Positions 1 to 64,000 of a stretch of 64,000 nt of DNA are shown piece by piece (the first letter of the stretch is position 1; each line of letters starts with the position of its first letter). Source of the DNA: Actinomycetospora corticicola. GTDB taxonomy: Bacteria; Actinomycetota; Actinomycetes; Mycobacteriales; Pseudonocardiaceae. A program made the position numbers and the translations under genes. The notes below the pieces were generated by a model. It ran no database searches, was not told the origin of the DNA, and saw only the letters and a list, made by a program, of their open reading frames with translations. The stretch spans positions 4,402,001 to 4,466,000 of the forward strand of contig NZ_JACCBN010000001.1 in NCBI RefSeq assembly GCF_013409505.1, read 5' to 3'.

Positions 1-1756
1 AGGCCGTGTCACGGACCTCGGCGAGGACGGCGCGGGCCTGGGTGAGCTGCCAGACGTCGGCGGGCACGGTAGCGGTGAGCGCGTCGAGGGCCCACCCCAA
101 CGCGTCCAGCCACGCCCCGAGCGGCTGCCCGTCGTCGGCCGCGGTGCCGCGCATCCGGTCGAGCACCTCGGCGACCCGGTCGACCAGCTCCGCGAGGCGG
201 CCGACGAGGTCGGCGTCCCGCGAGTCGACCTCGTCGAGCGGCAGCGCGGAGTCCAGCCACACCTGCTCGTCGCCGGACATGGCGACCCCGACGAGCAGCC
301 GGTCCAGCCCGGCCTCCCAGGTGTTCTCGGCGACGCGGCCGAGCTTGTAGGCCGCCCGGTGCGTGCGGTCGAGGCCCCAGCGCACGCCGGCGCGGGCGAC
401 GAGGACCCGCAGCCGTTCGAGGTCGTCGGCGTCGAACCGGAAGCGGCGCCGGACGGGCTCGCTCTCCGCGAGGTCGAGCAGCTCGCTCGCGGTGAGCCGC
501 GCGTCCGCGAGGTCGAGCACCGTGCCGAGCACCCCGAGCACGGGGTTGACCTGGGTGAGCGCGCGGTCGGCGACGCGCACCTGCAGCCGGTGGCCGGGGT
601 GGGCCGTGCCGGCGTCGTCCCCGCCGAACGCGGCGGTGATCAGCGGCGCGAACGTCTCGACGTCGGGGCACATGACGACGATGTCGCGCGGCTCCAACGT
701 CGGGTCGTCGGCGAGCAGGCCCAGGACCGCCTCGCGCAGCACCTCGACCTGCCGGTCGGGCCCGTGGCAGGAGTGGACGACCACGCTCTCGTCGGGCGCC
801 AGGTCGATCGCCGCGGGCGCCCGGTCGTGGCGCAGATCGTCCTGCAGCTGCTCGAGCAGCGTCGCCGGGGCCGCTCCCGACGCCGGGTGGTGCACCTCGT
901 GCGCGTCGGCCGGCAGCCGCAGCTGCAGCTCCCGGGCGTCGCGGGCCAGGGACCGCAGCAGGGGGTGGGCCGCGACGTCGGCGGTCGGGTCCTCCCGGCG
1001 GCGTTCGACGGGCCCGGCCCCACGGACCGCCGCCCAGAGCGCGGGCGAGGGATGGGGCAGCCAGACGTGCACCTCCCGCCCGTCCGCGAGCGCCGCCAGG
1101 ACCGTGAGCTCGGTGGTGGACAGCCGGGTGGGTCCGAACACCGACACGCGCGCCGGGAGCTCCGCGGCGGTCACCCGGCCGGGCAGCGTCTCCGCCGGGT
1201 TCGGCTCACCCAGCCGCTCGCGCAGCCGGCGCAGCAGCTCGGGCTGCCACCGGAGGTCGGCCGGGACGTCCTCGTCGTCCTTCGCCGCCCACGCCCGCAC
1301 CATGGCGGGCCGGTCCTCGGCGTAGGCGTCGAACAGCCGCGCGAGGTGGCGCGCCGCGGCGAAGCGCCGGCCCGCGCGCGTGCCGGTGCGCTCGCCCACC
1401 ACCCCGAGGTAGGTGTCGAGCGGCGCCAGCCACGGCTCGCCCGCACAGGCGTCGATCGTCTCCAGCAACGGCCAGACCAGCCGCTCCGGGCGCCACGACC
1501 CGTCGTCGGGAAGGCCCCGGGCGAGGCGCACGAGCTCGCGGGGCGACGGGAAGCGCACGTTCGCGCAGACCCCGTCCTGCGCCGCGCCGGCGCCGAGGTG
1601 GTGGGAGAGCCGCTGCGCGAGCCACCGCTCGACCCCGCGCGTGGGCACGGCCACGACCTCCGGGGCGAACGGGTCCTCCGGCGGCGTGACCAGGACGTCC
1701 GCCAGCGCCTCCGCGAGGGTGTCCGCCCGTTCGGCGCGGTGGACGTGGAGCGCCAT
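1..1756 (-). CDS. recC: RecC, exodeoxyribonuclease V gamma subunit (5' part, runs off the window)
   Basis: This is the gamma subunit of the RecBCD helicase-nuclease, which processes double-strand ends in the cytoplasm. Reading leftward from the ATG at 1756 gives 585 uninterrupted codons, and the C-terminal part lies beyond the left edge. The start MALHVHRAERADTLAEALAD is typical of actinobacterial RecC. Other family-like stretches are VPTRGVERWLAQRLSH, VCANVRFPSPRELV, VVHSCHGPDRQVEVLREAVL and FDADDLERLRVLVARAGVRW. The RecC assignment rests on these blocks, since there is no single catalytic motif to point to. recB and recD would be expected just beyond the left edge. Competing frames here are shadows in which the RecC blocks do not appear. 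Confidence 0.9.
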   Translation of the reverse strand, partial: MALHVHRAERADTLAEALADVLVTPPEDPFAPEVVAVPTRGVERWLAQRLSHHLGAGAAQDGVCANVRFPSPRELVRLARGLPDDGSWRPERLVWPLLETIDACAGEPWLAPLDTYLGVVGERTGTRAGRRFAAARHLARLFDAYAEDRPAMVRAWAAKDDEDVPADLRWQPELLRRLRERLGEPNPAETLPGRVTAAELPARVSVFGPTRLSTTELTVLAALADGREVHVWLPHPSPALWAAVRGAGPVERRREDPTADVAAHPLLRSLARDARELQLRLPADAHEVHHPASGAAPATLLEQLQDDLRHDRAPAAIDLAPDESVVVHSCHGPDRQVEVLREAVLGLLADDPTLEPRDIVVMCPDVETFAPLITAAFGGDDAGTAHPGHRLQVRVADRALTQVNPVLGVLGTVLDLADARLTASELLDLAESEPVRRRFRFDADDLERLRVLVARAGVRWGLDRTHRAAYKLGRVAENTWEAGLDRLLVGVAMSGDEQVWLDSALPLDEVDSRDADLVGRLAELVDRVAEVLDRMRGTAADDGQPLGAWLDALGWALDALTATVPADVWQLTQARAVLAEVRDTA

Positions 1757-1825
1757 GCCCCGGCACGCTAGCCGCGCCCCCCGACAGCCTCGATCACCCC
1801 CGGCGTCGGACCGGTCGGACGGTCG

Positions 1826-2296
1826 TCAAGGGCAGCCGGAGGACACCTTCACCCGCCACCAGCCGGCGAGGCGCCCCACGAGGCCGAGCACGGGCGTCAC
1901 CTGCCAGCGGCAGCAGCCGGGCAGGCCGAGGTCGTCGGTGGTGAGCCGGACGCCGCGGTGCGCGTCGGGGTCGTCGAACATCCGCTCGAGCAGCGCGCGG
2001 TTCGCCGCGTGGCGCTCCCGCCGGGCGAGCACCGCCCCGCGGACGGCGTCCAGGGACGCCACCAGGTCGTCGCGGACCCGCTCCAGCTCGCCCAGGTCGA
2101 GCAGCCGCGGGCGCTCGGCCACCGGGACGACCGCCGCGGCCGCGAGCACCTCGGGCGCCCAGTCGGCCTCGAGGACCCGGCGCAGCCGTTCCTGCAGCTC
2201 CGCGACCTGCTCGCGCATCCCTCGTCGCGACGCCGGGGTCTCCGGCGCATCGAGGATCGCGAGCGCCAGATCCGGGCGTGGTTCGGTGGACGTCAC
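1826..2296 (-). CDS. Conserved hypothetical protein (156 aa)
   Basis: The function is not recognised. The GTG at 2296 is preferred over the ATG at 2323 because a strong ribosome-binding site (GGGGAGG) lies five bases upstream of it. The protein has an acidic N terminus, a helical middle rich in Arg, Glu and Leu (possible coiled coil around residues 35-110), and a distinctive C terminus with a double Cys (LPGCCRWQVTPVLGLVGR) ending in WWRVKVSSGCP. There is no signal peptide or membrane segment. It lies between recC and a B3/4-like gene, all reading leftward, but with gaps of about 70 bases, so an operon is possible and not shown. Confidence 0.7.
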   Translation of the reverse strand: MTSTEPRPDLALAILDAPETPASRRGMREQVAELQERLRRVLEADWAPEVLAAAAVVPVAERPRLLDLGELERVRDDLVASLDAVRGAVLARRERHAANRALLERMFDDPDAHRGVRLTTDDLGLPGCCRWQVTPVLGLVGRLAGWWRVKVSSGCP

Positions 2297-2372
2297 CGGC
2301 GCCTCCCCCTCCGACGTGAACACGCGCCAGAGTGTGCGCGCCGCGCCGCCCGGACGCCAGGTCAGGTCGGGG

Positions 2373-3002
2373 TCACGTCCCTGCCAGGTAGTTCGCCGCG
2401 CGCCACACCGCCTCGCTGACCTCCCAGCTCGCCATCCCCGGCACCCGGACGGCGTAGAGCACCACCTCGCGGGTCCGGGCCCCCGCCGCGAGGCGCCGGG
2501 GCGGGTCCCCGACGACGGGTGCGACCGGCCCGCGCGCGTCGGCCACGACGAGGTCGCCCGCCGTGGTCGGGGTGCCGTCGCGGTAGGGCTCGCCGCGGCT
2601 GACGGTGAGCCGCCACGGCCCGCTCGTCGCCGCCGCGTCCAGCGCCGTCAACGGCACCCCGACCTCGGCGAGCACCGCCAGTCGCACGTCGTCGACCGCA
2701 TGGGTGGACTGCAGCGCGCCGGTCACCACCACCTCACGGGCGTCGCGCTCCAGCGCGGTGGGCGGGACGGTCGGGTCCAGTCCGGTCTGGCGCTCGAAGG
2801 TCGGGTAGGCGACGTCGAGGAGCCGGCCGCCCCGCTCCCGGATGCGCTCCGCGGCGTGGAAGGACCCGGAGAGCCGTCCCAGCCGGGCCCGTCCGGCGGG
2901 GCCCGCCGCCCGGACCGGGGTCACGACCGCGGTCCACAGCTCCAGCGCCCCGAACTCGACGAGCAACGCCGGGTCGACCGCACCGGCGACGACGTCAGCC
3001 AC
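2373..3002 (-). CDS. Hypothetical protein with possible B3/4-like (PheRS-beta) domain
   Basis: The 209-residue protein is soluble, with no signal peptide. The C-terminal half, with GPWRLTVSRGEPYRDGTP, GDLVVADARGPVAPV and a hydrophobic strand VVLYAVRVPG, follows the general pattern of B3/4 domains. These occur in phenylalanyl-tRNA synthetase beta chains and in free-standing proteins that may handle misacylated tRNA. This is a by-eye resemblance and is uncertain. The start codon lies 17 bases from the start of the divergent reductase gene at 3020, so the two promoters must overlap or one mRNA is leaderless. Confidence 0.65.
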   Translation of the reverse strand: MADVVAGAVDPALLVEFGALELWTAVVTPVRAAGPAGRARLGRLSGSFHAAERIRERGGRLLDVAYPTFERQTGLDPTVPPTALERDAREVVVTGALQSTHAVDDVRLAVLAEVGVPLTALDAAATSGPWRLTVSRGEPYRDGTPTTAGDLVVADARGPVAPVVGDPPRRLAAGARTREVVLYAVRVPGMASWEVSEAVWRAANYLAGT

Positions 3003-3019
3003 GGGGCCAGGATGGGGCC

Positions 3020-3436
3020 ATGAGCGACTGGAACCAGCAGGTCATCGAGGAGTTCCGTTCCCACGGCGGACGGGTCGGCGGGCAGTTCGAGGGGGCCCCG
3101 CTGCTCCTGCTGCACCACGTGGGGCGCCGCAGCGGCGCGGACCGCCTCAGCCCGATGATGTACCAGCAGGTCGGTGACGCGTTCGCGGTCTTCGCCTCCA
3201 AGGCCGGCGCGCCGGACAACCCCGACTGGTACCACAACCTGCTCGCGCAGCCCGAGGTCTCGATCGAGGTCGGGGACGGCGAGAGCATCGACACCGTGCC
3301 GGTCCGGGCCCGCGAGCTGCCCGCCGAGGAGCGCGAACCGGTCTGGGAGACCCAGAAGCAGCGCTACCCCGGTTTCGCCGACTACGAGGCGAGGACGACC
3401 CGGACGATCCCCGTGCTGCTGCTCGAACGGCGCTGA
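3020..3436 (+). CDS. F420H2-dependent nitroreductase / quinone reductase family (Ddn-like)
   Basis: This 138-residue single-domain protein belongs to the deazaflavin (F420)-dependent reductase family, which also contains mycobacterial Ddn. Members use reduced F420 to reduce quinones or nitro compounds, often at the membrane face. Family features are GAPLLLLHHVGRRSG near residues 26-40, the segment FAVFASKAGAPDNPDWYHNLLAQPEVSIEVGD, and the C terminus QKQRYPGFADYEARTTRTIPVLLLER. The length is normal for the family. The natural substrate cannot be told from sequence. The gene is divergent from the one starting at 3002. Confidence 0.92.
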   Translation: MSDWNQQVIEEFRSHGGRVGGQFEGAPLLLLHHVGRRSGADRLSPMMYQQVGDAFAVFASKAGAPDNPDWYHNLLAQPEVSIEVGDGESIDTVPVRARELPAEEREPVWETQKQRYPGFADYEARTTRTIPVLLLERR

Positions 3437-3511
3437 TCGTCCCCACCTGGGGTTTTCGTCCCCCCGGTCGAGCGAGGAACGGCCCACCCGGCCCCTTCGG
3501 CGACGACGGGC

Positions 3512-4336
3512 GTGGCTACCGTGGCCACGCCCGGTCGTCGCGGAGGAAGGAGTCGCACCATCGCCTCCCGTCACTCCGCCCGGTCCACCCGCGAGCGCAC
3601 CCTGCGCTCCCCGGCCCGTCCGCTCGCGGTCGAGCCCCGCCCCGGGGCCCGTCCGGCTCCGCGCCGGCGACCCGCCGACGCCGGGGTCCGCCGCCCCTCC
3701 CCGTCCCGCCGTCCGGCCACCCCGGGGAACCGGCCCCCGACGACGGGTCGCGCCACCACGGCCCGTCCGGCGCCGCGGCGCACCCTGCCGGTCGCGCTCG
3801 CCGCGGTCGCGGTGCTGCTGGCGATGGGCACCGTGCTCCTGCTGTTCGTCGAGCGGCGGACGGCGGACGCGGTCCCCGCGGCGATGACCTCCGCCCCCGC
3901 GGCCCCGGCCGCCACCGCGCCGCCGGCGTCCCCCGCCCCCGCCGTCGTGACCCCCGCGGAACTCGCCCGGTGCCCCGCCACCGCGACCGCCTGTGTCGAC
4001 CTGGTGGCCCGCCGGGCGTGGCTGCAGCACGACGGGAAGGTCACCGTCGGGCCGGTGCCGATGCTCCCCGGCGCCGAGACCTTCCTCCGCCCGCCCGGTC
4101 CGACGTCGTCGGCCACGCCGACCGGCTCCTTCCACGTGCTGTGGAAGGACGCGGACGCGTTCAGCTCCGAGTTCGACGAGCCGATGCACCACGCCGTCTA
4201 CTTCGCGGCGGGCGGGATCGCCTTCCACGAGGGCAGCCTGACGACGTCCTCCAACGGCTGCATCCACCTCTCCGCCGCCGACGCGGCGACGTTCTTCGCC
4301 CACCTGCGTCCCGGCGACGGGGTCACCGTCTTCTAG
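3512..4336 (+). CDS. L,D-transpeptidase (YkuD family), membrane-anchored
   Basis: L,D-transpeptidases make 3-3 cross-links in peptidoglycan and act outside the membrane. The protein has an Arg/Pro-rich cytoplasmic N terminus, one membrane segment (TLPVALAAVAVLLAMGTVLLLF), a low-complexity Ala/Pro linker, and a C-terminal catalytic domain. The active-site block is IAFHEGSLTTSSNGCIHLS, with His and the nucleophilic Cys in SNGCIHL. Start choice is uncertain. GTG at 3512 is the canonical option but has no ribosome-binding site. An unusually strong one (GGAGGAAGGAG, 3542-3552) lies seven bases before an in-frame ATC at 3560, which may be the real start. The gene is convergent with the ApbE gene, and the two 3' ends overlap by 14 bases. 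Confidence 0.9.
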   Translation: MATVATPGRRGGRSRTIASRHSARSTRERTLRSPARPLAVEPRPGARPAPRRRPADAGVRRPSPSRRPATPGNRPPTTGRATTARPAPRRTLPVALAAVAVLLAMGTVLLLFVERRTADAVPAAMTSAPAAPAATAPPASPAPAVVTPAELARCPATATACVDLVARRAWLQHDGKVTVGPVPMLPGAETFLRPPGPTSSATPTGSFHVLWKDADAFSSEFDEPMHHAVYFAAGGIAFHEGSLTTSSNGCIHLSAADAATFFAHLRPGDGVTVF

Positions 4337-5084
4337 GGCCGTGGGAGAAGGTCTCGGCGGTGCCGTCCGCCCACACCACCAGGCCGGTGCGCCCCACCCG
4401 GCGTCGCAGCCAGGCGAGGGCGTCCGTCCCCAGGGCGAAGGCCGCCGTCGCGTCGACGTCGGCGTCGGTGAGGGAGGCGGCCAGCACGGTGACGCCCGCG
4501 ATGCCCTCGGGAGCCGAGCCCGTGCGGGCGTCGACCAGGTGGGCGCCGCGGTGGGCGGTGCCCGAGGAGGCGACGGCGCCGTCGGTCAGCGGGACCGTGG
4601 CGACCAGGCGGGTCGGGTCGCGCGGGTCCTCGATGCCGATCCGCCACGGCTCCCCCGCCGACCAGCCCACCAGGTCCCCGCCCGCGGAGAGGCAGACGTC
4701 GGTGTCCGGGAGGGCGCGCAGGGCCGCGGCCGCCCGCTGCGTCGCCCAGCCCTTGACGACGCCGCTCGGGTCGAGCGTGCCGTCGCGCCACACGGAGAAC
4801 GCGCCGTCGGTGGCACGGTTCGCTCGGGCAGCGATCGCGAGCACCTCGTGCACGTCGGCGGGGGCGTCGTCGAGGGCCAGCGAGCCGGCGTTGACGCGGC
4901 TCACCACGGAGTCCGGCCGGTAGGTGCTGAAGACGCGGTCGGCGACGCGGAGCGCGTCGAGGACCGCCGCCCACGCCGCGTCGGCCTCCGGCCCGTGGGT
5001 GTGCCGCCCGCGGAGCGCGAGGCTGATCGGCATGCCCATGACGTGCTCGACGCGGCGGGTGACCGGCTCCGTGGCGGTGGTCAT
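4323..5084 (-). CDS. apbE: ApbE-family FAD:protein FMN transferase
   Basis: ApbE covalently attaches FMN from FAD to a Thr in target proteins. The 253-residue protein has MGMPISLALRG at the N terminus, FSTYRPDSVVSRVNAGS near residues 50-65, the hallmark DPSGVVKGWATQRAAAAL, LSAGGDLVGW, and near the C terminus SSGTAHRGAHLVDARTG and LTDADVDATAAFALG. It has no lipobox or signal peptide, so it is predicted to be cytoplasmic unless exported otherwise. The start overlaps the stop of the FMN-binding gene by four bases (ATGA), so the two are translationally coupled. That neighbour, which carries an SGAT motif, is the obvious substrate. Confidence 0.93.
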   Translation of the reverse strand: MTTATEPVTRRVEHVMGMPISLALRGRHTHGPEADAAWAAVLDALRVADRVFSTYRPDSVVSRVNAGSLALDDAPADVHEVLAIAARANRATDGAFSVWRDGTLDPSGVVKGWATQRAAAALRALPDTDVCLSAGGDLVGWSAGEPWRIGIEDPRDPTRLVATVPLTDGAVASSGTAHRGAHLVDARTGSAPEGIAGVTVLAASLTDADVDATAAFALGTDALAWLRRRVGRTGLVVWADGTAETFSHGPRRR

Positions 5085-5557
5085 GCGAGACCGGCCTGGT
5101 CGAGGGCGCTCTGCAGGGACGTCACGTAGCCCTCGGAGGTGTAGGTCGCGCCGCTGACCATGTCGATCTGCGTGCTCTGGGCCTGCAGCGTCTCGCTCAC
5201 GAGGGTCGGGACCGCGTCGGCGTTGATCTCGCGGTCGCGGCCGTTGCCGTCGGGCTCCTGGATCACGTCGACCGCGGTGATCCGCCCGCTCGCCACGGTG
5301 ACGCGGACCTGGACCGGGCCCCAGCGGGTGTCGGCGGCCGCCCCGGTGACGGTGCCGGTGTAGGTGCTGGTGGTCGCCCTCGCGGGGGCGGCGGCGGTGG
5401 TGCCCGTCGTCGGGGTGGTGGCGGTCTCGGCGGCCGTCGAGGACGAGGTGGAGGTCCGGTAGGAGAACAGCAGTGCGACGGTGCTGATCGTGGTCAGGCC
5501 CCACAGGGCGATGCGCCGGGCGCCACGGTCGAAGCGCAGGGGAGGCACGCTCACCAT
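5081..5557 (-). CDS. FMN-binding domain protein, predicted ApbE substrate
   Basis: This 158-residue protein has one N-terminal membrane segment (IALWGLTTISTVALLFSY, residues 16-33), a Thr/Ala linker, and a C-terminal FMN-binding domain. The domain has RWGPVQVRVTVASGRITAVDVIQEP and the flavinylation motif SGATYTS, with Thr138 as the expected site of covalent FMN attachment. The domain should lie outside the membrane. The ATG at 5557 is preferred over a longer upstream reading, which is Arg/Pro-rich and not conserved in type. The start overlaps the end of the membrane reductase gene by seven bases. Together with ApbE this forms an electron-transfer module. Confidence 0.92.
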   Translation of the reverse strand: MVSVPPLRFDRGARRIALWGLTTISTVALLFSYRTSTSSSTAAETATTPTTGTTAAAPARATTSTYTGTVTGAAADTRWGPVQVRVTVASGRITAVDVIQEPDGNGRDREINADAVPTLVSETLQAQSTQIDMVSGATYTSEGYVTSLQSALDQAGLA

Positions 5558-6948
5558 CCGAAGGTCTCGGTGTGGATGCGGTCGGCGGGCACGCCGGCCG
5601 CGCGGAGGGTCCCGACGACGAGGCGGGTCCACGGCTCGGGGCCGCAGACGTAGGTCTCGCGCTCCGCGACGTCGGGGACGCGGGCGCGCAGGGCCGTGAG
5701 GTCGTCGACGTCGCCGACGCCCGCACCGAGCCAGGAGTCGTGCGCCCGGCGCGGGCCGGGCAGGGGGACGAGGCCGAACCCGCGTTCGGCGGCCAGCACG
5801 GCGAACTCGCGGGCGAAGACCGGGACGCCGGTGAAGCGGTGCAGGACCACGACGTCACCGGTCAGCTCCTCCGCCAGGGCCCGCATCGGGGTGATGCCGA
5901 TCCCGGCGCCGATCAGGGCGACCTTCGAGGCGGTGCGGGCCCGGTCGGTCAGCCGACCGTAGGGACCCTCGACGAGCACCCGCGTGCCGGGACGCAGGGC
6001 CGGCACGCGGGCACTGCCGTCCCCGAGGTCCTTCACGGTGATCCGCAGGCTCCGACCGTCGGGGGCCGCCGAGAGCGAGTACGGGTGCGCCCGGGTCCAG
6101 CCGGTGCCGCTGAGGAAGCGCCAGGTGAGGAACTGCCCGGCGCGCACCCGCAGCCCGTCGAGGTGCCGGCCGGCGAGGTACACCGAGGTGCAGCCGTCGC
6201 CCTCCTCCACCACGGAGGTCACGACGAGGCGGTGGCGCAGGCTGCGCTGCAGTGGCAGGGCGACGCGCCAGAGCAGGACCGCGCCCGCGGCCAGCGCCCA
6301 CAGGCTCCACCAGAAGACGCTGCGGGCGGTGGACGCCCCGAGCTCCTGCCCGGTCCAGAGCTGGTGGGGCAGGGCGAGCCCGACGCCGAGGTAGGCGTAG
6401 AGGTGCAGGAGGTGCCACGACTCGTAGCGCAGCGCCGCCCGCGCCGCCCGCACGCTCGTGACGACCACCAGCACCAGGCACACGGTCCCGGCCGCTGCGA
6501 GCAGCATGCCCGGGTAGGAGACGGTGAGGTCCCACAGCTCACCGGGTGCCGCGACCAGGTCCCCGGCCGCGTAGCCCCAGGTGATGAGCCCGACGTGGGC
6601 GAGCATGCCGGTGAACGACGTGAACCCGACGAGCCGGTGGATCGTGGCGAGTCGGTCCTGCCCGAAGGCCCGCTCGAGCAGGGGCACCCGGGCCATCAGC
6701 AGGACCTGCACCAGGAGCAGCACCGAGGCCAGCAGACCCGTGAGTCGGCCCAGCGAGGTGAGCCCCGTGGCCCACCCGCCGAGGTCGCTCAGGCCGCCGC
6801 CGGTGGCCCACCAGGACGTGACCAGTGCCAGCGCGGCGCACAGGGTCGCCTCGGCGGCGGTGCGGATGCGGCGGTCCACGACGGCGGGTGCGGAGCCCGG
6901 GCGGGACGGGGCGGCGTGCCGGGTCGGCCGGTGTGCGAGGGCGGTCAT
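5551..6948 (-). CDS. Ferric-reductase-like membrane flavoprotein (FAD/NAD-binding oxidoreductase)
   Basis: This 465-residue protein combines a membrane cytochrome-like domain with a cytoplasmic ferredoxin-reductase domain. About six membrane segments occupy the first 230 residues. Candidate haem-binding His residues lie in RLATIHRLVGFTSF, GMLAHVGLITWGY and ESWHLLHLYAYLG. The FAD site has TRAHPYSLSAAPDG (RxYSL type), and VEGPYGRL and LIGAGIGITPMRAL match the nucleotide-binding loop. YVCGPEPW is the C-terminal NAD(P) motif. It probably moves electrons from NAD(P)H across the membrane to the flavinylated protein encoded next. The start at 6948 overlaps the upstream stop (ATGA). Confidence 0.92.
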   Translation of the reverse strand: MTALAHRPTRHAAPSRPGSAPAVVDRRIRTAAEATLCAALALVTSWWATGGGLSDLGGWATGLTSLGRLTGLLASVLLLVQVLLMARVPLLERAFGQDRLATIHRLVGFTSFTGMLAHVGLITWGYAAGDLVAAPGELWDLTVSYPGMLLAAAGTVCLVLVVVTSVRAARAALRYESWHLLHLYAYLGVGLALPHQLWTGQELGASTARSVFWWSLWALAAGAVLLWRVALPLQRSLRHRLVVTSVVEEGDGCTSVYLAGRHLDGLRVRAGQFLTWRFLSGTGWTRAHPYSLSAAPDGRSLRITVKDLGDGSARVPALRPGTRVLVEGPYGRLTDRARTASKVALIGAGIGITPMRALAEELTGDVVVLHRFTGVPVFAREFAVLAAERGFGLVPLPGPRRAHDSWLGAGVGDVDDLTALRARVPDVAERETYVCGPEPWTRLVVGTLRAAGVPADRIHTETFGW

Positions 6949-7502
6949 GCGCCCGTGACGCCGACGGCGCCGGGCTGCACGGCGCCGGGCTGGACCGGGG
7001 CGGCCGGCTGACCGGGTGCGGGGACCGCGGGCTGACCCGGCTGCGCAGGCGCCGTGGGCTGACCGGGCTGCACGGGGGCCGCGGGCTGACCGGGCTGCCG
7101 GTCCCCGCGCCCGCCGTCGGGACCCCGCCGTCCCTCGCCGTCCCGCCCCTCGCCACGGCCGTCCCGGTCGCCGCCGCCGTGCCGGTGCCCACCGATCCCC
7201 GGGCGGTCGTGCCCGGGGCCCCCGACGGCGAGGCCGGCCGCGAAGCCACCGCCCGCGAGGACCAGGGCCGCGACGACCGCCGCGACCACGAGGCCCGCAC
7301 GCCCGAACCGTCGACGGGGCCGGTCCGGGGTGGCAACGGCCGTGGGCGCCTCCGCCGGGCTCTCCGCGGCGGTCGCCGACCCGTCGTCGGGACCCTCGGA
7401 CCCCGGCTCCCAGCGCGACCCGCTCGCCACCGTCGGCTCGTCGGCCGGACGCTCGTCGTCGGGACGCCCCTGCTCGGGTCGCTCGTCGGCCACCGGGATC
7501 AC
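6945..7502 (-). CDS. Single-pass membrane protein with acidic head and PGQ-rich tail
   Basis: The function is not recognised. The first 65 residues are charged and likely cytoplasmic, followed by one membrane segment (AGLVVAAVVAALVLAGGGFAAGLAVGG). The outside tail is rich in Gly, Asp and Arg and ends in repeated QPGQPAAPVQPGQP-type units. It is the first gene of the block leading into the membrane reductase, with which it overlaps by four bases. It may be a scaffold or sensor for the electron-transfer proteins; this is inferred from position only. The tail resembles that of the glycosyltransferase at 51455. Confidence 0.8.
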   Translation of the reverse strand: MIPVADERPEQGRPDDERPADEPTVASGSRWEPGSEGPDDGSATAAESPAEAPTAVATPDRPRRRFGRAGLVVAAVVAALVLAGGGFAAGLAVGGPGHDRPGIGGHRHGGGDRDGRGEGRDGEGRRGPDGGRGDRQPGQPAAPVQPGQPTAPAQPGQPAVPAPGQPAAPVQPGAVQPGAVGVTGA

Positions 7503-7537
7503 CTCTCGTGGGACGTGACCGGCCCACGGCGGGTCGA

Positions 7538-8986
7538 TCAGGTGCCACCCACGGTCGTGTCCTGCGGTGAAGCGTCGACGTGGTCCGCTTCGGAGTCGGG
7601 TAAGAGCCGGTCGGCCGCGACCGTGAAGCCGACCAGCGCGCCGCCGCCCGCGGGGGCGGTCACGAACGCCGCGCCGCCGTGGCGGTCGGCGACGTCGCGC
7701 ACGATCGCGAGGCCGAGCCCGGAGCCGGGGAGCCCGCGGGCGGCCGGGGCGCGGTAGAAGCGGTCGAAGACGCGCTCGACGTCGGCCACGTCGATGCCCG
7801 GTCCGTGGTCGCGCACGGTGACACCGCCGGCGTGGACCCGCAGCTCCAGCGGCGTGTCCGAGGCGTCGAACTTCGCCGCGTTCTCCAGCAGGTTCCCCAC
7901 CGCCCGCTCCAGCGCGCCGGGATGGCCGCGGACCACCGAACCGTCGGCGTCCACGACGACCTCCCGGCCGGTGCGCCGCCCGACCCGCGCGGCGGCCCGG
8001 CGGACCACCGCGTCGAGGTCGACCGGCTCCTCGGGCTCGTCGGCGTCGCCGCCGGAGAGCGCGAGCTCGACGAGCTCGTCGACGAGGTGGGAGAGCTCCC
8101 GGGTCTCGCCCTGGACGTCGGCGAGCAGCCGCTCACGGGCCTCCGGCGAGAGCTCGGCGAACCGCCGGAGGACGCTCGCGTTGGTCCGCAGGCTGGTCAG
8201 CGGGGTGCGCAGCTCGTGCGCGGCGTCCTGCACCAGCCGGTCCTGCGCCTCGCGGGAGGCCGCGAGGCGCCCGACCATCGTGGCGAACGAGGCGGACAGT
8301 CGCCCCACCTCGTCGCGTCCCTCCACCGGCATCTCGGCCGTCGTCCCGCCGCGGGTGGTGACCTGCTCGGCGAGCTCCGTCAGCCGTTCCAGACGACGGG
8401 TGATGCGGCCCGCGACCAGCCACCCGGCCCCGGCCGCGACGACCAGCACGACGAGCGTGACCAGCGCGATCTCGTTCGCCATCCCGCGCAGCACCCGGTG
8501 GCTGAGGTCCACGTCCATCGCCACCTGCCAGGCGCCCCGGCCGCCGCCCTCGGAGGTGGTGAGCACCCGGTAGGTGTCGAAACCGACGGTGGTCTCGACC
8601 GTGTTCGTCACGCCCGCCACGGACGTCGCCGCCAGGGCCCGGGCCGTGTCGGTCACGGGGATCGGGACGTCGCGCCCGCCGAGGAAGGTCGCCGTGCCGT
8701 CCGGGGCGATGCTGCGGCCGACGAGTTCCTGCAGGCGCCCGCGGTCGTCCCCGCGCCCCGGGCCGCGGCGGGGTCCGCCGTCGTCGTCGTCGGTGCGCGG
8801 CGGTGCGATCGGGGCGAGGACACCGGTCTGGCCGTCGGCCACCGCCGTCGTGGCGGCGGCCAGGGTGGTGTCGGTCGCCTGGGTGATCCGCTCGGCCGCC
8901 GCGTGGTAGCTCAACACCCCGACCACGCCCGCCACCACCACGCTGACCAGCGCGAACGCCAGCGCGAACCGCAGCCGGAGGCTCAC
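7538..8986 (-). CDS. Sensor histidine kinase (HAMP, HisKA, HATPase)
   Basis: The 482-residue membrane sensor kinase has a first membrane segment at about residues 7-29 and an external sensing domain to about residue 165. A second segment follows at about 167-190, then a HAMP linker. The phosphoacceptor His lies in QDAAHELRTPLTSLRTN near residue 255. ATP-binding boxes are NLLENAAKF, VRDHGPGID and GSGLGLAIVRDVADRHGG. The layout is that of MprB/TcrY-type actinobacterial kinases. The GTG start at 8986 overlaps the regulator stop (GTGA). The signal is unknown. The electron-transfer block starts 36 bases downstream and could be co-transcribed or controlled by it. Confidence 0.94.
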   Translation of the reverse strand: MSLRLRFALAFALVSVVVAGVVGVLSYHAAAERITQATDTTLAAATTAVADGQTGVLAPIAPPRTDDDDGGPRRGPGRGDDRGRLQELVGRSIAPDGTATFLGGRDVPIPVTDTARALAATSVAGVTNTVETTVGFDTYRVLTTSEGGGRGAWQVAMDVDLSHRVLRGMANEIALVTLVVLVVAAGAGWLVAGRITRRLERLTELAEQVTTRGGTTAEMPVEGRDEVGRLSASFATMVGRLAASREAQDRLVQDAAHELRTPLTSLRTNASVLRRFAELSPEARERLLADVQGETRELSHLVDELVELALSGGDADEPEEPVDLDAVVRRAAARVGRRTGREVVVDADGSVVRGHPGALERAVGNLLENAAKFDASDTPLELRVHAGGVTVRDHGPGIDVADVERVFDRFYRAPAARGLPGSGLGLAIVRDVADRHGGAAFVTAPAGGGALVGFTVAADRLLPDSEADHVDASPQDTTVGGT

Positions 8987-9690
8987 GGCCGACGCACCGT
9001 GTAGCCGACGCCGCGCACGGTGTGGATGAGCGTGGGCGCGCCGGCGGCGGTGAGCTTGCGCCGCAGGTAGCCGACGTAGACGGCGAGGTTCTTGGAGTCC
9101 GACCCGAAGTCGTAGCCCCAGATCCGCTCGTAGACGGTGGTGTGGTCGAGCACGATGCCCTCGTTGCGCGCCAGCAGCTCCAGCAGGTCGAACTCGGTCT
9201 TGGAGAGGGCGAGCTCCTCGTCGGCCCACCACGCCCGCCGGGCCGCGGGGTCGACGTGCAGCGCCCCGACCCGCAACGCACCGCGCTCCTCGGGCTCCTC
9301 CGTCGTCGCGAACGAGGCCCGGCGCAGCAGTGCCCGCAGCCGGGCCAGCAGCTCGTCGAGCTCGAAGGGCTTGGGCAGGTAGTCGTCCGCGCCCGCGTCG
9401 AGCCCCGCGACCCGGTCGGCGGTCTCCTGCCGGGCGGTCAGCATGAGCACGGGCGTGCGGTCGCCGTCGGCGCGCAGCACGCGGCAGACGGCGAGCCCGT
9501 CGACCCCAGGCATCATCACGTCGAGCACCAGGGCGTCGAAGGTCTCGTGGCGGACCCGGGTGAGCGACTCGACGCCGTCGACCACCGGCACGACGTCGTA
9601 GCCCTCGAGCTCCAGGGCCCGGGCCAGGGACTCCCGGATGGCCCGGTCGTCGTCGGCGACCAGCACACGCTGCGGCACGCCGACCAGCAT
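8983..9690 (-). CDS. OmpR-family response regulator
   Basis: This 235-residue DNA-binding regulator has a receiver domain with the acidic pocket VADDDRAIRE and phosphoacceptor Asp57 in LVLDVMMPGVDG. The switch Thr is in VLMLTAR and the conserved Lys in YLPKPFELDEL. The C-terminal winged helix shows LSKTEFDLLELLARNEGIVL and a terminal LIHTVRGVGYTVRRP. It is the partner of the kinase whose start overlaps its stop. It resembles MprA/TcrX-type regulators, but an ortholog cannot be named with confidence. Confidence 0.95.
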   Translation of the reverse strand: MLVGVPQRVLVADDDRAIRESLARALELEGYDVVPVVDGVESLTRVRHETFDALVLDVMMPGVDGLAVCRVLRADGDRTPVLMLTARQETADRVAGLDAGADDYLPKPFELDELLARLRALLRRASFATTEEPEERGALRVGALHVDPAARRAWWADEELALSKTEFDLLELLARNEGIVLDHTTVYERIWGYDFGSDSKNLAVYVGYLRRKLTAAGAPTLIHTVRGVGYTVRRP

Positions 9691-9702
9691 GCACCCTCCG
9701 GC

Positions 9703-9822
9703 TCAGCGGTCCTCCGGGGTGAACGCCGCCTGCTGGCGCTTCACCCCGCGGATGACGTTCGTGCCCAGCAGCTCCGGCTCGCCGGTGACGTGGTGCTCCC
9801 GTGTTCTCGGCTCGTGGGCCAT
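9703..9822 (-). CDS. Candidate 39-residue small protein upstream of the response regulator
   Basis: A short open frame from ATG at 9822 to TGA at 9703 ends 12 bases before the response-regulator start. It reads MAHEPRTREHHVTGEPELLG and continues with a basic helix and a C terminus ending in QAAFTPEDR. Third codon positions are mostly G or C, as in real genes here, and tight spacing to the regulator suggests co-transcription. There is no strong ribosome-binding site. Its function is unknown, and it could instead be part of the 5' leader. Confidence 0.4.
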   Translation of the reverse strand: MAHEPRTREHHVTGEPELLGTNVIRGVKRQQAAFTPEDR

Positions 9823-9983
9823 CCGTGCCACCCGTCACAACGATGTGAAACGCGACCACCCCCAACGAGGGAGGCGGGATCCCTCCCCGCGGGTAGGGTC
9901 CGGCCATCGAGTCGATCACCGCGGAGGACCTGCTGGCCCGCGCCCGGGCGTCCCGACGCCGGGTCGGGGCCACTCCCGTCGTC

Positions 9984-10484
9984 GTGATCGACGGCTTCTC
10001 CGGCGCGGGCAAGACGACGCTGGCCCGCGAGCTGCGGCGCGCGGCCGACGACGTCACCGTCCAGTCGATCGAGGCGTTCTACCTCGGCTGGGACGGCCTC
10101 GCCGCGGGCCCGGTCCGGGCCGCGGAGCAGCTGCTGGAGCCGCTGCGCCGGGGCGCGGTCCCCGAGGTCGCGCCCTGGGACTGGCGGCGGGGGGAGGTCG
10201 CCCCGTCCCGACGACGGGTGGCGTCGGGCCTGCTCGTCCTGGAGGGCGTCGGCGCGGCCGCCCGAGCGCTGCGCGACGCGGCGTCGCTGTCGGTGTGGGT
10301 CGACGCGCCGGCCGCGGAGCGGGCCGCCCGCCTGCGCGAGCGCGAGGACTGGGCGACCTACGCGCCGCACCGGGCGGCCTTCGAACGCCAGGAGCAGGCC
10401 CTCGCGGCGAGCGAGGGCACCCGGGCCGCCGTCGACGTCGTCGTGACGCGGGAGGGCTCGGAGTGGGTACGTTCCGCGACGTGA
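9984..10484 (+). CDS. P-loop NTPase, uridine-kinase-like small kinase
   Basis: The protein has a Walker A motif (GFSGAGKTTLARELR) at its very N terminus, followed by QSIEAFYLGWDGL, LLVLEGVGA (Walker B-like) and a lid region rich in Arg (ERAARLREREDW). This is the fold of small nucleoside or metabolite kinases; the substrate is not evident. The start is a problem. GTG at 9984 removes most of the first beta strand. Coding-like sequence (ESITAEDLLARARASRRRVG) extends in frame back to 9906, where the only initiation-like codon is an ATC, and a stop lies at 9894. The stop overlaps the EcsC start (GTGA), implying coupled translation. Confidence 0.85.
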   Translation: MIDGFSGAGKTTLARELRRAADDVTVQSIEAFYLGWDGLAAGPVRAAEQLLEPLRRGAVPEVAPWDWRRGEVAPSRRRVASGLLVLEGVGAAARALRDAASLSVWVDAPAAERAARLREREDWATYAPHRAAFERQEQALAASEGTRAAVDVVVTREGSEWVRSAT

Positions 10485-11443
10485 CGGTCGAATCGACGGA
10501 GCCCGCGCCGGCCACCGACGCCGACCAGTGGCGCGAGGTGCAGGAGTGGAAGGAACGCGTCCAGACGACGAGTCCCGTGCTCTCCCCGCTGCGCGACTCG
10601 GTCGGGGAGATTCGCGCCCTCGTGCAGGCGGGGCTGCGGCGGGTGCCCGGGATCCAGCAGGTCGACGACGGGGTGCACGACGTCCTGCACCAGCTCGCGG
10701 CCGCCGGGGCCGGGGCGGGCGCGGCCACCGTGCGCCGCGACGCCGTGTTCGCGCGCTACCGCGCCCTCGGCCACGACGTCACCGAGTTCAAGGACATCCG
10801 GCGCCTCGAGGTGACCGACGTCCAGGCCGCGATGCCCCGGCTCGACCTCGCCTACCCCGTCTTCGCGGCGGTGCAGGGCGGCACGACGTCGCTGCTGCTC
10901 ACCTCCGGGGCCACGGCGATCACCGGTGGGGCCTCGCTGCTCGGGATCGGCGGGCTGCCGGGCGTCGCCGTGATCGCCGCCTCGCTGACCGGGGACGCGC
11001 TGCTCACGGTGGCCACCTGCACCCGGGCGGTCGCGCACGTCGGCGCCTACTACGGCTACGACGTCACCAAGCGCTCCGAGCAGGTCCTCGCCCTGGCCGT
11101 CCTGGCCGTCGGCCTCTCCTCCGACGCCGACGCGCCGGAGGCCTACGAGGAGGTCTCCGGCCTCATCAGCCAGGCCGCCGAGGGCGTCAAGAAGAAGCGG
11201 CGGCAGCGCCAGCTCCGGCGGCTCGCGGCCGCGGTGCACCAGCGGCTGCTCTCCCAGATCGGCCAGCGCGAGCTCGCGCAGCTGGTGCCCGTGGCCGGCA
11301 TCGGGATCGGCGCGGTGCTCTCGGCCCGGCTGCTCGCGCGCGTCGTCGACGCCGCGGAGCACCTCTACCGCGAGCGCTTCCTGCACGACAAGTACGACGT
11401 GCCGTTCACCGAGGATCCGCCGGACTGGGTGACCGTCGGATAG
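10481..11443 (+). CDS. EcsC family protein
   Basis: The 320-residue protein is of the EcsC family, named after a Bacillus ABC-transporter accessory protein whose role is unclear. Family-like features are a central hydrophobic stretch (GGTTSLLLTSGATAITGGASLLGIGG followed by LPGVAVIAASLTGDALLTV), an AHVGAYYGYDV segment, and a C-terminal hydrophobic helix (LVPVAGIGIGAVLSARLLARVVDAAEHLYRERFL). It is likely membrane-associated. The GTG at 10481 overlaps the kinase stop. A related gene follows at 11531 in the same direction, suggesting a tandem duplication. Confidence 0.88.
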   Translation: MTVESTEPAPATDADQWREVQEWKERVQTTSPVLSPLRDSVGEIRALVQAGLRRVPGIQQVDDGVHDVLHQLAAAGAGAGAATVRRDAVFARYRALGHDVTEFKDIRRLEVTDVQAAMPRLDLAYPVFAAVQGGTTSLLLTSGATAITGGASLLGIGGLPGVAVIAASLTGDALLTVATCTRAVAHVGAYYGYDVTKRSEQVLALAVLAVGLSSDADAPEAYEEVSGLISQAAEGVKKKRRQRQLRRLAAAVHQRLLSQIGQRELAQLVPVAGIGIGAVLSARLLARVVDAAEHLYRERFLHDKYDVPFTEDPPDWVTVG

Positions 11444-11530
11444 CTGGTCCGCCGGCTCGATACCGCCGGTTCACCCGCCGTCCACGTGTCCTCCACGGCG
11501 CCGCTGTCCGCGCTCCCTACCGTCGCGCCC

Positions 11531-12322
11531 GTGACCGTCGTCGCGTGGCCCGCGTGCATGTCCGCCGGGGACGCGCGCGCCTGGGACGCGGTCGGACGCT
11601 GGCGCGCCGCCGGGGAGGCGGGGCCCGGGTGGTGGGGCCGTGTCGGGTCGTGGGTGGTCACGGGGCTGCGGCACGTGCCGGGGGTGGGCGAGGTCGACCA
11701 CCTGGTCGAGGCGGCCGTCGTCGGCGTGGTCGGGGAGCCGCTGCGCGACGCCGGGCTCGCGCTCGGCTGGTGGACCGCCGGCCGCGCGGACCGGGTGCTG
11801 ACCGTGCTCGCCGAGGCCGGCCACGAGGTCACCGCCCTGTCCGACCTCCGCCGACTCGACGTCGACGACCTGCGCGCCGCCCGCGGGCCGCTCGCCCGGG
11901 TCCACCTCGCCGCCGCCGGACTCCGGGGCGGGATCGTCGGGGCCGCCGCCGGCGCGGCGGCCGGGGCGTCCAGCGCCGCCGTCGGGCTCGTCGCCGGCGC
12001 CGCGGCGCTCGCCCTCGACACCGTGCTCACCACCGCGACCTGTGCCCGGGCCGTCGCCCGCGTCGCCGCGCACTACGGCTACGACTGCGCCGAGCCCTCG
12101 GAACGCGAGTTCGCCCTCGCGGTCCTCACGGCCGGGCTCGCCCCGGCCCCGCCCCTCGTCGTGACCCCGCTGCCCGCGATCGGCATCGGGCTCGGCGTGT
12201 GGCTGTCCGCCCGACAGGTGGGGCAGGTCCTCGAGGCGGCCGAGCACCTCTACACCGAGCGGTTCCTCCGGGAGAAGTACACCCTTCCCGACGACGGGGC
12301 GCTGGTGCCGGCCGCGTCGTAG
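11531..12322 (+). CDS. EcsC-like protein, divergent paralog of the upstream gene
   Basis: This protein shares the upstream gene's layout: GLRHVPGVGEVDHLVEAAVVG, GHEVTALSDLRRLDVDDLRAA, a hydrophobic Ala/Gly-rich core, AAHYGYDCAEPSEREFALAVL, and the C-terminal LPAIGIGLGVWLSARQVGQVLEAAEHLYTERFL. It lacks about 30 residues of the Lys/Arg-rich linker present in the first copy (VKKKRRQRQLRR). Starts at 11486, 11531 and 11558 are all possible. GTG at 11531 is chosen because its context (GTGACCGTCG) mirrors the start of the first copy. The 3' end abuts a palindromic repeat at 12340. Confidence 0.82.
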   Translation: MTVVAWPACMSAGDARAWDAVGRWRAAGEAGPGWWGRVGSWVVTGLRHVPGVGEVDHLVEAAVVGVVGEPLRDAGLALGWWTAGRADRVLTVLAEAGHEVTALSDLRRLDVDDLRAARGPLARVHLAAAGLRGGIVGAAAGAAAGASSAAVGLVAGAAALALDTVLTTATCARAVARVAAHYGYDCAEPSEREFALAVLTAGLAPAPPLVVTPLPAIGIGLGVWLSARQVGQVLEAAEHLYTERFLREKYTLPDDGALVPAAS

Positions 12323-12339
12323 GTCGCCCCCGCTCCTTC

Positions 12340-12386
12340 GTGAGGGGAGGATTCGAGCGCTCTTGTGGTGTGAGGGTTCCCCTCAC
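12340..12386. repeat. 47-bp palindromic element, family E, copy 1 (bidirectional terminator-like)
   Basis: The ends are a perfect inverted repeat (GTGAGGGGA and TCCCCTCAC) enclosing an inner palindrome around GAGCGCTC. The element lies between convergent genes, and its right arm contains the stop codon of the leftward gene (12383-12385). A second copy, inverted, is at 18395-18441 and matches at 43 of 47 positions. Confidence 0.85.
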
Positions 12387-14284
12387 GCGGTCGGCAGCAC
12401 CAGGAGCCGCAGCCCGTCGTCGGGACATCCGGGGAGGTCGGCGACGCGCTCGGGGAGGTCGAACCCGGCCGGCACCTCGTCGCGCAGCGGCCCGACCACG
12501 AGCAGGTCGACCCCGGTGGTGTCGCCGTGCAGCGCGGGCACGGTGACCACGGAGTCGACGGGGTCCCGGCGGGCCAGCCACGCGACCGCGCGCCGGTAGG
12601 ACCAGGCGGCCGACCAGCGCTCCTCGCGGGGCACCCAGGTCGCGTCGGAGGTGTCGGCGTCGAGGGCCTCGAGCAGCGCCGGCCACTCCGCGAGCCGGGC
12701 CGCGAGCCGGTCGGAGCGCAGGAGGTCCCGCTGTTCCTCGCGGGTGGCGTCGACGGCGTCGGCGGCCACGGCGTAGCCCTCCACGTCGAGGCGCAGCAGC
12801 GCGGCGAGCGTCGCCCGCAGCTCCGGGGCCTGCTCGGCGGGCAGCCGCCCGTCCTGCAGGCGGGCGACGACGTCCCCGAGTTCCCGGCGCGCGAGGTCGG
12901 CGCTCGGGCGGGCGGTGAGGCGGCGACCCGTCGCGACGATCCGGCCGACCGCCGGCAGCGAGTCGGTCGACGGCCGGACCTCGGCGGGGAGCCCCACCAG
13001 CAGGCCGCGCAGCACGCCGACGGCGTCGAGGACGTCGGCGACGCGGCGGGCGATCTCGCCGAGGGACAGCAGCCGGTGCACCACGAGTGCCCGCTGCTCG
13101 GCGGGCCGCAGCACGCGTCCGAGCGGGGCGAGCGCCGCGGCCACGGTCGCCTCGACGTGGCGCAGCCGCAGGTGGTCCGCGACCGCCGCGGCGCCCTCGG
13201 CGGACAGCGGGTCGACCCGGTTGATCGCGAGCCCGGGCAGCAGGGCCTCCACGGCGCGCTGCTCGTCGGACTTGAACATGCGCCGCAGCGACCCACCCGC
13301 CGTCAGGAAGGCCGCCAGCGCGTCGAAGGTGGACGCGGCGGCCGCGGGGTCGACGGCGTCGTCGGTGACGCGGACCTGCGCGGAGCCGGAGCCGCGGTCG
13401 AGCTCGGGGACGCGGTCGATCGCGACGAACGCCGTCGTGGCCCGCGCCCAGGCGGACGCCGCCCGCCCGTCGAGGACGGCGTCGAGGGTCGCCCGGGCCC
13501 ACGCGGCGTCCTCGCCGCGGCGGCCGAGCGCGACCACCGCGCCGTCGATGCGGACCAGGGCCGGCCCGAGGGCGGCCGCGGCGTCGGGCGGCAGGCACGC
13601 GAGCGCGGCGATGAGGGGCCGGGACGCCTCGCGACCGGGGGATCCGGCCGGGCCGGCGACGTCGAGCAGTTCCGCGGCGAGCTGGTCGACGTGCGGTTCC
13701 GGCGGCAGCTCCGCGGGCGGCGGGAGGACCTGGTGCCGGCGGGCGGGGTCGAGGGTGCGGGCCCCCGGGCGGCCGGGTTCGCCGTGCTCGGCGACCAGGA
13801 GCCGCCGCAGGGTGGCGAGGTCGGCGGCGTCCAGCGGCGGCGTCGGTCCGGTCGCGGTCGGCGGGTCCAACGGGTCGTCCGGGCCGAGCAGTTCGGTGAG
13901 CCACGCGTCCTGCGGGGTCGCGGCGAGCTGCTCGGCGATCTCCTCGACCGACCCCACCACCCCGGCCGCGACCCGGTGCGAGCGCAGCGGTTCCTCCCCC
14001 AGGGCGGCCCGCCAGCTCCGCGCGAGCGCGGGGGTCGGGGCGACGACCCGGACACGGCGGCCGGCGCCGCGCAGGCCCTCGACCAGGGCCGTCCGGTGCT
14101 CGCCGTCGAGGCCGGTGACCACGAGGGGACCGTCGTCGAGGCGGTCGAGCACGGCGCGGTGCGGGGGCAGGGGCGCCGCCGGGGCGGGCGGGGCCGCGTC
14201 CGGGGCGGGGGCGTCCGCGGTGGCGGTCTCCGTGGGTCCGGGCACGTCGTCCCCCGTCCGGCTCCGCTCCGACATCGCCGTCAC
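12383..14284 (-). CDS. Hypothetical protein (633 aa), weakly helicase-like
   Basis: The function is not recognised. After an Ala/Pro-rich N terminus the protein reads PLVVTGLDGEHRTALVEGLR and VRVVAPTPALARSWRAAL. This is like the first strands of a helicase or AAA domain, but without a canonical Walker A lysine. A central block (GGSLRRMFKSDEQRAVEALL) recalls a segment found in some large superfamily I helicases. The C terminus is a mixed alpha/beta region ending in two LLVLP/LLVVG strands. It may be a degenerate or regulatory ATPase-like protein; I am not sure. The start could also be the ATG at 14275. The stop lies inside a palindromic repeat. Confidence 0.7.
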   Translation of the reverse strand: MTAMSERSRTGDDVPGPTETATADAPAPDAAPPAPAAPLPPHRAVLDRLDDGPLVVTGLDGEHRTALVEGLRGAGRRVRVVAPTPALARSWRAALGEEPLRSHRVAAGVVGSVEEIAEQLAATPQDAWLTELLGPDDPLDPPTATGPTPPLDAADLATLRRLLVAEHGEPGRPGARTLDPARRHQVLPPPAELPPEPHVDQLAAELLDVAGPAGSPGREASRPLIAALACLPPDAAAALGPALVRIDGAVVALGRRGEDAAWARATLDAVLDGRAASAWARATTAFVAIDRVPELDRGSGSAQVRVTDDAVDPAAAASTFDALAAFLTAGGSLRRMFKSDEQRAVEALLPGLAINRVDPLSAEGAAAVADHLRLRHVEATVAAALAPLGRVLRPAEQRALVVHRLLSLGEIARRVADVLDAVGVLRGLLVGLPAEVRPSTDSLPAVGRIVATGRRLTARPSADLARRELGDVVARLQDGRLPAEQAPELRATLAALLRLDVEGYAVAADAVDATREEQRDLLRSDRLAARLAEWPALLEALDADTSDATWVPREERWSAAWSYRRAVAWLARRDPVDSVVTVPALHGDTTGVDLLVVGPLRDEVPAGFDLPERVADLPGCPDDGLRLLVLPTA

Positions 14285-14410
14285 AGCGATCCACCTCCGG
14301 GGGACTCAACGGCGCAGCGCCGTCCGCGGTTCGGCCCAAGTTCATCATCCGACGGAACCGGCAGGTACGTCGCGGAGTCGGAGCCCGTGGACGACGATGA
14401 TCGGAGCCTG

Positions 14411-15541
14411 ATGTCACCAGACCAGGTCGCCGCGGCGACCGTGCTGATCACCCGGTTGGCCCGCGGGCCGCTCACGCCCGACGCGCTGGCCGACGCCCGG
14501 GCGGTCCTGGCCGGGCGGGTCCCGGGAACCGTGCTGGACGAGGCCGCCGAGCGGGCCCTGCTCGACGCCGTCGACCCGCTCTGGTCCCGGGGCTGGACCC
14601 CACGGGACCTCGTCGAGGTCGTCCGGCGTCGGGTCGGTGCCTCCGTCGCGCCGCTCGCCGCCGACCTCGTCGCCGTGGACGCGGCGCGACGTCCGGCCAC
14701 CTGGGTGCGTGTGGACACGCCGCCGCCCGGGGTCCCCCTGCTCACGCACTGGCGCGCCCGCCCCGGCGTGGACGGGCTCGCGGCCGTCCTGCGTCTCGTG
14801 GCCACGATCCTCGCGCTCCCCCCGCTGCCCGAGGTGCCGCCGGAGGAGCCCGACACGTCGGGCATCGACCCGAAGGTCCTGGCCCGCGTGCGGGGGCTGC
14901 TCGCCAAGGCGGAGTCGACGACGTTCGCCGAGGAGGCCGAGGCCCTGTCGGCCAAGGCGCAGGAACTGATGGCCCGCCACGCGCTCGAGGCGGCGGCGGT
15001 CACCGGGGTCACCGAGACCTTCCCGACGGCGGGGGTGCGCCGACTCTGGCTCGACGCGCCCTACACGTCGGCGAAGTCGTCGCTCGTGCACCAGGTCGCG
15101 GGGGCGAACCGGTGCCGCGCGGTGAGTCTCGACGCGCTGGACCTCGTCACCGTCGTCGGCCACCCCACCGACCTCGACACGGTCGAGCTGCTCACCACCT
15201 CCCTGCTCGTCCAGGCGGGACGGGCGATGGCGGGCCCGGCCGGCGGGTCGCGCACCCGGTCGTTCCGGCACGCCTTCCTGCTCTCCTACGCCGCCCGGAT
15301 CGGGGAGCGGCTGCGGGAGGCCGGGGAGGCGGCGGAGGCGGCCGCCCGGGCGGAGCGCGGGGACGCCCTGCTGCCGGTGCTCGCGGCGCGCGGGGAGATC
15401 GTGGAGCGGACGGTCGCCGAGCTCTTCCCCCGGCTGACCACGAAGCGCTTCACGGTGGGGAACACCGCGGGCTGGCGGGCGGGCCGGGAGGCGGCCGACG
15501 CCGCGAGCCTGCGGGTCGGCCGGGAGGCGCTGCACGACTAG
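14411..15541 (+). CDS. DUF2786 domain-containing protein
   Basis: The 376-residue protein carries a DUF2786 segment near residues 155-195 (DPKVLARVRGLLAKAESTTF followed by AEEAEALSAKAQELMARHAL). It is followed by a domain often found with it (VHQVAGANRCRAV, VTVVGHPTDLDTVELLTTSL, FRHAFLLSYAARIGERLREA). The N-terminal 140 residues are helical. The biochemical role of this family is unknown, and no membrane segments are present. ATG at 14411 is used; a GTG at 14387 would add eight acidic residues. The small gene at 15558 follows after 16 bases and is probably co-transcribed. Confidence 0.85.
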   Translation: MSPDQVAAATVLITRLARGPLTPDALADARAVLAGRVPGTVLDEAAERALLDAVDPLWSRGWTPRDLVEVVRRRVGASVAPLAADLVAVDAARRPATWVRVDTPPPGVPLLTHWRARPGVDGLAAVLRLVATILALPPLPEVPPEEPDTSGIDPKVLARVRGLLAKAESTTFAEEAEALSAKAQELMARHALEAAAVTGVTETFPTAGVRRLWLDAPYTSAKSSLVHQVAGANRCRAVSLDALDLVTVVGHPTDLDTVELLTTSLLVQAGRAMAGPAGGSRTRSFRHAFLLSYAARIGERLREAGEAAEAAARAERGDALLPVLAARGEIVERTVAELFPRLTTKRFTVGNTAGWRAGREAADAASLRVGREALHD

Positions 15542-15557
15542 GTGCCACCATCCCCGC

Positions 15558-15956
15558 ATGGGTCTCTCCAACCGTGAGCGGCGCGCGGCCAAGCAGCGCA
15601 AGCGGGACCAGAAGCGCGGGGTGACGGCGCCGGAGGCACGGGCCGACACCGGACGCGGGCTCCCGCCGGAGACCCTGCAGGCCCTGCTCCGCCGCGCCGG
15701 GGCCGACCTCGCGGCGGGCCGGGAGGAGGCGCCCGCGGAGCTGCGCGGCGTCCTCGCCGAGCACCTCGCCCGCCGTCGGGCCGAGATCCTCGCGGCGTGC
15801 GACGCGGTGCTCGCCGACGTGGAGCCCCGCCCGGGTACCGGCCTCGCCGGTGCCCTCGGCGGGGAGGCCCCCGCGACGACGTGGGCCGCGGCGACCGGCG
15901 CCTCCACCGAGGGCGCCGCCCTCGCCACCGTGCGCCTGCTCGCCGGACACGATTGA
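15558..15956 (+). CDS. Small hypothetical protein, partner of the DUF2786 gene
   Basis: This 132-residue protein starts with a very basic helix (MGLSNRERRAAKQRKRDQKR), then a leucine-rich helical region (LPPETLQALLRRAGADLAAG and ELRGVLAEHLARRRAEILAA), and an Ala/Thr-rich C terminus. It has no membrane segment. Its position 16 bases after the DUF2786 gene suggests a joint function, possibly nucleic-acid binding through the basic N terminus. This is inference only. Confidence 0.75.
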   Translation: MGLSNRERRAAKQRKRDQKRGVTAPEARADTGRGLPPETLQALLRRAGADLAAGREEAPAELRGVLAEHLARRRAEILAACDAVLADVEPRPGTGLAGALGGEAPATTWAAATGASTEGAALATVRLLAGHD

Positions 15957-16209
15957 CCGACGGGCCCCGCACGTCTCGTGGACGGTGCGGTTCGTCCGAT
16001 CCGGCGACATCGCGTCGCGGACCGTGCTGCGCTCCCGGCCCGACCGTTGGACCTCCGGTGGGTCGCGGCGAGGCGCCCACCACCGGGGGACATCCGCCGT
16101 CACGCGGCGGACCCGGTCGGAGGCGGGACCGGGGGGTCCGTTCCTCCCGACCGGGCCGGACCGGGGGACCGGACGTGTGGTGCGTCCGGTCCCCCGTCCG
16201 GACTCCCTT

Positions 16210-16231
16210 GACCTCCACCATCGTCGAGGTC
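16210..16231. promoter_or_regulatory. Putative SoxR operator within the soxR promoter
   Basis: A 22-bp imperfect palindrome has outer arms GACCTC and GAGGTC. It overlaps a TTGACC -35-like hexamer at 16208 and lies 14 bases before the soxR start. MerR-family activators bind such dyads between widely spaced promoter elements, so this fits autoregulation. Confidence 0.55.
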
Positions 16232-16244
16232 CACGGTCGGGGGC

Positions 16245-16688
16245 ATGACCCCGGGCCACGGCGAGCTGTCGGTCGGGGAGGTCGCGCAGCGCAGCGGGGT
16301 CGCGGTGTCGGCCCTGCACTTCTACGAGCGCGAGGGCCTCATCTCGAGCCGCCGCACCGCCGGCAACCAGCGCCGGTTCCGCCGCGACGTGCTGCGCCGG
16401 ATCGCCTTCATCCGGATCGCCCAGCGCGTGGGCGTCCCGCTGGCGCAGGTCCGGGCGGCCCTCGACGAGCTCCCCGACGCCCGCACCCCGACCCGCGCCG
16501 ACTGGGAGCGGCTCTCCGCGTCCTGGCGGGCCGAGCTCGACGAGCGCATCCGCAGCCTCGAACAGCTCCGGGACGACTTCTCGGGGTGCATCGGGTGCGG
16601 GTGCCTGTCGATCGACCGGTGCCAGCTGGTGAACCCGGGCGACACGTTGGGGGCGGCGGGTCCGGGGGCGCGTGTGCTCCGCAGGTGA
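16245..16688 (+). CDS. soxR: SoxR, redox-sensing MerR-family regulator
   Basis: SoxR senses redox-cycling compounds or their products through a [2Fe-2S] cluster and activates defence genes. The 147-residue protein has the MerR helix-turn-helix ([36 protein letters not shown], residues 8-43), a dimerisation helix, and the cluster motif with Cys115, Cys118, Cys120 and Cys126 ([12 protein letters not shown]). Length and spacing match the family. The stop codon lies in a hairpin shared with the convergent gene. In actinobacteria SoxR targets are often small oxidoreductases or transporters. None is obviously adjacent here, except possibly soxR itself. Confidence 0.96.
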
Positions 16689-16728
16689 GCACTAACGGTC
16701 GCTATCGCGACCCTTTCTGCTCACCTGC
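16681..16728. terminator. Hairpin shared by the convergent 3' ends of soxR and the BtuF-like gene
   Basis: The outer arms GCAGGTGAGCA and TGCTCACCTGC pair perfectly, and an inner stem GGTCGC/GCGACC closes a four-base loop. The soxR stop (16686-16688) is in the left arm and the end of the leftward gene runs through the structure. A bidirectional terminator is likely. Confidence 0.7.
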
Positions 16729-17585
16729 GCGCAGCGCACCTCCTCCGGCGCCGGGACCACAGCCGGGTGCAGCGCGTGAGCGAGCGCCTCGATGCCGTCG
16801 ACCAGTCGGGGACCGGCCCGCACGACGTAGGCCGCCGAGTCGATCGCGATCACCGGTACGTCGGGGAAGCGGTCGGCGATCGGGCCGGCCTGCGCCACGG
16901 CGGCCGCGAGGTCGTAACCGCACGGGGTGACCACCACCGCGTCCGGGGACTCGAGGTCCTCCCAGGCCACCGCGCGGCTGCGCCCGCCGTCCACCCCCGC
17001 CGTCGGGACGGCACCGGCGCGGCGGACGAGCTCGGGCACCCAGTGCCCCGGCAGGAACGGCGGGTCGGTCCACTCGAGGACGAGGGCGCGGGGACGGTCG
17101 ACGTCCGCCAGCGCGGTGTCGAGCCCGGTCAGGCGTCGACGCAGGTCGGAGAGCATCGGGGACGCGTCGGCGTCGATCGCGGCGGCGATCCCGCCGATGC
17201 CGGTGAGGACCTCGTCGAGGGTGTGCGGGTCGAAGGAGTGGACGGCGACGTCGGGCAGGCCGAGCTCGTCGAGCGCCTCCGCCACGGTGTGGCCGGGGAG
17301 GGCGCAGACCCCGCAGAGGTCCTGGGTGAGAACGACGTCGGGCGCGGCCGCCCGGAGCGCCTCGCGGTCGAGGTCGTACATCGGCAGCCCGGCAGCGGCA
17401 CGCTCGCGGACGGTGCGGTCGATCTCGCCCGGCGTCATCCCGGGCTCCAGGGCGGAGCGGACGACGACGGGTGCGGCCAGGCCGGGCGGGTGGTCGCACT
17501 CGAAGGTGATCGCGACGAGGTCGTCGGCCCGCCCGAGGGCGGCCACGATCTCGGTGGTGGCGGGCAGCAACGAGGCGATCCGCAT
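16692..17585 (-). CDS. BtuF-like cobalamin/metal-complex binding protein without a signal peptide
   Basis: The 297-residue protein has the fold of periplasmic binding proteins for cobalamin and iron complexes: MRIASLLPATTEIVAALGRADDLVAIT at the N terminus, VLTQDLCGVCALPG in the middle, LVLEWTDPPFLPGHWVPELV, and VVTPCGYDLAAAV. It lacks a signal peptide or lipobox, and no permease or ATPase genes are adjacent. It belongs to the cytoplasmic, stand-alone cobalamin-binding-protein group, whose physiological role is not settled. The last residues (VSRKGRDSDR) are encoded inside the terminator hairpin. Confidence 0.85.
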   Translation of the reverse strand: MRIASLLPATTEIVAALGRADDLVAITFECDHPPGLAAPVVVRSALEPGMTPGEIDRTVRERAAAGLPMYDLDREALRAAAPDVVLTQDLCGVCALPGHTVAEALDELGLPDVAVHSFDPHTLDEVLTGIGGIAAAIDADASPMLSDLRRRLTGLDTALADVDRPRALVLEWTDPPFLPGHWVPELVRRAGAVPTAGVDGGRSRAVAWEDLESPDAVVVTPCGYDLAAAVAQAGPIADRFPDVPVIAIDSAAYVVRAGPRLVDGIEALAHALHPAVVPAPEEVRCAQVSRKGRDSDR

Positions 17586-17633
17586 GCTCCGAGGCTAGGC
17601 CCGTCGTCGAACCGGTGATGGGACGATCCGGAC

Positions 17634-18419
17634 GTGTCCGACCTGCTGCTCGGTCTGCGGCTCTACGCCCGCGGCGCCGGGATGGTGCTGCGCTCCCCGC
17701 GGCTGCTCCGCCTCGGGGCGCTGCCCGCGCTGGTCACCGCGCTGTTCTACCTCGCTGCCCTCGTGGTCCTGGTGCGGTACCTCGGCGACCTCGTCGGGTT
17801 ACTCACTCCGTTCGCCACGACGTGGTCGCCCGGCGCGCGGGACACGGCCGAGGTCGTCGTCGGGATCGCGCTGGTGGCCGCCGTGGCGCTGGTGTCGGTC
17901 CTGACGTTCGTGGCGGTCACCCTCGCGGTCGGCGGGCCGTTCTACGAGAAGCTCTCCGAGATCGTCGACGACACCGTGGGGACGGTCCCGGACGGGCCCG
18001 GCCGCTCGTGGCCCGGATCGGTACGGGACGGGCTGCTGCTGGTCGGGCTGTCGGTGCTGGTGGCCGTCCCGCTGTTCGTGGCCGGGTTCCTGCCGGTCGT
18101 GGGGCAGACCGTGGTGCCCGTGGTCGCGGCGCTGGCGGGCGGCCGGCTGCTGGTGCTGGAGCTGACCGCGCCCGCCCTGGAGCGGCGCGGCCTGGGGTTC
18201 GCGTCCCGACGGCGGGTCGTGCGGTCCCGCCGGGCGCTCGGCTGGGCCGTCGGGGTGCCGACCTACCTGCTGTGCCTGGTCCCGCTGGTCGGCATCGTGG
18301 CGATCCCGATCGGGGCGGCCGCGGCGACGTTGGTGGCCCGGGAGCTGCGGGGCGAGCCAACGGGGCTGCCGTCCCACCGGCCCGCTCCTCCCGCGCGAGG
18401 GGAACCCTCACCCCACTAG
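17634..18419 (+). CDS. EI24 domain membrane protein (CysZ-like)
   Basis: The 261-residue protein has four or more hydrophobic segments, including LLRLGALPALVTALFYLAAL, VVVGIALVAAVALVSVLTF, LLLVGLSVLVAVPLFVAGFL and YLLCLVPLVGIVAIPIG. The conserved loop VGGPFYEKLSEIVDD is typical of EI24/CysZ proteins. CysZ imports sulfate, but actinobacterial EI24 proteins are of unknown function and there are no cys genes nearby. The C-terminal tail runs into the palindromic repeat at 18395-18441. The start is GTG at 17634. Confidence 0.88.
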   Translation: MSDLLLGLRLYARGAGMVLRSPRLLRLGALPALVTALFYLAALVVLVRYLGDLVGLLTPFATTWSPGARDTAEVVVGIALVAAVALVSVLTFVAVTLAVGGPFYEKLSEIVDDTVGTVPDGPGRSWPGSVRDGLLLVGLSVLVAVPLFVAGFLPVVGQTVVPVVAALAGGRLLVLELTAPALERRGLGFASRRRVVRSRRALGWAVGVPTYLLCLVPLVGIVAIPIGAAAATLVARELRGEPTGLPSHRPAPPARGEPSPH

Positions 18420-18441
18420 AGCGCTCGGATCCTCCCCTCAC
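18395..18441. repeat. 47-bp palindromic element, family E, copy 2
   Basis: This is the inverted copy of the element at 12340-12386, identical at 43 of 47 positions and of the same length. It begins inside the last codons of the EI24 gene, which uses it for its C terminus and stop (18417-18419). It continues into the gap before the convergent gene ending at 18512. Confidence 0.85.
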
Positions 18442-18511
18442 ACGCGACGCCGCTGGTCGGTCCGGCGGGCGCCGAGGGCGGCGGGCCGAACCCACCGCCC
18501 CGGCATGCCGA

Positions 18512-18787
18512 CTACCCGACCCGTCCCGGACGCTGCGCGACCACACCAGCATCGGTCAGGGCGTCCCAGACCGCATCGACGGTCACGGAGTCACCCGGCG
18601 ACCCGGCCCGCATCTCCTTCAGCGCGGCGAAGGCCGCACCGGACGGCGGGGGCGGGGTGTTCAGCTCCCGCTCGAACTCGGCCTCCGTCGACACGTCGAC
18701 ACGTCGACGCAGGGTGTCGATGACATCGTCGTGCACCAGGTCGACGACGGCGTCGGTCTGGACCCGCACGGCGTACTCCTGCCACAT
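18512..18787 (-). CDS. Small hypothetical protein (91 aa)
   Basis: The function is not recognised. ATG at 18787 is preceded by GAGGAG at good spacing, which favours this start over an upstream one at 18874. The protein reads MWQEYAVRVQTDAVVDLVHDDVIDTLRRRVDV, then an acidic linker with PPPPSG, and a C-terminal helix (VDAVWDALTDAGVVAQRPG). It is acidic and soluble. It lies about 100 bases downstream of the frameshifted gene at 18893 and is convergent with the EI24 gene. Confidence 0.7.
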   Translation of the reverse strand: MWQEYAVRVQTDAVVDLVHDDVIDTLRRRVDVSTEAEFERELNTPPPPSGAAFAALKEMRAGSPGDSVTVDAVWDALTDAGVVAQRPGRVG

Positions 18788-18892
18788 GGCGGACTCCTCT
18801 TCAGTCGGGCGGGCGCCGGCGTCGGGCCGGCCCCGCTCGGCCGCGCCGGCGCTGGAAGCCGAGCGCTGGGCCACCAGGACCGCGACCGACGA

Positions 18893-19325
18893 TCATGCGC
18901 CCAACCGCTCTGCGAGCCGGTCGATCCCGCCCCGGATCAGCCGTCCGTACCCGTCGTCGGGAAGGACATCGACGCAGGCCTGGGCCCGCACGAGATGCTC
19001 GCGGGGCGGCCGGGAGGTCCTCGGCGCGGCGGAACGCGTCGCCGAGGTTCAGGTGCAGCGACGGGTAGAACGCCGCGACGTCGATCGGCGTGTCCCGCTC
19101 GGGCGTGACCGCGTCGGCCGCGGCCAGGGCGCGGACGTCCCACCGCAGCTCGTCGGCCACCTCCGGCTCGAGATCGGCCGCGTGGTGGGCGAGCGCGCAC
19201 CGGTGGAACGGATCGGCCTGCACGGCCGGCTCCTCCCACAGCGCGGCCAGCTGCCGCCGGGCCTCCTCGACGGCACCGCCGTGGCCGAGCTCGACCGCCG
19301 CCGCGATCCGCGCCATCACGTCCAT
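18893..19325 (-). pseudogene. TPR-like conserved actinobacterial protein, frameshifted
   Basis: From ATG at 19325 the frame reads MDVMARIAAAVELGHGGAVE, DPFHRCALAHHAADLEPEV and FYPSLHLNLGDAFRRAEDLP. This is a conserved actinobacterial protein with tetratricopeptide-like helices. After LPAA the frame is lost. The expected continuation (REHLVRAQACVDVLPDDGYG, then RLIRGGIDRLAERLGA and a stop at 18893-18895) is present one base out of phase. The shift maps to a run of four Gs at 19003-19006 (CCCC on the coding strand), where one base is extra. It may be a real mutation or a homopolymer error. If corrected the product is about 143 residues. Confidence 0.75.
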
Positions 19326-19353
19326 GTCCCGTACGCGAGGTCTGACACGACGC

Positions 19354-19393
19354 GAGCCCGGGACCCCACGCAACGTAGGAACTCCCCGGGCTC
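19354..19393. terminator. Possible hairpin downstream of jetD
   Basis: Nine-base arms GAGCCCGGG and CCCGGGCTC pair perfectly across a 22-base loop, 55-94 bases beyond the jetD stop and 30 bases before the start of the frameshifted gene. It could end the Jet transcript, but the long loop makes it weak. Confidence 0.35.
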
Positions 19394-19447
19394 ACTTCCG
19401 ACCACTCCGCGAAGCGGCGGCTCCTCCTGACGGTAGCGCCCTCGCCG

Positions 19448-20635
19448 TCAGAACGGCAACGACAGGGCCGCGGCCAGCAGCTCGTCCATCACACGTTCCT
19501 CGTCCACGGCCCGGCCGCGTTCGGTCATCACATCGTGCAGCTCCGGGTCCCAGGGCGTCGACGGCACCGCGCCCTCGAACCGACGCAGCTCCGGCCTCAC
19601 CGCGGCGCGGTAGTCGGCAGCGGTCATCCGCCAGGGCACGACGCCGAGCTGCGCCAGTCGGGCCGTGATCGCGACGCCGGCCGGGTCGAGGTCGCCGTGG
19701 TGCCGCACCTCCGCGCCGGCGGCGAGCAGGCCGCGGATGAGCGTCAGGGGTGCGGTGGTCGGGTTGCCGACGGTGCACAGCATCGGGATCGGCAGCGCGC
19801 GTTGCACGGCCGCCTCGAGCAGACGGGGGTTCTCGACGCTCACGACGACGGTTCCCCGCGGAACGTCGACGGTCAGCTCGCGCAGGGTCAGCGTCGACAG
19901 GTAGCTCGGTGCCCCGGCGGTCGTGGCCGCGCGCGTGGCGGCCGCCGCACCGTCCCCGAGCAGCGGCAACGACCAGGTCGGGACCGGTGTCGCGACCAGG
20001 TCACCGGGCAGGCCCGCGTCCGCCCACAGCTGCGCGTCGTCCCAGTGCCCGTCCTCCGCCCGCAGGGCCAGGGCCGTCCCGACGAGCCGCCGCGCGGGCT
20101 CGCCGCGGTCGAGGGCGTGCGCGTTCCCCAGCTCGCGGGCGGCGGTCTCCGCACGGCTGCGCACCCCCGGCTCGGCGGCCACCGCGAGCACCCGCGCGAC
20201 GGTGTCGACGGCGCCCCGCGCCGCCCCGTCGTCGGGAAGGCCGGAGCGGACCGCGTCGATCCAGGCGACGACCCACGGCTCCAGGCCGAACGCCTCGGTG
20301 GCGGCGGCCGTGAGCACCTCGTCGCGGCGGGAGCGCCGGTCGCGGTCGGCGTCCCGGGCCTCGCGGCGACCGGTGGGCGGGCAGCCGGCGGCGGTGAGCA
20401 GGGCGGGCAGGTCGGTGCCGAGGCGGCCGAGCGCCCGGTCGAGCTGCCCGAGCTCCAGACGGCGGGTCGAGCGGCCCGGCACCAGCTTCCGCAGCTGGTC
20501 GCGGGCGCGGGGTGCGAGCCCGTCGGGCAGCGGGACCCAGCCACGGTCGTCGAGTCCACGCCGGTCGAGGGCCGACGAGACCTGCTGCCACAGCGGGAGG
20601 AACTCGGGTTGGAGCAGCACCGGCGGGACGGTCAC
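19448..20635 (-). CDS. jetD: JetD, Wadjet defence topoisomerase-like nuclease subunit (DUF2399/TIGR02679 type)
   Basis: JetD is the nuclease subunit of Wadjet, which cleaves closed-circular plasmid DNA after the JetABC motor has extruded loops. The 395-residue protein has a variable helical N terminus with basic segments (RARDQLRKLVPGRSTRRLEL). The C-terminal TOPRIM-type domain has Glu in VVVSVENPRLLEAAV and the acidic pair in EVRHHGDLDPAGVAITARL. LCTVGNPTTAPLTLIRGL lies between them. These are the expected metal-binding residues, so the enzyme looks intact. GTG at 20635 has a good ribosome-binding site (GAGGAGG). It is last in the operon, separated from jetB by 78 bases that hold a repeat. 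Confidence 0.9.
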   Translation of the reverse strand: MTVPPVLLQPEFLPLWQQVSSALDRRGLDDRGWVPLPDGLAPRARDQLRKLVPGRSTRRLELGQLDRALGRLGTDLPALLTAAGCPPTGRREARDADRDRRSRRDEVLTAAATEAFGLEPWVVAWIDAVRSGLPDDGAARGAVDTVARVLAVAAEPGVRSRAETAARELGNAHALDRGEPARRLVGTALALRAEDGHWDDAQLWADAGLPGDLVATPVPTWSLPLLGDGAAAATRAATTAGAPSYLSTLTLRELTVDVPRGTVVVSVENPRLLEAAVQRALPIPMLCTVGNPTTAPLTLIRGLLAAGAEVRHHGDLDPAGVAITARLAQLGVVPWRMTAADYRAAVRPELRRFEGAVPSTPWDPELHDVMTERGRAVDEERVMDELLAAALSLPF

Positions 20636-20660
20636 GACGGCCTCCTCGACGACGACGATG

Positions 20661-20706
20661 TGGCTTTCCTGCCACTGGGTGACAGCAACGACGCTTTCCT
20701 GCCACG
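20661..20706. repeat. Short repeat family B, copy between jetB and jetD
   Basis: An element of about 46 bp carries two direct copies of GGCAGGAAAGC (read on the minus strand) flanking CGTCGTTGCTGTCACCCA. The same core occurs at 44192, 50127 and 63580, and in degenerate form at 29563. It fills most of the jetB-jetD gap. Confidence 0.75.
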
Positions 20707-20713
20707 AAAAGGG

Positions 20714-21874
20714 CTACAGCAACGTCGGCTGCTCCTCGACGTCCTCGCCCTCGACGACGGTCACCTCCGGGGTGTACCGCGCAGCGGGCGGCAGGACCCG
20801 CACCGCGCCGTCGTCCTCCACCACCACGAGCCGCACCGAGACGAGCAGCGCGAGGACGTCGGCGGCGAAGCGGTCGCGGTCGGCGAGCGCCGCCTTCGAC
20901 CAGTACCGGCCGTGCTCCGCGACCAGCTCGTCGAGCACCTCGCGCACCGACGCCCAGGGGATCGCGTCCGGGTCGTCCGCCGGCCGGAACTGGAAGACCA
21001 ACTCGCTGACCAGCAGCAACGCCGCGTGGGGCAGGGTCCCGCCGGTCGGGAAGGCGACGTCGGAGCACCCGCCGTCGACGTCGAGGGCCGCGAACCCCTC
21101 GGCCCGCGCCTCGAGCACGAGCCCGGTCCGGGCCTCGATCCGCCGGCCCTCGTCCCCGGCGCGGCGGCGCAGTTCGGCGAAGCGGGCGGGGTCGAGGTCG
21201 GTCGCGAGCACGGCCGGGTCCTCGACGAGCCGCCGCCGCACCGCCGTCGCCGCGGACCCGCGCTCGCGGGCCCGCCCGACCAGCTCGTCCGGCGTCTCCG
21301 CGCCCACGACCGCGCCGGTCGGCAGCAGCGCCATCCGGTCCTGACGCACCTCGAGCAGCGCGTCGGCGTCCGCGTCGTGCTCGTAGACGGCCACGCCACG
21401 GTCCAGTTCGCGGAGCATCCCCTGCGCGATCAGCCACCGCAGCGCCGTCACCAGTGCCCGCCGGGACGCCGCGTCGGTGTCCAGCACGACTCCAGCCTCG
21501 GCCGCCGCGGAGTGCACCGCGTTGACGAGATCGCGCAGGCTCGTCCGGTCCGGCCCGGAGGTCGTCGCGGCGAGGACCAGCGCCAACGCCGTGTACTCGG
21601 CCGAGGTGAACGGCCGCGGCGTGGCGGAGACGGTCCGCAACGGCCGGTCGGCGGGGACGTGCCCGGTCTTCACCAGCCGGGCGGTGTCCGCCGTGACCAC
21701 CAGCCGGTAGTTCAGCTCCTGGGTGAACCACGCGTCGAGTGCGTCGGCATGACGGCGGATCGATGCGACGAGATCCGGGTCGGTCTCGGTGGTGCGCCAC
21801 GGCCGGGCGAGCAGGGCCCGCGTGGCCGCGACGAGCTCGCCGTCGCGCTGCGGGTCGGTCGCGGGCGCGCTCAC
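20714..21874 (-). CDS. jetB: JetB, Wadjet kleisin-associated subunit (DUF2398/TIGR02678 type)
   Basis: This is the KITE-like partner expected to bind the kleisin JetA and the SMC-like JetC in the loop-extruding motor. The 386-residue protein carries TIGR02678-type blocks: ATRALLARPWRTTETDPDLV, YRLVVTADTARLVKT, TSAEYTALALVLAATTSG, ALVTALRWLIAQGMLRELD and LVSELVFQFRP. It ends in LLVSVRLVVVEDDGAVRVLP. Winged-helix content is likely. GTG at 21874 is chosen because the upstream in-frame extension to 21925 translates repeat A (21890-21940) and is not protein-like. The gap to jetA is 79 bases. Confidence 0.88.
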   Translation of the reverse strand: MSAPATDPQRDGELVAATRALLARPWRTTETDPDLVASIRRHADALDAWFTQELNYRLVVTADTARLVKTGHVPADRPLRTVSATPRPFTSAEYTALALVLAATTSGPDRTSLRDLVNAVHSAAAEAGVVLDTDAASRRALVTALRWLIAQGMLRELDRGVAVYEHDADADALLEVRQDRMALLPTGAVVGAETPDELVGRARERGSAATAVRRRLVEDPAVLATDLDPARFAELRRRAGDEGRRIEARTGLVLEARAEGFAALDVDGGCSDVAFPTGGTLPHAALLLVSELVFQFRPADDPDAIPWASVREVLDELVAEHGRYWSKAALADRDRFAADVLALLVSVRLVVVEDDGAVRVLPPAARYTPEVTVVEGEDVEEQPTLL

Positions 21875-21889
21875 GGGGCGCCCCGTTCC

Positions 21890-21940
21890 GGGCGAGCGGC
21901 ACTGTCGCGCACATCGATGCTGCAAGAGTGCCGTTCGTTC
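21890..21940. repeat. 51-bp palindromic element, family A, copy in the jetA-jetB gap
   Basis: Arms GAGCGGCACT and AGTGCCGTTC are inverted around a core containing GATGCTGC. The same 51-bp length recurs at 24535-24585 (inside jetC) and 41021-41071. A fourth copy runs off the window at 63954-64000. Confidence 0.85.
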
Positions 21941-21953
21941 ACGTCGGACGAGC

Positions 21954-23423
21954 TCACGGCGCCGCCTCCACCGTCAGGGCCAGCCCCTCCACCCGCAACG
22001 CACCTGCATGGGTGGGCACGCTCGTCGTCGTACCGGGCTCGCGCCGCACCTCGCAGCGCACGCCGTCGAGGACGATGCTTCCCGACGACGAGGCCGGGCC
22101 CAGGTCCGCTACGGCGCGGGTGAGCACCTTCTGGAGCTCCCGCAGTGCGGGCTCCGAGAGCCGGGCGGTGAACCCGGCCGCGCCGACCTCGAGGAGCTCC
22201 GCCCGGGCGGCCGCGGCCCGCTTCTCGACCTCAGCCTTCCGCGCGAGCAGGTGCCGCCGCTCCTGCGTGCGGTCCTGCACCCGGGAGGTGCGGCCCCGGC
22301 TCGTCGTGTCCCCGCGCTCGCGCAGCGACACCGGGATCGTCGCGACCGGCGCGTCCCACCACGACACGCCCGCGTCGACCGGGTCGGTGTCGTCACCGCC
22401 CGCGCCGCCGAGGTGGCGCGCGCCGTAGAGCCCGAACGCCGCCGCGGCGAGCTCGTGCGCCCGTGGCGCCGGGGCGTGCGCGAAGAAGCCCGCGAGCCGC
22501 AGGAAGTCCACCCGCCGTGACGACCCCGCCGTCCCGGTCCGGGAGAGCCGCGTGAGGTTCTGGGTGAGGGTCCGGACGGCGTCGACCGCGTCCCGCTCCA
22601 GCGTCTGGACGCGGCTCGGGCGCCCCGGCGTCGAGACGAACCACGACGCCAGGTTCTCCCAGTCGGCGACGGCCGCCCCGGGCGCGCGGCGCACCCGCAC
22701 GGTCGACAGGCCGGCGGCGGCCACCCGGGCGGCGAGGCCGTCCGCCGCGCGTTCCACCAGGGTCCCGACGACGGGTGCGAGCTCGGTGAGCAGGACGGCG
22801 ATCGGGCGGGCCGCGCGGTGCAGGGTCTCCAGCCGTTCGCCGACGTAGCCGACGAGCACCTCGGAGAAGAACGCGAACTCGTCCTCGTCGAGGTCGAAGC
22901 GCGACTGCCACTGGTTGATCGCGGCGAAGAACTGGGTGATCTCTGCGGAGAAGGCGACGTGCGGGTCGAACACCGCCCGCACGGCGGCGGCGAGCCGGTC
23001 CGGCGGAGCGGTGGCCGCGTCGAGCCCGCCCAGCTCCTCCAGGGCGGCGCGCAGCTGGTCGAGCCGTCCGAGCGACACGTCGCGCACGTCGTCGACCTGG
23101 GCGAGCACGCCCTCGACGAGGTCGTGCACCTCCTGCCCGACCCGGGTGATCAGGAAGCGGTCGCGCCGCCGGTAGTAGTCCTCGACCGTGCCGACCTGCC
23201 CGACCGAGGCCGACACCTCGAGGTTGCCCCAGACCCGGAGCTGGTCGAGCCGGATCTTGACGGTGGGCTCGTCCAGCTCGTGCCCGGCCTCCGCGAGCCG
23301 CGCGGTGACCTCCCCGGGGGTCAGCTCCGCGAAGAAGGTCCCCGCGAAGACCCCGAGGATCCAGCGGTAGTCCGGCGACTCGGTGACGTAGGAGAAGACG
23401 ACCGGTCGGATCGTCGAGCTCAT
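21954..23423 (-). CDS. jetA: JetA, Wadjet kleisin-like subunit (DUF2397/TIGR02677 type)
   Basis: JetA is the kleisin that links the heads of the JetC dimer. The 489-residue protein begins RPVVFSYVTESPDYRWILGV and continues VKIRLDQLRVWGNLEVS, EDYYRRRDRFLITRVGQEVHDLV, and DAVDAVRTLTQNLTRLSR. These are strong matches to the TIGR02677 pattern. The C-terminal half has a helical region rich in Arg and Glu, then a beta-rich end. ATG at 23423 overlaps the jetC stop (ATGA), so translation is coupled and 1:1 or ratio-controlled synthesis is likely. In the arrangement I know for this class jetA comes first; here it follows jetC. Confidence 0.9.
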   Translation of the reverse strand: MSSTIRPVVFSYVTESPDYRWILGVFAGTFFAELTPGEVTARLAEAGHELDEPTVKIRLDQLRVWGNLEVSASVGQVGTVEDYYRRRDRFLITRVGQEVHDLVEGVLAQVDDVRDVSLGRLDQLRAALEELGGLDAATAPPDRLAAAVRAVFDPHVAFSAEITQFFAAINQWQSRFDLDEDEFAFFSEVLVGYVGERLETLHRAARPIAVLLTELAPVVGTLVERAADGLAARVAAAGLSTVRVRRAPGAAVADWENLASWFVSTPGRPSRVQTLERDAVDAVRTLTQNLTRLSRTGTAGSSRRVDFLRLAGFFAHAPAPRAHELAAAAFGLYGARHLGGAGGDDTDPVDAGVSWWDAPVATIPVSLRERGDTTSRGRTSRVQDRTQERRHLLARKAEVEKRAAAARAELLEVGAAGFTARLSEPALRELQKVLTRAVADLGPASSSGSIVLDGVRCEVRREPGTTTSVPTHAGALRVEGLALTVEAAP

Positions 23424-26400
23424 GCGCCCCGGCCCAGGGTCGAGCTCCGCTCCGCTGCGTCTCCCACCGACAGTTCCGACCCGTTCCAGCGGTAGTGCAC
23501 CAGCGCGATCGCGCGCAGCTCCGGGTCGCGCAGCACCTCGGTGATCGCGAGCTCCGGGACGCTCGGGTGCGTCCCCCAGAGCCGTTCCGAGGTGACCACG
23601 AAGTCCACGTCGAGGTCGACGAGCAACCCGAACAGCTTCGCGTGGTTGTCCTCGGAGACCTTCGCGAACGCGTCGTCGAGCAGCACGAGCCGCGGCGCCC
23701 CGACCCCGTGCGGGTCGTGCGCCGCGGCGCTGGCGGCGGCCGCGCTCGCCATCGGCAGGACGGTGACCAGCTTCTTCTCGCCCTCGGACAGCGTGGTCCG
23801 CCGCGTCAGCAGCTCGTCGTTGCGCCCCGGTCGGCGCAGGTAGATCCGCATCTCGTGCCACGTCCGGTAGTCCAGGACGTCGCCGATCACCGAGCGGTAC
23901 GACGCCTCCGGGTCGGCCGTCCGGGCCTGCTCGACGAGGCTCTTCACCGCCTCGCGGACCTGGTCGTCCTCCTCCGGCGAGCGCAGGTCGGGGTGCTTGC
24001 CGAGCAACGCCAGGGCGGTGGCCGTCTCGCTCTCCAGGTCGCCGCGCGGGCGCCACTGCAGCCGCACGCCGATGCCCTGGCTGGAGGTGACGCCACGCAG
24101 GATCCGGTTCATCCGGTCGACGAGCTCGCCGGCCGCGAACAGCGCGTCCGCCACCTCGCGGGCGATCCGGCCGTGCAGCAGGTTGCGCAGCGCCTGGTCC
24201 TGCTGGGCCGACAGCAGGCTCGTGGCCCGGCGCCGCTGGACCGCGACCCGGTGCACCATCTGCGCCAGCACCGCACGGGTCGGGCCGGTGACGTGGACGG
24301 CGAGCGGCGTGCCGTCGGCGCCGCGCCGGGACTCGATGTCCCACCCCGACGCCAGGTGGTCCCGCGTCTCGCGCAGCGCCTTCTCCAGGGCATCCTCGGT
24401 CACCTGACGGCGGGGCGCCGCGAGCCGGGCACGCAGCGCGTCGACCAGTTCCGCGGCGCCCTCGACGGTGTCCGGGGTGACGGGGATCGGCTCCTCGGAC
24501 CAGTCCGTACCGCCGTCCGCCACATCCCCGTCCTGAGCGAGCGGCCCGTTCGCAGCATCTCTGTGAGCGACAGTGCCGTTCGCTCGGTCCGGGGTGTCGC
24601 GTTCCGCCGCGGCCAGCAGCCCCGGCACCTCGAGCGCGTCGACCAGGCGGGCCCGGCCCCCGACGGCCGCCTTCTCCCGCTCGACCAGCGTCTCGCGGGC
24701 CGCCTCCACGCGGAGCTCCGCCTCCCGGACGGCGACGGTCGCGGTCGTCTGCTCCTCGCGGGCCGCGTCGAGCCGGACGGCGGTCTCCCGCAGGTGCGTG
24801 TCCAGCTCCGAGACGCGGGCGGCGACCTTGGCGGGCTCCTCGCCCAGCGCGGACTCGGCGGTCTCCAGCTCGGTGCGCACGGCGGCCGCGTGGCCGGCGG
24901 CGACCCGGTGGTCGGCCACCGCCGCGGCCAGGTCGGCCACCTCGCGGTCCCACCCCGCGATCGCCTCGCGCCACGACCGCACGCTGCGCCGCGTGCGCTC
25001 CACGGCGGAGTCGACGGCGGCGAGGGCCCGCTCGGCGTCGGTGACCGCCTCCAGCAGGACCTCGAGCCGCTCGGGATCGGTCGACAGCCCGGACTCGGCC
25101 GCCTCCTGCTGCAGGCGCGCGACGAGGTCGTCGGCCCGACGACGGGTGTCCGCGGCCGCCGCGGTCCGCTCGGCCGCCCGCCCCTGCGCCTCCTGCGCAT
25201 AGCGGGTGGCGCCGGTCGCCGCGACCACCGCGTCGTCGACGGTGCGGGTCCCGGGGAGCTCGCGGACCAGCCGGCGCAGCGCGTCGGCGTGCTCCTCGAG
25301 GGCGGCCGCGACGGCCCGTACGGCCGACAGGCGGGCCTCGGCGTCCGCCACCAGCGCGGCGAGCTCCGCCAGCCGACGGGCGCGCGCCTGTGCCCGCGCT
25401 CCGGCCCCGACGTACTCGGCGGCCGGCTTGGTGTGCCGGCCGCGCAGCGGGCCCGCCCCGAACGAGCCGTCCTCGCCGACCCAGAGGGCGTCACCGGGCG
25501 TCGTCCCGACGGCGGCGAGCACACCGGCCACGACGTCGACCGGCACCGTCCCGGTGTCCACCGGCACCAGCCGGGGCCCCGCCCCGGCCGCCGCCGGACC
25601 TGCCGCACCTGTCGTCAGGAACAGCTCGCCGTCCGCACCGAGCACGCGGCCGTCGGCCTCGACACGGGCCGCGAGCAGCCCGGACGCTTCCAGCGCCGCC
25701 TCGAGGCCCGCCCGGCCCGCGTCGTCGAGATCGTCGGCGAAGTCGACCAGCGAGGCGAACAGGGCGGCGTCCTCGACGCCGGTGTCGGTGCGCCACGGCT
25801 CACGGGGCAGCGGGAGCTCGCCCGCCGCCTCGACCCGGGCGTGCTCGGCGCGCAGGGCGGTCAGCTCGTCGTCGGCCTCCCCGACGCGGGCCGTGGCCCG
25901 GCTGCGGGCCGCGGAAAGCGCCCCGGAGGCCTCGTCCGCGACGCGCCGCACGGCGCCGACCAGGCTCTCGGCGCGGGCGCGCAGGTCGTCGCCGGGCTCG
26001 GCGTCGTCGGGACCCGACGACAGGGCCAGCCAGCCCGCGGCGCCGTCCGGCTCGGCCGCGGGGACCGCCGCGACGTGGGCGACGAGCCGCTCGTGCCAGG
26101 TGCCGACCGCCGCTGCGTGCTCGTCGGCGGCCACCCGAGCGGCACGACGCGCGACGTCGGCCTGCTCGGCGGCCTCCGCGGCGCGCTCGGCCGCCTCGGC
26201 GGCCTCGGTGTCGGCACGGTCGGCGGCCGCCGTCTCGCGGTCCGCCGCTGCAGCGCGTTCCCGCAGCTCGCGCACGGTGGCCCGGTGGGCGCGCAGCCCG
26301 TCGGCCACCGCGACGAGCGCCGGTGGCAGGTCGTCGACGGGGTCGAGGTCGTCCTCCGGGACGTCCACCGCGGTGCTGCTCGCGGCGTCGTCGCGCGGCT

Positions 26401-27610
26401 CGGTGACCAGGACGGGCGGGTCGGGGAGGCGGACCGGCGCGGAGGCGGTGCGGGCGGCCGTCGTCACGCCGCGGAGGTGCTCGGCGATCCCGGCGAGGTC
26501 GGACTCCACCTGGCCCTTCGCCGCCGTCGCGCCGGCGGCGGCGGTAGTCACGCGGGCCAGGGCACGGGTGCGGACACCCTCGAGCGTGCCGGCCGCCTCG
26601 TCGGCGCGGGCCAGTTCGTCCCGACGACGGACGAGGTCGGCGTGCGCGGAGTACTCCGGCAGGCTCACCAGACCCTGCCGCTCGGCCGTCGCTCGAGCGT
26701 GCTCGTCGACCAGGTCGCCGACCGCCCGGACGGCGTCGTCGCGCGCGGTCCCCGCCCGTTGCGCGGCGGCCCGGTCGCGCTCCACGCGCCTGCCAGCGGT
26801 GCGGGCGGCGTCGACGGCCGAGGCCGCGCCCTCCACCGTCGTCATGAGCACCCGGCGGGCGTAGTCGGTGTAGACCTCGACGACGCCGTCGAGCGCCGCG
26901 GCCGTCGCCGCGAGGTCGGTGACGTTGCGACGGTGGTCCTCGAGGTCCTCGAGCGGCTGGGCGGCGTCGTTCACCGCGTCCTCGGGCACCGGCGGCAGGG
27001 CCTCGCGGAGGGTGCGCGGGAGGTCGGTGTCGATCCGGTCGCCGACCCGGGGGTTGCGCACCTGGTGCAGCAGCCGGAAGTACGCCGTCGGGTCGGTGCC
27101 GCCGAAGAAGCGGCGGGCGATCTCGGCGCGGTACTCCGCGGTGGAGGTGAACACCTGGCCCCGCACCCCGAGCTCGGCCCGCAGCGCGTCGGCCGAGAAC
27201 GGGACGTCGGCCTCGGTGAGCCGGAAGTCCAGCCGGGCCCGGCGGTCGGTGGAGAACCACCAGGTGGTGACGCGGTCGGTGGACCGGTTGGCGCGGATCC
27301 CGCAGCCGACGGTGCGGTACTCGCCGTCGCGCACGAACTCGATCCACAGGTAGCCGGTGCGCTGCGTGTCGTCGTTGTCGGAGAGCATCCAGGAGCGCAG
27401 CACCCCGCGCTGCTCGCCCGCCGCGTCGATCTTGCGGACGTCGGCCTCGAGCAGGAACGGCAGCAGCATGTTCATCGCCGTCGACTTGCCCGAGCCGTTC
27501 ACCCCGCGCAGCAGCAGCCGGCCGCCACCGAACTCCAGCACCTCGTCCTGGTACTGGTAGACGTTCAGGATCCCGGCGCGCGACGGTTGCCAGCGGGCGG
27601 GGGAATCCAC
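23420..27610 (-). CDS. jetC: JetC, Wadjet SMC/MukB-like ATPase (TIGR02680 type)
   Basis: JetC is the motor ATPase that extrudes plasmid DNA in Wadjet. The 1396-residue protein has an N-terminal head half with Walker A GVNGSGKS at residues 36-43. Long Ala/Arg/Glu coiled coils, a hinge-like region near residues 600-740 (LFLTTGAAG, ALWVGEDGSFG) and a second coiled coil follow. The C-terminal head has signature TTLSEGEKKLVTVLP near 1273 and Walker B APRLVLLDDAFAKVSEDNHA near 1307. All ATPase motifs look intact. Residues 1009-1026 (RANGTVAHRDAANGPLAQ) are the translation of a 51-bp repeat. The GTG start at 27610 lacks a clear ribosome-binding site and leads the operon. Confidence 0.93.
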   Translation of the reverse strand: MDSPARWQPSRAGILNVYQYQDEVLEFGGGRLLLRGVNGSGKSTAMNMLLPFLLEADVRKIDAAGEQRGVLRSWMLSDNDDTQRTGYLWIEFVRDGEYRTVGCGIRANRSTDRVTTWWFSTDRRARLDFRLTEADVPFSADALRAELGVRGQVFTSTAEYRAEIARRFFGGTDPTAYFRLLHQVRNPRVGDRIDTDLPRTLREALPPVPEDAVNDAAQPLEDLEDHRRNVTDLAATAAALDGVVEVYTDYARRVLMTTVEGAASAVDAARTAGRRVERDRAAAQRAGTARDDAVRAVGDLVDEHARATAERQGLVSLPEYSAHADLVRRRDELARADEAAGTLEGVRTRALARVTTAAAGATAAKGQVESDLAGIAEHLRGVTTAARTASAPVRLPDPPVLVTEPRDDAASSTAVDVPEDDLDPVDDLPPALVAVADGLRAHRATVRELRERAAAADRETAAADRADTEAAEAAERAAEAAEQADVARRAARVAADEHAAAVGTWHERLVAHVAAVPAAEPDGAAGWLALSSGPDDAEPGDDLRARAESLVGAVRRVADEASGALSAARSRATARVGEADDELTALRAEHARVEAAGELPLPREPWRTDTGVEDAALFASLVDFADDLDDAGRAGLEAALEASGLLAARVEADGRVLGADGELFLTTGAAGPAAAGAGPRLVPVDTGTVPVDVVAGVLAAVGTTPGDALWVGEDGSFGAGPLRGRHTKPAAEYVGAGARAQARARRLAELAALVADAEARLSAVRAVAAALEEHADALRRLVRELPGTRTVDDAVVAATGATRYAQEAQGRAAERTAAAADTRRRADDLVARLQQEAAESGLSTDPERLEVLLEAVTDAERALAAVDSAVERTRRSVRSWREAIAGWDREVADLAAAVADHRVAAGHAAAVRTELETAESALGEEPAKVAARVSELDTHLRETAVRLDAAREEQTTATVAVREAELRVEAARETLVEREKAAVGGRARLVDALEVPGLLAAAERDTPDRANGTVAHRDAANGPLAQDGDVADGGTDWSEEPIPVTPDTVEGAAELVDALRARLAAPRRQVTEDALEKALRETRDHLASGWDIESRRGADGTPLAVHVTGPTRAVLAQMVHRVAVQRRRATSLLSAQQDQALRNLLHGRIAREVADALFAAGELVDRMNRILRGVTSSQGIGVRLQWRPRGDLESETATALALLGKHPDLRSPEEDDQVREAVKSLVEQARTADPEASYRSVIGDVLDYRTWHEMRIYLRRPGRNDELLTRRTTLSEGEKKLVTVLPMASAAAASAAAHDPHGVGAPRLVLLDDAFAKVSEDNHAKLFGLLVDLDVDFVVTSERLWGTHPSVPELAITEVLRDPELRAIALVHYRWNGSELSVGDAAERSSTLGRGA
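24535..24585. repeat. 51-bp palindromic element, family A, inside jetC
   Basis: This copy has the same length as the intergenic copies and arms GAGCGAGCGGCC and CAGTGCCGTTCGCTC around GCAGCATCT. It is open in the jetC frame and adds 17 codons between the second coiled coil and the C-terminal ATPase head. Confidence 0.85.
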
Positions 27611-27704
27611 CCGGAGGAGGGTACGGAACCCGGGATCCCGCCCCGACGGCGGCGGACGGGCCCCCGGGCCCCGGGTCCGCCCGTGCGGCGGCGATCATGA
27701 CGGG

Positions 27705-28436
27705 GTGCTGGTCGTCCTCCCTCCGTCCGAGACCAAGGCGTCCGGGGGCCGCGGCGCACCGCTCGACCTCGACGCGCTGTCCTTCCCGGCGCTGACCGCG
27801 ACCCGGGCCGAGCTCGTCGACGCCGTCGTCGCCCTCGCCGACGACGTGCCCGCCTCGCGGTCGGCGCTCGGGGTCAGTGAGCGTCAGGACGACGAGATCG
27901 AGCGCAACGCCGCCCTGTGGACCTCCCGGACGGCGCCGGCCCTCGCCCGGTACACCGGCGTCCTCTACGACGCGCTCGACGCCCGGTCCCTGACGCCGGG
28001 CGCCAAGGGGCGGATCGCGGTCTGCTCCGCGCTGTTCGGGCTGGTGATGGGCACCGACCGAATCCCCGCCTACCGGCTCTCGGCCGACTCCGCACTGCCC
28101 GGGTACGGCGGCCTGCGGACCGTCTGGCGGCCGGTGCTCGGCCCCGTCCTCGCCGACCTCGGCGAGCACGTCGTCGACCTGCGCTCCGGCGGCTACATGG
28201 CCCTCGCCCCGGCGACCGGTGCGACGACGCTGGACGTGGTCTCGGAGGCCGAGGACGGGTCGCGCAGCACGGTCAGCCACGCCAACAAGTCGTTCAAGGG
28301 CCGCGCCGCGCGCCTGCTCGCCTCGACCCGCCGTCGCCCGAAGGACACCGGCGGCGTCCTCGCGGTCCTCGCCGACGCCGGGCTGCGCGTGGAGCAGTCC
28401 GACGAGACGTCGCTGGTGCTGGTCGTCCCGCGCTGA
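27705..28436 (+). CDS. yaaA: YaaA family peroxide-stress protein
   Basis: YaaA proteins bind DNA and limit iron-dependent oxidative damage. The 243-residue protein shows MLVVLPPSETK, AALWTSRTAPALARYTGVLYDAL, VCSALFGLVMGTDRIPAYRLS, VDLRSGGYMAL and the C-terminal HANKSFKGRAARLLA, all typical of the family. The start is GTG at 27705. It is divergent from the Jet operon with about 95 bases between the starts. There is nothing to suggest it is part of the Wadjet system. Confidence 0.93.
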   Translation: MLVVLPPSETKASGGRGAPLDLDALSFPALTATRAELVDAVVALADDVPASRSALGVSERQDDEIERNAALWTSRTAPALARYTGVLYDALDARSLTPGAKGRIAVCSALFGLVMGTDRIPAYRLSADSALPGYGGLRTVWRPVLGPVLADLGEHVVDLRSGGYMALAPATGATTLDVVSEAEDGSRSTVSHANKSFKGRAARLLASTRRRPKDTGGVLAVLADAGLRVEQSDETSLVLVVPR

Positions 28437-28564
28437 GTCTCTCCCCCGTGCCGGCGGAGGGTCGTCGCCGCGAGGGCAGCCCCGGCCGTGCGCCGACCTG
28501 CGCCACCTCGGGAAGGGCACCGACCTGGACCGGCGGCCGTCCCGTCGAGTGCCGGTAGCGCGAC

Positions 28565-28598
28565 CGACCGCCTTTCACGTTCTCGTGAAAAGCGGTCG
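28565..28598. terminator. Bidirectional terminator hairpin between convergent genes
   Basis: Arms CGACCGC and GCGGTCG continue, after one mismatch, as TTTCAC and GTGAAA around a six-base loop. It lies in the 270-base gap between yaaA and the beta-lactamase-like gene, whose 3' ends face each other. The rest of the gap shows no gene. Confidence 0.65.
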
Positions 28599-28706
28599 AA
28601 GTGTCCGCGCCCGTCGACTCCTCGGCCGGGTCGGCCTCCGGGTCACCTCGGCGTCGGGGTCCGGGGGCAGGCGCGTCCCCGCGCCGCCACCGGCGGCGAC
28701 CCGTCG

Positions 28707-29516
28707 TCAGGAACGCAGCTCGGCCAGCACCGCGTCGGTGAAGGGCGGCCAGGCCTCCTTGGACCAGTCGCCGAAGTCGCGGTCGGTGAGCGCCACGCAG
28801 GCGGCGCGGACGTCCGGGTCGACCCACAGGAAGGTGCCGGACTGGCCGAAGTGCCCGAAGGTCGACGGCGAGCTGTCGGCGCCGGTCCAGTGCGGCGACT
28901 TGTGGTCGCGCAGCTCGAAGCCCAGGCCCCAGTCGTTCGGCTTCTGGTAGCCCAGCCCGGGGAGCACCCCGGTGAGCCCGGGGAACTGCACCGTCGTCGC
29001 CTCGGCGAGGGTCTCGGGCGCGAGCAGGGTCGGGGCGAGCAGCTCGCCGGCCACGAGCGCGAGGTCGTCGACGGTGGAGACGGCGCCGTGCCCGGCCGAG
29101 CCCTCGAGCGTCGTCGCGCCCATCCCGAGCGGCTCGCACACCGCCTCGTGGAGGTAGTCGGGGAACGCGATCCCGGTCGAGGCCGCGACGTGGTCGGCCA
29201 GCACCTCGAAACCGGCCGACGAGTACAGGCGCCGCGTCCCCGGCTCGGCCATCGCCTTGTGCTCGCTGAACGCCAGGCCCGAGGTGTGTGCGAGCAGGTG
29301 GCGGACGGTCGCCCCCTCCGGCCCGGCCGGGTCGTCCAGCGAGATCGCCTCCTCCTCGACCGCGAGCAGGACGGCCACCGCGACGAGCGGCTTGGTCACC
29401 GACGCCAGCCGGAACCGCCGGTCGGTGGGCCCGTGCGCGGCGGTGCCGGCGTCGGTCACCACCGCGACCGCCACGTGGTCCACCGGCCAGTCGTCCACCC
29501 GCGCGAGGCTCTCCAC
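28707..29516 (-). CDS. Serine hydrolase of the beta-lactamase/esterase (class C) family
   Basis: The protein of about 269 residues has the SxxK nucleophile motif in RLASVTKPLVAVAVLLAV and YSSAGFEVLADHVAASTG supplying the Tyr-x-Ser/Ala motif. FGHFGQSGTFLWVDP provides the third-box equivalent near the C terminus. It lacks a signal peptide and is probably a cytoplasmic esterase or peptidase. GTG at 29516 is used. Extending to the ATG at 29645 would translate a degenerate copy of repeat B and overlap the next gene, so it is unlikely. Confidence 0.85.
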   Translation of the reverse strand: MESLARVDDWPVDHVAVAVVTDAGTAAHGPTDRRFRLASVTKPLVAVAVLLAVEEEAISLDDPAGPEGATVRHLLAHTSGLAFSEHKAMAEPGTRRLYSSAGFEVLADHVAASTGIAFPDYLHEAVCEPLGMGATTLEGSAGHGAVSTVDDLALVAGELLAPTLLAPETLAEATTVQFPGLTGVLPGLGYQKPNDWGLGFELRDHKSPHWTGADSSPSTFGHFGQSGTFLWVDPDVRAACVALTDRDFGDWSKEAWPPFTDAVLAELRS

Positions 29517-29562
29517 GGCGGCGAACCCTAGTTCCCGACGACGGGGCGGGTCGGCCGACGAT

Positions 29563-29610
29563 GCCGCCTTTCCTGTCCCTGGGTGCATGCAGCGACGCAT
29601 CGCTTGCACC
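29563..29610. repeat. Degenerate copy of repeat family B
   Basis: CTTTCCTG followed by CTGGGTG and GCAGCGACGC aligns with the copy at 20661 over most of its length, with two small insertions. Arms GGTGCA and TGCACC form a local palindrome. It fills most of the gap between two leftward serine-hydrolase genes. Confidence 0.45.
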
Positions 29611-29619
29611 AGGAGGTGC

Positions 29620-30696
29620 TCAGACCAGCACGTCCCGCAGCGCACCCACGGCGTCGTCCACCACGGCCCGGGCGGCGGCGTAGCCGAACGGCTGGTTGGA
29701 GAGCACGGCGACCACGTAGCGGCCCTCCGGGTCCAGCACGCCCGTGCTGTGCAGGTCGACCGAGCTCTTCAGGCAGCACAGCCAGCCCTGCTTCGCGGCG
29801 ACCCCCCGCCCGTCCGGGTCGAGCAGTCCGAACGCCTGGTCGAACCCGTCGGAGGCGGTGGCGGGCGCGCGGGACATGGCGCCGAGCAGCAGGTCGCGGT
29901 CGCCGGGGGCCATGGTCTCCAGGACGTGGCGGAAGACCGTCGTCATGTCGCGGGCGGAGAGCTGCACCTCGCCCCACTGCGACGGGTCGGCCGGCACCGC
30001 GGTGTCCTCCAGGCCGAGCCGCTCGACGACCCGGGTGATCCCCGACTGCCCGCCGAACCGGGTCCACAGGGCGTTCATGGCCGGGTCGTCGCTGGGGCCC
30101 AGCGCCGCGCGGACCAGGCGGCGGTCGGCCGCGGTCACCTCCACCCGGCCGGCCGCGCCGCGGTCGAGGAGGTCGATCGCGGTGAGCAGCTTGGACAGTG
30201 ACGCCGAGTTCATCGCGTCGTCGGCCTCGTCGTTGAGCGCGAGCGCCCCGGTGGACCGGTCGAGCACCGCGATCCCCACGTCGGCACCCCGCCGCGTCAC
30301 GGTGGCGTCGGCCGCCTCCACCGCGGCCTGCACCGGCGAGGGGCCGGGCGCGGCGGCCGGGACGGGCGGACCGGGGGTCGGCACGCGGGCGGGCGCGGCG
30401 ACGGCCGTCGGTGCGGGGGCCACCTGCTCGGTCTCGACCGCCGGGTCGAGCAGCCCGAACAGCAGCGGCCCGCCGATCGCGAGGACCGCCAGCACGGTGG
30501 TGCCGAGCAGCGCGACCCGGGACCGCGAGAAGCCGGGCGTGCGCGCGGGACGCAGCAGACCCCGCCGTCGGGACGGGCCGGCCCGGTGGCCGCTCCCCGC
30601 CCTCCGCGCGCGCGTCACCGTCGCATGATGCGCACCCGCATGTGCCGCTCGTGTGACGGACCGGGCGGAACGTGACGGATCGGACAGCAGGGTCAT
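29620..30696 (-). CDS. Membrane-anchored serine hydrolase, class A beta-lactamase fold
   Basis: The 358-residue protein has a basic N terminus with one membrane segment (VALLGTTVLAVLAIGGPLLFGLL, about residues 61-83), a Pro/Ala linker, and an external hydrolase domain. The SxxK motif is in NSASLSKLLTAIDLLD and VAAKQGWLCC takes the place of the KTG box. Similar actinobacterial proteins are annotated as beta-lactamase-related or cell-wall hydrolases; the substrate is not known. The start is ATG at 30696, divergent from the exchanger gene at 30823. The 3' end precedes a degenerate repeat. Confidence 0.85.
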   Translation of the reverse strand: MTLLSDPSRSARSVTRAAHAGAHHATVTRARRAGSGHRAGPSRRRGLLRPARTPGFSRSRVALLGTTVLAVLAIGGPLLFGLLDPAVETEQVAPAPTAVAAPARVPTPGPPVPAAAPGPSPVQAAVEAADATVTRRGADVGIAVLDRSTGALALNDEADDAMNSASLSKLLTAIDLLDRGAAGRVEVTAADRRLVRAALGPSDDPAMNALWTRFGGQSGITRVVERLGLEDTAVPADPSQWGEVQLSARDMTTVFRHVLETMAPGDRDLLLGAMSRAPATASDGFDQAFGLLDPDGRGVAAKQGWLCCLKSSVDLHSTGVLDPEGRYVVAVLSNQPFGYAAARAVVDDAVGALRDVLV

Positions 30697-30822
30697 CGGG
30701 ATGCTCCGAACGCTCGGAGACGGCCGGGAACACGGTGCCGCACGGCGCGCACCGGGCGAACACCGGGGGTGATCCGGCGTTTCCGGGGGTGGAGCAGGTC
30801 GGACTCGGGTAGGGATTCGGAC

Positions 30823-32157
30823 ATGCCCGCCCGTACCAGCTCCCCCCTCCTCGTGGCGGGCGCCGTCGCCGTCGCCGTGCCCGGCGTCGCCATGAGCCTG
30901 GGGGGTCTGTCGATCTCCCCACCGGTCGACGCGCTGCTCTACGGGCTCGCGATCGTCGGCGCCGCGTTCCTGCTCTCCTGGGCGGCCGAGGCGGCCCAGG
31001 TGGACATCTCGGCCGGGTTGGCGATCGCCCTGCTCGCCCTGGTCGCGGTGCTGCCCGAGTACGCCGTGGACTTCGTCTTCACCATCCAGGGCGGCAACGC
31101 CTACGCGCAGTACGGCCCGACGTGTCTGCCGCCGGGTTCGGCCGACCAGTCACCCTGCGGCCTCGCCCTCGCCAACATGACCGGGGCCAACCGGATCCTC
31201 GTCGGCGTCGGCTGGGCGCTGGTCGTGCTGCTCGCCGCCGTCCGGCTGCGCACCTCGAAGGGCCGCTCCGGGGAGATCGGCGACGGCGGGACCGCGCACC
31301 GGGAGGGGCACTCCACCCGCGTCACGCTGCAGCGCACCGACTCGGTGCCGCTGATGTTCCTGCTGCTGGCCACCGTCTACTCGCTCACCCTGCCGCTGCG
31401 GGTCAGCATCACGCTGGTCGACCTGGTGGTGCTGGTCGGCATCTTCGTCGCCTACAGCATCCGGGTGGCCCGCGCCCCGGCCGAGGAACCCGACCTCATC
31501 GGGCCGTCCGCCTGGATCGGCGAGAAGGACGCGAGCCCCCGCCGTACCTGGTACATCGGACTGTTCGTCCTCGCCGCCGCCATCATCATCGCCTGCGCCG
31601 AGCACTTCGCCGACTCCCTGGTGGAGACCGGCACCGAGCTCGGGATCAGCCAGTTCTTCCTGGTCCAGTGGCTCGCGCCGCTGGCCTCCGAGGCCCCGGA
31701 GCTGCTGGTCGCGGGCCTCTACGCCTGGCGCCTGAAGACCACCGACGCGCTCGCCACCCTCGTCTCCTCCAAGGTCAACCAGTGGTCCCTGCTGGTGGGC
31801 ACGCTGCCCCTGGTCTTCGCGCTCGCCGCCGGGTCGCTCAACGGCCTCCCGATCGACGTCGACCAGCGCGAGGAGCTGCTGCTCACCGCCGCGCAGTCGC
31901 TGTTCGCGGTGGCGCTGCTCGTCACCCTGTCCATCAGCGTGAAGGGCGCGCTGACACTCCTCGGCCTGTTCCTCGCCCAGTTCCTGCTCGCCGCGTTCCT
32001 GCCCACGGCCCTGCAGGAGACCGAGCTGCTCATCCTCTCGGCGGTCTACGTCGTGCTGGCGCTCGTGCTGTTCGTGCGGCAGCGCAAGGCGCTGGCGCAG
32101 CTGTTCCGCGACGGGCTGCGCACCCCCTACTCCGAGCTCACGAAGGAGAACGCGTGA
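30823..32157 (+). CDS. Sodium/calcium-exchanger-family membrane transporter
   Basis: The 444-residue protein has about ten membrane segments and two related acidic repeats typical of the CaCA superfamily. The first is in LALVAVLPEYAVDFVFTIQG and the second in WLAPLASEAPELLVAGLYAW, each with a conserved Pro-Glu pair. It should exchange a cation such as calcium for sodium or protons; the ion is not predictable. A hydrophilic loop near residues 145-170 is rich in Arg and Gly. ATG at 30823 avoids an Arg-rich extension. Its stop overlaps the next gene's GTG, so translation is coupled. Confidence 0.9.
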   Translation: MPARTSSPLLVAGAVAVAVPGVAMSLGGLSISPPVDALLYGLAIVGAAFLLSWAAEAAQVDISAGLAIALLALVAVLPEYAVDFVFTIQGGNAYAQYGPTCLPPGSADQSPCGLALANMTGANRILVGVGWALVVLLAAVRLRTSKGRSGEIGDGGTAHREGHSTRVTLQRTDSVPLMFLLLATVYSLTLPLRVSITLVDLVVLVGIFVAYSIRVARAPAEEPDLIGPSAWIGEKDASPRRTWYIGLFVLAAAIIIACAEHFADSLVETGTELGISQFFLVQWLAPLASEAPELLVAGLYAWRLKTTDALATLVSSKVNQWSLLVGTLPLVFALAAGSLNGLPIDVDQREELLLTAAQSLFAVALLVTLSISVKGALTLLGLFLAQFLLAAFLPTALQETELLILSAVYVVLALVLFVRQRKALAQLFRDGLRTPYSELTKENA

Positions 32158-33164
32158 CGCGGCTGGCCGTGATGTGGGTGCACGGCGTGGAGATCGCCGA
32201 CGACCGCTTCGCCGACACCTCGATGGACCTGCTCCGCGCGGAGTTCACCCGCATCGCCGGCGTCGACGCGGACGAGGCACTGGTGCTCCGGACGGCGTTC
32301 TGGGCGCCGGTCTACGAACGTCGGCAGGACAAGCTCCTGCGGCGGATGGGCGGCCAACAGGCCGAGGGCGTGTTCGACGTCCTCGACGCCCTGGGCGGCG
32401 CGACCGACCGCGGCTCGGTGACCGCCCTGCTCGGGCTGGTCGCCTCCGGGCTGGTGCGCAGCCTGCCCGGCAGCCCCGGCTTCCACTTCCCGACGCTGCG
32501 CTGGCTGGTGGTGCACTACCTCGGCGACGCCATCAGCTACCAGGCCGGCGCGGTCGACCGCACGCTCTACGACCGGGTGCACAAGGTCCTCGCACGCTCG
32601 CTGCACGACCTCGCGACGGAGGCCGGCGACGACGCCCCCGTCTGCGTGCTCGCGCACTCCCTCGGCTCCGTCGTCGCGAGCAACTTCTTCTACGACCTCC
32701 AGGCCACGGAGGGGCTGCACCCCGACGGGTCGGCCGGCGTGGCCCCGGAGGTCGCCGCGGAGCTGGGCGACACCCCGGCCGAACGCGGGGAGACCCTCGG
32801 CTGGCTCTACACGCTCGGCTCGCCGCTCGCGCTGTTCGCCCAGCGCCACCCCGACTTCGGCACGCCGATCACGGTGCCGCACCCCGAGCTGGACCGGCTG
32901 CACCCGCACGTCGGCGGGGAGTGGGTCAACGTCTGGGACCCCGACGACGTCATCGCGGCGCCGATCCGTCCGCTCAACGACGCCTACGCCCGCGCCTGCG
33001 TCGAGGACCGCGCCGTCGCGGTCGGGCCGTGGTGGCTCGGCTGGACCCCGCTGGTGCACCCCTTCTACTGGAACGACGTCCGCGTGATCCGGCCGATCGC
33101 CACCCAGCTCGCCATGGCCTGGCACCGGCTGCAGGAGGCCCCGGCGCACGTCACGGCGGGGTAA
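32154..33164 (+). CDS. Alpha/beta-hydrolase-fold protein
   Basis: The 336-residue soluble protein has a nucleophile elbow VCVLAHSLGSVVASNFFYDL with Ser in AHSLG, and candidate acid and base residues in VNVWDPDDVIAAPI and near the C terminus (TPLVHPFYW). The N terminus, LAVMWVHGVEIADDRFAD, matches the oxyanion-side strand of lipase-like hydrolases. Its substrate is unknown. GTG at 32154 overlaps the exchanger stop by four bases, so the two are made together and may act in the same process. Confidence 0.85.
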   Translation: MTRLAVMWVHGVEIADDRFADTSMDLLRAEFTRIAGVDADEALVLRTAFWAPVYERRQDKLLRRMGGQQAEGVFDVLDALGGATDRGSVTALLGLVASGLVRSLPGSPGFHFPTLRWLVVHYLGDAISYQAGAVDRTLYDRVHKVLARSLHDLATEAGDDAPVCVLAHSLGSVVASNFFYDLQATEGLHPDGSAGVAPEVAAELGDTPAERGETLGWLYTLGSPLALFAQRHPDFGTPITVPHPELDRLHPHVGGEWVNVWDPDDVIAAPIRPLNDAYARACVEDRAVAVGPWWLGWTPLVHPFYWNDVRVIRPIATQLAMAWHRLQEAPAHVTAG

Positions 33165-33228
33165 CGCCGCAGCCGCCTGCGCCGATCTCCCCCACGCCTC
33201 GTCCGCCGGTGGAGGGAACCCGTTCGTC

Positions 33229-34077
33229 ATGTCGCGCCCGCCGCACCGTCGCGGCCCCGGTCGGGTGTCCGTCCAGGTGGCACGACCGGGCGGACCCGGC
33301 GGCGACCCCGACCGCGACGGCGCCGAGGGTCCGGCGAGGGGCCGACACCGCAGTCCCGACGCCGAGGGCGGCGCCCCGGTACTCGCGGCCTCCTCCCTGG
33401 TGGGCGCGCCGCGGCACCGCCGGGCGCGTCCCGACGGCCCGGACGGCGGAGCCGAGGACGCCGGACCCGCCGGGCTGCCGGCCCGGTCGCTCGCGCGGGT
33501 GGAGGCCGCCCAGGAAGCCGCGTCCCGGCCCCGGGCGGTCCGCCCGGTGTCCCCCCTCCCGACGGCGGGTGCGCCCGGGGCGACGGCGGGGGCGCCCGAC
33601 CCGACGGCGGGGGCGCCCGGCCCGGGCAGCCCGACGGCGCCCGTGCGGCGCGCGACCCCGGCAGCCGAGCCGGCCCGCGACGCTCGACCGGATGTGCCGA
33701 CCCCGGGCTCGGCGACCCCGGGTCGAGCCCGGGACTCAGCCGCGGCGGACGCCCCGGAGGAGGCCGTCACCGACCTCGTGGTCCGGCCCGGCCGGGGCGC
33801 GCTCGCCGACGGGCCCGGCACCGGCCCCGAGCCCGCCGTGCTCGGCGCCGTGGTGTCGGTCGTGGCCCTCGTGGCGGCCGTCGTGGCGGCGGTCGTCGCC
33901 GCCCCCGGCGGGTCCCACGTGACCCTGGTCGGGACGCTCGCCGTCGCCCTGCTCGGCACCGCCACGTCCGCGCTCGGCCTGGGCCGTCAGCGCCCCCGGC
34001 GGGCCCTCGCGGCCGCGGGCGTGGTGGTCGGTGTCGCGGCGGTCGTCGCCGGCGTGATCCCGCTCCTGGCGCTGTAG
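33229..34077 (+). CDS. Membrane protein with a long disordered N terminus
   Basis: The function is not recognised. The first about 190 residues are Pro/Ala/Gly/Arg-rich and include short repeats of the type PTAGAPG. The C terminus has three hydrophobic segments (VLGAVVSVVALVAAVVAAVVAAP, VTLVGTLAVALLGTATSALGLG, AAGVVVGVAAVVAGVIPLLAL). The basic, disordered part is likely cytoplasmic. It ends at a strong bidirectional terminator. Low-complexity composition makes the start uncertain, but the hydrophobic part clearly belongs to a protein. Confidence 0.7.
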   Translation: MSRPPHRRGPGRVSVQVARPGGPGGDPDRDGAEGPARGRHRSPDAEGGAPVLAASSLVGAPRHRRARPDGPDGGAEDAGPAGLPARSLARVEAAQEAASRPRAVRPVSPLPTAGAPGATAGAPDPTAGAPGPGSPTAPVRRATPAAEPARDARPDVPTPGSATPGRARDSAAADAPEEAVTDLVVRPGRGALADGPGTGPEPAVLGAVVSVVALVAAVVAAVVAAPGGSHVTLVGTLAVALLGTATSALGLGRQRPRRALAAAGVVVGVAAVVAGVIPLLAL

Positions 34078-34090
34078 CCCGGACAGGACG

Positions 34091-34119
34091 GTGCCCCGCG
34101 GCCCGGGGCCGCGGGGCAC
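34091..34119. terminator. Strong bidirectional terminator hairpin
   Basis: Twelve-base arms GTGCCCCGCGGC and GCCGCGGGGCAC pair perfectly around the five-base loop CCGGG. It lies between the convergent 3' ends of the membrane protein and the sugar ABC ATPase. Confidence 0.8.
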
Positions 34120-34136
34120 CACCCGTCGTCGGGAAC

Positions 34137-35381
<1,245 letters not shown>

Positions 35382-35385
35382 GGTG

Positions 35386-36219
35386 CTATCCCTTCACGGC
35401 GCCGTTGGTCAGACCGGCGACGATGCGCCGTTGGAAGATCAGGACGAGGACGACGACGGGGATGGTCACGATGACGGCCGCCGCCGCGATCGGGCCGGTC
35501 GGCGACTCGAACTGCGAGGCCCCGGTGAAGAGGCCCAGTGCCGCCGGGACGGGACGCGAGGCGCTCGTCGAGGTCAGCGAGATGCCGTAGACGAAGTCGT
35601 TCCAGGCCAGGAAGAACGCGATGATCGCCGTGGTGAACACGCCCGGGGCGGCCAGCGGCACGATCACCTTGCGGAACGCCTGCCAGGGGGTCGCCCCGTC
35701 GACCTGGGCCGCCTGCTCCATCTCCCACGGGATCTCGCGGAAGAACGCCGAGAGCGTCCAGATCGAGATCGGGAGGGTGAGCGAGAGGTAGGGCAGGATC
35801 AGCCCGAGCCAGGTGTCGTAGAGCCCGATCTCGCGCCACAGGTTGAACAGCGGCGTGACGATCGAGATCACCGGGAAGATCGCGACGGCGAGCGCGGTCG
35901 ACAGGATGAGCTTCTTGCCCCGGAAGTCGAGCCGCGCGATCGCGTAGGCCGCGAACATCGCGAGCAGGCACGCGAGCGCGGTCGCGATGAGGCAGATGCC
36001 GAACGAGTTGCGCAGCGCCGGCAGGAACAGCTCCGCGGCGTCACCGGTCAGGATCGTCTCGTAGTTCTCGTTCGTCGCGACCGTGGGCAGGAACGACCCG
36101 TTGCTGATGTCCGCCGAGGACTTGAACGACAGCGAGACGATCCAGGCGATCGGGAACAGGCAGTAGACGACGATCAGCAGGCCGCCGATCCCCCAGCCGA
36201 CCTTCTCTCGGATGGACAC
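35386..36219 (-). CDS. Sugar ABC transporter permease (SugB-like)
   Basis: The 277-residue inner-membrane permease has six predicted membrane segments, beginning VGWGIGGLLIVVYCLFPIAWIVSLSF. The cytoplasmic EAA-type loop that contacts the ATPase is EMEQAAQVDGATPWQAFRKVIVPLAAPG. Length and topology are normal for the CUT1 family. It lies between the partner permease (three bases apart) and the ATPase (four bases apart), as in the mycobacterial sug operon. Confidence 0.95.
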   Translation of the reverse strand: MSIREKVGWGIGGLLIVVYCLFPIAWIVSLSFKSSADISNGSFLPTVATNENYETILTGDAAELFLPALRNSFGICLIATALACLLAMFAAYAIARLDFRGKKLILSTALAVAIFPVISIVTPLFNLWREIGLYDTWLGLILPYLSLTLPISIWTLSAFFREIPWEMEQAAQVDGATPWQAFRKVIVPLAAPGVFTTAIIAFFLAWNDFVYGISLTSTSASRPVPAALGLFTGASQFESPTGPIAAAAVIVTIPVVVLVLIFQRRIVAGLTNGAVKG

Positions 36220-36222
36220 GAC

Positions 36223-37173
36223 TCACTCCCCTCTTGCCTGGGACAGGTCGACCTTGAAGCCCTTGATGAACAGGCCGCAGATGAGGACGACGGAGATGAA
36301 CAGCAGGACCGACACCGCCGACCCGAGACCGATCTCGAGCCGCGCGATGGTCTGGCGGTAGGCCAGGAACGAGAGCACCTCGGTGCCGTTGGCACCCGCC
36401 GTCATGACGTAGACGGAGTCGAACACCCGGAAGGCGTCGAGGGTCCGGAAGAGGAGGGCGACCATGATGGCCGCCTTCATGTTCGGGATGGTCACCTTGC
36501 GCATCCGCTGCCACCAGGTGGCGCCGTCGACCTTCGCGGCCTCCTGCAGCACCTCCGGGACCTGCGCGAGGCCCGCGAGCAGCAGCAGCGAGATGAACGG
36601 CGTGGTCTTCCAGATCTCGGCCAGGCAGATCACGAAGATCGCCGACCCGGGGCTGCCGAACCAGTCGGTGTCCGGGGCGAGCCCGACGAAGGAGAACCAC
36701 GAGTTCACGAAGCCCGAGTCCGGCGCGAACGCGAACTGCCACGCGAAGGCCGAGACCACGGTGATCACGGCGTAGGGGATGAGGATGGCGGCGCGCAGGA
36801 TCGGCCGGAGCGCCTTGAGCGCCTGGACCATCACCAGCGCGAGGGCGAAGCCGAGCACGAGCTCCACCGCGACCGTCACCACGGTGATCAGCACCGTCAC
36901 GCCGAACGCGTCCCACCACACCGGGTCGGTGAGGATGACGCCGTAGTTCGACAGGCCGGTGAACGACCGGTTCGCCGGGTCGGTGAGCCGGTAGTCGAAC
37001 AGCGACTCGTAGAACGCCTGCAGGATCGGGTAGGCGGTGACCAGCAGCATCACCGCGAACGCCGGCCCGGCGAGCAGCCAGGCCAGGCGGGCCTCGGAGC
37101 GCGACTTGTCGCTCGCCTGGTGCTTCCCGCCGGCGGCGGCCGGGGCGGCCGGCCGTGCTTCGGTGGTCGTCAC
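36223..37173 (-). CDS. Sugar ABC transporter permease (SugA-like)
   Basis: The 316-residue inner-membrane permease has an N-terminal hydrophilic stretch (TTTEARPAAPAAAGGKHQAS) and then six membrane segments starting LAWLLAGPAFAVMLLVTAYP. Its EAA loop is EVLQEAAKVDGATWWQRMRK followed by VTIPNMKAAI. GTG at 37173 overlaps the binding-protein stop by four bases (GTGA), which sets the order binding protein, permease, permease, ATPase. CUT1 permeases of this type import di- and oligosaccharides such as trehalose or maltose. Confidence 0.94.
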   Translation of the reverse strand: MTTTEARPAAPAAAGGKHQASDKSRSEARLAWLLAGPAFAVMLLVTAYPILQAFYESLFDYRLTDPANRSFTGLSNYGVILTDPVWWDAFGVTVLITVVTVAVELVLGFALALVMVQALKALRPILRAAILIPYAVITVVSAFAWQFAFAPDSGFVNSWFSFVGLAPDTDWFGSPGSAIFVICLAEIWKTTPFISLLLLAGLAQVPEVLQEAAKVDGATWWQRMRKVTIPNMKAAIMVALLFRTLDAFRVFDSVYVMTAGANGTEVLSFLAYRQTIARLEIGLGSAVSVLLFISVVLICGLFIKGFKVDLSQARGE

Positions 37174-38483
37174 AGCAGCCTGTCCTTCCGCAGCACGCCG
37201 AGGATCAGGTCCTGGGCCGCCTGGTTGGTCGGGCCGGGGACGATCGCCGCCGGCGGGTGGAACGTCCGCTGGAGCCCGCCGGAGACCTCGGCGTAGTAGG
37301 CGGTCTGTGGACGCGGCTTGGCGAGGGTGAGCGACTGGAGGATCACCGGCGCCATCGGGTACTTCGCGAGCACGGCCGGGTCGGAGTAGCTGGCGTAGCG
37401 CGCCGACGGGTTGCCGTTGGACTCGAAGTAGTACGCCGTGTTCTGCGCGCTGGTGATGCACTCCGTCGCCGCGTAGGCGAGGTCGGGGTGCAGGCTCGCG
37501 TGGCCGACGCCGAGGTTGATGCCGCCGTACGGGGGCGCCGACGGCAGGTCGGGGCGGGTCTGCGGGTAGAGCGTCCAGCCGTAGTCGTCCGGCGTGTTCG
37601 CGGGCGCGGTGCCCTCGGAGGCCGCCTTCGTGACCTTGGACCAGACGAACGGCCAGTTGACCATGAACGCCGATGTGCCGCTCTGGAGCGCCTCGGAGTT
37701 CGAGTCCTCGTCGGCGGTGGAGAAGGCCGCCGGGGCGGCGGGCGAGTTCGCCAGCTTGCTCATGATGCGCGCGGCCTCGAGGGCCGGCGGGTCGGTCAGC
37801 CCGAGCGTGACCAGCTTCGGGTCGGTCTCCTGCGGGTTGGTGATGATCTGACCGCCGCCGGAGCGGACGAGCGCGTTCGTCCAGACCATGAGCGACTCGG
37901 CGCGCTTGCCCTGCGCCTCGACCTTCGTGCCCCGCGCGACGGCGGCGTCGATGATCTGGTCCCAGGTGACCGGCTTCGAGAGGTCCAGCCCCATCGCGGC
38001 GACCTGCGACTTGCGATACCAGAGCAGCTGCGTGTTCGCCCAGAACGGCACCGTGACCAGCTGCCCCTGCCAGGAGGCGCCCTCGATCGCCGACGGGACG
38101 ACGCCGTCGCTCACGCGGGCACCGACGCCCGGCGGCACGGGGGCGAGGAACCCGGCCTCGGCGAACTCCGGGATGTACGGCGGGTCGAGGCTCATGATGT
38201 CGATCGACGAGTCGTTCGCCGCGAGCCGCCGGACGAGCTCCTGGCGCTGGTCGCCGGAGTCGCGCGGCAGCGTCGAGATCGCGATCGAGTACCGCCCGCC
38301 GGCGGCGTCGGTGCACCGCTTCGCGATCTCGGCCTGTCCGCCGTCGTCGGGGTTGATGTACCAGGTCAGCGTCGGCGGACCGGCCGGCCCGCTCGCGCAG
38401 CCCGCGAGCAGGGCGAGCACGGAGACGCCCAGGGCGGCCAGGACCGCGAGGGACGGTCTCCGCCGCCGGGTGGGAGAGCGCAT
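37170..38483 (-). CDS. Sugar-binding lipoprotein of the ABC transporter (LpqY-like)
   Basis: The 437-residue extracytoplasmic binding protein has a lipoprotein signal peptide with lipobox LLAGC (Cys near residue 28). The mature part reads LTWYINPDDGGQAEIAKRCT, ISTLPRDSGDQRQELVRRLA and IDIMSLDPPYIPEFAEAGFL. This pattern is shared with LpqY-type trehalose-binding proteins, though alpha-glucoside-binding proteins look similar. It is first in the transporter operon. A LacI-type operator (38528) lies 45 bases upstream of its start, so sugar-dependent repression is likely. Confidence 0.92.
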   Translation of the reverse strand: MRSPTRRRRPSLAVLAALGVSVLALLAGCASGPAGPPTLTWYINPDDGGQAEIAKRCTDAAGGRYSIAISTLPRDSGDQRQELVRRLAANDSSIDIMSLDPPYIPEFAEAGFLAPVPPGVGARVSDGVVPSAIEGASWQGQLVTVPFWANTQLLWYRKSQVAAMGLDLSKPVTWDQIIDAAVARGTKVEAQGKRAESLMVWTNALVRSGGGQIITNPQETDPKLVTLGLTDPPALEAARIMSKLANSPAAPAAFSTADEDSNSEALQSGTSAFMVNWPFVWSKVTKAASEGTAPANTPDDYGWTLYPQTRPDLPSAPPYGGINLGVGHASLHPDLAYAATECITSAQNTAYYFESNGNPSARYASYSDPAVLAKYPMAPVILQSLTLAKPRPQTAYYAEVSGGLQRTFHPPAAIVPGPTNQAAQDLILGVLRKDRLL

Positions 38484-38527
38484 GGGCGTGGTCCTCCGGC
38501 CTCATCGGGGCCTGTCGTTCGGCACTG

Positions 38528-38543
38528 TGGAAGCGCTTGCGGT
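38528..38543. promoter_or_regulatory. LacI-family operator upstream of the transporter operon
   Basis: TGGAAGCGCTTGCGGT contains the AAGCGCTT palindrome typical of LacI/CcpA-family sites. It lies in the intergenic region between the divergent binding-protein and regulator genes, 45 bases from the former. Confidence 0.75.
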
Positions 38544-38658
38544 GTGACTGTGGTGACCCAGGTCTCACATGTCAAGCGGTGAGACCGCCCAGGACACTTG
38601 AATCGTCACCGAACGGACATGGGGAGCTACGCCCTGGTCCGGTCGGCGTAGTCACACC

Positions 38659-38672
38659 GGGAGCGCTTGCGG
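38659..38672. promoter_or_regulatory. LacI-family operator upstream of the regulator gene
   Basis: GGGAGCGCTTGCGG is a second copy of the same operator, 21 bases before the regulator's GTG. This fits autoregulation. The two sites are about 130 bases apart and could be bridged by a tetramer or bound separately. Confidence 0.7.
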
Positions 38673-38692
38673 AGTGCCCTAGGCTGCGTGAC

Positions 38693-39769
38693 GTGGCTCA
38701 CGAACCCCCCGCTCCCGTCGGGCGCCGGGTGGCCGAGGAGGAGCGCCGTGCCGTGGGCTCCGGGGCGAGCCTGGACGACGTGGCGCGGCTCGCCGGGGTC
38801 TCCGCGTCCACCGCCTCGCGCGCGCTCAACAACCACCCGCAGGTCGCCGCGGCCACCCGCGAGCGCGTGCTCACGGCCGCGGCCGGCCTGGACTACGTCG
38901 TCTCCCCGGAGGCGTCCCGCCTGGCGGGCGGGGCGTCCCGCACGCGCGTCGCGGTGGTCGTGCCGCACCTGTCGCGCTGGTTCTTCGGGCGGCTGCTCGA
39001 GGGGCTGGAGGCCGGGCTGCGGGAGGGCGGCGACACGGCCGTCGACGTGCTGCTCTTCCTCGTCGGGGACGTCGCCGGGCGGCGCGCCTTCTTCGAGCAC
39101 CTCCCGGCCCGACGACGGGTGGACGCCGCCGTCGTCGTCGGCTTCGAGGTCGACGAGGCCGAGCGGGCGCGCCTCGAGCTCCTCGGGGTGCACATCGTCT
39201 CGGCCGGCGGGCCGCGCGAGCCGTTCCCGTCGGTCACCGTCGACGACCACCGGGCCGGGCGGCAGGCCGTGGACCACCTCGTGCATCTCGGACACCGCCG
39301 GATCGGCCTGCTCGCCTCGCAGGACCCCGACGACCGGGGCCCCGACCTGCGGACCGCGGCCTACCGGGACGCGCTCGCCGACGCGGGACTCGACGTCGAC
39401 GACGAGCTCGTGGTCCGCGTCCCCTTCGGCGGACCCGGCGGGGCGGACGGGATGGGGCGCCTCCTCGGCCTGCGGCACCCGCCGACCGCCGTGTTCGCCT
39501 CCGCCGACGAGATCGCCGCCGGCGCGGTGCGCACGCTGCGCCGGGCCGGGTTGCGGGTGGGCGGCGAGATCTCGGTGATCGGTGTCGACGACCATCCGGT
39601 GGCCGAGATGCTGGACCTCACCACCGTCGCGCAGCCCGTCCACGAGCAGGGTGTGGTCGCCGGACGGATGGTCCGGGCGCTGCTGGAGCCGGGCGGCCCG
39701 GTACCCGTCGCCTCGCAGGTCCTGCCCACGCACCTCGTCCTGCGCGGCACCACCGGACCGCCCCCGTGA
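38693..39769 (+). CDS. LacI-family transcriptional regulator
   Basis: The 358-residue repressor has the helix-turn-helix and hinge (SLDDVARLAGVSASTASRAL and RERVLTAAAGLDYVVSPEASR) after an N-terminal extension of about 30 residues. The sugar-binding domain follows (VAVVVPHLSRWFFGRLLEGL, DHLVHLGHRRIGLLAS, PTAVFASADEIAAGAVRTLR, ISVIGVDDHPVAEMLDLTTV). GTG at 38693 is chosen, as upstream codons cross the operators. It probably controls the divergent transporter operon, itself and the GH13 gene, all of which have the same operator. Confidence 0.93.
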   Translation: MAHEPPAPVGRRVAEEERRAVGSGASLDDVARLAGVSASTASRALNNHPQVAAATRERVLTAAAGLDYVVSPEASRLAGGASRTRVAVVVPHLSRWFFGRLLEGLEAGLREGGDTAVDVLLFLVGDVAGRRAFFEHLPARRRVDAAVVVGFEVDEAERARLELLGVHIVSAGGPREPFPSVTVDDHRAGRQAVDHLVHLGHRRIGLLASQDPDDRGPDLRTAAYRDALADAGLDVDDELVVRVPFGGPGGADGMGRLLGLRHPPTAVFASADEIAAGAVRTLRRAGLRVGGEISVIGVDDHPVAEMLDLTTVAQPVHEQGVVAGRMVRALLEPGGPVPVASQVLPTHLVLRGTTGPPP

Positions 39770-41022
39770 GCGCCCCCGAACTGCGGCTGCGGTCGCCGTC
39801 GGTCGCGCTGCTCAACCTCCCCTGGGACGTGCCGCTGGAGTCCTGGGACCCCGCGACGGTGCCGCTGCGGACGCTCGACGTCGGACCCAGCCGACACCTG
39901 GTGCGCTTCGTCGTCGCCGACGGGGTGCTCTGGGCGCTCAAGGAGCTCCCGGTCCGGCTGGCCGGCAAGGAGTACGAGGCCCTGCGGCGGATGGAGACGA
40001 TGGGCCTGCCGACCGTCCGGGCGGCCGGCCTCGTCGTCCGGTCGGTGCCGGAGGACTCCGCGGTCCTGGTGACCCGGTTCCTCACCGGGTCCTGGCAGTA
40101 CCGGCGCCTGTTCGCGCGGCTGCCCCCGGACCGCGCCGCGCACCGCGCCCGGCTGCTCGACGCCATGGCGGGGCTGCTGGTCGAGCTGCACCGCCACGGG
40201 GTGTTCTGGGGCGACTGCTCGCTCGCCAACACGCTGTTCACCCGCGACGGGCAGGCCCTGCAGGCCCACCTCGTCGACGCCGAGACGGCCGAGAGCCACC
40301 CCTCGCTCTCCGACGGGCAGCGGCAGATGGACCTCGACATCCTCGTGGAGAACGTGGCCGCCGGGCTGATCGACGTGGCGGCGTCCCTCGGCCGACCGCC
40401 GGACATCGAGCCGCGTCTCATCGCAGAGGCACTGAGCGTCCCCGCGCGCTACCAGGCGCTGTGGGACGCGCTGACCGCCGAGCCGCGCTTCGCCTTCTCC
40501 GACCGCTACCGGGTCGAGTCCCGGGTGCGGGACCTGGAGGAGCTGGGCTTCGTCGTCGACGAGGTCTCGCTCGTCCCGGACGGCGAGGCGGTGCGCCTGC
40601 GGGTCGGCGTCGGGGACCGCCGCTTCCACGCGCAGCGGCTGCGCGAGCTGACCGGGCTCGACGTCGGGGAGGGCCAGGCCCGCGAGCTCCTCGGCGACCT
40701 GCAGGCCCACCGGGGCGCGCTGTCCCGGACCTCGGGCCGCGCGGTGTCCGAGGACGAGGCCGCGCCGAGCTGGCTGCACGACGTCCTGACGCCGGGGATG
40801 CGCCGCGCGCACGCCGCCGTCGGCCACGTCGGGACGGCGGTGCAGGCGTACTGCGACCTGCTCGAGGTGCGCTGGCTGCTCTCCGAGGCCGCCGGGCACG
40901 ACGTCGGGACCGACGCCGCCCTGCAGGCGCTCGCCGAGAAGGCGCCGACCGACTCCGCCGCCCGGGCCCTCGTCGCCGACACGCGCTCGGACCTACCGGT
41001 GGTCGGCTCCGACCCGGACTGA
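39766..41022 (+). CDS. DUF4032 protein with kinase-like N-terminal domain
   Basis: The 418-residue soluble protein has an N-terminal domain resembling lipopolysaccharide-type kinases: LWALKELPVRLAGKEYEALR carries the candidate Lys, HRHGVFWGDCSLANTLF the catalytic-loop Asp and Asn, and LQAHLVDAETAE the metal-binding Asp. DUF4032 forms the C-terminal part. Family members are widespread in actinobacteria with unknown substrate. GTG at 39766 overlaps the regulator stop, so it is made with the LacI regulator and may act in the same sugar pathway. The stop codon shares bases with repeat A at 41021. Confidence 0.85.
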   Translation: MSAPELRLRSPSVALLNLPWDVPLESWDPATVPLRTLDVGPSRHLVRFVVADGVLWALKELPVRLAGKEYEALRRMETMGLPTVRAAGLVVRSVPEDSAVLVTRFLTGSWQYRRLFARLPPDRAAHRARLLDAMAGLLVELHRHGVFWGDCSLANTLFTRDGQALQAHLVDAETAESHPSLSDGQRQMDLDILVENVAAGLIDVAASLGRPPDIEPRLIAEALSVPARYQALWDALTAEPRFAFSDRYRVESRVRDLEELGFVVDEVSLVPDGEAVRLRVGVGDRRFHAQRLRELTGLDVGEGQARELLGDLQAHRGALSRTSGRAVSEDEAAPSWLHDVLTPGMRRAHAAVGHVGTAVQAYCDLLEVRWLLSEAAGHDVGTDAALQALAEKAPTDSAARALVADTRSDLPVVGSDPD

Positions 41023-41071
41023 ACGAACGGCACGCTCGCGCGCCCAGATGCTGCGAACGTGCCGCTCGTTC
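41021..41071. repeat. 51-bp palindromic element, family A, after the DUF4032 gene
   Basis: Arms GAACGAACGGCAC and GTGCCGCTCGTTC are inverted around CAGATGCTGC. It starts within the DUF4032 stop codon and lies between convergent genes, so it can also act as a terminator hairpin. Its length equals the copies at 21890 and 24535. Confidence 0.88.
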
Positions 41072-41092
41072 GGGCCGACGTCGGCGGACGGC

Positions 41093-42730
41093 CTAGTGCG
41101 CGGCGAGCCAGACGGCCGTGTCGGGCGGGAGCCGCCGACCGTCGAGCGGGCCGCTCGCGAGCAGCACGCCGTCGTGGTCGGGCAGGTCGACCGTCTCCGC
41201 CGACAGGTTCACGACGGCGAGGAAGGCCGGTGATCGTCGGAACGCAAGGACCGCGTCGCCCGGGGCCGACACCCAGTCCAGGTCGCCCTCGCCCAGGGCG
41301 GGGTGACGACGACGGATCGCGAGGGCCGCGCGGGCGAGTTCGAGGAACGAGCCGTCGACCCCCTCCTCGACCGAGGCCGCGTAGTCGGCGAACCAGCCGG
41401 GCTGGGGCAGCCAGGGGGACGCCCCGCCGTCGGGACCGAAGCCGAAGCTCGACCCGGTGGGCGTCCAGGGGATCGGCACCCGGCAGCCGTCGCGGCCGCG
41501 CTCGGTGTGACCCGAGCGCTCCCAGGTCGGGTCCTGCAGGGCCGCCTCGGGGATGTCGTCGACCTGCGGCAGCCCGAGCTCCTGGCCCTGGTAGACGTAC
41601 ATGCCGCCGGGCAGCGCGGTGTAGAGCAGGAACGCCGCGCGGGCGCGCCGGACACCGAGCTCGACGTCCACCGGGTCGGCCTCGTCGAACGTGGCGTTGC
41701 CGTGCCGCTCGACGGTCGGGCGGCCGTAGCGGCTCGGGGCGCGGACCACGTCGTGGTTCTCGAGCACCCAGGTCGCGGGCGCCCCCACCGCACCGAGGAA
41801 CCGGGTGCTGGTGTCGATCGTCCCGCGCAGCGCGGCCGGGTCCCACGGGGCGACGAGGTAGTCGAAGTTGAACGCCGTGTGCAGCCGGCCGGCCCCGACG
41901 TAGCGGGCCAGCCGCTCCGGGCCCGGCGTCCACGCCTCGGCGACGAACATCCGGGCGCCGTCGTAGGAGTCGGCGATCCGGCGCCAGGACTCGTAGATCG
42001 CGAGGACGCCGTCGCGGTCGACGTACGGGTGCTCGCCGGGGCCGGTGGTGAAGCCGACGAAGTCGGTCGCGTCCGCGAGGTCGGGCAGGGCCGGGTCCTT
42101 GACCAGGCCGTGCGCGACGTCGATGCGGAAGCCGTCCACCCCGCGGTCGAACCAGAAGCGCAGCACGGACTCGAACTCGGCGTGGACCTCGGGGTTGTCC
42201 CAGTTCACGTCCGGCTGCCCGGGGTCGAACAGGTGCAGGTACCACTGCCCGTCGTCGACCCGGGTCCACGCCGGCCCACCGAAGTGCGAGAGCCAGTTGT
42301 TCGGCGGCTCGGCACCGTCGGGCCCCCGACCCTCGCGGAACACGAACCGGCTCCGCGCCGCCGACCCCCGGCCGGCCGCCAGGGCCTCGACGAACCACGC
42401 GTGGTGGTCGGAGAGATGGTTGGGGACGATGTCCGGGACGATCCGCAGCCCGTGCTCGTGGGCCTCGGCGATCAGCTTCTCCGCGTCGGCGACCGTGCCG
42501 TAGGCGGGCTCGGTGGTCCGGTAGTCGGCGACGTCGTAGCCGGCGTCGACCTGCGGCGAGGCGTACCAGGGGTTGATCCACAGCGCGTCGACCCCGAGGT
42601 CGCGCAGGTAGGGCAGCCGGTCGCGGAGGCCGGCGAGATCCCCGATCCCGTCGCCGTCGCCGTCGGCGAAGCTGCGGATGTAGACCTGGTAGATGACGGC
42701 GTCGCGCCACCAGAGTGCATCGGTCGTCAC
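41093..42730 (-). CDS. GH13 alpha-glucosidase / oligo-1,6-glucosidase
   Basis: This cytoplasmic glycoside hydrolase would cleave the imported alpha-glucoside to glucose. The 545-residue protein has the GH13 barrel start WWRDAVIYQVYIRSFADGDG, IVPDIVPNHLSDHHAWF and the nucleophile Asp in GVDGFRIDVAHGL near residue 202. The acid/base Glu is in MFVAEAWTPG near 262, and the stabilising Asp is in WVLENHDVVRAPSRYG near 325. The C-terminal beta domain is short. GTG at 42730 gives VTTDALWW; an alternative GTG is at 42736. A perfect LacI-type operator sits 36 bases upstream, which links it to the transporter regulon. Confidence 0.95.
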   Translation of the reverse strand: MTTDALWWRDAVIYQVYIRSFADGDGDGIGDLAGLRDRLPYLRDLGVDALWINPWYASPQVDAGYDVADYRTTEPAYGTVADAEKLIAEAHEHGLRIVPDIVPNHLSDHHAWFVEALAAGRGSAARSRFVFREGRGPDGAEPPNNWLSHFGGPAWTRVDDGQWYLHLFDPGQPDVNWDNPEVHAEFESVLRFWFDRGVDGFRIDVAHGLVKDPALPDLADATDFVGFTTGPGEHPYVDRDGVLAIYESWRRIADSYDGARMFVAEAWTPGPERLARYVGAGRLHTAFNFDYLVAPWDPAALRGTIDTSTRFLGAVGAPATWVLENHDVVRAPSRYGRPTVERHGNATFDEADPVDVELGVRRARAAFLLYTALPGGMYVYQGQELGLPQVDDIPEAALQDPTWERSGHTERGRDGCRVPIPWTPTGSSFGFGPDGGASPWLPQPGWFADYAASVEEGVDGSFLELARAALAIRRRHPALGEGDLDWVSAPGDAVLAFRRSPAFLAVVNLSAETVDLPDHDGVLLASGPLDGRRLPPDTAVWLAAH

Positions 42731-42765
42731 GCTGACCCAGCCTACGGGGCTCACCCGGCCGGGCC

Positions 42766-42777
42766 GCAAGCGCTTGC
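42766..42777. promoter_or_regulatory. LacI-family operator upstream of the GH13 gene
   Basis: GCAAGCGCTTGC is a perfect 12-base palindrome sharing the AAGCGCTT core with the sites at 38528 and 38659. It lies 36 bases upstream of the GH13 start. Confidence 0.78.
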
Positions 42778-42863
42778 AGTGGACGATTCCGGCGTCTGTT
42801 GCCGTGGCGGCGGAGCGCCCGCGATGACGAAGGCACGTCGTCCGCCGGATGCGTGCAGGACCT

Positions 42864-42936
42864 CCCGAAGATCAACAGGCGCTCATCGGTCTCGCGGCCG
42901 GTCCGCGGGACCGATGAGGGCCTGTTGATCTTCGGG
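42864..42936. repeat. Long inverted repeat with 34-base arms
   Basis: The arms start CCCGAAGATCAACAGG and end CCTGTTGATCTTCGGG, match at 32 of 34 positions, and enclose a five-base loop (CCGGT). It lies in the 267-base gap between the divergent GH13 and HNH genes, so it is not an ordinary terminator. Confidence 0.85.
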
Positions 42937-42997
42937 GCGGGACGCCCGGACCCGCAGCACGGGCGATCTTCGCGACCGAGGGGCATCCTGGAGATCG

Positions 42998-43378
42998 ATG
43001 CAACCCGGTCGTTCCCAGCGCCTCACCGCCGCGCACGCGCGCGACGGCGCGAGCTGCGTGTGGTGTGCCCGCCCGCTCGACACCCGCGTCCCCGCCACCA
43101 CCGACCACGTCATCCCGAAGGTCAAGGGCGGCCCGTCGTGGTTGGAGAACGAGGTCGCGGCCTGCCGGCGGTGCAACGGCGAGCGTGGGCACCGCGGGGT
43201 GGTCGACTGGCTCGAGGAGTGCGAGCGACGCGGCTGGTCACCGGACGTCGACCGGCTGGTCCGGGTGCTCGACGCCCTCGCGGCCGCCATCGACGTCCGC
43301 GGCGGCCAGCGCCGGGCGCGCCCGCACCTCGACGCGCAGCGTCGTCGCCTGGCGAAGCGGAGCCCGTCGGCGGCGTGA
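42998..43378 (+). CDS. HNH endonuclease family protein
   Basis: The 126-residue protein has the HNH core: zinc-knuckle Cys pairs CVWC and CRRCN, the catalytic TTDHVIPKVKGGPSWLENEV, and a following helix (RGHRGVVDWLEECERRGW, preceded by GE). The C-terminal helix is basic (RRARPHLDAQRRRLAKR) and may bind DNA. Free-standing HNH proteins of this size have unclear roles: repair, homing or defence. It is flanked by the 34-base inverted repeat upstream and two family C repeats downstream, a suggestive but unproven setting. Confidence 0.9.
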   Translation: MQPGRSQRLTAAHARDGASCVWCARPLDTRVPATTDHVIPKVKGGPSWLENEVAACRRCNGERGHRGVVDWLEECERRGWSPDVDRLVRVLDALAAAIDVRGGQRRARPHLDAQRRRLAKRSPSAA

Positions 43379-43390
43379 GCTACGCGCCGT

Positions 43391-43448
43391 CGAGAGTCAC
43401 ACCAGGCAGCCCGCAGCGCCCCGGAACCTGCCTCACGTGAACCTCGCC
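43391..43448. repeat. Palindromic repeat family C, copy 1
   Basis: This element of about 58 bp has ends CGAGAGTCAC and GTGAACCTCG and an internal CAGGCAGCCCGC. A second copy starts 92 bases downstream in the same orientation. Two further copies are at 63778 and 63871. Confidence 0.8.
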
Positions 43449-43482
43449 GAGGGGCGGGTCGGCATGCACCCCCACGCTTCGC

Positions 43483-43539
43483 CGAGAGTCACACCAGGCA
43501 GCCCGCCGCGCCGGAAAGCATGCCTGACGTCAACCTCGC
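43483..43539. repeat. Palindromic repeat family C, copy 2
   Basis: It repeats the block CGAGAGTCACACCAGGCAGC of copy 1 exactly and diverges in the middle, ending TGACGTCAACCTCGCG. It lies just before the stop of the TenA-like gene (43560). Confidence 0.8.
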
Positions 43540-43559
43540 GGAACGGGCGGGCGGCCACG

Positions 43560-44162
43560 TCAGCCGTAGGCCGCCTCGAAGAACGCCAGCTCCAGCTCGA
43601 CCGCGCGGGCGAACGCCGGCTCGTCGGCGCCGACCCGGTCGACCTCGTCACGCAGGAACCCCACCCAGGCCGCGAACGCCGGACCCCGGTGCAGCTCGAC
43701 CCACTCGGCGTACAGCCAGTCGGACGGCGCGTCCCCGAGGCGCTCGGCCCAGTCGAGGTAGAGCCATTCGGCGACCAGCAGCACCGTCATGACGGTCGGG
43801 TAGTCGGCCGAGCGGCGGGCGTCGTCCATCAGCGTGAGGAAGCCGGCCGTCGGGTCGGCGGGCGTCGCGGGCCCGGTCACGCCGAGCCGGGCCAAGGCGC
43901 GGGTGAAGTAGTCGTCCTCGTCGCCCGCGACCAGCCCGAGCTGGCGGGCCACGACCATCCGCGGCCCCGGACGGTCGGATGCGGCCACCGCCGCCCCGAG
44001 GAGGGCGACGAACGCGTCGAGGAACAGCGCGTCCTGGGCCAGGTAGCGGGCCAGCACCGCGTCGTCCACGGTCCCGGCGCCGAGCTCGTCGACGAATCGG
44101 TGCCCGACGGCCGCCTCCCACGGGGAGGCGTGCCGGCGGCGGAGTTCGGCGCTCGTGACCAC
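43560..44162 (-). CDS. TenA-family protein (thiaminase II-like)
   Basis: TenA proteins hydrolyse thiamine breakdown products to salvage the pyrimidine. The 200-residue all-helical protein has HASPWEAAVGHRFVDELGAG, YLAQDALFLDAFVALLGAAV, DYPTVMTVLLVAEWLYLDWAE and WVELHRGPAFAAWVGFLRDEVD, matching the family layout. I do not see the usual catalytic Cys at its normal place, so it may belong to the Cys-less TenA_E-like branch with Glu residues. GTG at 44162 is preferred, because longer frames would translate repeat B. No other thiamine genes are nearby. Confidence 0.82.
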   Translation of the reverse strand: MVTSAELRRRHASPWEAAVGHRFVDELGAGTVDDAVLARYLAQDALFLDAFVALLGAAVAASDRPGPRMVVARQLGLVAGDEDDYFTRALARLGVTGPATPADPTAGFLTLMDDARRSADYPTVMTVLLVAEWLYLDWAERLGDAPSDWLYAEWVELHRGPAFAAWVGFLRDEVDRVGADEPAFARAVELELAFFEAAYG

Positions 44163-44191
44163 GCGGCGAGTCTGACGAGGGGGCGATCCTC

Positions 44192-44226
44192 CCGCTGGAT
44201 GACAGCAACGACGCTTCGCTGCCACG
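44192..44226. repeat. Short repeat family B, copy upstream of the TenA-like gene
   Basis: On the minus strand it reads GTGGCAGCGAAGCGTCG followed by TTGCTGTCATCCAG, nearly identical to the copy at 63580. It is 30 bases upstream of the TenA start. Confidence 0.75.
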
Positions 44227-44252
44227 GACGTGGGGGCGACGGACATGCGAAC

Positions 44253-44293
44253 GGCCCGGACACCACCGTGGGGGCGACGGTGGTGCCCGGGCC
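44253..44293. terminator. Terminator hairpin downstream of the aldo/keto reductase gene
   Basis: Seventeen-base arms GGCCCGGACACCACCGT and ACGGTGGTGCCCGGGCC pair with one mismatch around a seven-base loop. It lies 48 bases past the leftward reductase stop. Confidence 0.7.
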
Positions 44294-44340
44294 GATCATG
44301 CGTCCTCCTCGACGAGGGAGCGTGCGAGGAGGAGAGGTCC

Positions 44341-45171
44341 CTAGCGGTCGAACTGGTCGGGGTCGGGGCCGATGCGCTCCGCACGCTCGAGCTCGCCGAT
44401 CGCCGACATCTCCTCGTCGTTCAGCTCGAAGTCGAAGATGTCGAAGTTCTCCTGGATGCGCGACGGCGTCACCGACTTCGGGAAGACGATGTTGCCGAGC
44501 TGGATGTGCCAGCGCAGCGTCACCTGCGCACCGGTCTTGTCGTGCTTCTTCGCGATGCCCTCGATGGCGGGCTCGTCGATGACACCCTTGCCCTGACCAA
44601 TTGGGCTCCACGCCTCGGTGGCGATCCCGTGCCGCTCGTCGAAGGAGCGCATGGCCAGCTGCTGCATGTGCGGGTGCAGCTCGATCTGGTTGACGGCGGG
44701 GACCGTCTCGGTCTCGGAGAAGAGCCGCTCCAGGTGGTGGTCCTGGAAGTTCGAGACGCCGATGGACTTCGTCTTGCCGTCCTTCACCGCCTCCTCGAAG
44801 CCCCGCCAGGTGTCGACGTAGAGGTCCTTGCCCGGCAGCGGCCAGTGGATCAGGTAGAGGTCCACGTAGTCGAGGCCGAGCTTCTGCAGACTCTCGTCGA
44901 GCGCCTTCTGCGAGTCCAGCCGCCCGTGGTTGGAGTTGTTGCACTTCGTCGTGACGAACAGTTCGTCCCGCCCGATCCCCGAGCTGCGGATCGCCTCGCC
45001 CACCTCGGCCTCGTTGCCGTACATCTGGGCGGTGTCGATGTGCCGGTAGCCGATCTCGAGGGCCTTCGCGACCGTCTCCGCGGTCTGCGACTGCTCGATC
45101 TGGAACACACCGAACCCGAGCTGCGGGATCGTCGCGCCACTGTTCAGCTCGATACCGGGGACGTCAGTCAT
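44341..45171 (-). CDS. Aldo/keto reductase
   Basis: This NADPH-dependent reductase of small carbonyls has 276 residues and the (beta/alpha)8 family motifs: GFGVFQIEQSQTAETVAKAL, HIDTAQMYGNEAEVGEAI with catalytic Asp and Tyr, LYLIHWPLPG with catalytic His, SIGVSNFQDHHLERL, and NIVFPKSVTPSRIQENFDIF for the cofactor phosphate. It resembles the 2,5-diketo-gluconate reductase group (AKR5). The substrate is not predictable. ATG at 45171. It is downstream of asnB in the same direction with a 56-base gap. Confidence 0.95.
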   Translation of the reverse strand: MTDVPGIELNSGATIPQLGFGVFQIEQSQTAETVAKALEIGYRHIDTAQMYGNEAEVGEAIRSSGIGRDELFVTTKCNNSNHGRLDSQKALDESLQKLGLDYVDLYLIHWPLPGKDLYVDTWRGFEEAVKDGKTKSIGVSNFQDHHLERLFSETETVPAVNQIELHPHMQQLAMRSFDERHGIATEAWSPIGQGKGVIDEPAIEGIAKKHDKTGAQVTLRWHIQLGNIVFPKSVTPSRIQENFDIFDFELNDEEMSAIGELERAERIGPDPDQFDR

Positions 45172-45227
45172 ACCCGGCGGATACCCAGGTCCGCCCGTCG
45201 TGGAACGGGCGGGCCCGGGTCCTCCGG

Positions 45228-46790
45228 TCAGGCTGTGGCGAACGCCCCGAGCGTGGCGTTGGGCTTGACGCCGGAGAACGACCGGTGCCACGTCCGGTAG
45301 TACGCGACCTCCTCGTCGCTGCGCAGTTCCCAGCCGTCCTCGACGACGGGAGGCTCGGCGCCCTGCGCGCCCTCCTTCGCCTTCTCCTTCTCGACGAGGC
45401 CGGCGAGCACCTCGCCCGCGCCGGAGCCGTCCCCGAACTGCTCCTTGCCGCGCCACAGGATGTCGTCGAGGACCATGTCCTGGAACGCCTCACGCAGCAG
45501 CTGCTTCTCGGTGCGGCCCTCCCCCATGAGCTTCCACTCGGCGGGGATCGCGAGCATCTCCTCCATCACCGTGGCGTCGAGGAACGGCACGCGGGCCTCG
45601 AGGCCGTAGTTCATAGTGGTGCGGTCGCAACGCTGCAGGTTCAGCTCGTGCAGCGTCTCGATCGAGCGGACCAGCTCGGCCTGCAGGGCGTCCGGCGTCG
45701 CGAACGCCGGGTCCTCGTGGACGTAGGAGTAGCCGGCGAACAGCTCGTCGGCGCCCTCCCCGGTGAGCACGACCTTGACGTGCTTCACCGCCTCGCGGGC
45801 CAGCAGCAGGTTCGGCACGGCCGAGCGCACGAGCGCCGGGTCGAAGTGCTCGATGACCGTGACCGCCTCGTCGAGGGCCTCCTCGAGGTCCGCCGCGGTC
45901 GGCACGATCTCGTGGTGGTCGGTGCCCAGGTACTCGGCGACCGCCCGCGCGGCGAGCAGGTCGGCGCTGGACTCCGTCCCGACGGCGAAGGTGGGCAGCT
46001 TCTCCCCCTTCTCCGCCGCGACCTGCGCGGCCACGGCCGCCACGATCGCCGAGTCGAGCCCGCCGGAGAGGAACACCCCGACCGGCACGTCGGACATCAT
46101 GTGGCGGCGCACCGAGTCCGAGAGCACCGAGCGGATGTGCTCGAGCACCGAGTCGTCCCACTGCTTGTCCGGGGCGTAGCGCGCCGGGCGCACCTGCACC
46201 GGGACGGCGTCGGCGAAGCGCACCATCGTGCCCTCGGAGACGTCGCCGGACTCGGCCAGACCCGGGCTCCACACGTAGCCGGGCGGGAACGCCTCGACCA
46301 TCGGCTGGTCGGCCTCGTCGAAGGCGCGCAGCTCGGAGGCGAACAGCGTGACGCCGGGCAGCTTCGCCCAGTACAGCGGCTTGATGCCGATCGGGTCGCG
46401 GGCGACGACGCCGTGCCCGTCGGTGTGCGCCATGGCGAGCGCGTACATGCCTCGCAGGTCGTGCAGCGCGGCCGAGCCGTCCCGCAGGACCAGGCGGAAG
46501 GCCGACTCGGTGTCCGAGTCGGTGGCGAACCGGACCTCCGAGAGCTGGTCGCGGATGTCGGCGTGGTTATAGATCTCGCCGTTGCCGACCACGTAGGCCG
46601 AGTCGGTCTCGTCGGCGATCGGCTGCTTGCCGCCGGTCACGTCCATGATCGAGAGTCGCTGGTGGCCGAGCCACGCACTCCCGAGCTGGACCCGCCCGGA
46701 GTCGTCCGGACCGCGGTGGTGGATCCGCGCGAGCATCCGCTCGCACTTCTCCGGGTCGATGTCACCGTACGCAGCAACGATTCCGCACAC
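45228..46790 (-). CDS. asnB: Asparagine synthase (glutamine-hydrolysing)
   Basis: It converts aspartate, glutamine and ATP to asparagine. The 520-residue protein begins MCGIVAAYGD with Cys2 as the glutaminase nucleophile. HHRGPDDSG, GHQRLSIMD and VVGNGEIYNH follow in the N-terminal domain. The synthetase domain has the pyrophosphate loop VGVFLSGGLDSAIVAA near residue 240, VVLTGEGADELFAGYSY and YGLEARVPFLD. It is shorter than the 600-plus-residue AsnB proteins of some actinobacteria and nearer the E. coli AsnB type. The 125-base upstream gap shows no gene. Confidence 0.95.
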   Translation of the reverse strand: MCGIVAAYGDIDPEKCERMLARIHHRGPDDSGRVQLGSAWLGHQRLSIMDVTGGKQPIADETDSAYVVGNGEIYNHADIRDQLSEVRFATDSDTESAFRLVLRDGSAALHDLRGMYALAMAHTDGHGVVARDPIGIKPLYWAKLPGVTLFASELRAFDEADQPMVEAFPPGYVWSPGLAESGDVSEGTMVRFADAVPVQVRPARYAPDKQWDDSVLEHIRSVLSDSVRRHMMSDVPVGVFLSGGLDSAIVAAVAAQVAAEKGEKLPTFAVGTESSADLLAARAVAEYLGTDHHEIVPTAADLEEALDEAVTVIEHFDPALVRSAVPNLLLAREAVKHVKVVLTGEGADELFAGYSYVHEDPAFATPDALQAELVRSIETLHELNLQRCDRTTMNYGLEARVPFLDATVMEEMLAIPAEWKLMGEGRTEKQLLREAFQDMVLDDILWRGKEQFGDGSGAGEVLAGLVEKEKAKEGAQGAEPPVVEDGWELRSDEEVAYYRTWHRSFSGVKPNATLGAFATA

Positions 46791-46915
46791 AGGCGCTCAC
46801 GCTTCCTTCGTCAGGGTGCCTGACCACAGGTACACGAGGGAGCCCCGGAGCCGCATGGGAACGGGGTGCTCGTCACGCATCGTTAACGGTCAAGGCGCCC
46901 GATCACGACGTCGGC

Positions 46916-47623
46916 TCAGCGCCAGGCGAAGACCGGCTGCTCCAGACCGTCCACCCGGGTGGCCCGGTCGTGCAGGGCGACCTCCGTGAACTGGAGCATC
47001 ACGGCCGCCGTCGGTGCGTGCACGCGGTGACCGACGATCGGGAGCTGCACCACCGGGCGGTCCGACTCCGGGATCTCCAGGTAGTACGGCTCGACGTCCA
47101 GCTCGTCGAGCGTCACGTGGTAGAGCCGCGCGACCTCGTCCGGCGAGGGCACCAGGCTCTCCAGGGCCACCCCCGTCGTCATGACGACGGGGGTGATGAC
47201 GAAGCCCGAGCGGGTCGGGTAGTCGTCGAGCAGGCCGGCCACGTCGGACGGCCCGAGCCGCAGGCCCAGCTCCTCGTCCAGCTCGCGCAGTCCCGCCGTG
47301 ACGGCGTCCTCACCCGGGTCCAGCGAGCCGCCCGGGAGGGCGAACTGCCCGGGGTGGTCGCGCAGCTTCGAGGTGCGGCGGGTGAGGAGCACGCCCGGCC
47401 CGCGCTGCGGGTCGTCGAGCAGCACGACGGCCACGGCCGCACGGCGCGGCGGGCGCATCGCGCCGTCCCGGGCGCGGACCTCGGGCAGCGAGGACGGGTC
47501 GACCCGACGTCGGGAACGGTGCGAGAACGCACCCACCCGGGCGGCGATCGTCGACGCGTCCGGGTGGCCCGTCGCTGCGCCGGTCCCGGAACTCTCCCCC
47601 GTCGCTCCGCTCGCCCGACTCAC
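46916..47623 (-). CDS. NUDIX hydrolase (CoA pyrophosphatase-like)
   Basis: NUDIX enzymes hydrolyse nucleoside-diphosphate-linked compounds. The 235-residue protein has the Nudix box GGSLDPGEDAVTAGLRELDEELGL (G, REL, EE residues present). It is preceded by VLLTRRTSKLRDHPGQFALP and followed by YPTRSGFVITPVV, which is the CoA pyrophosphatase arrangement. An N-terminal 50-residue extension is Ser/Arg-rich. The GTG start at 47623 overlaps the stop of the DUF3024 gene by four bases, so they are co-translated. Confidence 0.93.
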   Translation of the reverse strand: MSRASGATGESSGTGAATGHPDASTIAARVGAFSHRSRRRVDPSSLPEVRARDGAMRPPRRAAVAVVLLDDPQRGPGVLLTRRTSKLRDHPGQFALPGGSLDPGEDAVTAGLRELDEELGLRLGPSDVAGLLDDYPTRSGFVITPVVMTTGVALESLVPSPDEVARLYHVTLDELDVEPYYLEIPESDRPVVQLPIVGHRVHAPTAAVMLQFTEVALHDRATRVDGLEQPVFAWR

Positions 47624-47958
47624 CCCCAGAAGATGCCGGTCGGGTCCGCGTCGACGATGTCGAGCAGCGGGGCCGGCGACGAGGCCTTCGTCTCGTCGGG
47701 GTAGCGGTGCCAGCGGCCGCCGGAGTCCGGCCAGAGCAGCACCCAGCGGGCGTCGGCCGCGTCGTAGCGCAGCTGCGCGATCGGGGCGGTGGACCACTCG
47801 GTGGCCAGCTCCGGGAAGACCGGTGCGCGGCGGCAGGACAGCGTGATGCGCCCGGCGCGCTCCGAGTACGAGATCTGCATCGAGTCGCGCTGCGACTCCG
47901 GCACCCGTCTCGTGCACCACCGGCGGACGATCGCGCGGTGCTCGTCGGTCACCTGCAC
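47620..47958 (-). CDS. DUF3024 domain protein
   Basis: The 112-residue protein is of the DUF3024 family. It shows VTDEHRAIVRRWCTRRVPES, MQISYSERAGRITLSCRRAP, IAQLRYDAADARWVLLWPDSGG and a C terminus PLLDIVDADPTGIFWG. The function is unknown. Starts at 47958 and 47952 are both possible, and longer frames are Pro/Arg-rich and unlikely. It is coupled to the NUDIX gene. Confidence 0.88.
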   Translation of the reverse strand: MQVTDEHRAIVRRWCTRRVPESQRDSMQISYSERAGRITLSCRRAPVFPELATEWSTAPIAQLRYDAADARWVLLWPDSGGRWHRYPDETKASSPAPLLDIVDADPTGIFWG

Positions 47959-48148
47959 ACCCGGTCCCTCCTCGTCGCGCCGTGGGCTCCCTCCGGGGGT
48001 CACTGTGACACGGCCACCGGTCCCGGCGGGAGGGCGGACCCGCACCGTCACCCCCTCGTCGTCACCCGTCCGGCCCGACGGCGGGGCGAGCAGGTCCGGC
48101 TGACACCATCTCGAACGGGTCACGACGGCGACACGACAGGGGTGGCGG

Positions 48149-48586
48149 ATGCGGGCACGTCGGGTGCTGGCGGGGTGCCTGCTGGCGGGCACGCTGCTGC
48201 TGGCCGGGTGCGGGGGCTCGGACGAGGCGGCGGCGCCCCCGGTCGACCCGGCCGTGAAGTCCTACTGCGACACCGTCGTCCGGGTGCAGGCCGAGCAGAC
48301 GTCACCGCAGGCCGGGCAGGGCGGGGTGGCGGCCGCGAGCGCGGCCGCCCGCCAGCAGGTGGACGACCTCGTCGCGACCGCACCGCCGGAGCTCGCCGCC
48401 GACTGGCGCACGGTCTCCGACCTCACCGACCAGGCGCTCGGCTCCCTCGCGGCCACCCGCGGCGACCCGAACCGCATCGACCGCGCCCGGCTCGCGCAGC
48501 TCCAGGCCCGGTCCCAGCCCGCCGTCCAGCGCATCAAGGACGTCACCGCCGCCCGCTGCCACGTGGCCTTCCAGCCGTCGGCGTAG
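48149..48586 (+). CDS. Small lipoprotein
   Basis: The 145-residue exported lipoprotein has signal peptide MRARRVLAGCLLAGTLLLAGC with the lipobox LLAGC, then a GGSDEAAAPP linker. The mature helical domain has two Cys residues (VKSYCDTVVRVQAEQ and TAARCHVAFQPSA) that could form a disulfide. No known family was recognised. A short helical lipoprotein of this type is common in actinobacteria. The start is ATG at 48149, and a strong hairpin follows the stop at 48606. Confidence 0.85.
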   Translation: MRARRVLAGCLLAGTLLLAGCGGSDEAAAPPVDPAVKSYCDTVVRVQAEQTSPQAGQGGVAAASAAARQQVDDLVATAPPELAADWRTVSDLTDQALGSLAATRGDPNRIDRARLAQLQARSQPAVQRIKDVTAARCHVAFQPSA

Positions 48587-48605
48587 GCAGGTGCGCTCCG
48601 CGCCC

Positions 48606-48645
48606 GTGAGTACTTCTCCGTGTCCTGGCACGGAGAAGTACTCAC
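48606..48645. terminator. Perfect 17-base hairpin between co-directional genes
   Basis: Arms GTGAGTACTTCTCCGTG and CACGGAGAAGTACTCAC pair perfectly around TCCTGG. It lies 19 bases after the lipoprotein stop and 28 bases before the next start, so it would separate the transcripts. No poly-T follows, as is usual in high-GC actinobacteria. Confidence 0.8.
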
Positions 48646-48673
48646 AGGCCGGAGGCACCTAGGGTCTCGGGAC

Positions 48674-49237
48674 ATGGACGAGGTCAGCCGGTTCGGCGTC
48701 ACGGAGCTCACCGATCTGCCCGACGACCTGCGGGAGCGGGTCGGCGCGATCGCGGAGAAGTCCGGCTTCGTGCCGAACATCTTCCGCGCGCTCGGTCGTC
48801 GACCCCGCGAGCTGCGGGCGTTCCTGGACTACCACGACGCTCTGATGGACTCGAACGACGGCCTGTCCAAGGCCGAGCGTGAGCTCGTCGTCGTGGCCAC
48901 CTCCGGGGCCAACCACTGCACCTACTGCATCGTCGCCCACGGCGCGATCCTGCGGGTGCGCAGCAAGGACCCCTACCTCGCCGACGCCGTCGGCACGAAC
49001 CCCTACGGCGCCGTGCTGACCGGCCGGCAGCGGGCGATCGTCGACCTCGCCCTCACCCTGGCCGTCGACTCCGCGAGCTTCACCGACGACGACGTCGACG
49101 CCGCCCGCGAGGCGGGGCTCTCGGACGACGAGATCTGGGACGTCGGGTCCATCGCGGCCCTGTTCGCGATGTCCAACCGGCTGGCCCACCTGACCGCTCT
49201 GCGCCCGAATGCGGAGTTCTTCACGATGGGCCGGTAG
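48674..49237 (+). CDS. Peroxidase-related AhpD-like protein
   Basis: The 187-residue protein is of the carboxymuconolactone decarboxylase/AhpD fold. It has the CxxC redox pair in GANHCTYCIVAHGAILRV with the following His, preceded by LSKAERELVVVATS. It matches the peroxidase-related (uncharacterised) group with N-terminal EKSGFVPNIFRALGRRP. It is probably a cytoplasmic thiol-dependent peroxidase. ATG at 48674 is chosen over a frame that runs back through the hairpin. It is followed 15 bases later by the dehydrogenase gene, so the two may share an mRNA. Confidence 0.93.
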   Translation: MDEVSRFGVTELTDLPDDLRERVGAIAEKSGFVPNIFRALGRRPRELRAFLDYHDALMDSNDGLSKAERELVVVATSGANHCTYCIVAHGAILRVRSKDPYLADAVGTNPYGAVLTGRQRAIVDLALTLAVDSASFTDDDVDAAREAGLSDDEIWDVGSIAALFAMSNRLAHLTALRPNAEFFTMGR

Positions 49238-49252
49238 GGGTAACCGGCGTCC

Positions 49253-50110
49253 ATGACTTCAGTAGCCGTCCTGGGCACCGGGATCATGGGCGCGGGCATG
49301 GCGCGCAGCCTGCTGCGCGAGGGCCTCGACGTCACCGTCTGGAACCGCAGCCCCGAGAAGGCGAAGCCTCTCGCCGACGACGGGGCCACCGTCGCCGACT
49401 CCGCCGCGGACGCCGTGGCGGGGGCCGACGTGGTGATCACAATGTTGTTCGACATCGAGCCGGTGCTCTCCGTCATGGCGGACGCCGCGGGTTCCCTGCG
49501 CGACGACGCGGTGTGGATGCAGGCGAGCACCGTCGGGATCGAGGGCACCCGCCGCGTCGGGGCGTTCGCCGCGGAGCACGGGATCGACGTGCTCGACGCC
49601 CCGGTGCTCGGCACCAAGGCCCCGGCCGAGAACGGCAAGCTCGTGATCCTGGCGTCCGGGCCGTCCGCCCTGCGGGACAGGGTCGCGTCGGCGTTCGACG
49701 CCATGGGCGCGCGGACCCAGTGGGTGAGCGAGACGCTCGGGGACGCCAGCAAGCTCAAGCTCGCCGTGAACGCATGGATCGGCGTGATGGTCAACGGCAC
49801 CGCGCAGTCGATCGCGCTCGCCCGCGGCCTGGGCCTCGACCCGCAGCAGTTCCTCGACGCGGTGGACGGTCAGGCCGTCGACTCGCCGTACGTGCAGCTC
49901 AAGGGCAAGGCGATGATCACCGGCGACTACACGCCCTCGTTCGAGCTCGACGGCGTCATCAAGGACACCGACCTCATCCGCGACGCCCTCGCCGAGGCGG
50001 GCACGGCGACGACGCTGGCCGACGCGGTCGCCGACCGGCTCGCCGCCGCCTCGGCCCAGGGCCACGGCGCCGAGGACATGGCGGCCGTCGTCCACGGCTA
50101 CGGCACCTGA
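49253..50110 (+). CDS. NAD(P)-dependent beta-hydroxyacid dehydrogenase family oxidoreductase
   Basis: The 285-residue enzyme has an N-terminal Rossmann motif (VAVLGTGIMGAGMARSLLREG), VWNRSPEKA, and DVVITMLFD, and a C-terminal helical domain. The catalytic Lys is in DASKLKLAVNAWIG, and DAPVLGTKAPAENGKLVIL binds substrate. It belongs to the family with 3-hydroxyisobutyrate dehydrogenase and GlyR/imine reductases; the substrate is not clear. It is co-directional with the AhpD-like gene, 15 bases apart. Confidence 0.93.
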   Translation: MTSVAVLGTGIMGAGMARSLLREGLDVTVWNRSPEKAKPLADDGATVADSAADAVAGADVVITMLFDIEPVLSVMADAAGSLRDDAVWMQASTVGIEGTRRVGAFAAEHGIDVLDAPVLGTKAPAENGKLVILASGPSALRDRVASAFDAMGARTQWVSETLGDASKLKLAVNAWIGVMVNGTAQSIALARGLGLDPQQFLDAVDGQAVDSPYVQLKGKAMITGDYTPSFELDGVIKDTDLIRDALAEAGTATTLADAVADRLAAASAQGHGAEDMAAVVHGYGT

Positions 50111-50126
50111 GCCCCCACCCATGACA

Positions 50127-50171
50127 GGGAAGCGTCGTTGCTGTCGCTCGGTGACAGCAACGACGCTTCCC
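50127..50171. repeat. Short repeat family B, palindromic copy
   Basis: Arms GGGAAGCGTCGTTGCTGTC and GACAGCAACGACGCTTCCC are a perfect 19-base inverted repeat around a seven-base loop. The arm sequence is the family B core, so this looks like two cores in opposite orientation. Confidence 0.85.
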
Positions 50172-50190
50172 CGCCACGACCCCCGGACGA

Positions 50191-50237
50191 CCGGAGGGCC
50201 CCCTCGCTCGAGTGGATCGAGCGAGGGGGCCCTCCGG
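50191..50237. terminator. Perfect 21-base hairpin, bidirectional terminator
   Basis: Arms beginning CCGGAGGGCCCCCTCG and ending GGGCCCTCCGG pair perfectly over 21 bases around the loop GTGGA. It lies between the convergent 3' ends of the dehydrogenase (50110) and GH6 (50260) genes. Confidence 0.88.
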
Positions 50238-50259
50238 CCGGGACGGGGTGGACCCGTCG

Positions 50260-51270
50260 TCAGGAACTCTTCGCGGCCTTGGCCAGGCCGAGTGCGTAGT
50301 CCGGCATCCAGTCGCCGGCCTTCGGGCCTCCGCGGCACTCACCGTCGGAGTCACCCGGCTCCTTGATCCACAGGAACGCGGCGACCCGGGGATCGCCGGT
50401 GCTGCGGGTCGGCGGGGTGCCGAGGGCGCGGCCGGGCGGGTTGCACCAGTTCTTGTCGTCGGAGCTGGTGTAGGGCCCGTTGCCGTTGCGGCTGGTGTCG
50501 ATGACGAACTTCTTGCCGCCGACCGCGTCCGAGACCTTCTTGCCGTAGGACTCGACGGCGTCGGTCGACTGGAAGTTCGAGACGTTCAGCGCGAAGCCGG
50601 CCGCCTGGTCCACCCCGGACTTCCGCAGCCCGTCGGCGAGCTTGCCGGTGTCGGTGACGAAGCCCGGGTTGCCGGCGTCGATGTAGACCTCGGCGCCCGC
50701 CTGCGACAGCGTCTTCACGGCCCCGGCCAGCAGGGCCTCGCGGCCCTCCTGCTCGCCCTGGCCCTCGCAGTTGGTCAGCGTCTGGGGCAGCGCGTCGGGC
50801 TCGAGGATCACGATCGTCTTCGTCCCGCCGAGACCGGACGCGAAGTCGCTCACCCAGTTGCGGTAGTCACCGTCGTCCGACGCTCCGCCCTGCGAGTACA
50901 GCCCGCAGTCGCGGTTGGGGATGTTGTAGGCGACCAGCACGGCCGTCCGGCCCGCCGCCTTCGCCTGCCCGACGAGGCCCCGGACCTCGTCGGCGGTGTT
51001 GCCGTCGCTGCCGATCCACCGGGCGACCGGCTGCCGCGCGATCTTCTCCAGCTCCGTGGCGTCCGCGCTCCGGCCCTGGTTGCGCCACTCCTCGACCTGC
51101 TTGGCCGCGGTGGACGCCGGGTCCACCCAGAACTCCGAGGCCGCCGCCGGGACGATCGTCTGGGGCGACGCCGGCTCCTCGGAGGTGCCTCCGCCGGAAC
51201 ATCCGGCCAGCGTCAGTGCCGCGATCATCGCGAGCGCGCCCGAGGCGATGTGCCTCCGTCGTGCCGACAT
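50260..51270 (-). CDS. Glycoside hydrolase family 6 lipoprotein (endoglucanase-like)
   Basis: GH6 enzymes cleave beta-1,4-glucan. The 336-residue protein has a lipoprotein signal (ALAMIAALTLAGC) and the GH6 pattern: ARWIGSD, AVLVAYNIPNRDCGLYSQGG with a catalytic-region Asp, TIVILEPDALPQTLTNC, VYIDAGNPGFV, FALNVSNFQSTD, FVIDTSRNGNGP and FLWIKEPGDSDGEC. All expected acidic residues are present. It is anchored outside the membrane and could trim a glucan made by the synthase-like protein encoded next (51455). Similar glucanases accompany bacterial cellulose synthases. Confidence 0.95.
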   Translation of the reverse strand: MSARRRHIASGALAMIAALTLAGCSGGGTSEEPASPQTIVPAAASEFWVDPASTAAKQVEEWRNQGRSADATELEKIARQPVARWIGSDGNTADEVRGLVGQAKAAGRTAVLVAYNIPNRDCGLYSQGGASDDGDYRNWVSDFASGLGGTKTIVILEPDALPQTLTNCEGQGEQEGREALLAGAVKTLSQAGAEVYIDAGNPGFVTDTGKLADGLRKSGVDQAAGFALNVSNFQSTDAVESYGKKVSDAVGGKKFVIDTSRNGNGPYTSSDDKNWCNPPGRALGTPPTRSTGDPRVAAFLWIKEPGDSDGECRGGPKAGDWMPDYALGLAKAAKSS

Positions 51271-51454
51271 CCTGCCGAGCCACCCCCGGTGTCGTTCGTG
51301 GTCGTCGTCCTGCGGCGGACCGGTCGGGTCCGCGCCTCAGAGTCCCATCCGCACTGACGGGACCCGTCCGCACCCCGGTCACGCCCGAGGCACCATCTCG
51401 TGTTCGTGCGACGGGCCCGACCGGATCACCGCCGCGTGGACGGACCGGGACCGG

Positions 51455-54400
51455 TCAGCTCGCCTCGGTCTGCTCCGGCTGACGGACGCGACGGCGCCCG
51501 TCCTCGGGACGACCCGCCGGCGGTGCGACGGCCGCCAGGGCGACCACCCGCACCGCGACGGTCGACGCGTGGAGCGCACGCTCGCTCGTCGACAGGCCGT
51601 CGTCGGGTCCAGTGTCGCCGCCGCGGGGTGTGACCTCGGTGTGCCCGACGCCGTTGGCGCCGTTCGCGGAGGCGCCGTTCGCGGAGGTGCCGTTCGCGGC
51701 CGGGCCGTGGGCACCGTTCACCGGCGTCCCGTTGGCGGGGACCCCGTTGGCGGTCGCCCCGTTGGCGGCGGGCGCCTCGACCGGCGCGCCGTTGCGTCCG
51801 GTGCGCGCCGGGCGGCCGTCGGCCGACGTCCGCGACCGACGCTCGAGCGGCGTGATCTCGTTGCGGTGCACGGTCGCGGCCGGTTCGGACGCGGCCTGCT
51901 GCGTCGCGTCCGGGGTCGCTCCCGCGGCGGCCGGCCGGAGCCGGTGCGGCTCGGGACGGACCGGACGACCCGGCTCGGGACGCTGGTCCGGGCGCGGCTG
52001 ATCGGGACGCGGCTGATCCGGACGCCGGTCGGGCCGGGGCTGCTCGGCCGCCGGACGCTCCGGGGTGGGGCGACCCGGCTGCGGGCCGGGGCGCGGCGCC
52101 GTCGTGCGGGGCACGGGCGTGGGGCGCTGGGCGGGCCCACCCGGACGCGGGGCCTGTCCGTTCCCGGGCTGACCGGCCGGACCGACCTGGCCCGGCTGAC
52201 CGGCCTGACCCGGCTGACCGACCTGACCCGGCTGACCTGCCTGGCCGGGCTGACCCGGCTGGCCGCCGGCCGGACCCGACGTCGGGACGGGGCGCGGACG
52301 CTGTCCTGCCGGCGGGGGACCGGCATCGGCGGGTCGGTTCGGGCGCGGGCCCGGGCTCGGCGGACGCGGTCCGGAGGCCGGGACACCGACGGCCGGGGAG
52401 ATCGGGGCCGGTCCGACCGCGGTCTCCGCGCCGGGCTCGCCCTGGCGGACCCAGCCGGCGGGCAGCGGACGGTAGCGCTCGCCCGCCACCTCGGTGCGCG
52501 GCCCGGCCTCGGCGCCGGAGCCGGCGCCGACACCGGCGGGCACCCCGCGGCGGTCGCCGGTCCGGATCCAGCCCTCGGGCAGCTTGCCCACCAGCGGCGA
52601 GCGGAACGGCGCGGAGGCGGGTCCCTCGGCGATCATGGCGTCGAGGGCCGCGCGCTGGAGCGACTCGGTGGTGATACCGGTGTGGCCGCTGGAGGTCCGG
52701 GCCGGCTCGGCGGTGATGACCGGCTGGCGGCCCACCACGCGCTCGACGATCCACAGCGCGGGCGGCGCGAGGCAGGCGCAGAGGGCCACGAACGGCCAGA
52801 GCAGCACCGCGGGCGTGGCGTAGCCCATGAAGATCGACGTGATGATCGCGCCGAGCAGCAGGACCGCCCACTGGAGGTGCCGGCGGAAGGTGAGGATGTG
52901 GTCCGCGCTGGACGACAGGCCCTTCGGCGTGACCACGAACTTCGCCGGCAGCCGCAGCAGCGTCGCGAGCAGCGAGGCCGCGAAGATCGGCGACGCGAAG
53001 ATCGACATCAGCATGCCCTTGACGCCGGAGGAGCCCTCGGCCTCGTAGGGGCTGACGTTGTAGCGCCGGTTGCGCAGGTAGACCCAGAGCTGGAAGGCGG
53101 TCGCGTCGACGTAGAGGGCCAGCCAGAGCTGGACCGGGACGACGACACCCTGCACCCCGAGCGCGAGGAACAGGACCGCGTTGACCGCGCCGAGGATCCA
53201 GCCGATCGCCATCGACGGGTAGAACGTGGTGATCAGGATGTAGTGCAGGGCCCGGCCCGGCGAGAGCATCGGCAGCCGGCGCCAGAACTCGGTGAGCAGC
53301 ACCTCGAAGGTGCCGCGGGACCAGCGCATCTGCTGGCTGAAGAAGTCGCCCCACGACGACGGGCCCTCGCCGACGGCGAGGACGTCGGGGGTGTACACCG
53401 ACTTCCAGCGGGCCTTGGTCAGCGGGTTCCGGTTCACGTGGAACTTGAGGCCGGTCGCCATGTCCTCGGTGACCGAGTCGGAGAGCCCGCCGATGCCCTT
53501 GAGCGCGCTGATCCGCATGGCGTTGTTGGTGCCGACCAGCATCGCCGCGTTGTAGCGGTTGGCGGCGCGCTGGATCAGCGAGTGGAACGGGAACTGCTGG
53601 GACTCCGCGGCGCGCGTCACGAACGTCTCGTCGTTCGCGTAGCACTGCGGGCCGACGACGAAGGCGACGTCGGGGTCGCGGAAGTAGCCCAGGATGCGCT
53701 CGGCGTAGTTGGGCAGCGGCACGTGGTCCGGGTCGACGGACAGGAAGATCTCGTAGGAGTCCCCGTGCTCCGCGACCCAGGCGTTGTAGTTGCCGTGCTT
53801 CGTCTTCGCCTTGAAGGCGCCCTTCTTGCGGTTGTACTTCTCGATCCCCTTGCGGGTGAAGTGGTTGACGCCGAGCTCGCGGCACATCGCGCGGACCGCC
53901 GGGTCGTCGCCCTCGTCGAGGATCCAGACGTCGAGGATGCCCTGGTAGCGGATGCGCAGCGCGGCCTGCAGCGTGCCGCGGACGACGTCGATCGGTTCCT
54001 TGCTGGGGACGATCGTCGTCAGGAAGGCGACGCGCTGGTTCGCGACCGGCGGGACCGGGACCGGGTCCCGGGAGATGACCGAGGCCAGCGACAGCGAGAA
54101 GACGTTGATCAGCCGGAGGAGCTCCATCAGGCCGATCGAGCCGATGACCACCCAGTTCGCATAGGTCGCGAACGCCGGGGCGTTGATGTCGACCGGCGGC
54201 CGGTGCGACGGGTGGAGCAGCCAGAGGAAGAACAGGGCCTCGAACGCGAAGTTCAGGCCGGCGACGAGCAGCGAGCGCCAGACGCGCCCCTTGCCGTGGA
54301 CGGCGTCCACACCGCGGTAGGACACGCGGTAGTCCGCGGGGTCCCCGTCCAGCTCCCGGACGGGTCCGGCGAGCTGCGAGAACTCCTGGATACGACGACC

Positions 54401-54457
54401 GACGACGAGCTCACTCTCGTCGACCTCGTCGGCAGGTCTCTCGGCTAGAAGCGTCAT
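51455..54457 (-). CDS. Cellulose-synthase-like GT2 glycosyltransferase with a long disordered tail
   Basis: This membrane processive glycosyltransferase of 1000 residues starts with two membrane helices (about residues 59-81 and 100-125). The GT2 domain has all four BcsA-type motifs: Asp in DVWILDEGDD near 190, DxD in LSVDPDHVPLP near 240, TED in DSVTEDMATGL near 331, and QQMRWSRG near 377. Several C-terminal helices reach to about residue 570. The last 425 residues are disordered: two W-containing segments (EGWIRTGDRRG and AGWVRQGE), PGQ repeats (about 729-772), Pro/Arg repeats, and Asn-Gly repeats (about 896-939). No PilZ domain is evident. The GH6 lipoprotein gene follows. Confidence 0.92.
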   Translation of the reverse strand: MTLLAERPADEVDESELVVGRRIQEFSQLAGPVRELDGDPADYRVSYRGVDAVHGKGRVWRSLLVAGLNFAFEALFFLWLLHPSHRPPVDINAPAFATYANWVVIGSIGLMELLRLINVFSLSLASVISRDPVPVPPVANQRVAFLTTIVPSKEPIDVVRGTLQAALRIRYQGILDVWILDEGDDPAVRAMCRELGVNHFTRKGIEKYNRKKGAFKAKTKHGNYNAWVAEHGDSYEIFLSVDPDHVPLPNYAERILGYFRDPDVAFVVGPQCYANDETFVTRAAESQQFPFHSLIQRAANRYNAAMLVGTNNAMRISALKGIGGLSDSVTEDMATGLKFHVNRNPLTKARWKSVYTPDVLAVGEGPSSWGDFFSQQMRWSRGTFEVLLTEFWRRLPMLSPGRALHYILITTFYPSMAIGWILGAVNAVLFLALGVQGVVVPVQLWLALYVDATAFQLWVYLRNRRYNVSPYEAEGSSGVKGMLMSIFASPIFAASLLATLLRLPAKFVVTPKGLSSSADHILTFRRHLQWAVLLLGAIITSIFMGYATPAVLLWPFVALCACLAPPALWIVERVVGRQPVITAEPARTSSGHTGITTESLQRAALDAMIAEGPASAPFRSPLVGKLPEGWIRTGDRRGVPAGVGAGSGAEAGPRTEVAGERYRPLPAGWVRQGEPGAETAVGPAPISPAVGVPASGPRPPSPGPRPNRPADAGPPPAGQRPRPVPTSGPAGGQPGQPGQAGQPGQVGQPGQAGQPGQVGPAGQPGNGQAPRPGGPAQRPTPVPRTTAPRPGPQPGRPTPERPAAEQPRPDRRPDQPRPDQPRPDQRPEPGRPVRPEPHRLRPAAAGATPDATQQAASEPAATVHRNEITPLERRSRTSADGRPARTGRNGAPVEAPAANGATANGVPANGTPVNGAHGPAANGTSANGASANGANGVGHTEVTPRGGDTGPDDGLSTSERALHASTVAVRVVALAAVAPPAGRPEDGRRRVRQPEQTEAS

Positions 54458-54792
54458 CGGCCGTTTCGTCTCGAAGGCAGGGGCTCGAGGAGGAATGGTG
54501 CTGGGGAGCGTTCCTGGAGTCCTCGTCGTCGTGGCGTTCGGCGTGGGCCCCGTGTCGGGAACCGTCGGCCGGTCGCCGTCCTCTCGTCTGGTCGTCCGCG
54601 TGCGGTCCGGTTGTGCGCTGCCCGCACCCCCGATGTCGGGAGAACGGTACGGGCATCACTGACCGTGCTCGTGAAGGGGGACGGTCCAGGGCGGCCGGAC
54701 GTTGCTCCGGTGCCGTAAATCGGTGCACCGGTGCCGCCACACGCCGACCTGACACGCCGACCACGGCCGGCCGCCGTGACCACGAGTGATCG
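54458..54792. other. Intergenic region of 335 bases upstream of the glycosyltransferase gene
   Basis: No gene, repeat family member or recognisable riboswitch was found. The region is slightly lower in GC than its surroundings. It should hold the promoter and leader of the glycosyltransferase gene and the end of the phosphoesterase gene. A small dyad, CGGTGC/GCACCG, with GGTGCCG on both sides, is at about 54710-54744. Confidence 0.5.
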
Positions 54793-55347
54793 TCAGCGCG
54801 GCCGTCCGGGGCGCGGAGGCAGGTCGTGAAGGGTGATGGAGAGCGTTCCGTCGCTCACCGAACCCGACATGAACGTACAGAACGGTTGTCGACGGCGATC
54901 GGTGGGTGAACCTGGATTGAGCAGCCGCACCCCACCGGGCGTCGTGGACTCCCAGGGGATGTGGCTGTGGCCGAAGACGACCACGTCCGCGGGGTCGTCC
55001 GTGTCCGGACCGAACCAGGCGTCGCACCGACGCTCCCGCCCGCGCGCGTCCCCGGTCTCGTGCACCACGGCCAGCCGCAGACCCCCGACCGTCGCGCGCG
55101 CCACCTCGGGCATCCGGGCCCGGAGGTCGTCCCCGTCGTTGTTGCCCCAGCAGGCGAGCAGTTCCCGGGACCGGGCGGCGAACGCGTCGTGCGTGGCCAC
55201 GTCGGTCCAGTCCCCCGCGTGCACCACCAGGTCCGCCGCGTCCACCGCCGCCCACACCTCGTCCGGGATCCACCGGGCGTGGGTGTCCGACACCAGGACC
55301 ACGGCGGTTCCCCCGGTCGGGCTCGGCGGCGCCGCGTCCCCGGTCAC
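54793..55347 (-). CDS. Metallophosphoesterase (YfcE/calcineurin-like)
   Basis: The 184-residue phosphoesterase has the metal-binding blocks VVLVSDTHAR (DxH), VVHAGDWTD (GD), LACWGNNDGDD (GNND), LAVVHETGD in place of the usual GH block, and VVVFGHSHIPW (GHSH). It is a small cytoplasmic enzyme, probably acting on phosphodiesters. GTG at 55347 overlaps the stop of the SRPBCC gene by four bases (GTGA). Confidence 0.92.
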   Translation of the reverse strand: MTGDAAPPSPTGGTAVVLVSDTHARWIPDEVWAAVDAADLVVHAGDWTDVATHDAFAARSRELLACWGNNDGDDLRARMPEVARATVGGLRLAVVHETGDARGRERRCDAWFGPDTDDPADVVVFGHSHIPWESTTPGGVRLLNPGSPTDRRRQPFCTFMSGSVSDGTLSITLHDLPPRPGRPR

Positions 55348-55727
55348 GGCCGCACCAACGAGTGCAGGGCCACGAACGCGACCGGCGTGTACGGCGCGAC
55401 GACGAGGGCGGGGCCGTCGGTGACGAGCCAGGTCCGCGAGCCGGCGCCGTCGGACTCGACACCGTGCTGCAGGACGAGCTGCACCGGGCCCACCCGCACC
55501 CGCCAGGTCCACGTCCGCGCCGTCTCGTCCACGGCGAGCACGGTGAACGGGACGTGCACCACCCCGGCGGCCCGGACCACGCCCTCGAGGCCCGGCACCA
55601 GTCGACGCGCGGGCGCGGTCACCCCGGTGATCTGCGGGGCCCAGCGCGGCCAGGCGTCGAGATCGGCGTAGCGCTCCCACGCCTCGTCGGCGGGCAGGGT
55701 GCCTCGGGCGGCCACGGTGGTGCGCAC
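55344..55727 (-). CDS. SRPBCC (START-like) family protein
   Basis: The protein of about 127 residues fits the polyketide cyclase/SRPBCC fold: RGTLPADEAWERYADLDAWPRWAPQITGV at the N terminus, VPFTVLAVDETARTWTWRV in the middle and a C-terminal helix (TPVAFVALHSLVRP). It binds or acts on a small hydrophobic ligand. GTG at 55727 is preferred; one at 55760 is also possible. It is divergent from the P450 gene and coupled to the phosphoesterase. Confidence 0.82.
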   Translation of the reverse strand: MRTTVAARGTLPADEAWERYADLDAWPRWAPQITGVTAPARRLVPGLEGVVRAAGVVHVPFTVLAVDETARTWTWRVRVGPVQLVLQHGVESDGAGSRTWLVTDGPALVVAPYTPVAFVALHSLVRP

Positions 55728-55771
55728 GGAGGCGGGTGTACCCGCCGCCGTGCCCGTGACTCCCGTGCGAT

Positions 55772-57142
55772 GTGACCGCGGACGCGGACGCCGATCGGTA
55801 CCGTCGCGTACCATCGCTCGGCATGATCCGGGACACGGTCCGTTGGGCGGCCACGCACGGGGTGATGCGGGCCGCGATCCGCCGTCAGGCCCGCCGCGGC
55901 AACGCCGACGCCGCGCTGCTCCTCGACCCCGAGCTGCAGGGCGACCCGTTCGCGCACTACGAGCGGCTCCGGGAGCACCGCCCGTTCGCCGAGGGCGCGT
56001 TCTCCCGCGTCACCGTCCATCACGACGTGTGCACCGAGGTGCTCCGCAGCGAGGACTTCGGGGTGGCGAACCGCGACGGCTCGATGCCCGCGCCGGTCCG
56101 GCTGGCCCTGCGTCTCGCCGGCCCGCCGCCGCACCCGGGTCCCATCGACCCGCCGTCGATGCTGGCGGTGGACGCCCCGGACCACACCCGGTACCGGCGG
56201 CTGGTCACCCGCGCGTTCACCGCGAAGCGGGTGGCGGCGCTGCGCGGGCGGACCGAGCAGATCGCCGACGAACTGCTCGACACGCTCGACGACGGGTCGG
56301 GGTCGGTCGACCTGGTCGCGCGCTACGCGAGCCTGCTCCCGGTCACGGTCATCTCGGAGATGCTCGGCGTGCCGACCTCGATGCGCGAGCAGTTCCTGGC
56401 CTGGGGCGACGGGGCGGCCGCCTCGCTGGACCTCGGGCTGCCGCGGGAGCAGTGGGCGACCGTGCAGGCCAACGTGGCCGCGCTGCACGACTGGATGAGC
56501 GGGCACCTGCGCCGGCTGCGCGCGGAGCCGGGCGACGACCTGCTCTCCTCGCTGGTCACCGCGGCCGACGACGACGGGTCCCGCCTGACCGAGCCGGAGC
56601 TGGCCAGCACCGCCCTGCTCGTGCTCGCGGCCGGGTTCGAGACGACGGTCAACCTCATCGGCAACGGCACCCGGCTGGTCCTCGACCATCCCGACCAGCG
56701 GGACCGGCTCGCCGCGGACCCCACGCTGTGGGCCAACGCGGTGGACGAGGTGCTGCGGGTGGAGTCACCGGTCTCCCGGACCGCGCGCTCGGCACGCCGC
56801 GACACCGTCGTGGCGGGGCAGGGGATCCCGGCCGGGTCGCTCGTGGTGACGGTGCTCGCCGCCGCGAACCGCGACCCCGAGGTCTTCACCGACCCGGACG
56901 CGTTCGACGTCGGGCGGGCGAACGCCCGTGACCACGTCGCCTTCTCCAACGGCATCCACTACTGCCTGGGGGCGGCTCTCGCCCGGATGGAGGGCGAGGT
57001 GGCGCTGCGGGCGCTGTTCGAGCGCTACCCGGGCCTCACGTCCGCCGGGGAGCCGGTCCGGCGCCGGACCCGCATCCTGCGCGGCTACGAGCACCTGCCG
57101 GTGACCACCGGGCACGCGGCGGGCCGACCCGTCACAGCGTGA
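55772..57142 (+). CDS. Cytochrome P450
   Basis: The 456-residue haem monooxygenase has the I-helix LLVLAAGFETTVNLIGNGT with the acid-Thr pair, the K-helix DEVLRVESP (ExxR type), and the haem loop VAFSNGIHYCLGAALARME with the Cys ligand near residue 398. It contains MLAVDAPDHTRYRRLVTRAF and PVTVISEMLGVP, typical of class I bacterial P450s. No ferredoxin gene is adjacent. ATG at 55823 is an alternative start, which would remove 17 N-terminal residues. Its 3' end overlaps the convergent small gene by 11 bases. Confidence 0.95.
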   Translation: MTADADADRYRRVPSLGMIRDTVRWAATHGVMRAAIRRQARRGNADAALLLDPELQGDPFAHYERLREHRPFAEGAFSRVTVHHDVCTEVLRSEDFGVANRDGSMPAPVRLALRLAGPPPHPGPIDPPSMLAVDAPDHTRYRRLVTRAFTAKRVAALRGRTEQIADELLDTLDDGSGSVDLVARYASLLPVTVISEMLGVPTSMREQFLAWGDGAAASLDLGLPREQWATVQANVAALHDWMSGHLRRLRAEPGDDLLSSLVTAADDDGSRLTEPELASTALLVLAAGFETTVNLIGNGTRLVLDHPDQRDRLAADPTLWANAVDEVLRVESPVSRTARSARRDTVVAGQGIPAGSLVVTVLAAANRDPEVFTDPDAFDVGRANARDHVAFSNGIHYCLGAALARMEGEVALRALFERYPGLTSAGEPVRRRTRILRGYEHLPVTTGHAAGRPVTA

Positions 57143-57491
57143 TCGGCAGCCCCAGGAGGGCGACGGCGGCCGGGGAGAGCGCCACGGTGCACGGGCGGCC
57201 CGGCGGCTGCGCGATGAGCCGCGCGAGGCCCGCCCGGACCAGGCGGTGCCCGGCGAACTGATCGGAGCACGGCCGCCCGTCGACGAGCAGGCCCTCGGCC
57301 GCGTCGGGGTTCATCGTGCACCGTCCGGCGGCGACCGCCATGAGGATCGCGCGGTCGCGGGGTGAGACGGCCTCCGGCACGTCCTCCGGGGGTCGGCGGG
57401 CCTCGGGCACGGCCGGTGGTGTCGCCGCGAGGGCCGGGTGCGGCGTCCGGACGGCGGGACGGCGGGGCCCGCGAGCGGCGGGAACGGTCAC
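57132..57491 (-). CDS. Small hypothetical protein (119 aa)
   Basis: GTG at 57491 has a clear ribosome-binding site (GAGGAG), eight bases away. After a Pro/Arg/Ala-rich N terminus the protein reads SPRDRAILMAVAAGRCTMNP, DGRPCSDQFAGHRLVRAGLA and RPCTVALSPAAVALLGLP. This is a compact winged-helix-like layout with three Cys residues that may bind metal. No family was recognised. Similar small proteins are found in related actinobacteria. It overlaps the P450 3' end. Confidence 0.75.
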   Translation of the reverse strand: MTVPAARGPRRPAVRTPHPALAATPPAVPEARRPPEDVPEAVSPRDRAILMAVAAGRCTMNPDAAEGLLVDGRPCSDQFAGHRLVRAGLARLIAQPPGRPCTVALSPAAVALLGLPITL

Positions 57492-57631
57492 AGCGGTTCT
57501 CCTCGGGCGAGTGGGACCCTCCGGACGCCCACCTGTCGTTGGGCCGAACGGGTCATGCTCGCTCATCGCCGACACCGACGAGGGCGTTAGTCGATCGCCC
57601 GCAACCGTCACCGGTTCGTGTCGCTCGGCTC

Positions 57632-57680
57632 GTATCGCGCCGTCTACGGCGATCGCGAGAGAGCCCGAGACACCCCGATC
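57632..57680. repeat. Repeat family D, shortened copy
   Basis: It shares ATCGCGCCGTCTACGG with the copy at 63716 and then GCGAGAGAGCCCGAGAC, but lacks about ten internal bases. It lies in the gap between divergent genes, 57 bases upstream of the DUF1707 start. Confidence 0.6.
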
Positions 57681-57736
57681 GACCTCAGGGTCGGACCCCG
57701 AGGTGCCAGGGCGTCCCGCGCGGGACGCTGGTCGAC

Positions 57737-58459
57737 ATGAGCGAGCAGACCAGCACCGACGGCCCCACCCCCGACGTGACGGTGGCCCCACCGACTCCGG
57801 GCGACCCGCCGTCGGGAGAGCACCCGACGGGGGACCTGCCGCCCTCTCCCGCCGACCTCCCGGTCGACCACGACGACCGCGAGCACGTCGTCGGGCTGCT
57901 GCACGACGCCGTCACCCGCGGGCTCATCGACACCCTCGAGTTCGACCGGCGTTCCGGGCTCGCCATCACCGCGCGGACGCGGCGGGACCTGAACACCCTC
58001 GTCGTCGACCTGCCGCTCGACCACCCCGACCGCGCGCGGGCCCGCACCGAGGCCGAGTCCCGCGACCGCGGCCGCACCCCGCGCGACGCCTACGCGGGCG
58101 GTGACACCAGCGGCACCGTCGCCCTCCACGCCACCCTCGGGTCGGTGAAGCGCTCCGGCGCCTGGGCGGTACCGCGACGGATGGAGATCGACGGCTGGCT
58201 GGGCTCCGCGGAGCTGGACCTCACCCAGGCCGTGATCGACCACGACGTCGTCGAGATCGACGTCGACATGACGCTCGGCTCGGTGGAACTCCGCCTCCCC
58301 GAGACGGCGAGCGCCTCGCTGGAGGGCGTGAGCGCCACCGCCGGCAGCATCGAGGACAAGCGACGGAACGGGTCCGCCGCCGGTCGCCCGCACGTCGTGG
58401 TCACCGGCAGGGTGGCCTTCGGGTCGGTCGAGGTGAAGGGCCCGAAGTGGTGGCGGTGA
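57737..58459 (+). CDS. DUF1707 / LiaF-like (cell-wall-active antibiotics response) protein
   Basis: The 240-residue soluble protein has a Pro/Asp-rich N terminus, a DUF1707 domain (DREHVVGLLHDAVTRGLIDT then LEFDRRSGLAITARTRRDLN), and a C-terminal LiaF-like beta domain (LHATLGSVKRSGAWAVPRRM, IDVDMTLGSVELRLP, VVVTGRVAFGSVEVKGP). DUF1707 is common in actinobacteria and often occurs with membrane-stress genes. Its ligand is unknown. The start is ATG at 57737. It is convergent with the acyl-CoA dehydrogenase at 58467 (seven bases). Confidence 0.92.
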   Translation: MSEQTSTDGPTPDVTVAPPTPGDPPSGEHPTGDLPPSPADLPVDHDDREHVVGLLHDAVTRGLIDTLEFDRRSGLAITARTRRDLNTLVVDLPLDHPDRARARTEAESRDRGRTPRDAYAGGDTSGTVALHATLGSVKRSGAWAVPRRMEIDGWLGSAELDLTQAVIDHDVVEIDVDMTLGSVELRLPETASASLEGVSATAGSIEDKRRNGSAAGRPHVVVTGRVAFGSVEVKGPKWWR

Positions 58460-58466
58460 GCCGGGC

Positions 58467-59711
58467 CTAGGTGAAGGCGCCGAGCCCGGTGATCTCCCGC
58501 CCGACGATCAGCGTCTGGATCGTCTCGGTGCCCTCGAAGGTGTGGACCGACTCGATGTCGGCCATGTGCCGCATGACGTGGTTGTCGAGCAGGATGCCGT
58601 TGCCGCCGAGCAGGTCCCGGGCCTCGGAGAGGATCCACCGTGCCTTCGAGGTGTTGTTCATCTTGGCGAGGCCGGCGATCGTGGGCGAGAGGTCGCCCTC
58701 CTCGGCGAGCTGGGCGATCTGCATGCAGTAGAGCTGCATGCCGGTCAGCTCCGCGAGCATCTTGACCAGCCGCTGCTGGACGATCTGCAGCGACGCCAGC
58801 GGCTTGCCGAACTGCGTGCGCTCGAGCGCGTAGCGCAGTGCGGCGTCGTAGCCGGCGGTCGCGTGCCCGAGCGCGATCCAGGCGCAGGTCCCGCGCGTGG
58901 TGGCGAGGACACGCCCGGTGTCCTTGAACGTCCGGGCCCCGGGGAGCCGGTCGGACTCCGGGACGCGGACGCCGTCGAGCCGGATGTCGGCCTGCCACAC
59001 CGAGCGCATCGAGCCCTTGCGCGGGATGACACTGGCCTCGTAGCCCGGCGTCGTGGTGTCGACCACGAAGCCGTGGACGTCGCCGGACTCGGTGTTCCGG
59101 GCCCACACCACGGTGCGGTGGGCCACCGACCCGTTGCCGATCCAGCGCTTGCGACCGTCGAGGACCCACTCGTCGCCGTCCCGGCGCGCGGTGGTCTCCA
59201 GCGACACCGAGTCGGAGCCGTGGTCGGGCTCGGTGAGGCCGAACGCCCCGACCGTCTCCAGGCGGGCCATCCCCGGCAGGAACCGTGCCCGCTGTTCTTC
59301 GGAGCCGAGCATGTCGATGGCCTTCATGGCGAGCCCGGACTGGACCGCGTGGAACGTCGCGAGGCTGCCGTCGCCGCGCGCCAGCTCCATCGACACGAGC
59401 CCGCACGACAGCGGGTCGAGCCCCGGGCAGCCGTTGCCCTCGATGTCGTCGCCGACCACGCCGAGCTCCGGCAGGCGGTTGATCACGTCCCACGACATCT
59501 GCGCCGCGTCCCACGCCTCGGCGGCCACGGGCAGGACCTCGTGGTCGACGAACCGGCGGACCGCCATGAACGTGTCCCACTGCTGGGTGGTGAAGCGGTG
59601 GCGCACCGAGAAGTAGTCGGTGCCCCGGGCCTCGGTCAGCTGGTGCGGCGCGCCCGACGGGTCGGCCTCGAGGCCGCCGTCGGCCGGGGACTGTCCGATG
59701 TCGACGGCCAT
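58467..59711 (-). CDS. Acyl-CoA dehydrogenase (glutaryl-CoA dehydrogenase-like)
   Basis: This FAD enzyme oxidises an acyl-CoA. The 414-residue protein has ELGVVGDDIEGNGCPGLDPL, AFGLTEPDHGSDSVSLETTA, WVLDGRKRWIGNGSVAHRTV and the catalytic Glu in ESVHTFEGTETIQTLIVGRE. The C-terminal catalytic pattern and the G-N-G-S segment are typical of the glutaryl-CoA group. ATG at 59711. It lies between convergent and divergent genes with no clear operon partners, so it may be transcribed alone. Confidence 0.93.
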   Translation of the reverse strand: MAVDIGQSPADGGLEADPSGAPHQLTEARGTDYFSVRHRFTTQQWDTFMAVRRFVDHEVLPVAAEAWDAAQMSWDVINRLPELGVVGDDIEGNGCPGLDPLSCGLVSMELARGDGSLATFHAVQSGLAMKAIDMLGSEEQRARFLPGMARLETVGAFGLTEPDHGSDSVSLETTARRDGDEWVLDGRKRWIGNGSVAHRTVVWARNTESGDVHGFVVDTTTPGYEASVIPRKGSMRSVWQADIRLDGVRVPESDRLPGARTFKDTGRVLATTRGTCAWIALGHATAGYDAALRYALERTQFGKPLASLQIVQQRLVKMLAELTGMQLYCMQIAQLAEEGDLSPTIAGLAKMNNTSKARWILSEARDLLGGNGILLDNHVMRHMADIESVHTFEGTETIQTLIVGREITGLGAFT

Positions 59712-59832
59712 GGCACGTCCTTTCCTGACGACAGGTCGTGTCTCGTATGTGCCCGGCGTCACCCGTCGGAAACCCGGTCGTCGCCACCGGGTGCTCCTCC
59801 GCGCCGGCGGCCGGGCCCCTACGGTGCGCGGC

Positions 59833-60453
59833 GTGGAGGACATCCTGCGCGCCGAGCGTCTCACGGCGGTCCGACGGTTCCGGGCGCTCGACGACGAGGA
59901 CTGGGAGCGGCCGAGCCTGTGCGCGGGCTGGCGGACCCGCGAGGTGCTCGCCCACATGATCACGCCGTTCGAGGTCTCGCTGCCGCGGATGGTCCTGTCG
60001 ATGGTGCGCCACCGGGGCCCGTCCGGGGCCATGGACGCGTGGGCGCGCTCGCTCGGCGAGCGGGACACGGCGGAGCTGGTCGACGTGCTCGAGGCGAACG
60101 CCGGGTCGACCTTCCACGCGCCGGGGCTGCCGCTCGCGGCCTCGCTGACCGACGTCCTGGTCCACTCGGTGGACGTCCTGTGGGCGCTGGCGGGGTACGC
60201 GTCGGTCGACCACGTCGACCCCGCGCACGTGCGGCCGTCACTGGCGTTCCTGACCACGCCACGGGCTGTGGGGCCGTTCCTGCCCCGCGGCCGCCTCGAC
60301 GGGGTGCGGCTGGAGGCCACGGACGTCGACCTCGCGCACGGGACGGGCGACGTGGTGGCCGGTCCCGCCCTCGCCCTGGTCGCCGGGGCGTGCGGCCGTG
60401 CGCCGGCGTACGACCTGCTCGACGGACCCGGTGTCGCCCGGTGGCGGGGATGA
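59833..60453 (+). CDS. Mycothiol-dependent maleylpyruvate isomerase family (DinB-like) protein
   Basis: The 206-residue helical protein has the DinB/mycothiol-dependent motif: ERLTAVRRFRALDDEDWERPSLCAGWRTREVLAHMITP, whose His is a probable metal ligand, with further His residues in VLVHSVDVLWAL. Such enzymes use mycothiol, the actinobacterial low-molecular-weight thiol, to isomerise or detoxify substrates. The C-terminal domain resembles the SCP2-like part of the family. GTG at 59833. The stop overlaps the HPP gene start. Confidence 0.9.
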   Translation: MEDILRAERLTAVRRFRALDDEDWERPSLCAGWRTREVLAHMITPFEVSLPRMVLSMVRHRGPSGAMDAWARSLGERDTAELVDVLEANAGSTFHAPGLPLAASLTDVLVHSVDVLWALAGYASVDHVDPAHVRPSLAFLTTPRAVGPFLPRGRLDGVRLEATDVDLAHGTGDVVAGPALALVAGACGRAPAYDLLDGPGVARWRG

Positions 60454-60944
60454 GGACACGCCTGCGCTCCGGGCTGCGGATCGGCCTCCCGGTCGGGCTG
60501 CTGCTCGCGGCGGTCGGCGCGGCGGGCCTGCTCTCGGGCGCGGGCGTGTGGCTCACCGCGACGCTCGGTCCGACCGCCTACCTGCTCGTCGCCCATCCCC
60601 GGGACGTCACCGCCCGCGCCCGCAACGCGATCGTCGGCCACGGCTCCGCTCTCGTCCTGGGCCTGCTCGCACTCGCCGTGTTCGGGCTGTGGAACGCGCC
60701 GTCGGTGGCGGTGACCCACCACGAGACCTGGGTCCAGATCGCGGCACAGGGCTGTGCGGTCGCGCTGACGCTGGTGGTGCTGACCGTCGCCGATGCCCAC
60801 CACGCCCCGGCCGGCGCGACCGCCCTGCTCGTCAGTTCCGGCATCGCGGCGCCCGGACTCCCGCTGCTCGGACTCGTCGTCGGGCTGGTGATCGTGCTCG
60901 CCGTCGCCCCACTGCTGGCGCGCCTCGCGGGCCCCGTGCGCTGA
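60450..60944 (+). CDS. HPP family membrane protein
   Basis: The 164-residue protein has four to five membrane segments. It carries the HPP-type motif in LTATLGPTAYLLVAHPRDVTARARNAIVGHG and VLTVADAHHAPAGATALLVSS. In cyanobacteria HPP proteins take part in nitrite transport, but actinobacterial members are uncharacterised. Start ATG at 60450 overlaps the upstream stop (ATGA). It ends before two terminator hairpins. Confidence 0.88.
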   Translation: MRTRLRSGLRIGLPVGLLLAAVGAAGLLSGAGVWLTATLGPTAYLLVAHPRDVTARARNAIVGHGSALVLGLLALAVFGLWNAPSVAVTHHETWVQIAAQGCAVALTLVVLTVADAHHAPAGATALLVSSGIAAPGLPLLGLVVGLVIVLAVAPLLARLAGPVR

Positions 60945-61005
60945 ACCGCGCCGGTGCGGCCGACCCGCGGGAGGACCCGACGTCGGGAAGGGGAGGACGA
61001 CGAGA

Positions 61006-61034
61006 GCCCCGGCCGCTCGAGGAGCGACCGGGGC
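61006..61034. terminator. Terminator hairpin after the HPP gene
   Basis: Arms GCCCCGG then CGCTC pair with GAGCG then CCGGGGC around a short loop, with one mismatch. It lies 62 bases after the HPP stop, between convergent genes. Confidence 0.65.
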
Positions 61035-61060
61035 CGTGCCGGGGGAGCGTTCTCGCGGGA

Positions 61061-61089
61061 CCCTGCCCGCCCCCCTCGTGCGGGCAGGG
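61061..61089. terminator. Terminator hairpin after the acyl-CoA dehydrogenase gene
   Basis: Ten-base arms CCCTGCCCGC and GCGGGCAGGG pair perfectly around a nine-base loop, just five bases beyond the leftward stop at 61094. Confidence 0.7.
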
Positions 61090-61093
61090 AGTC

Positions 61094-62305
61094 TCAGGCG
61101 ATGTGCCGGCCGGAGATGTTGCGGGCGATGACGAGCTGCTGGATCTGCTCGGTGCCCTCGAAGATGTCGTAGATCTTCGAGTCCCGGTGCATGCGCTCCA
61201 CCGGGTGCTCGCGGGAGTAGCCCGCGCCGCCGAGGATCTGGATGGCCCGCTCCGTGGCCCACACCGCGACGCGGCCGGCCTTGAGCTTGGACATCGAGCC
61301 CTCGCCCGCCTCGAACGGCACGCCGTTGCGGCCCATCCAGGCGGCCCGCCAGACGAGCAGGCGGGCGGCGTCGATCTCGGTCTTCATGTCCGCGAGGGTG
61401 AACGCGATCGACTGGTTGTCGATGATCGGACGGCCGAACGTCTCCCGGCCCTTCGCGTACTCGAGGGCGTACTCGTAGGCGCCGCGGGCGATGCCGATGG
61501 CCTGCGAGCCCACCGTGGGGCGGGAGAGCTCGAAGGTCTGCATCGCGGCCGACCCCTGCGAACGCTTGCCCTCGCGCGCCTTGGCGAGGCGCTCGTCGAG
61601 CTTCTCCTTGCCGCCGAGCAGGCACGAGCCGGGCACGACGACGTCGTCGAGGAAGACGTCGGCGGTGTGCGAGGCCCGCAGCCCCATCTTCTTGATCTTG
61701 CGCGTCGACTCCAGCCCCGGCGTGTTCGGCGGGATGATGAAGCCGGCCTGGCCGCGGGTGCCCAGCGACGGGTCGACGACGGCCTGGACGACGTGGATGT
61801 TCGCGATCCCGCCGTTGGTGGCCCACGCCTTCGCGCCGGAGAGCGTCCACTGGTCCTTGGCCTCGTCGTAGACGGCCTTGGTCCGCATGGCGCCGACGTC
61901 GGAGCCCGACTCGGGCTCGGAGGAGCAGAAGGCGGCGACCTTGACGTCGTCGGCGTCGCCGTAGCACTGCGGGATCCACTCGACCATCTGCTCGGGCGTG
62001 CCCGAGGAGAAGATGCCGGCGACGGCGAGGGTGGTGCCGAAGATGGCCATGCCGATGCCGCCGTCGCCCCAGAAGAGCTCCTCGTTGACGATCGGCAGCG
62101 AGAGGCCGGTCTCGTCGCCCCAGAAGGACGCGAGCGTCTCGAAGTTGTAGAGCTCGATCTTCGCGGCCTCCTGCAGGACGGGCCACGGGGTGGCCTCGCG
62201 CTCGTCCCACTCCTCGGCCGCGGGCCGGATCACCTCGGCGGCGAACCCGTGGGCCCAGTCCTTGAGGTCGGTGTGCTCCTCGGACAGTTCCATGGAGAAA
62301 GTCAT
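61094..62305 (-). CDS. Acyl-CoA dehydrogenase
   Basis: The 403-residue FAD enzyme has MELSEEHTDLKDWAHGFAAE, AAFCSSEPESGSDVGAMRTK, WTLSGAKAWATNGGIANIHV, AQAIGIARGAYEYAL-type helices (SQAIGIARGAYEYALEYAKG), GGAGYSREHPVERMHRDSKI and the catalytic Glu in YDIFEGTEQIQQLVIARN. It resembles actinobacterial dehydrogenases for branched or long-chain acyl-CoA, sometimes in steroid degradation. It is 10 bases downstream of the SCP2 gene and co-transcribed. The divergent TetR gene probably regulates both. Confidence 0.95.
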   Translation of the reverse strand: MTFSMELSEEHTDLKDWAHGFAAEVIRPAAEEWDEREATPWPVLQEAAKIELYNFETLASFWGDETGLSLPIVNEELFWGDGGIGMAIFGTTLAVAGIFSSGTPEQMVEWIPQCYGDADDVKVAAFCSSEPESGSDVGAMRTKAVYDEAKDQWTLSGAKAWATNGGIANIHVVQAVVDPSLGTRGQAGFIIPPNTPGLESTRKIKKMGLRASHTADVFLDDVVVPGSCLLGGKEKLDERLAKAREGKRSQGSAAMQTFELSRPTVGSQAIGIARGAYEYALEYAKGRETFGRPIIDNQSIAFTLADMKTEIDAARLLVWRAAWMGRNGVPFEAGEGSMSKLKAGRVAVWATERAIQILGGAGYSREHPVERMHRDSKIYDIFEGTEQIQQLVIARNISGRHIA

Positions 62306-62315
62306 GATCGCTGCC

Positions 62316-62864
62316 TTACGCCGAGGGGATCGTGAACATCTTCTGCAGGGCGGTGGCGAAGCCGACGTCGCCCGAGACCTTGAGCTTGCGGGTCATGAAC
62401 AGCGTGATCGGGTTGGCGTTGTTCGTGACCACCTTGAGGAACTCCGTGCCGTTCATGAACAGCTCGGTGCGGGGCTCCTCGTCGAGGCTGGTGGACACGT
62501 TGCAGACGCCGTGCTGCATGGCGGTCTGGTAGTCGTCGCTGCCGCCGCCGGGCGCACCGGTCACGTGCCAGTGCACGACCTGGCGCTTCGAGCCGGCGCC
62601 CTTCGACGAGTAGAACTCGCTCATCCGACCGAAGATCGCGTCGATGACGGGGCGGCGGGCGTCGGAGTTCATCACCGCCTCGAGCTGCGACTTGCTCGCG
62701 CCCTTGACGAGCCGCGCGAACACCGAGGCGTCGACGGTCTTCGCACCCTCGGGCTCGGCCAGCGCGTCGCGCAGGGCCCCGACGAGCTCGTCGTCGGACA
62801 GCTTCTTGAGGTCGACGCTGCGACCCAGCTCGTTGACGTCGATCTTCTCGGCCACGGTCTCCAC
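62316..62864 (-). CDS. SCP2 sterol-binding-domain protein
   Basis: The 182-residue protein has an SCP2-like C-terminal domain (QVVHWHVTGAPGGGSDDYQT, GVCNVSTSLDEEPRTELFMN, NANPITLFMTRKLKVSGDVG) and an N-terminal helical region. SCP2 proteins carry fatty-acyl or sterol ligands. With the acyl-CoA dehydrogenase next to it, a role in lipid or sterol breakdown is likely. It is first in the leftward operon. Confidence 0.92.
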   Translation of the reverse strand: METVAEKIDVNELGRSVDLKKLSDDELVGALRDALAEPEGAKTVDASVFARLVKGASKSQLEAVMNSDARRPVIDAIFGRMSEFYSSKGAGSKRQVVHWHVTGAPGGGSDDYQTAMQHGVCNVSTSLDEEPRTELFMNGTEFLKVVTNNANPITLFMTRKLKVSGDVGFATALQKMFTIPSA

Positions 62865-62907
62865 TCCGACGTGAGGTTCCAGGTACCAGCGGTCCCGCTG
62901 ACGTTCG

Positions 62908-62923
62908 CTACTTTACGCAGTAG
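62908..62923. promoter_or_regulatory. Putative TetR operator between divergent genes
   Basis: CTACTTTACGCAGTAG has five-base inverted arms (CTACT and AGTAG). It lies in the 75-base gap between the SCP2 start and the TetR start. The TAAGAT at 62928 is a possible -10 box for the TetR gene. Confidence 0.5.
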
Positions 62924-62939
62924 TAGATAAGATGCAAGC

Positions 62940-63563
62940 GTGACCTCCGGGACCCGCCGCCGCCTCGCGCCCGACGTGCGCCGTCGCCAGGTGCTCGACG
63001 CGGCCGTCGCGGTGTTCTCCGAGGAGGGCCTGCACGGGGCGTCGATGGACGCCATCGCGGCCCGGGCGGGCGTGTCGAAACCGCTGGTCTACGCCCACGG
63101 CGGCACGAAGGACGAGCTGTTCGCCGCGTGCCTGGCCCGGGAGGCGGACCGGCTCGTCTCGACGTTGACCACGGCCGCTCTTCCCGACGACGGGTCGGGG
63201 GCCTCCAGCGCGGACGCGCGGCTGCGGCGGGCCCTCCGGGCCTTCTTCGGCGCCGTCACCACGCACCGCCAGGGCTGGACGGTCCTCTACCGGCAGGCCT
63301 CGACCGGGGAGTTCGCCGGCACCGTCGACGCCGCCCGCCGCGGCATCGTCCGGCGCGCCGCGGAGCTGCTCGCCGCCGAGCTGGGCGGGTCGGCCGAGGC
63401 GGCGGAACCCGTCGCCCACACCCTGGTCGGCGCCGCCGAGGGGCTGACCGACTGGTGGCTCGGGGCGGAACGCCCGGCCGGTGACCAGGAACCCGCCGAC
63501 CTCCTGGCCGACATGCTCATGGCGGTGGTCTGGCCGGGACTGGACGCGCTGCGCCGGCCCTGA
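62940..63563 (+). CDS. TetR-family transcriptional regulator
   Basis: The 207-residue repressor has an N-terminal helix-turn-helix (RRRQVLDAAVAVFSEEGLHG, DAIAARAGVSKPLVYAHGGT) and a C-terminal ligand domain (RRALRAFFGAVTTHRQGWTV). The divergent position suggests it represses the SCP2-acyl-CoA dehydrogenase operon, with an acyl-CoA or sterol ligand as inducer. GTG at 62940 is only about seven bases after a possible -10 box and has no ribosome-binding site, so the mRNA may be leaderless. Confidence 0.93.
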   Translation: MTSGTRRRLAPDVRRRQVLDAAVAVFSEEGLHGASMDAIAARAGVSKPLVYAHGGTKDELFAACLAREADRLVSTLTTAALPDDGSGASSADARLRRALRAFFGAVTTHRQGWTVLYRQASTGEFAGTVDAARRGIVRRAAELLAAELGGSAEAAEPVAHTLVGAAEGLTDWWLGAERPAGDQEPADLLADMLMAVVWPGLDALRRP

Positions 63564-63579
63564 TCCCGTGGCAGCTCCC

Positions 63580-63622
63580 GTGGCAGCGAAGCGTCGTTGC
63601 TGTCATCCAGTGGCAGGTTTGC
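63580..63622. repeat. Short repeat family B, copy 4
   Basis: It reads GTGGCAGCGAAGCGTCGTTG then CTGTCATCCAGTGGCAGG, with the direct repeat GTGGCAG at both ends. It starts 17 bases after the TetR stop. Confidence 0.8.
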
Positions 63623-63650
63623 CGCATCGTCGGAGCGGCCCCGGTCCGGC

Positions 63651-63708
63651 GATCGCATTCTCTCGGTCCGTCTAGCTCTCGTGCGAGAGAGCCGGATACA
63701 CCGCGATC
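63651..63708. repeat. Repeat family D, copy 1
   Basis: It begins GATCGCATTCTCTCGG and ends GATACACCGCGATC, with GTCTAGC and GCGAGAGAGCC inside. A second copy follows after seven bases. Confidence 0.65.
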
Positions 63709-63715
63709 CCCCGTC

Positions 63716-63772
63716 GATCGCGCCGTCTACGGTTGTCTAGCCCAGGAGCGAGAGAACCCGATACGGCGCGAT
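63716..63772. repeat. Repeat family D, copy 2
   Basis: It begins GATCGCGCCGTCTACGG and ends GATACGGCGCGATG, with GTCTAGC and GCGAGAGAACC inside at the same spacing as copy 1. Confidence 0.65.
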
Positions 63773-63777
63773 GGCGC

Positions 63778-63835
63778 GCGAGATGTACATGGGGCAGGGT
63801 CGCGGGCTCGGGCCCATGCCTCACGTGGACCTCGC
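63778..63835. repeat. Palindromic repeat family C, copy 3
   Basis: Ends GCGAGATGTACAT and GCCTCACGTGGACCTCGC match the family C arms. It overlaps no gene. Confidence 0.65.
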
Positions 63836-63870
63836 GGCGAGGGCGCGCACCCTCCGGATCACCGGCCGGC

Positions 63871-63929
63871 GCGAGGTTCACAACAAGCAGGTCTGCGGGC
63901 CGTCGGACATGCCTCACGTGAACCTCGCG
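63871..63929. repeat. Palindromic repeat family C, copy 4
   Basis: Ends GCGAGGTTCAC and GTGAACCTCGC form a perfect 11-base inverted repeat. It shares GCCTCACGTGAACCTCGC with copy 1 at 43391. Confidence 0.75.
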
Positions 63930-63953
63930 AACCGAGGTCGGGCTCACCGCCCC

Positions 63954-64000
63954 GAATGAGCGGCACCTTCGCAGCATGTATGCGCGCGAGAGTGCCGTTC
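63954..64000. repeat. 51-bp palindromic element, family A, cut by the window end
   Basis: It starts GAATGAGCGGCAC, contains GCAGCAT and ends at the window edge in GAGAGTGCCGTTC. Its orientation is opposite to that at 41021. The full length is expected at about 64004. Confidence 0.8.

Follow-up and report, generated by a model that had tools for sequence, protein, structure and literature searches.

Small palindromes dispersed through bacterial genomes have been described under several names, and the 51-bp palindrome considered here has something in common with each. Rickettsia palindromic elements, as summarised in PMC10969869, are about 150 bp long and lie in genes in nearly half of the cases. 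The Actinomycetospora repeat resembles them as a small palindrome copied in frame into unrelated genes (jetC, a tsaB-tsaC-like fusion and a ROK regulator), each of which has relatives that do not carry it. Unlike them, it measures 48–53 bp, a third of their size, lies in a gene at only one of 85 places in the genome analysed, has its main seat behind stop codons and belongs to a different phylum, the likeness being one of description alone. REP and BIME sequences, in the sections of PMC2817692 and PMC12306157 that we compared, are likewise high-copy extragenic palindromes near gene ends, with paired changes and species-specific variants, and the repeat fits most of the general REP definition in the latter source: 84 of the 85 places lie outside coding sequence, and the family has a common consensus with a stem. 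The REP length of 14–40 nt given there is an E. coli example; here the unit is 51 bp with a 13-bp loop. In contrast to REPs associated with RAYT (PMC2817692, same sections), no Y1 transposase match accompanies the repeat in any of 18 genomes of the genus, and its consensus ends in GAACGAA/TTCGTTC, with no GT(A/G)G head in the consensus of the flanks. SPRITE, the pneumococcal Rho-independent terminator-like element (PMC10969869), consists of dispersed terminator-like hairpins behind genes, and the terminators described as bidirectional or I-shaped in GC-rich bacteria (PMC8269248) are also hairpins behind genes, as here; coding copies and frequent core inversion, both seen here, are absent from the descriptions of these two that we compared. 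Lastly, template switching between the arms of inverted repeats is described as inverting spacers and homogenising arms (PMC8604942, PMC8794818, in the parts compared). Those cases come from yeast, microRNA and rRNA genes, with one loop inversion in actinobacterial rRNA; compensatory arm changes and an inverted loop recur here in one dispersed bacterial repeat, where 17 of the 59 pairs of orthologous copies show inversion.

The window, by which we mean the whole stretch of 64,000 nucleotides analysed, is G000:C1:4402001-4466000, where G000 is an Actinomycetospora genome in a single contig of 6.17 Mb. It holds four copies of the repeat, which we call family A, two of them in or beside the genes of a Wadjet operon:

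19448–20635, minus strand: jetD (PADLOC JetD2, E = 4.1e-78)
20714–21874, minus strand: jetB (PADLOC JetB2, E = 1.1e-93)
21890–21940, plus strand: family A palindrome in the jetA/jetB gap
21954–23423, minus strand: jetA (PADLOC JetA2, E = 1.5e-153)
23420–27610, minus strand: jetC (Wadjet, MukB-like; PADLOC)
24535–24585, minus strand: family A palindrome of 51 bp within jetC, in frame, residues about 1009–1026
41021–41071, plus strand: family A palindrome in a convergent gap; the TGA stop of the upstream gene, 39766–41022, is completed by its first bases
63954–64004, minus strand: family A palindrome at the window end, its last 4 bp beyond the window; G001 has no family A copy there

The first-pass annotation of this window had reported four palindromes with a common length, common arms and a GCAGCAT core. 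All four are present, each with two 19-bp arms around an asymmetric 13-bp core containing GCAGCAT/ATGCTGC, and the jetC copy is in frame and stop-free, as had been stated. A 37-base pattern with up to three mismatches found 56 places in the genome against none for its reversed control, which excludes chance as the origin of the family. A covariance model made from nine copies, all of 51 bp, gave 149 matches, equivalent to at least 85 distinct places (best E = 2.5e-18), a number from which weak copies are missing because scoring was limited to 150 of the 2644 candidates of the first look. The dispersed family that the annotation anticipated is borne out, with a length that is nearly fixed: among 83 places measured, 80 are 51 bp long and the others 52, 42 and 41 bp, and the two weakest of the 85 measure 51 and 49 bp, the first being a poor match. 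Stem pairs 3, 11, 12, 14, 15 and 19 covary above shuffles (p about 0.003 or less). The folding energy of a near-consensus copy is -41.5 kcal/mol in G000 and -40.4 kcal/mol in G016 (z about -11 and -10.5), whereas the three window copies that were folded whole lie at only -24.3 to -30.4 kcal/mol (z -3.1 to -5.0). Outside the 51 bp the flank consensus is still C-rich and G-rich; among 25 flanking pairs, however, just the first exceeds shuffles (p about 0.007), so that the conserved unit of family A measures 51 bp, with no longer paired unit apparent.

An exact pattern of the family occurs in 17 stretches of a contig collection, all from Actinomycetospora sp. NBRC 106378 or A. soli SF1, and matches at E ≤ 0.01 occur in 18 of 18 genomes of the genus and 12 of 43 others, with more than four matches only in G021 and G030 among the latter. 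Species-specific variants occur among the best matches. Within G000, copies are present in all 500-kb bins of the chromosome, none of the 72 copies compared is identical to another, and several, the jetC copy included, are hybrids of an A-type left arm and a B-like right arm. Smaller within-genome distances in the related genomes G001 and G006 led us to consider concerted evolution of family A, but copies there had been picked by score and we set the idea aside. Rfam at gathering thresholds gave nothing in the window, and the titles and abstract openings of a small part of the papers on the genus contained no account of such repeats in Actinomycetospora. Neighbouring copies of similar sequence at G000:C1:3213964 and 3214029 (65 bp apart) and at 4932225 and 4932310 (85 bp apart) look as if a palindrome and its flank had been tandemly duplicated. 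The window also contains further palindromes at 16680–16729, 48602–48649, 50122–50176, 50179–50249 and 63870–63929 (motifs GTGAGCAC, GTGAGTACTTCTCCGTG, CAGCAACGACGC, TCGAGCGAGGGGGCC and GACCTGCCT), which look like more dispersed families; several palindromes of those types, mostly outside genes, lie in the 400-kb stretch used below as background and in the G001 contig C12.

The position of the copies relative to genes is far from random. By our own codon-based gene caller, under which 12 of 83 places overlap the edge of a called gene, 54 places are convergent, 25 tandem, 2 divergent and 2 inside genes. A frame-by-frame test discarded the inside-gene call at 5821100 and left the jetC copy as the sole coding copy among the 85 scored places; the two weakest places are one convergent and one divergent, neither coding. 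The background, a 400-kb stretch with 213 gaps of at least 51 bp, has 36 convergent and 59 divergent gaps. Against it, the 81 intergenic copies show a convergent excess (54 copies, binomial p = 4e-23) and a divergent deficit (2 copies, p = 2e-9), and one coding copy in 83 compares with 87% coding DNA. A general preference of bacterial stem-loops for convergent gaps is reported in the part of PMC1590033 compared. A gene end adjoins 79 of the 81 intergenic copies, at a median of 14 bp from the stop codon and within 30 bp in 67 of the 79; seven copies supply part of the stop codon themselves. The copy at 41021 has this typical seat, with a DUF4032/Kdo-like gene on one side and an alpha-amylase gene on the other. 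(The latter, 41093–42730, matches both Pfam alpha-amylase and PADLOC C3a214 (GlgB), probably without meaning for defence.)

T makes up 0.41 and 0.45 of the last 7 nt of the repeat on its two strands; its share in the window as a whole is 0.126. A transcript of either strand would have a GC-rich stem and, after it, a tail enriched in U right behind a stop codon, the features of a bidirectional terminator except that there is no T run; a simple terminator scan of 20001–28000 did not report the palindromes among its terminators. From the seat, the stem and the U-rich tail, the family A palindrome is most likely a bidirectional intrinsic terminator or 3'-end hairpin.

Taking these observations together with those described below, we consider it probable, with real room for error, that the repeats form a superfamily of dispersed terminator-like hairpins that is copied without target duplication, has its arms and cores rewritten and only rarely enters coding sequence as an in-frame passenger. 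According to this model, the 51-bp palindrome would be one member of an Actinomycetospora superfamily. It would usually sit within 30 bp after a stop codon, for the most part in convergent gaps, and there terminate transcription in both directions. Units of about 48–53 bp would be copied to new sites without target duplication, as we see for two subfamilies, and template switching during replication between the arms would most likely invert the asymmetric core and homogenise the arms, in keeping with the patterns observed. One palindrome type could replace another at the same site. Occasionally the variable linker of a protein gene would receive a copy, and presumably those that break the frame or bring in a stop would be lost; the copies in jetC, tsaB-tsaC and the ROK gene would be such passengers, the jetC copy an old and rewritten one, and the roughly 17 residues added to the protein are apparently tolerated. 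The annotation's picture of an element that enters genes fits in so far as these three genes hold in-frame copies, but with one coding copy in 85 in G000 it does not describe the usual seat, which is behind stops.

The alternative that survives best, although we regard it as unlikely, is a MITE moved in trans by a transposase, with the seat behind genes representing merely harmless insertion space; it corresponds to the small non-autonomous element that the annotation had proposed. Such an element would be expected to give identical units at sites with unrelated flanks, coding copies that keep the frame, as in the three genes, and family A sites empty in G000, as for 2 of 48 G001 copies and 4 of 41 G006 copies. 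However, no target-site duplication was found at the ends of 80 copies relative to shuffles, nor at identical copies in G015; among 36 settings of offset and duplication length, one reached p < 0.05, 7 bp off the element end and in two copies. The transposase family searched, Y1 (PF01797, RAYT), was absent from 18 of 18 genomes of the genus, whereas 5 of 14 control genomes contained it. A 65-base G016 copy had no match at E 1e-5 in phage and plasmid collections. Harmless space would also predict many divergent copies, since divergent gaps offer 14295 bp against 7209 bp of convergent ones, and 2 of 81 were observed.

Most compared sites, moreover, are common to sister species, which speaks against the same alternative. 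The G001 contig C12 is collinear, in inverted orientation, to 4.419–4.584 Mb of G000. Four of the six G000 family A copies in that stretch are at the same sites in G001; the site at 4484025 is occupied in G001 by another kind of palindrome, and at 4465954, the window's last copy, the G001 site has no family A copy. Extending this to 48 copies of G001 and 41 of G006, mostly the best-scoring ones, 38 and 21 respectively are orthologous in G000, 2 and 4 are at sites without a copy in G000, 2 and 4 have diverged flanks, and 6 and 12 have no ortholog in the stretches compared. At one of the four G006-only sites, G000 has a shorter, 41-bp member of the family, and two G000 sites are each paired with two G001 copies. 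Mobility, as the annotation suggested it, holds for units copied to unrelated sites and sits poorly with 38 of 48 G001 copies being shared and a jetC copy that is not recent. The jetA-jetB copy, which the annotation had noted as lying only about 2.6 kb from the one in jetC, has its counterpart at the identical G001 site, where the core is inverted, and so gives no evidence of recent mobility.

The jetC copy deserves separate consideration. It falls within a variable linker that precedes the match to SbcC Walker B (residues 1244–1331), has 15 of 19 stem pairs in Watson-Crick form and a fold of -25.6 kcal/mol, and its codons are atypical, with a coding score of -13.7 against +41.7 and +30.1 for its flanks. 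A JetC query matches 15 of 18 genomes of the genus, the three without a match being less than 85% complete. Extra residues are present at one spot of the acidic variable linker in seven of the 15 (G000, G001, G014, G016, G006, G015 and G009) and absent from eight (G010, G005, G011, G017, G002, G008, G004 and G012). (A second, distant JetC-like match with 30% identity lies at G005:C4:259716-261422.) A palindrome is kept there in six of the 15 species, G016 having only a remnant, and its type differs between them: family A in G000 and G001 only, B2 in G006, G014 and G015, and in G009 a B-prime copy, also of 51 bp and in the same frame. All 15 translations keep one frame between the left and right conserved blocks.

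The eight relatives without the residues agree with the insertion that had been proposed for jetC; the proposed size, 51 nt as 17 codons, is not demonstrated. At 450 nt, the G000 segment is 63–72 nt longer than seven non-carriers (378–387 nt) and 36 nt longer than the eighth (414 nt), because the linker itself varies, and the B2 palindrome at this site is 48 bp long. Selection for frame accounts for an in-frame insert as well as a fixed length does. In a tree of the flanking JetC residues the seven carriers form one group (support 0.996), which makes one ancestral entry, followed by changes of palindrome type, likely; alternatively, entry may have been repeated at one permissive spot. Since the G000 copy is common to G001, and the site is occupied in seven grouped species, it is not recent. 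Retention of a palindrome in six of 15 species, with a remnant in a seventh, might be taken to mean that it is kept for a role in jetC, either as a hairpin tuning the Wadjet operon or as a protein spacer. We find this distinctly improbable, given that eight of 15 species do without it, that G016 has only the remnant, that the type changes between species, and that the copies of G000 and G001 show 2 differences in 51 bases, a divergence similar to that of the sequence around them (94% identity).

Copying to unrelated sites is seen in the B2 and B-prime subfamilies. With up to three mismatches, B2 is dispersed over 29 places in G006, and B-prime over 17 places in G015 and 14 in G009. The 48-mer in jetC of G006 is identical at two more places in that genome, a convergent gap and the tsaB-tsaC-like fusion (Pfam TsaD and Sua5_yciO_yrdC), with unrelated flanks, and in G015 a B-prime 47-mer with GGG and CCC extensions occurs in five identical copies, which stand in unrelated flanks with no duplication visible. 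These identical 47- and 48-mers refute, for B-prime and B2, the explanation that the repeats are ordinary terminators which came to be alike through function alone, without copying. For the superfamily as a whole we hold that explanation to be very improbable; matches in all 18 genomes of the genus with species-specific variants, and a site and tail that fit terminators, agree with it, but the 13-bp loop has kept both its sequence and its length, neither of which a terminator needs, and coding copies would not be expected.

Of the eight genomes in which the tsaB-tsaC-like fusion could be aligned, G006 and G014 have an intact B2 palindrome and G016 a degenerate one; G001 and G000 seem to have lost most of it by deletion, and G013, G009 and G015 lack it. 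The ROK regulator, aligned in 16 genomes, has a B-prime palindrome in G009 and G015 and none in the other 14. Its two copies have inverted cores relative to each other and consequently read VHVDA in G009 and VASTG in G015, both arm peptides being kept. At least one arm of the jetC, tsaB-tsaC and ROK copies is read in the frame that gives T/A-N-x, and the exact insertion size cannot be fixed in any of the three genes because their linkers themselves vary. Coding copies are rare in B2 also: none of nine B2 places in G000, and in G006 two of the 18 places, out of 29, for which context was determined (8 picked for likeness to the jetC copy and 10 others). A B2 place at 5234449, the sole open-frame match among 21 places, was rejected on frame scores that are non-coding behind the element (-28.4).

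Inversion of the core is frequent among orthologous copies. It is reversed in 17 of 59 orthologous pairs, 10 of 38 with G001 and 7 of 21 with G006. Over the informative positions of the core, the tally is 174 inverted, 6 direct and 39 neither for flipped pairs, and 15, 439 and 82 for unflipped pairs, counts which describe the flip rather than test it because the pairs were classed by their own core, although they do show that the flips are not marginal. At informative positions of outer-arm asymmetry, 19 are kept and 13 reversed in flipped pairs. Template switching is the most likely mechanism of core inversion in being the most economical. Most flips could instead be replacements by a new copy: pairs in which at most 13 of the 24 bases beside the element match number 12 of 17 among the flipped and 17 of 42 among the unflipped. 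Over the aligned 40-base flanks, flipped and unflipped pairs score alike in G001 (medians 39.2 against 42.8) and less so in G006 (31.0 against 39.5). Because flipped pairs have the poorer immediate flanks, some flips may indeed be such replacements. Three flips, at 957157, 4423890 and 5124128, have near-perfect flanks on both sides, and at 4423890, the jetA-jetB copy, the core is inverted in G001 at the same site with the outer-arm asymmetry kept.

In a bolder reading, terminator palindromes would double as in-frame protein cassettes that are rewritten by core flips, as in the ROK gene, and by family replacement, as in jetC (B2, B-prime and A). We put this forward tentatively, expecting that it could well turn out otherwise. 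If it is true, residue changes would appear clustered in linkers without a frameshift. The family joins three usually separate topics, namely repeats that probably end transcription, elements that enter genes in frame, and hairpin-driven inversion. The many orthologous copies in sequenced species make the rates of core inversion and arm homogenisation directly measurable in a bacterium, and the family offers a clean test of how a palindrome spreads without a known transposase.

A chromosome-organising or protein-binding site (of the parS, KOPS, nucleoid or uptake-sequence type), suggested by a conserved palindrome present in every 500-kb bin, is scarcely credible in view of the strong gene-end preference, core orientations that vary between species at shared sites, and the even distribution of orientations over the chromosome halves (18 plus and 19 minus against 25 plus and 21 minus, p = 0.66, with the origin assumed to be at the contig start).

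One further site is of interest with respect to the exchange of palindromes. A B2 palindrome at G000:C1:4474768 faces a palindrome of an unrelated family at G001:C12:108926, the two being placed at the same site by collinear coordinates alone; the case resembles that at 4484025, as a swap of one terminator-like palindrome for another at one site.
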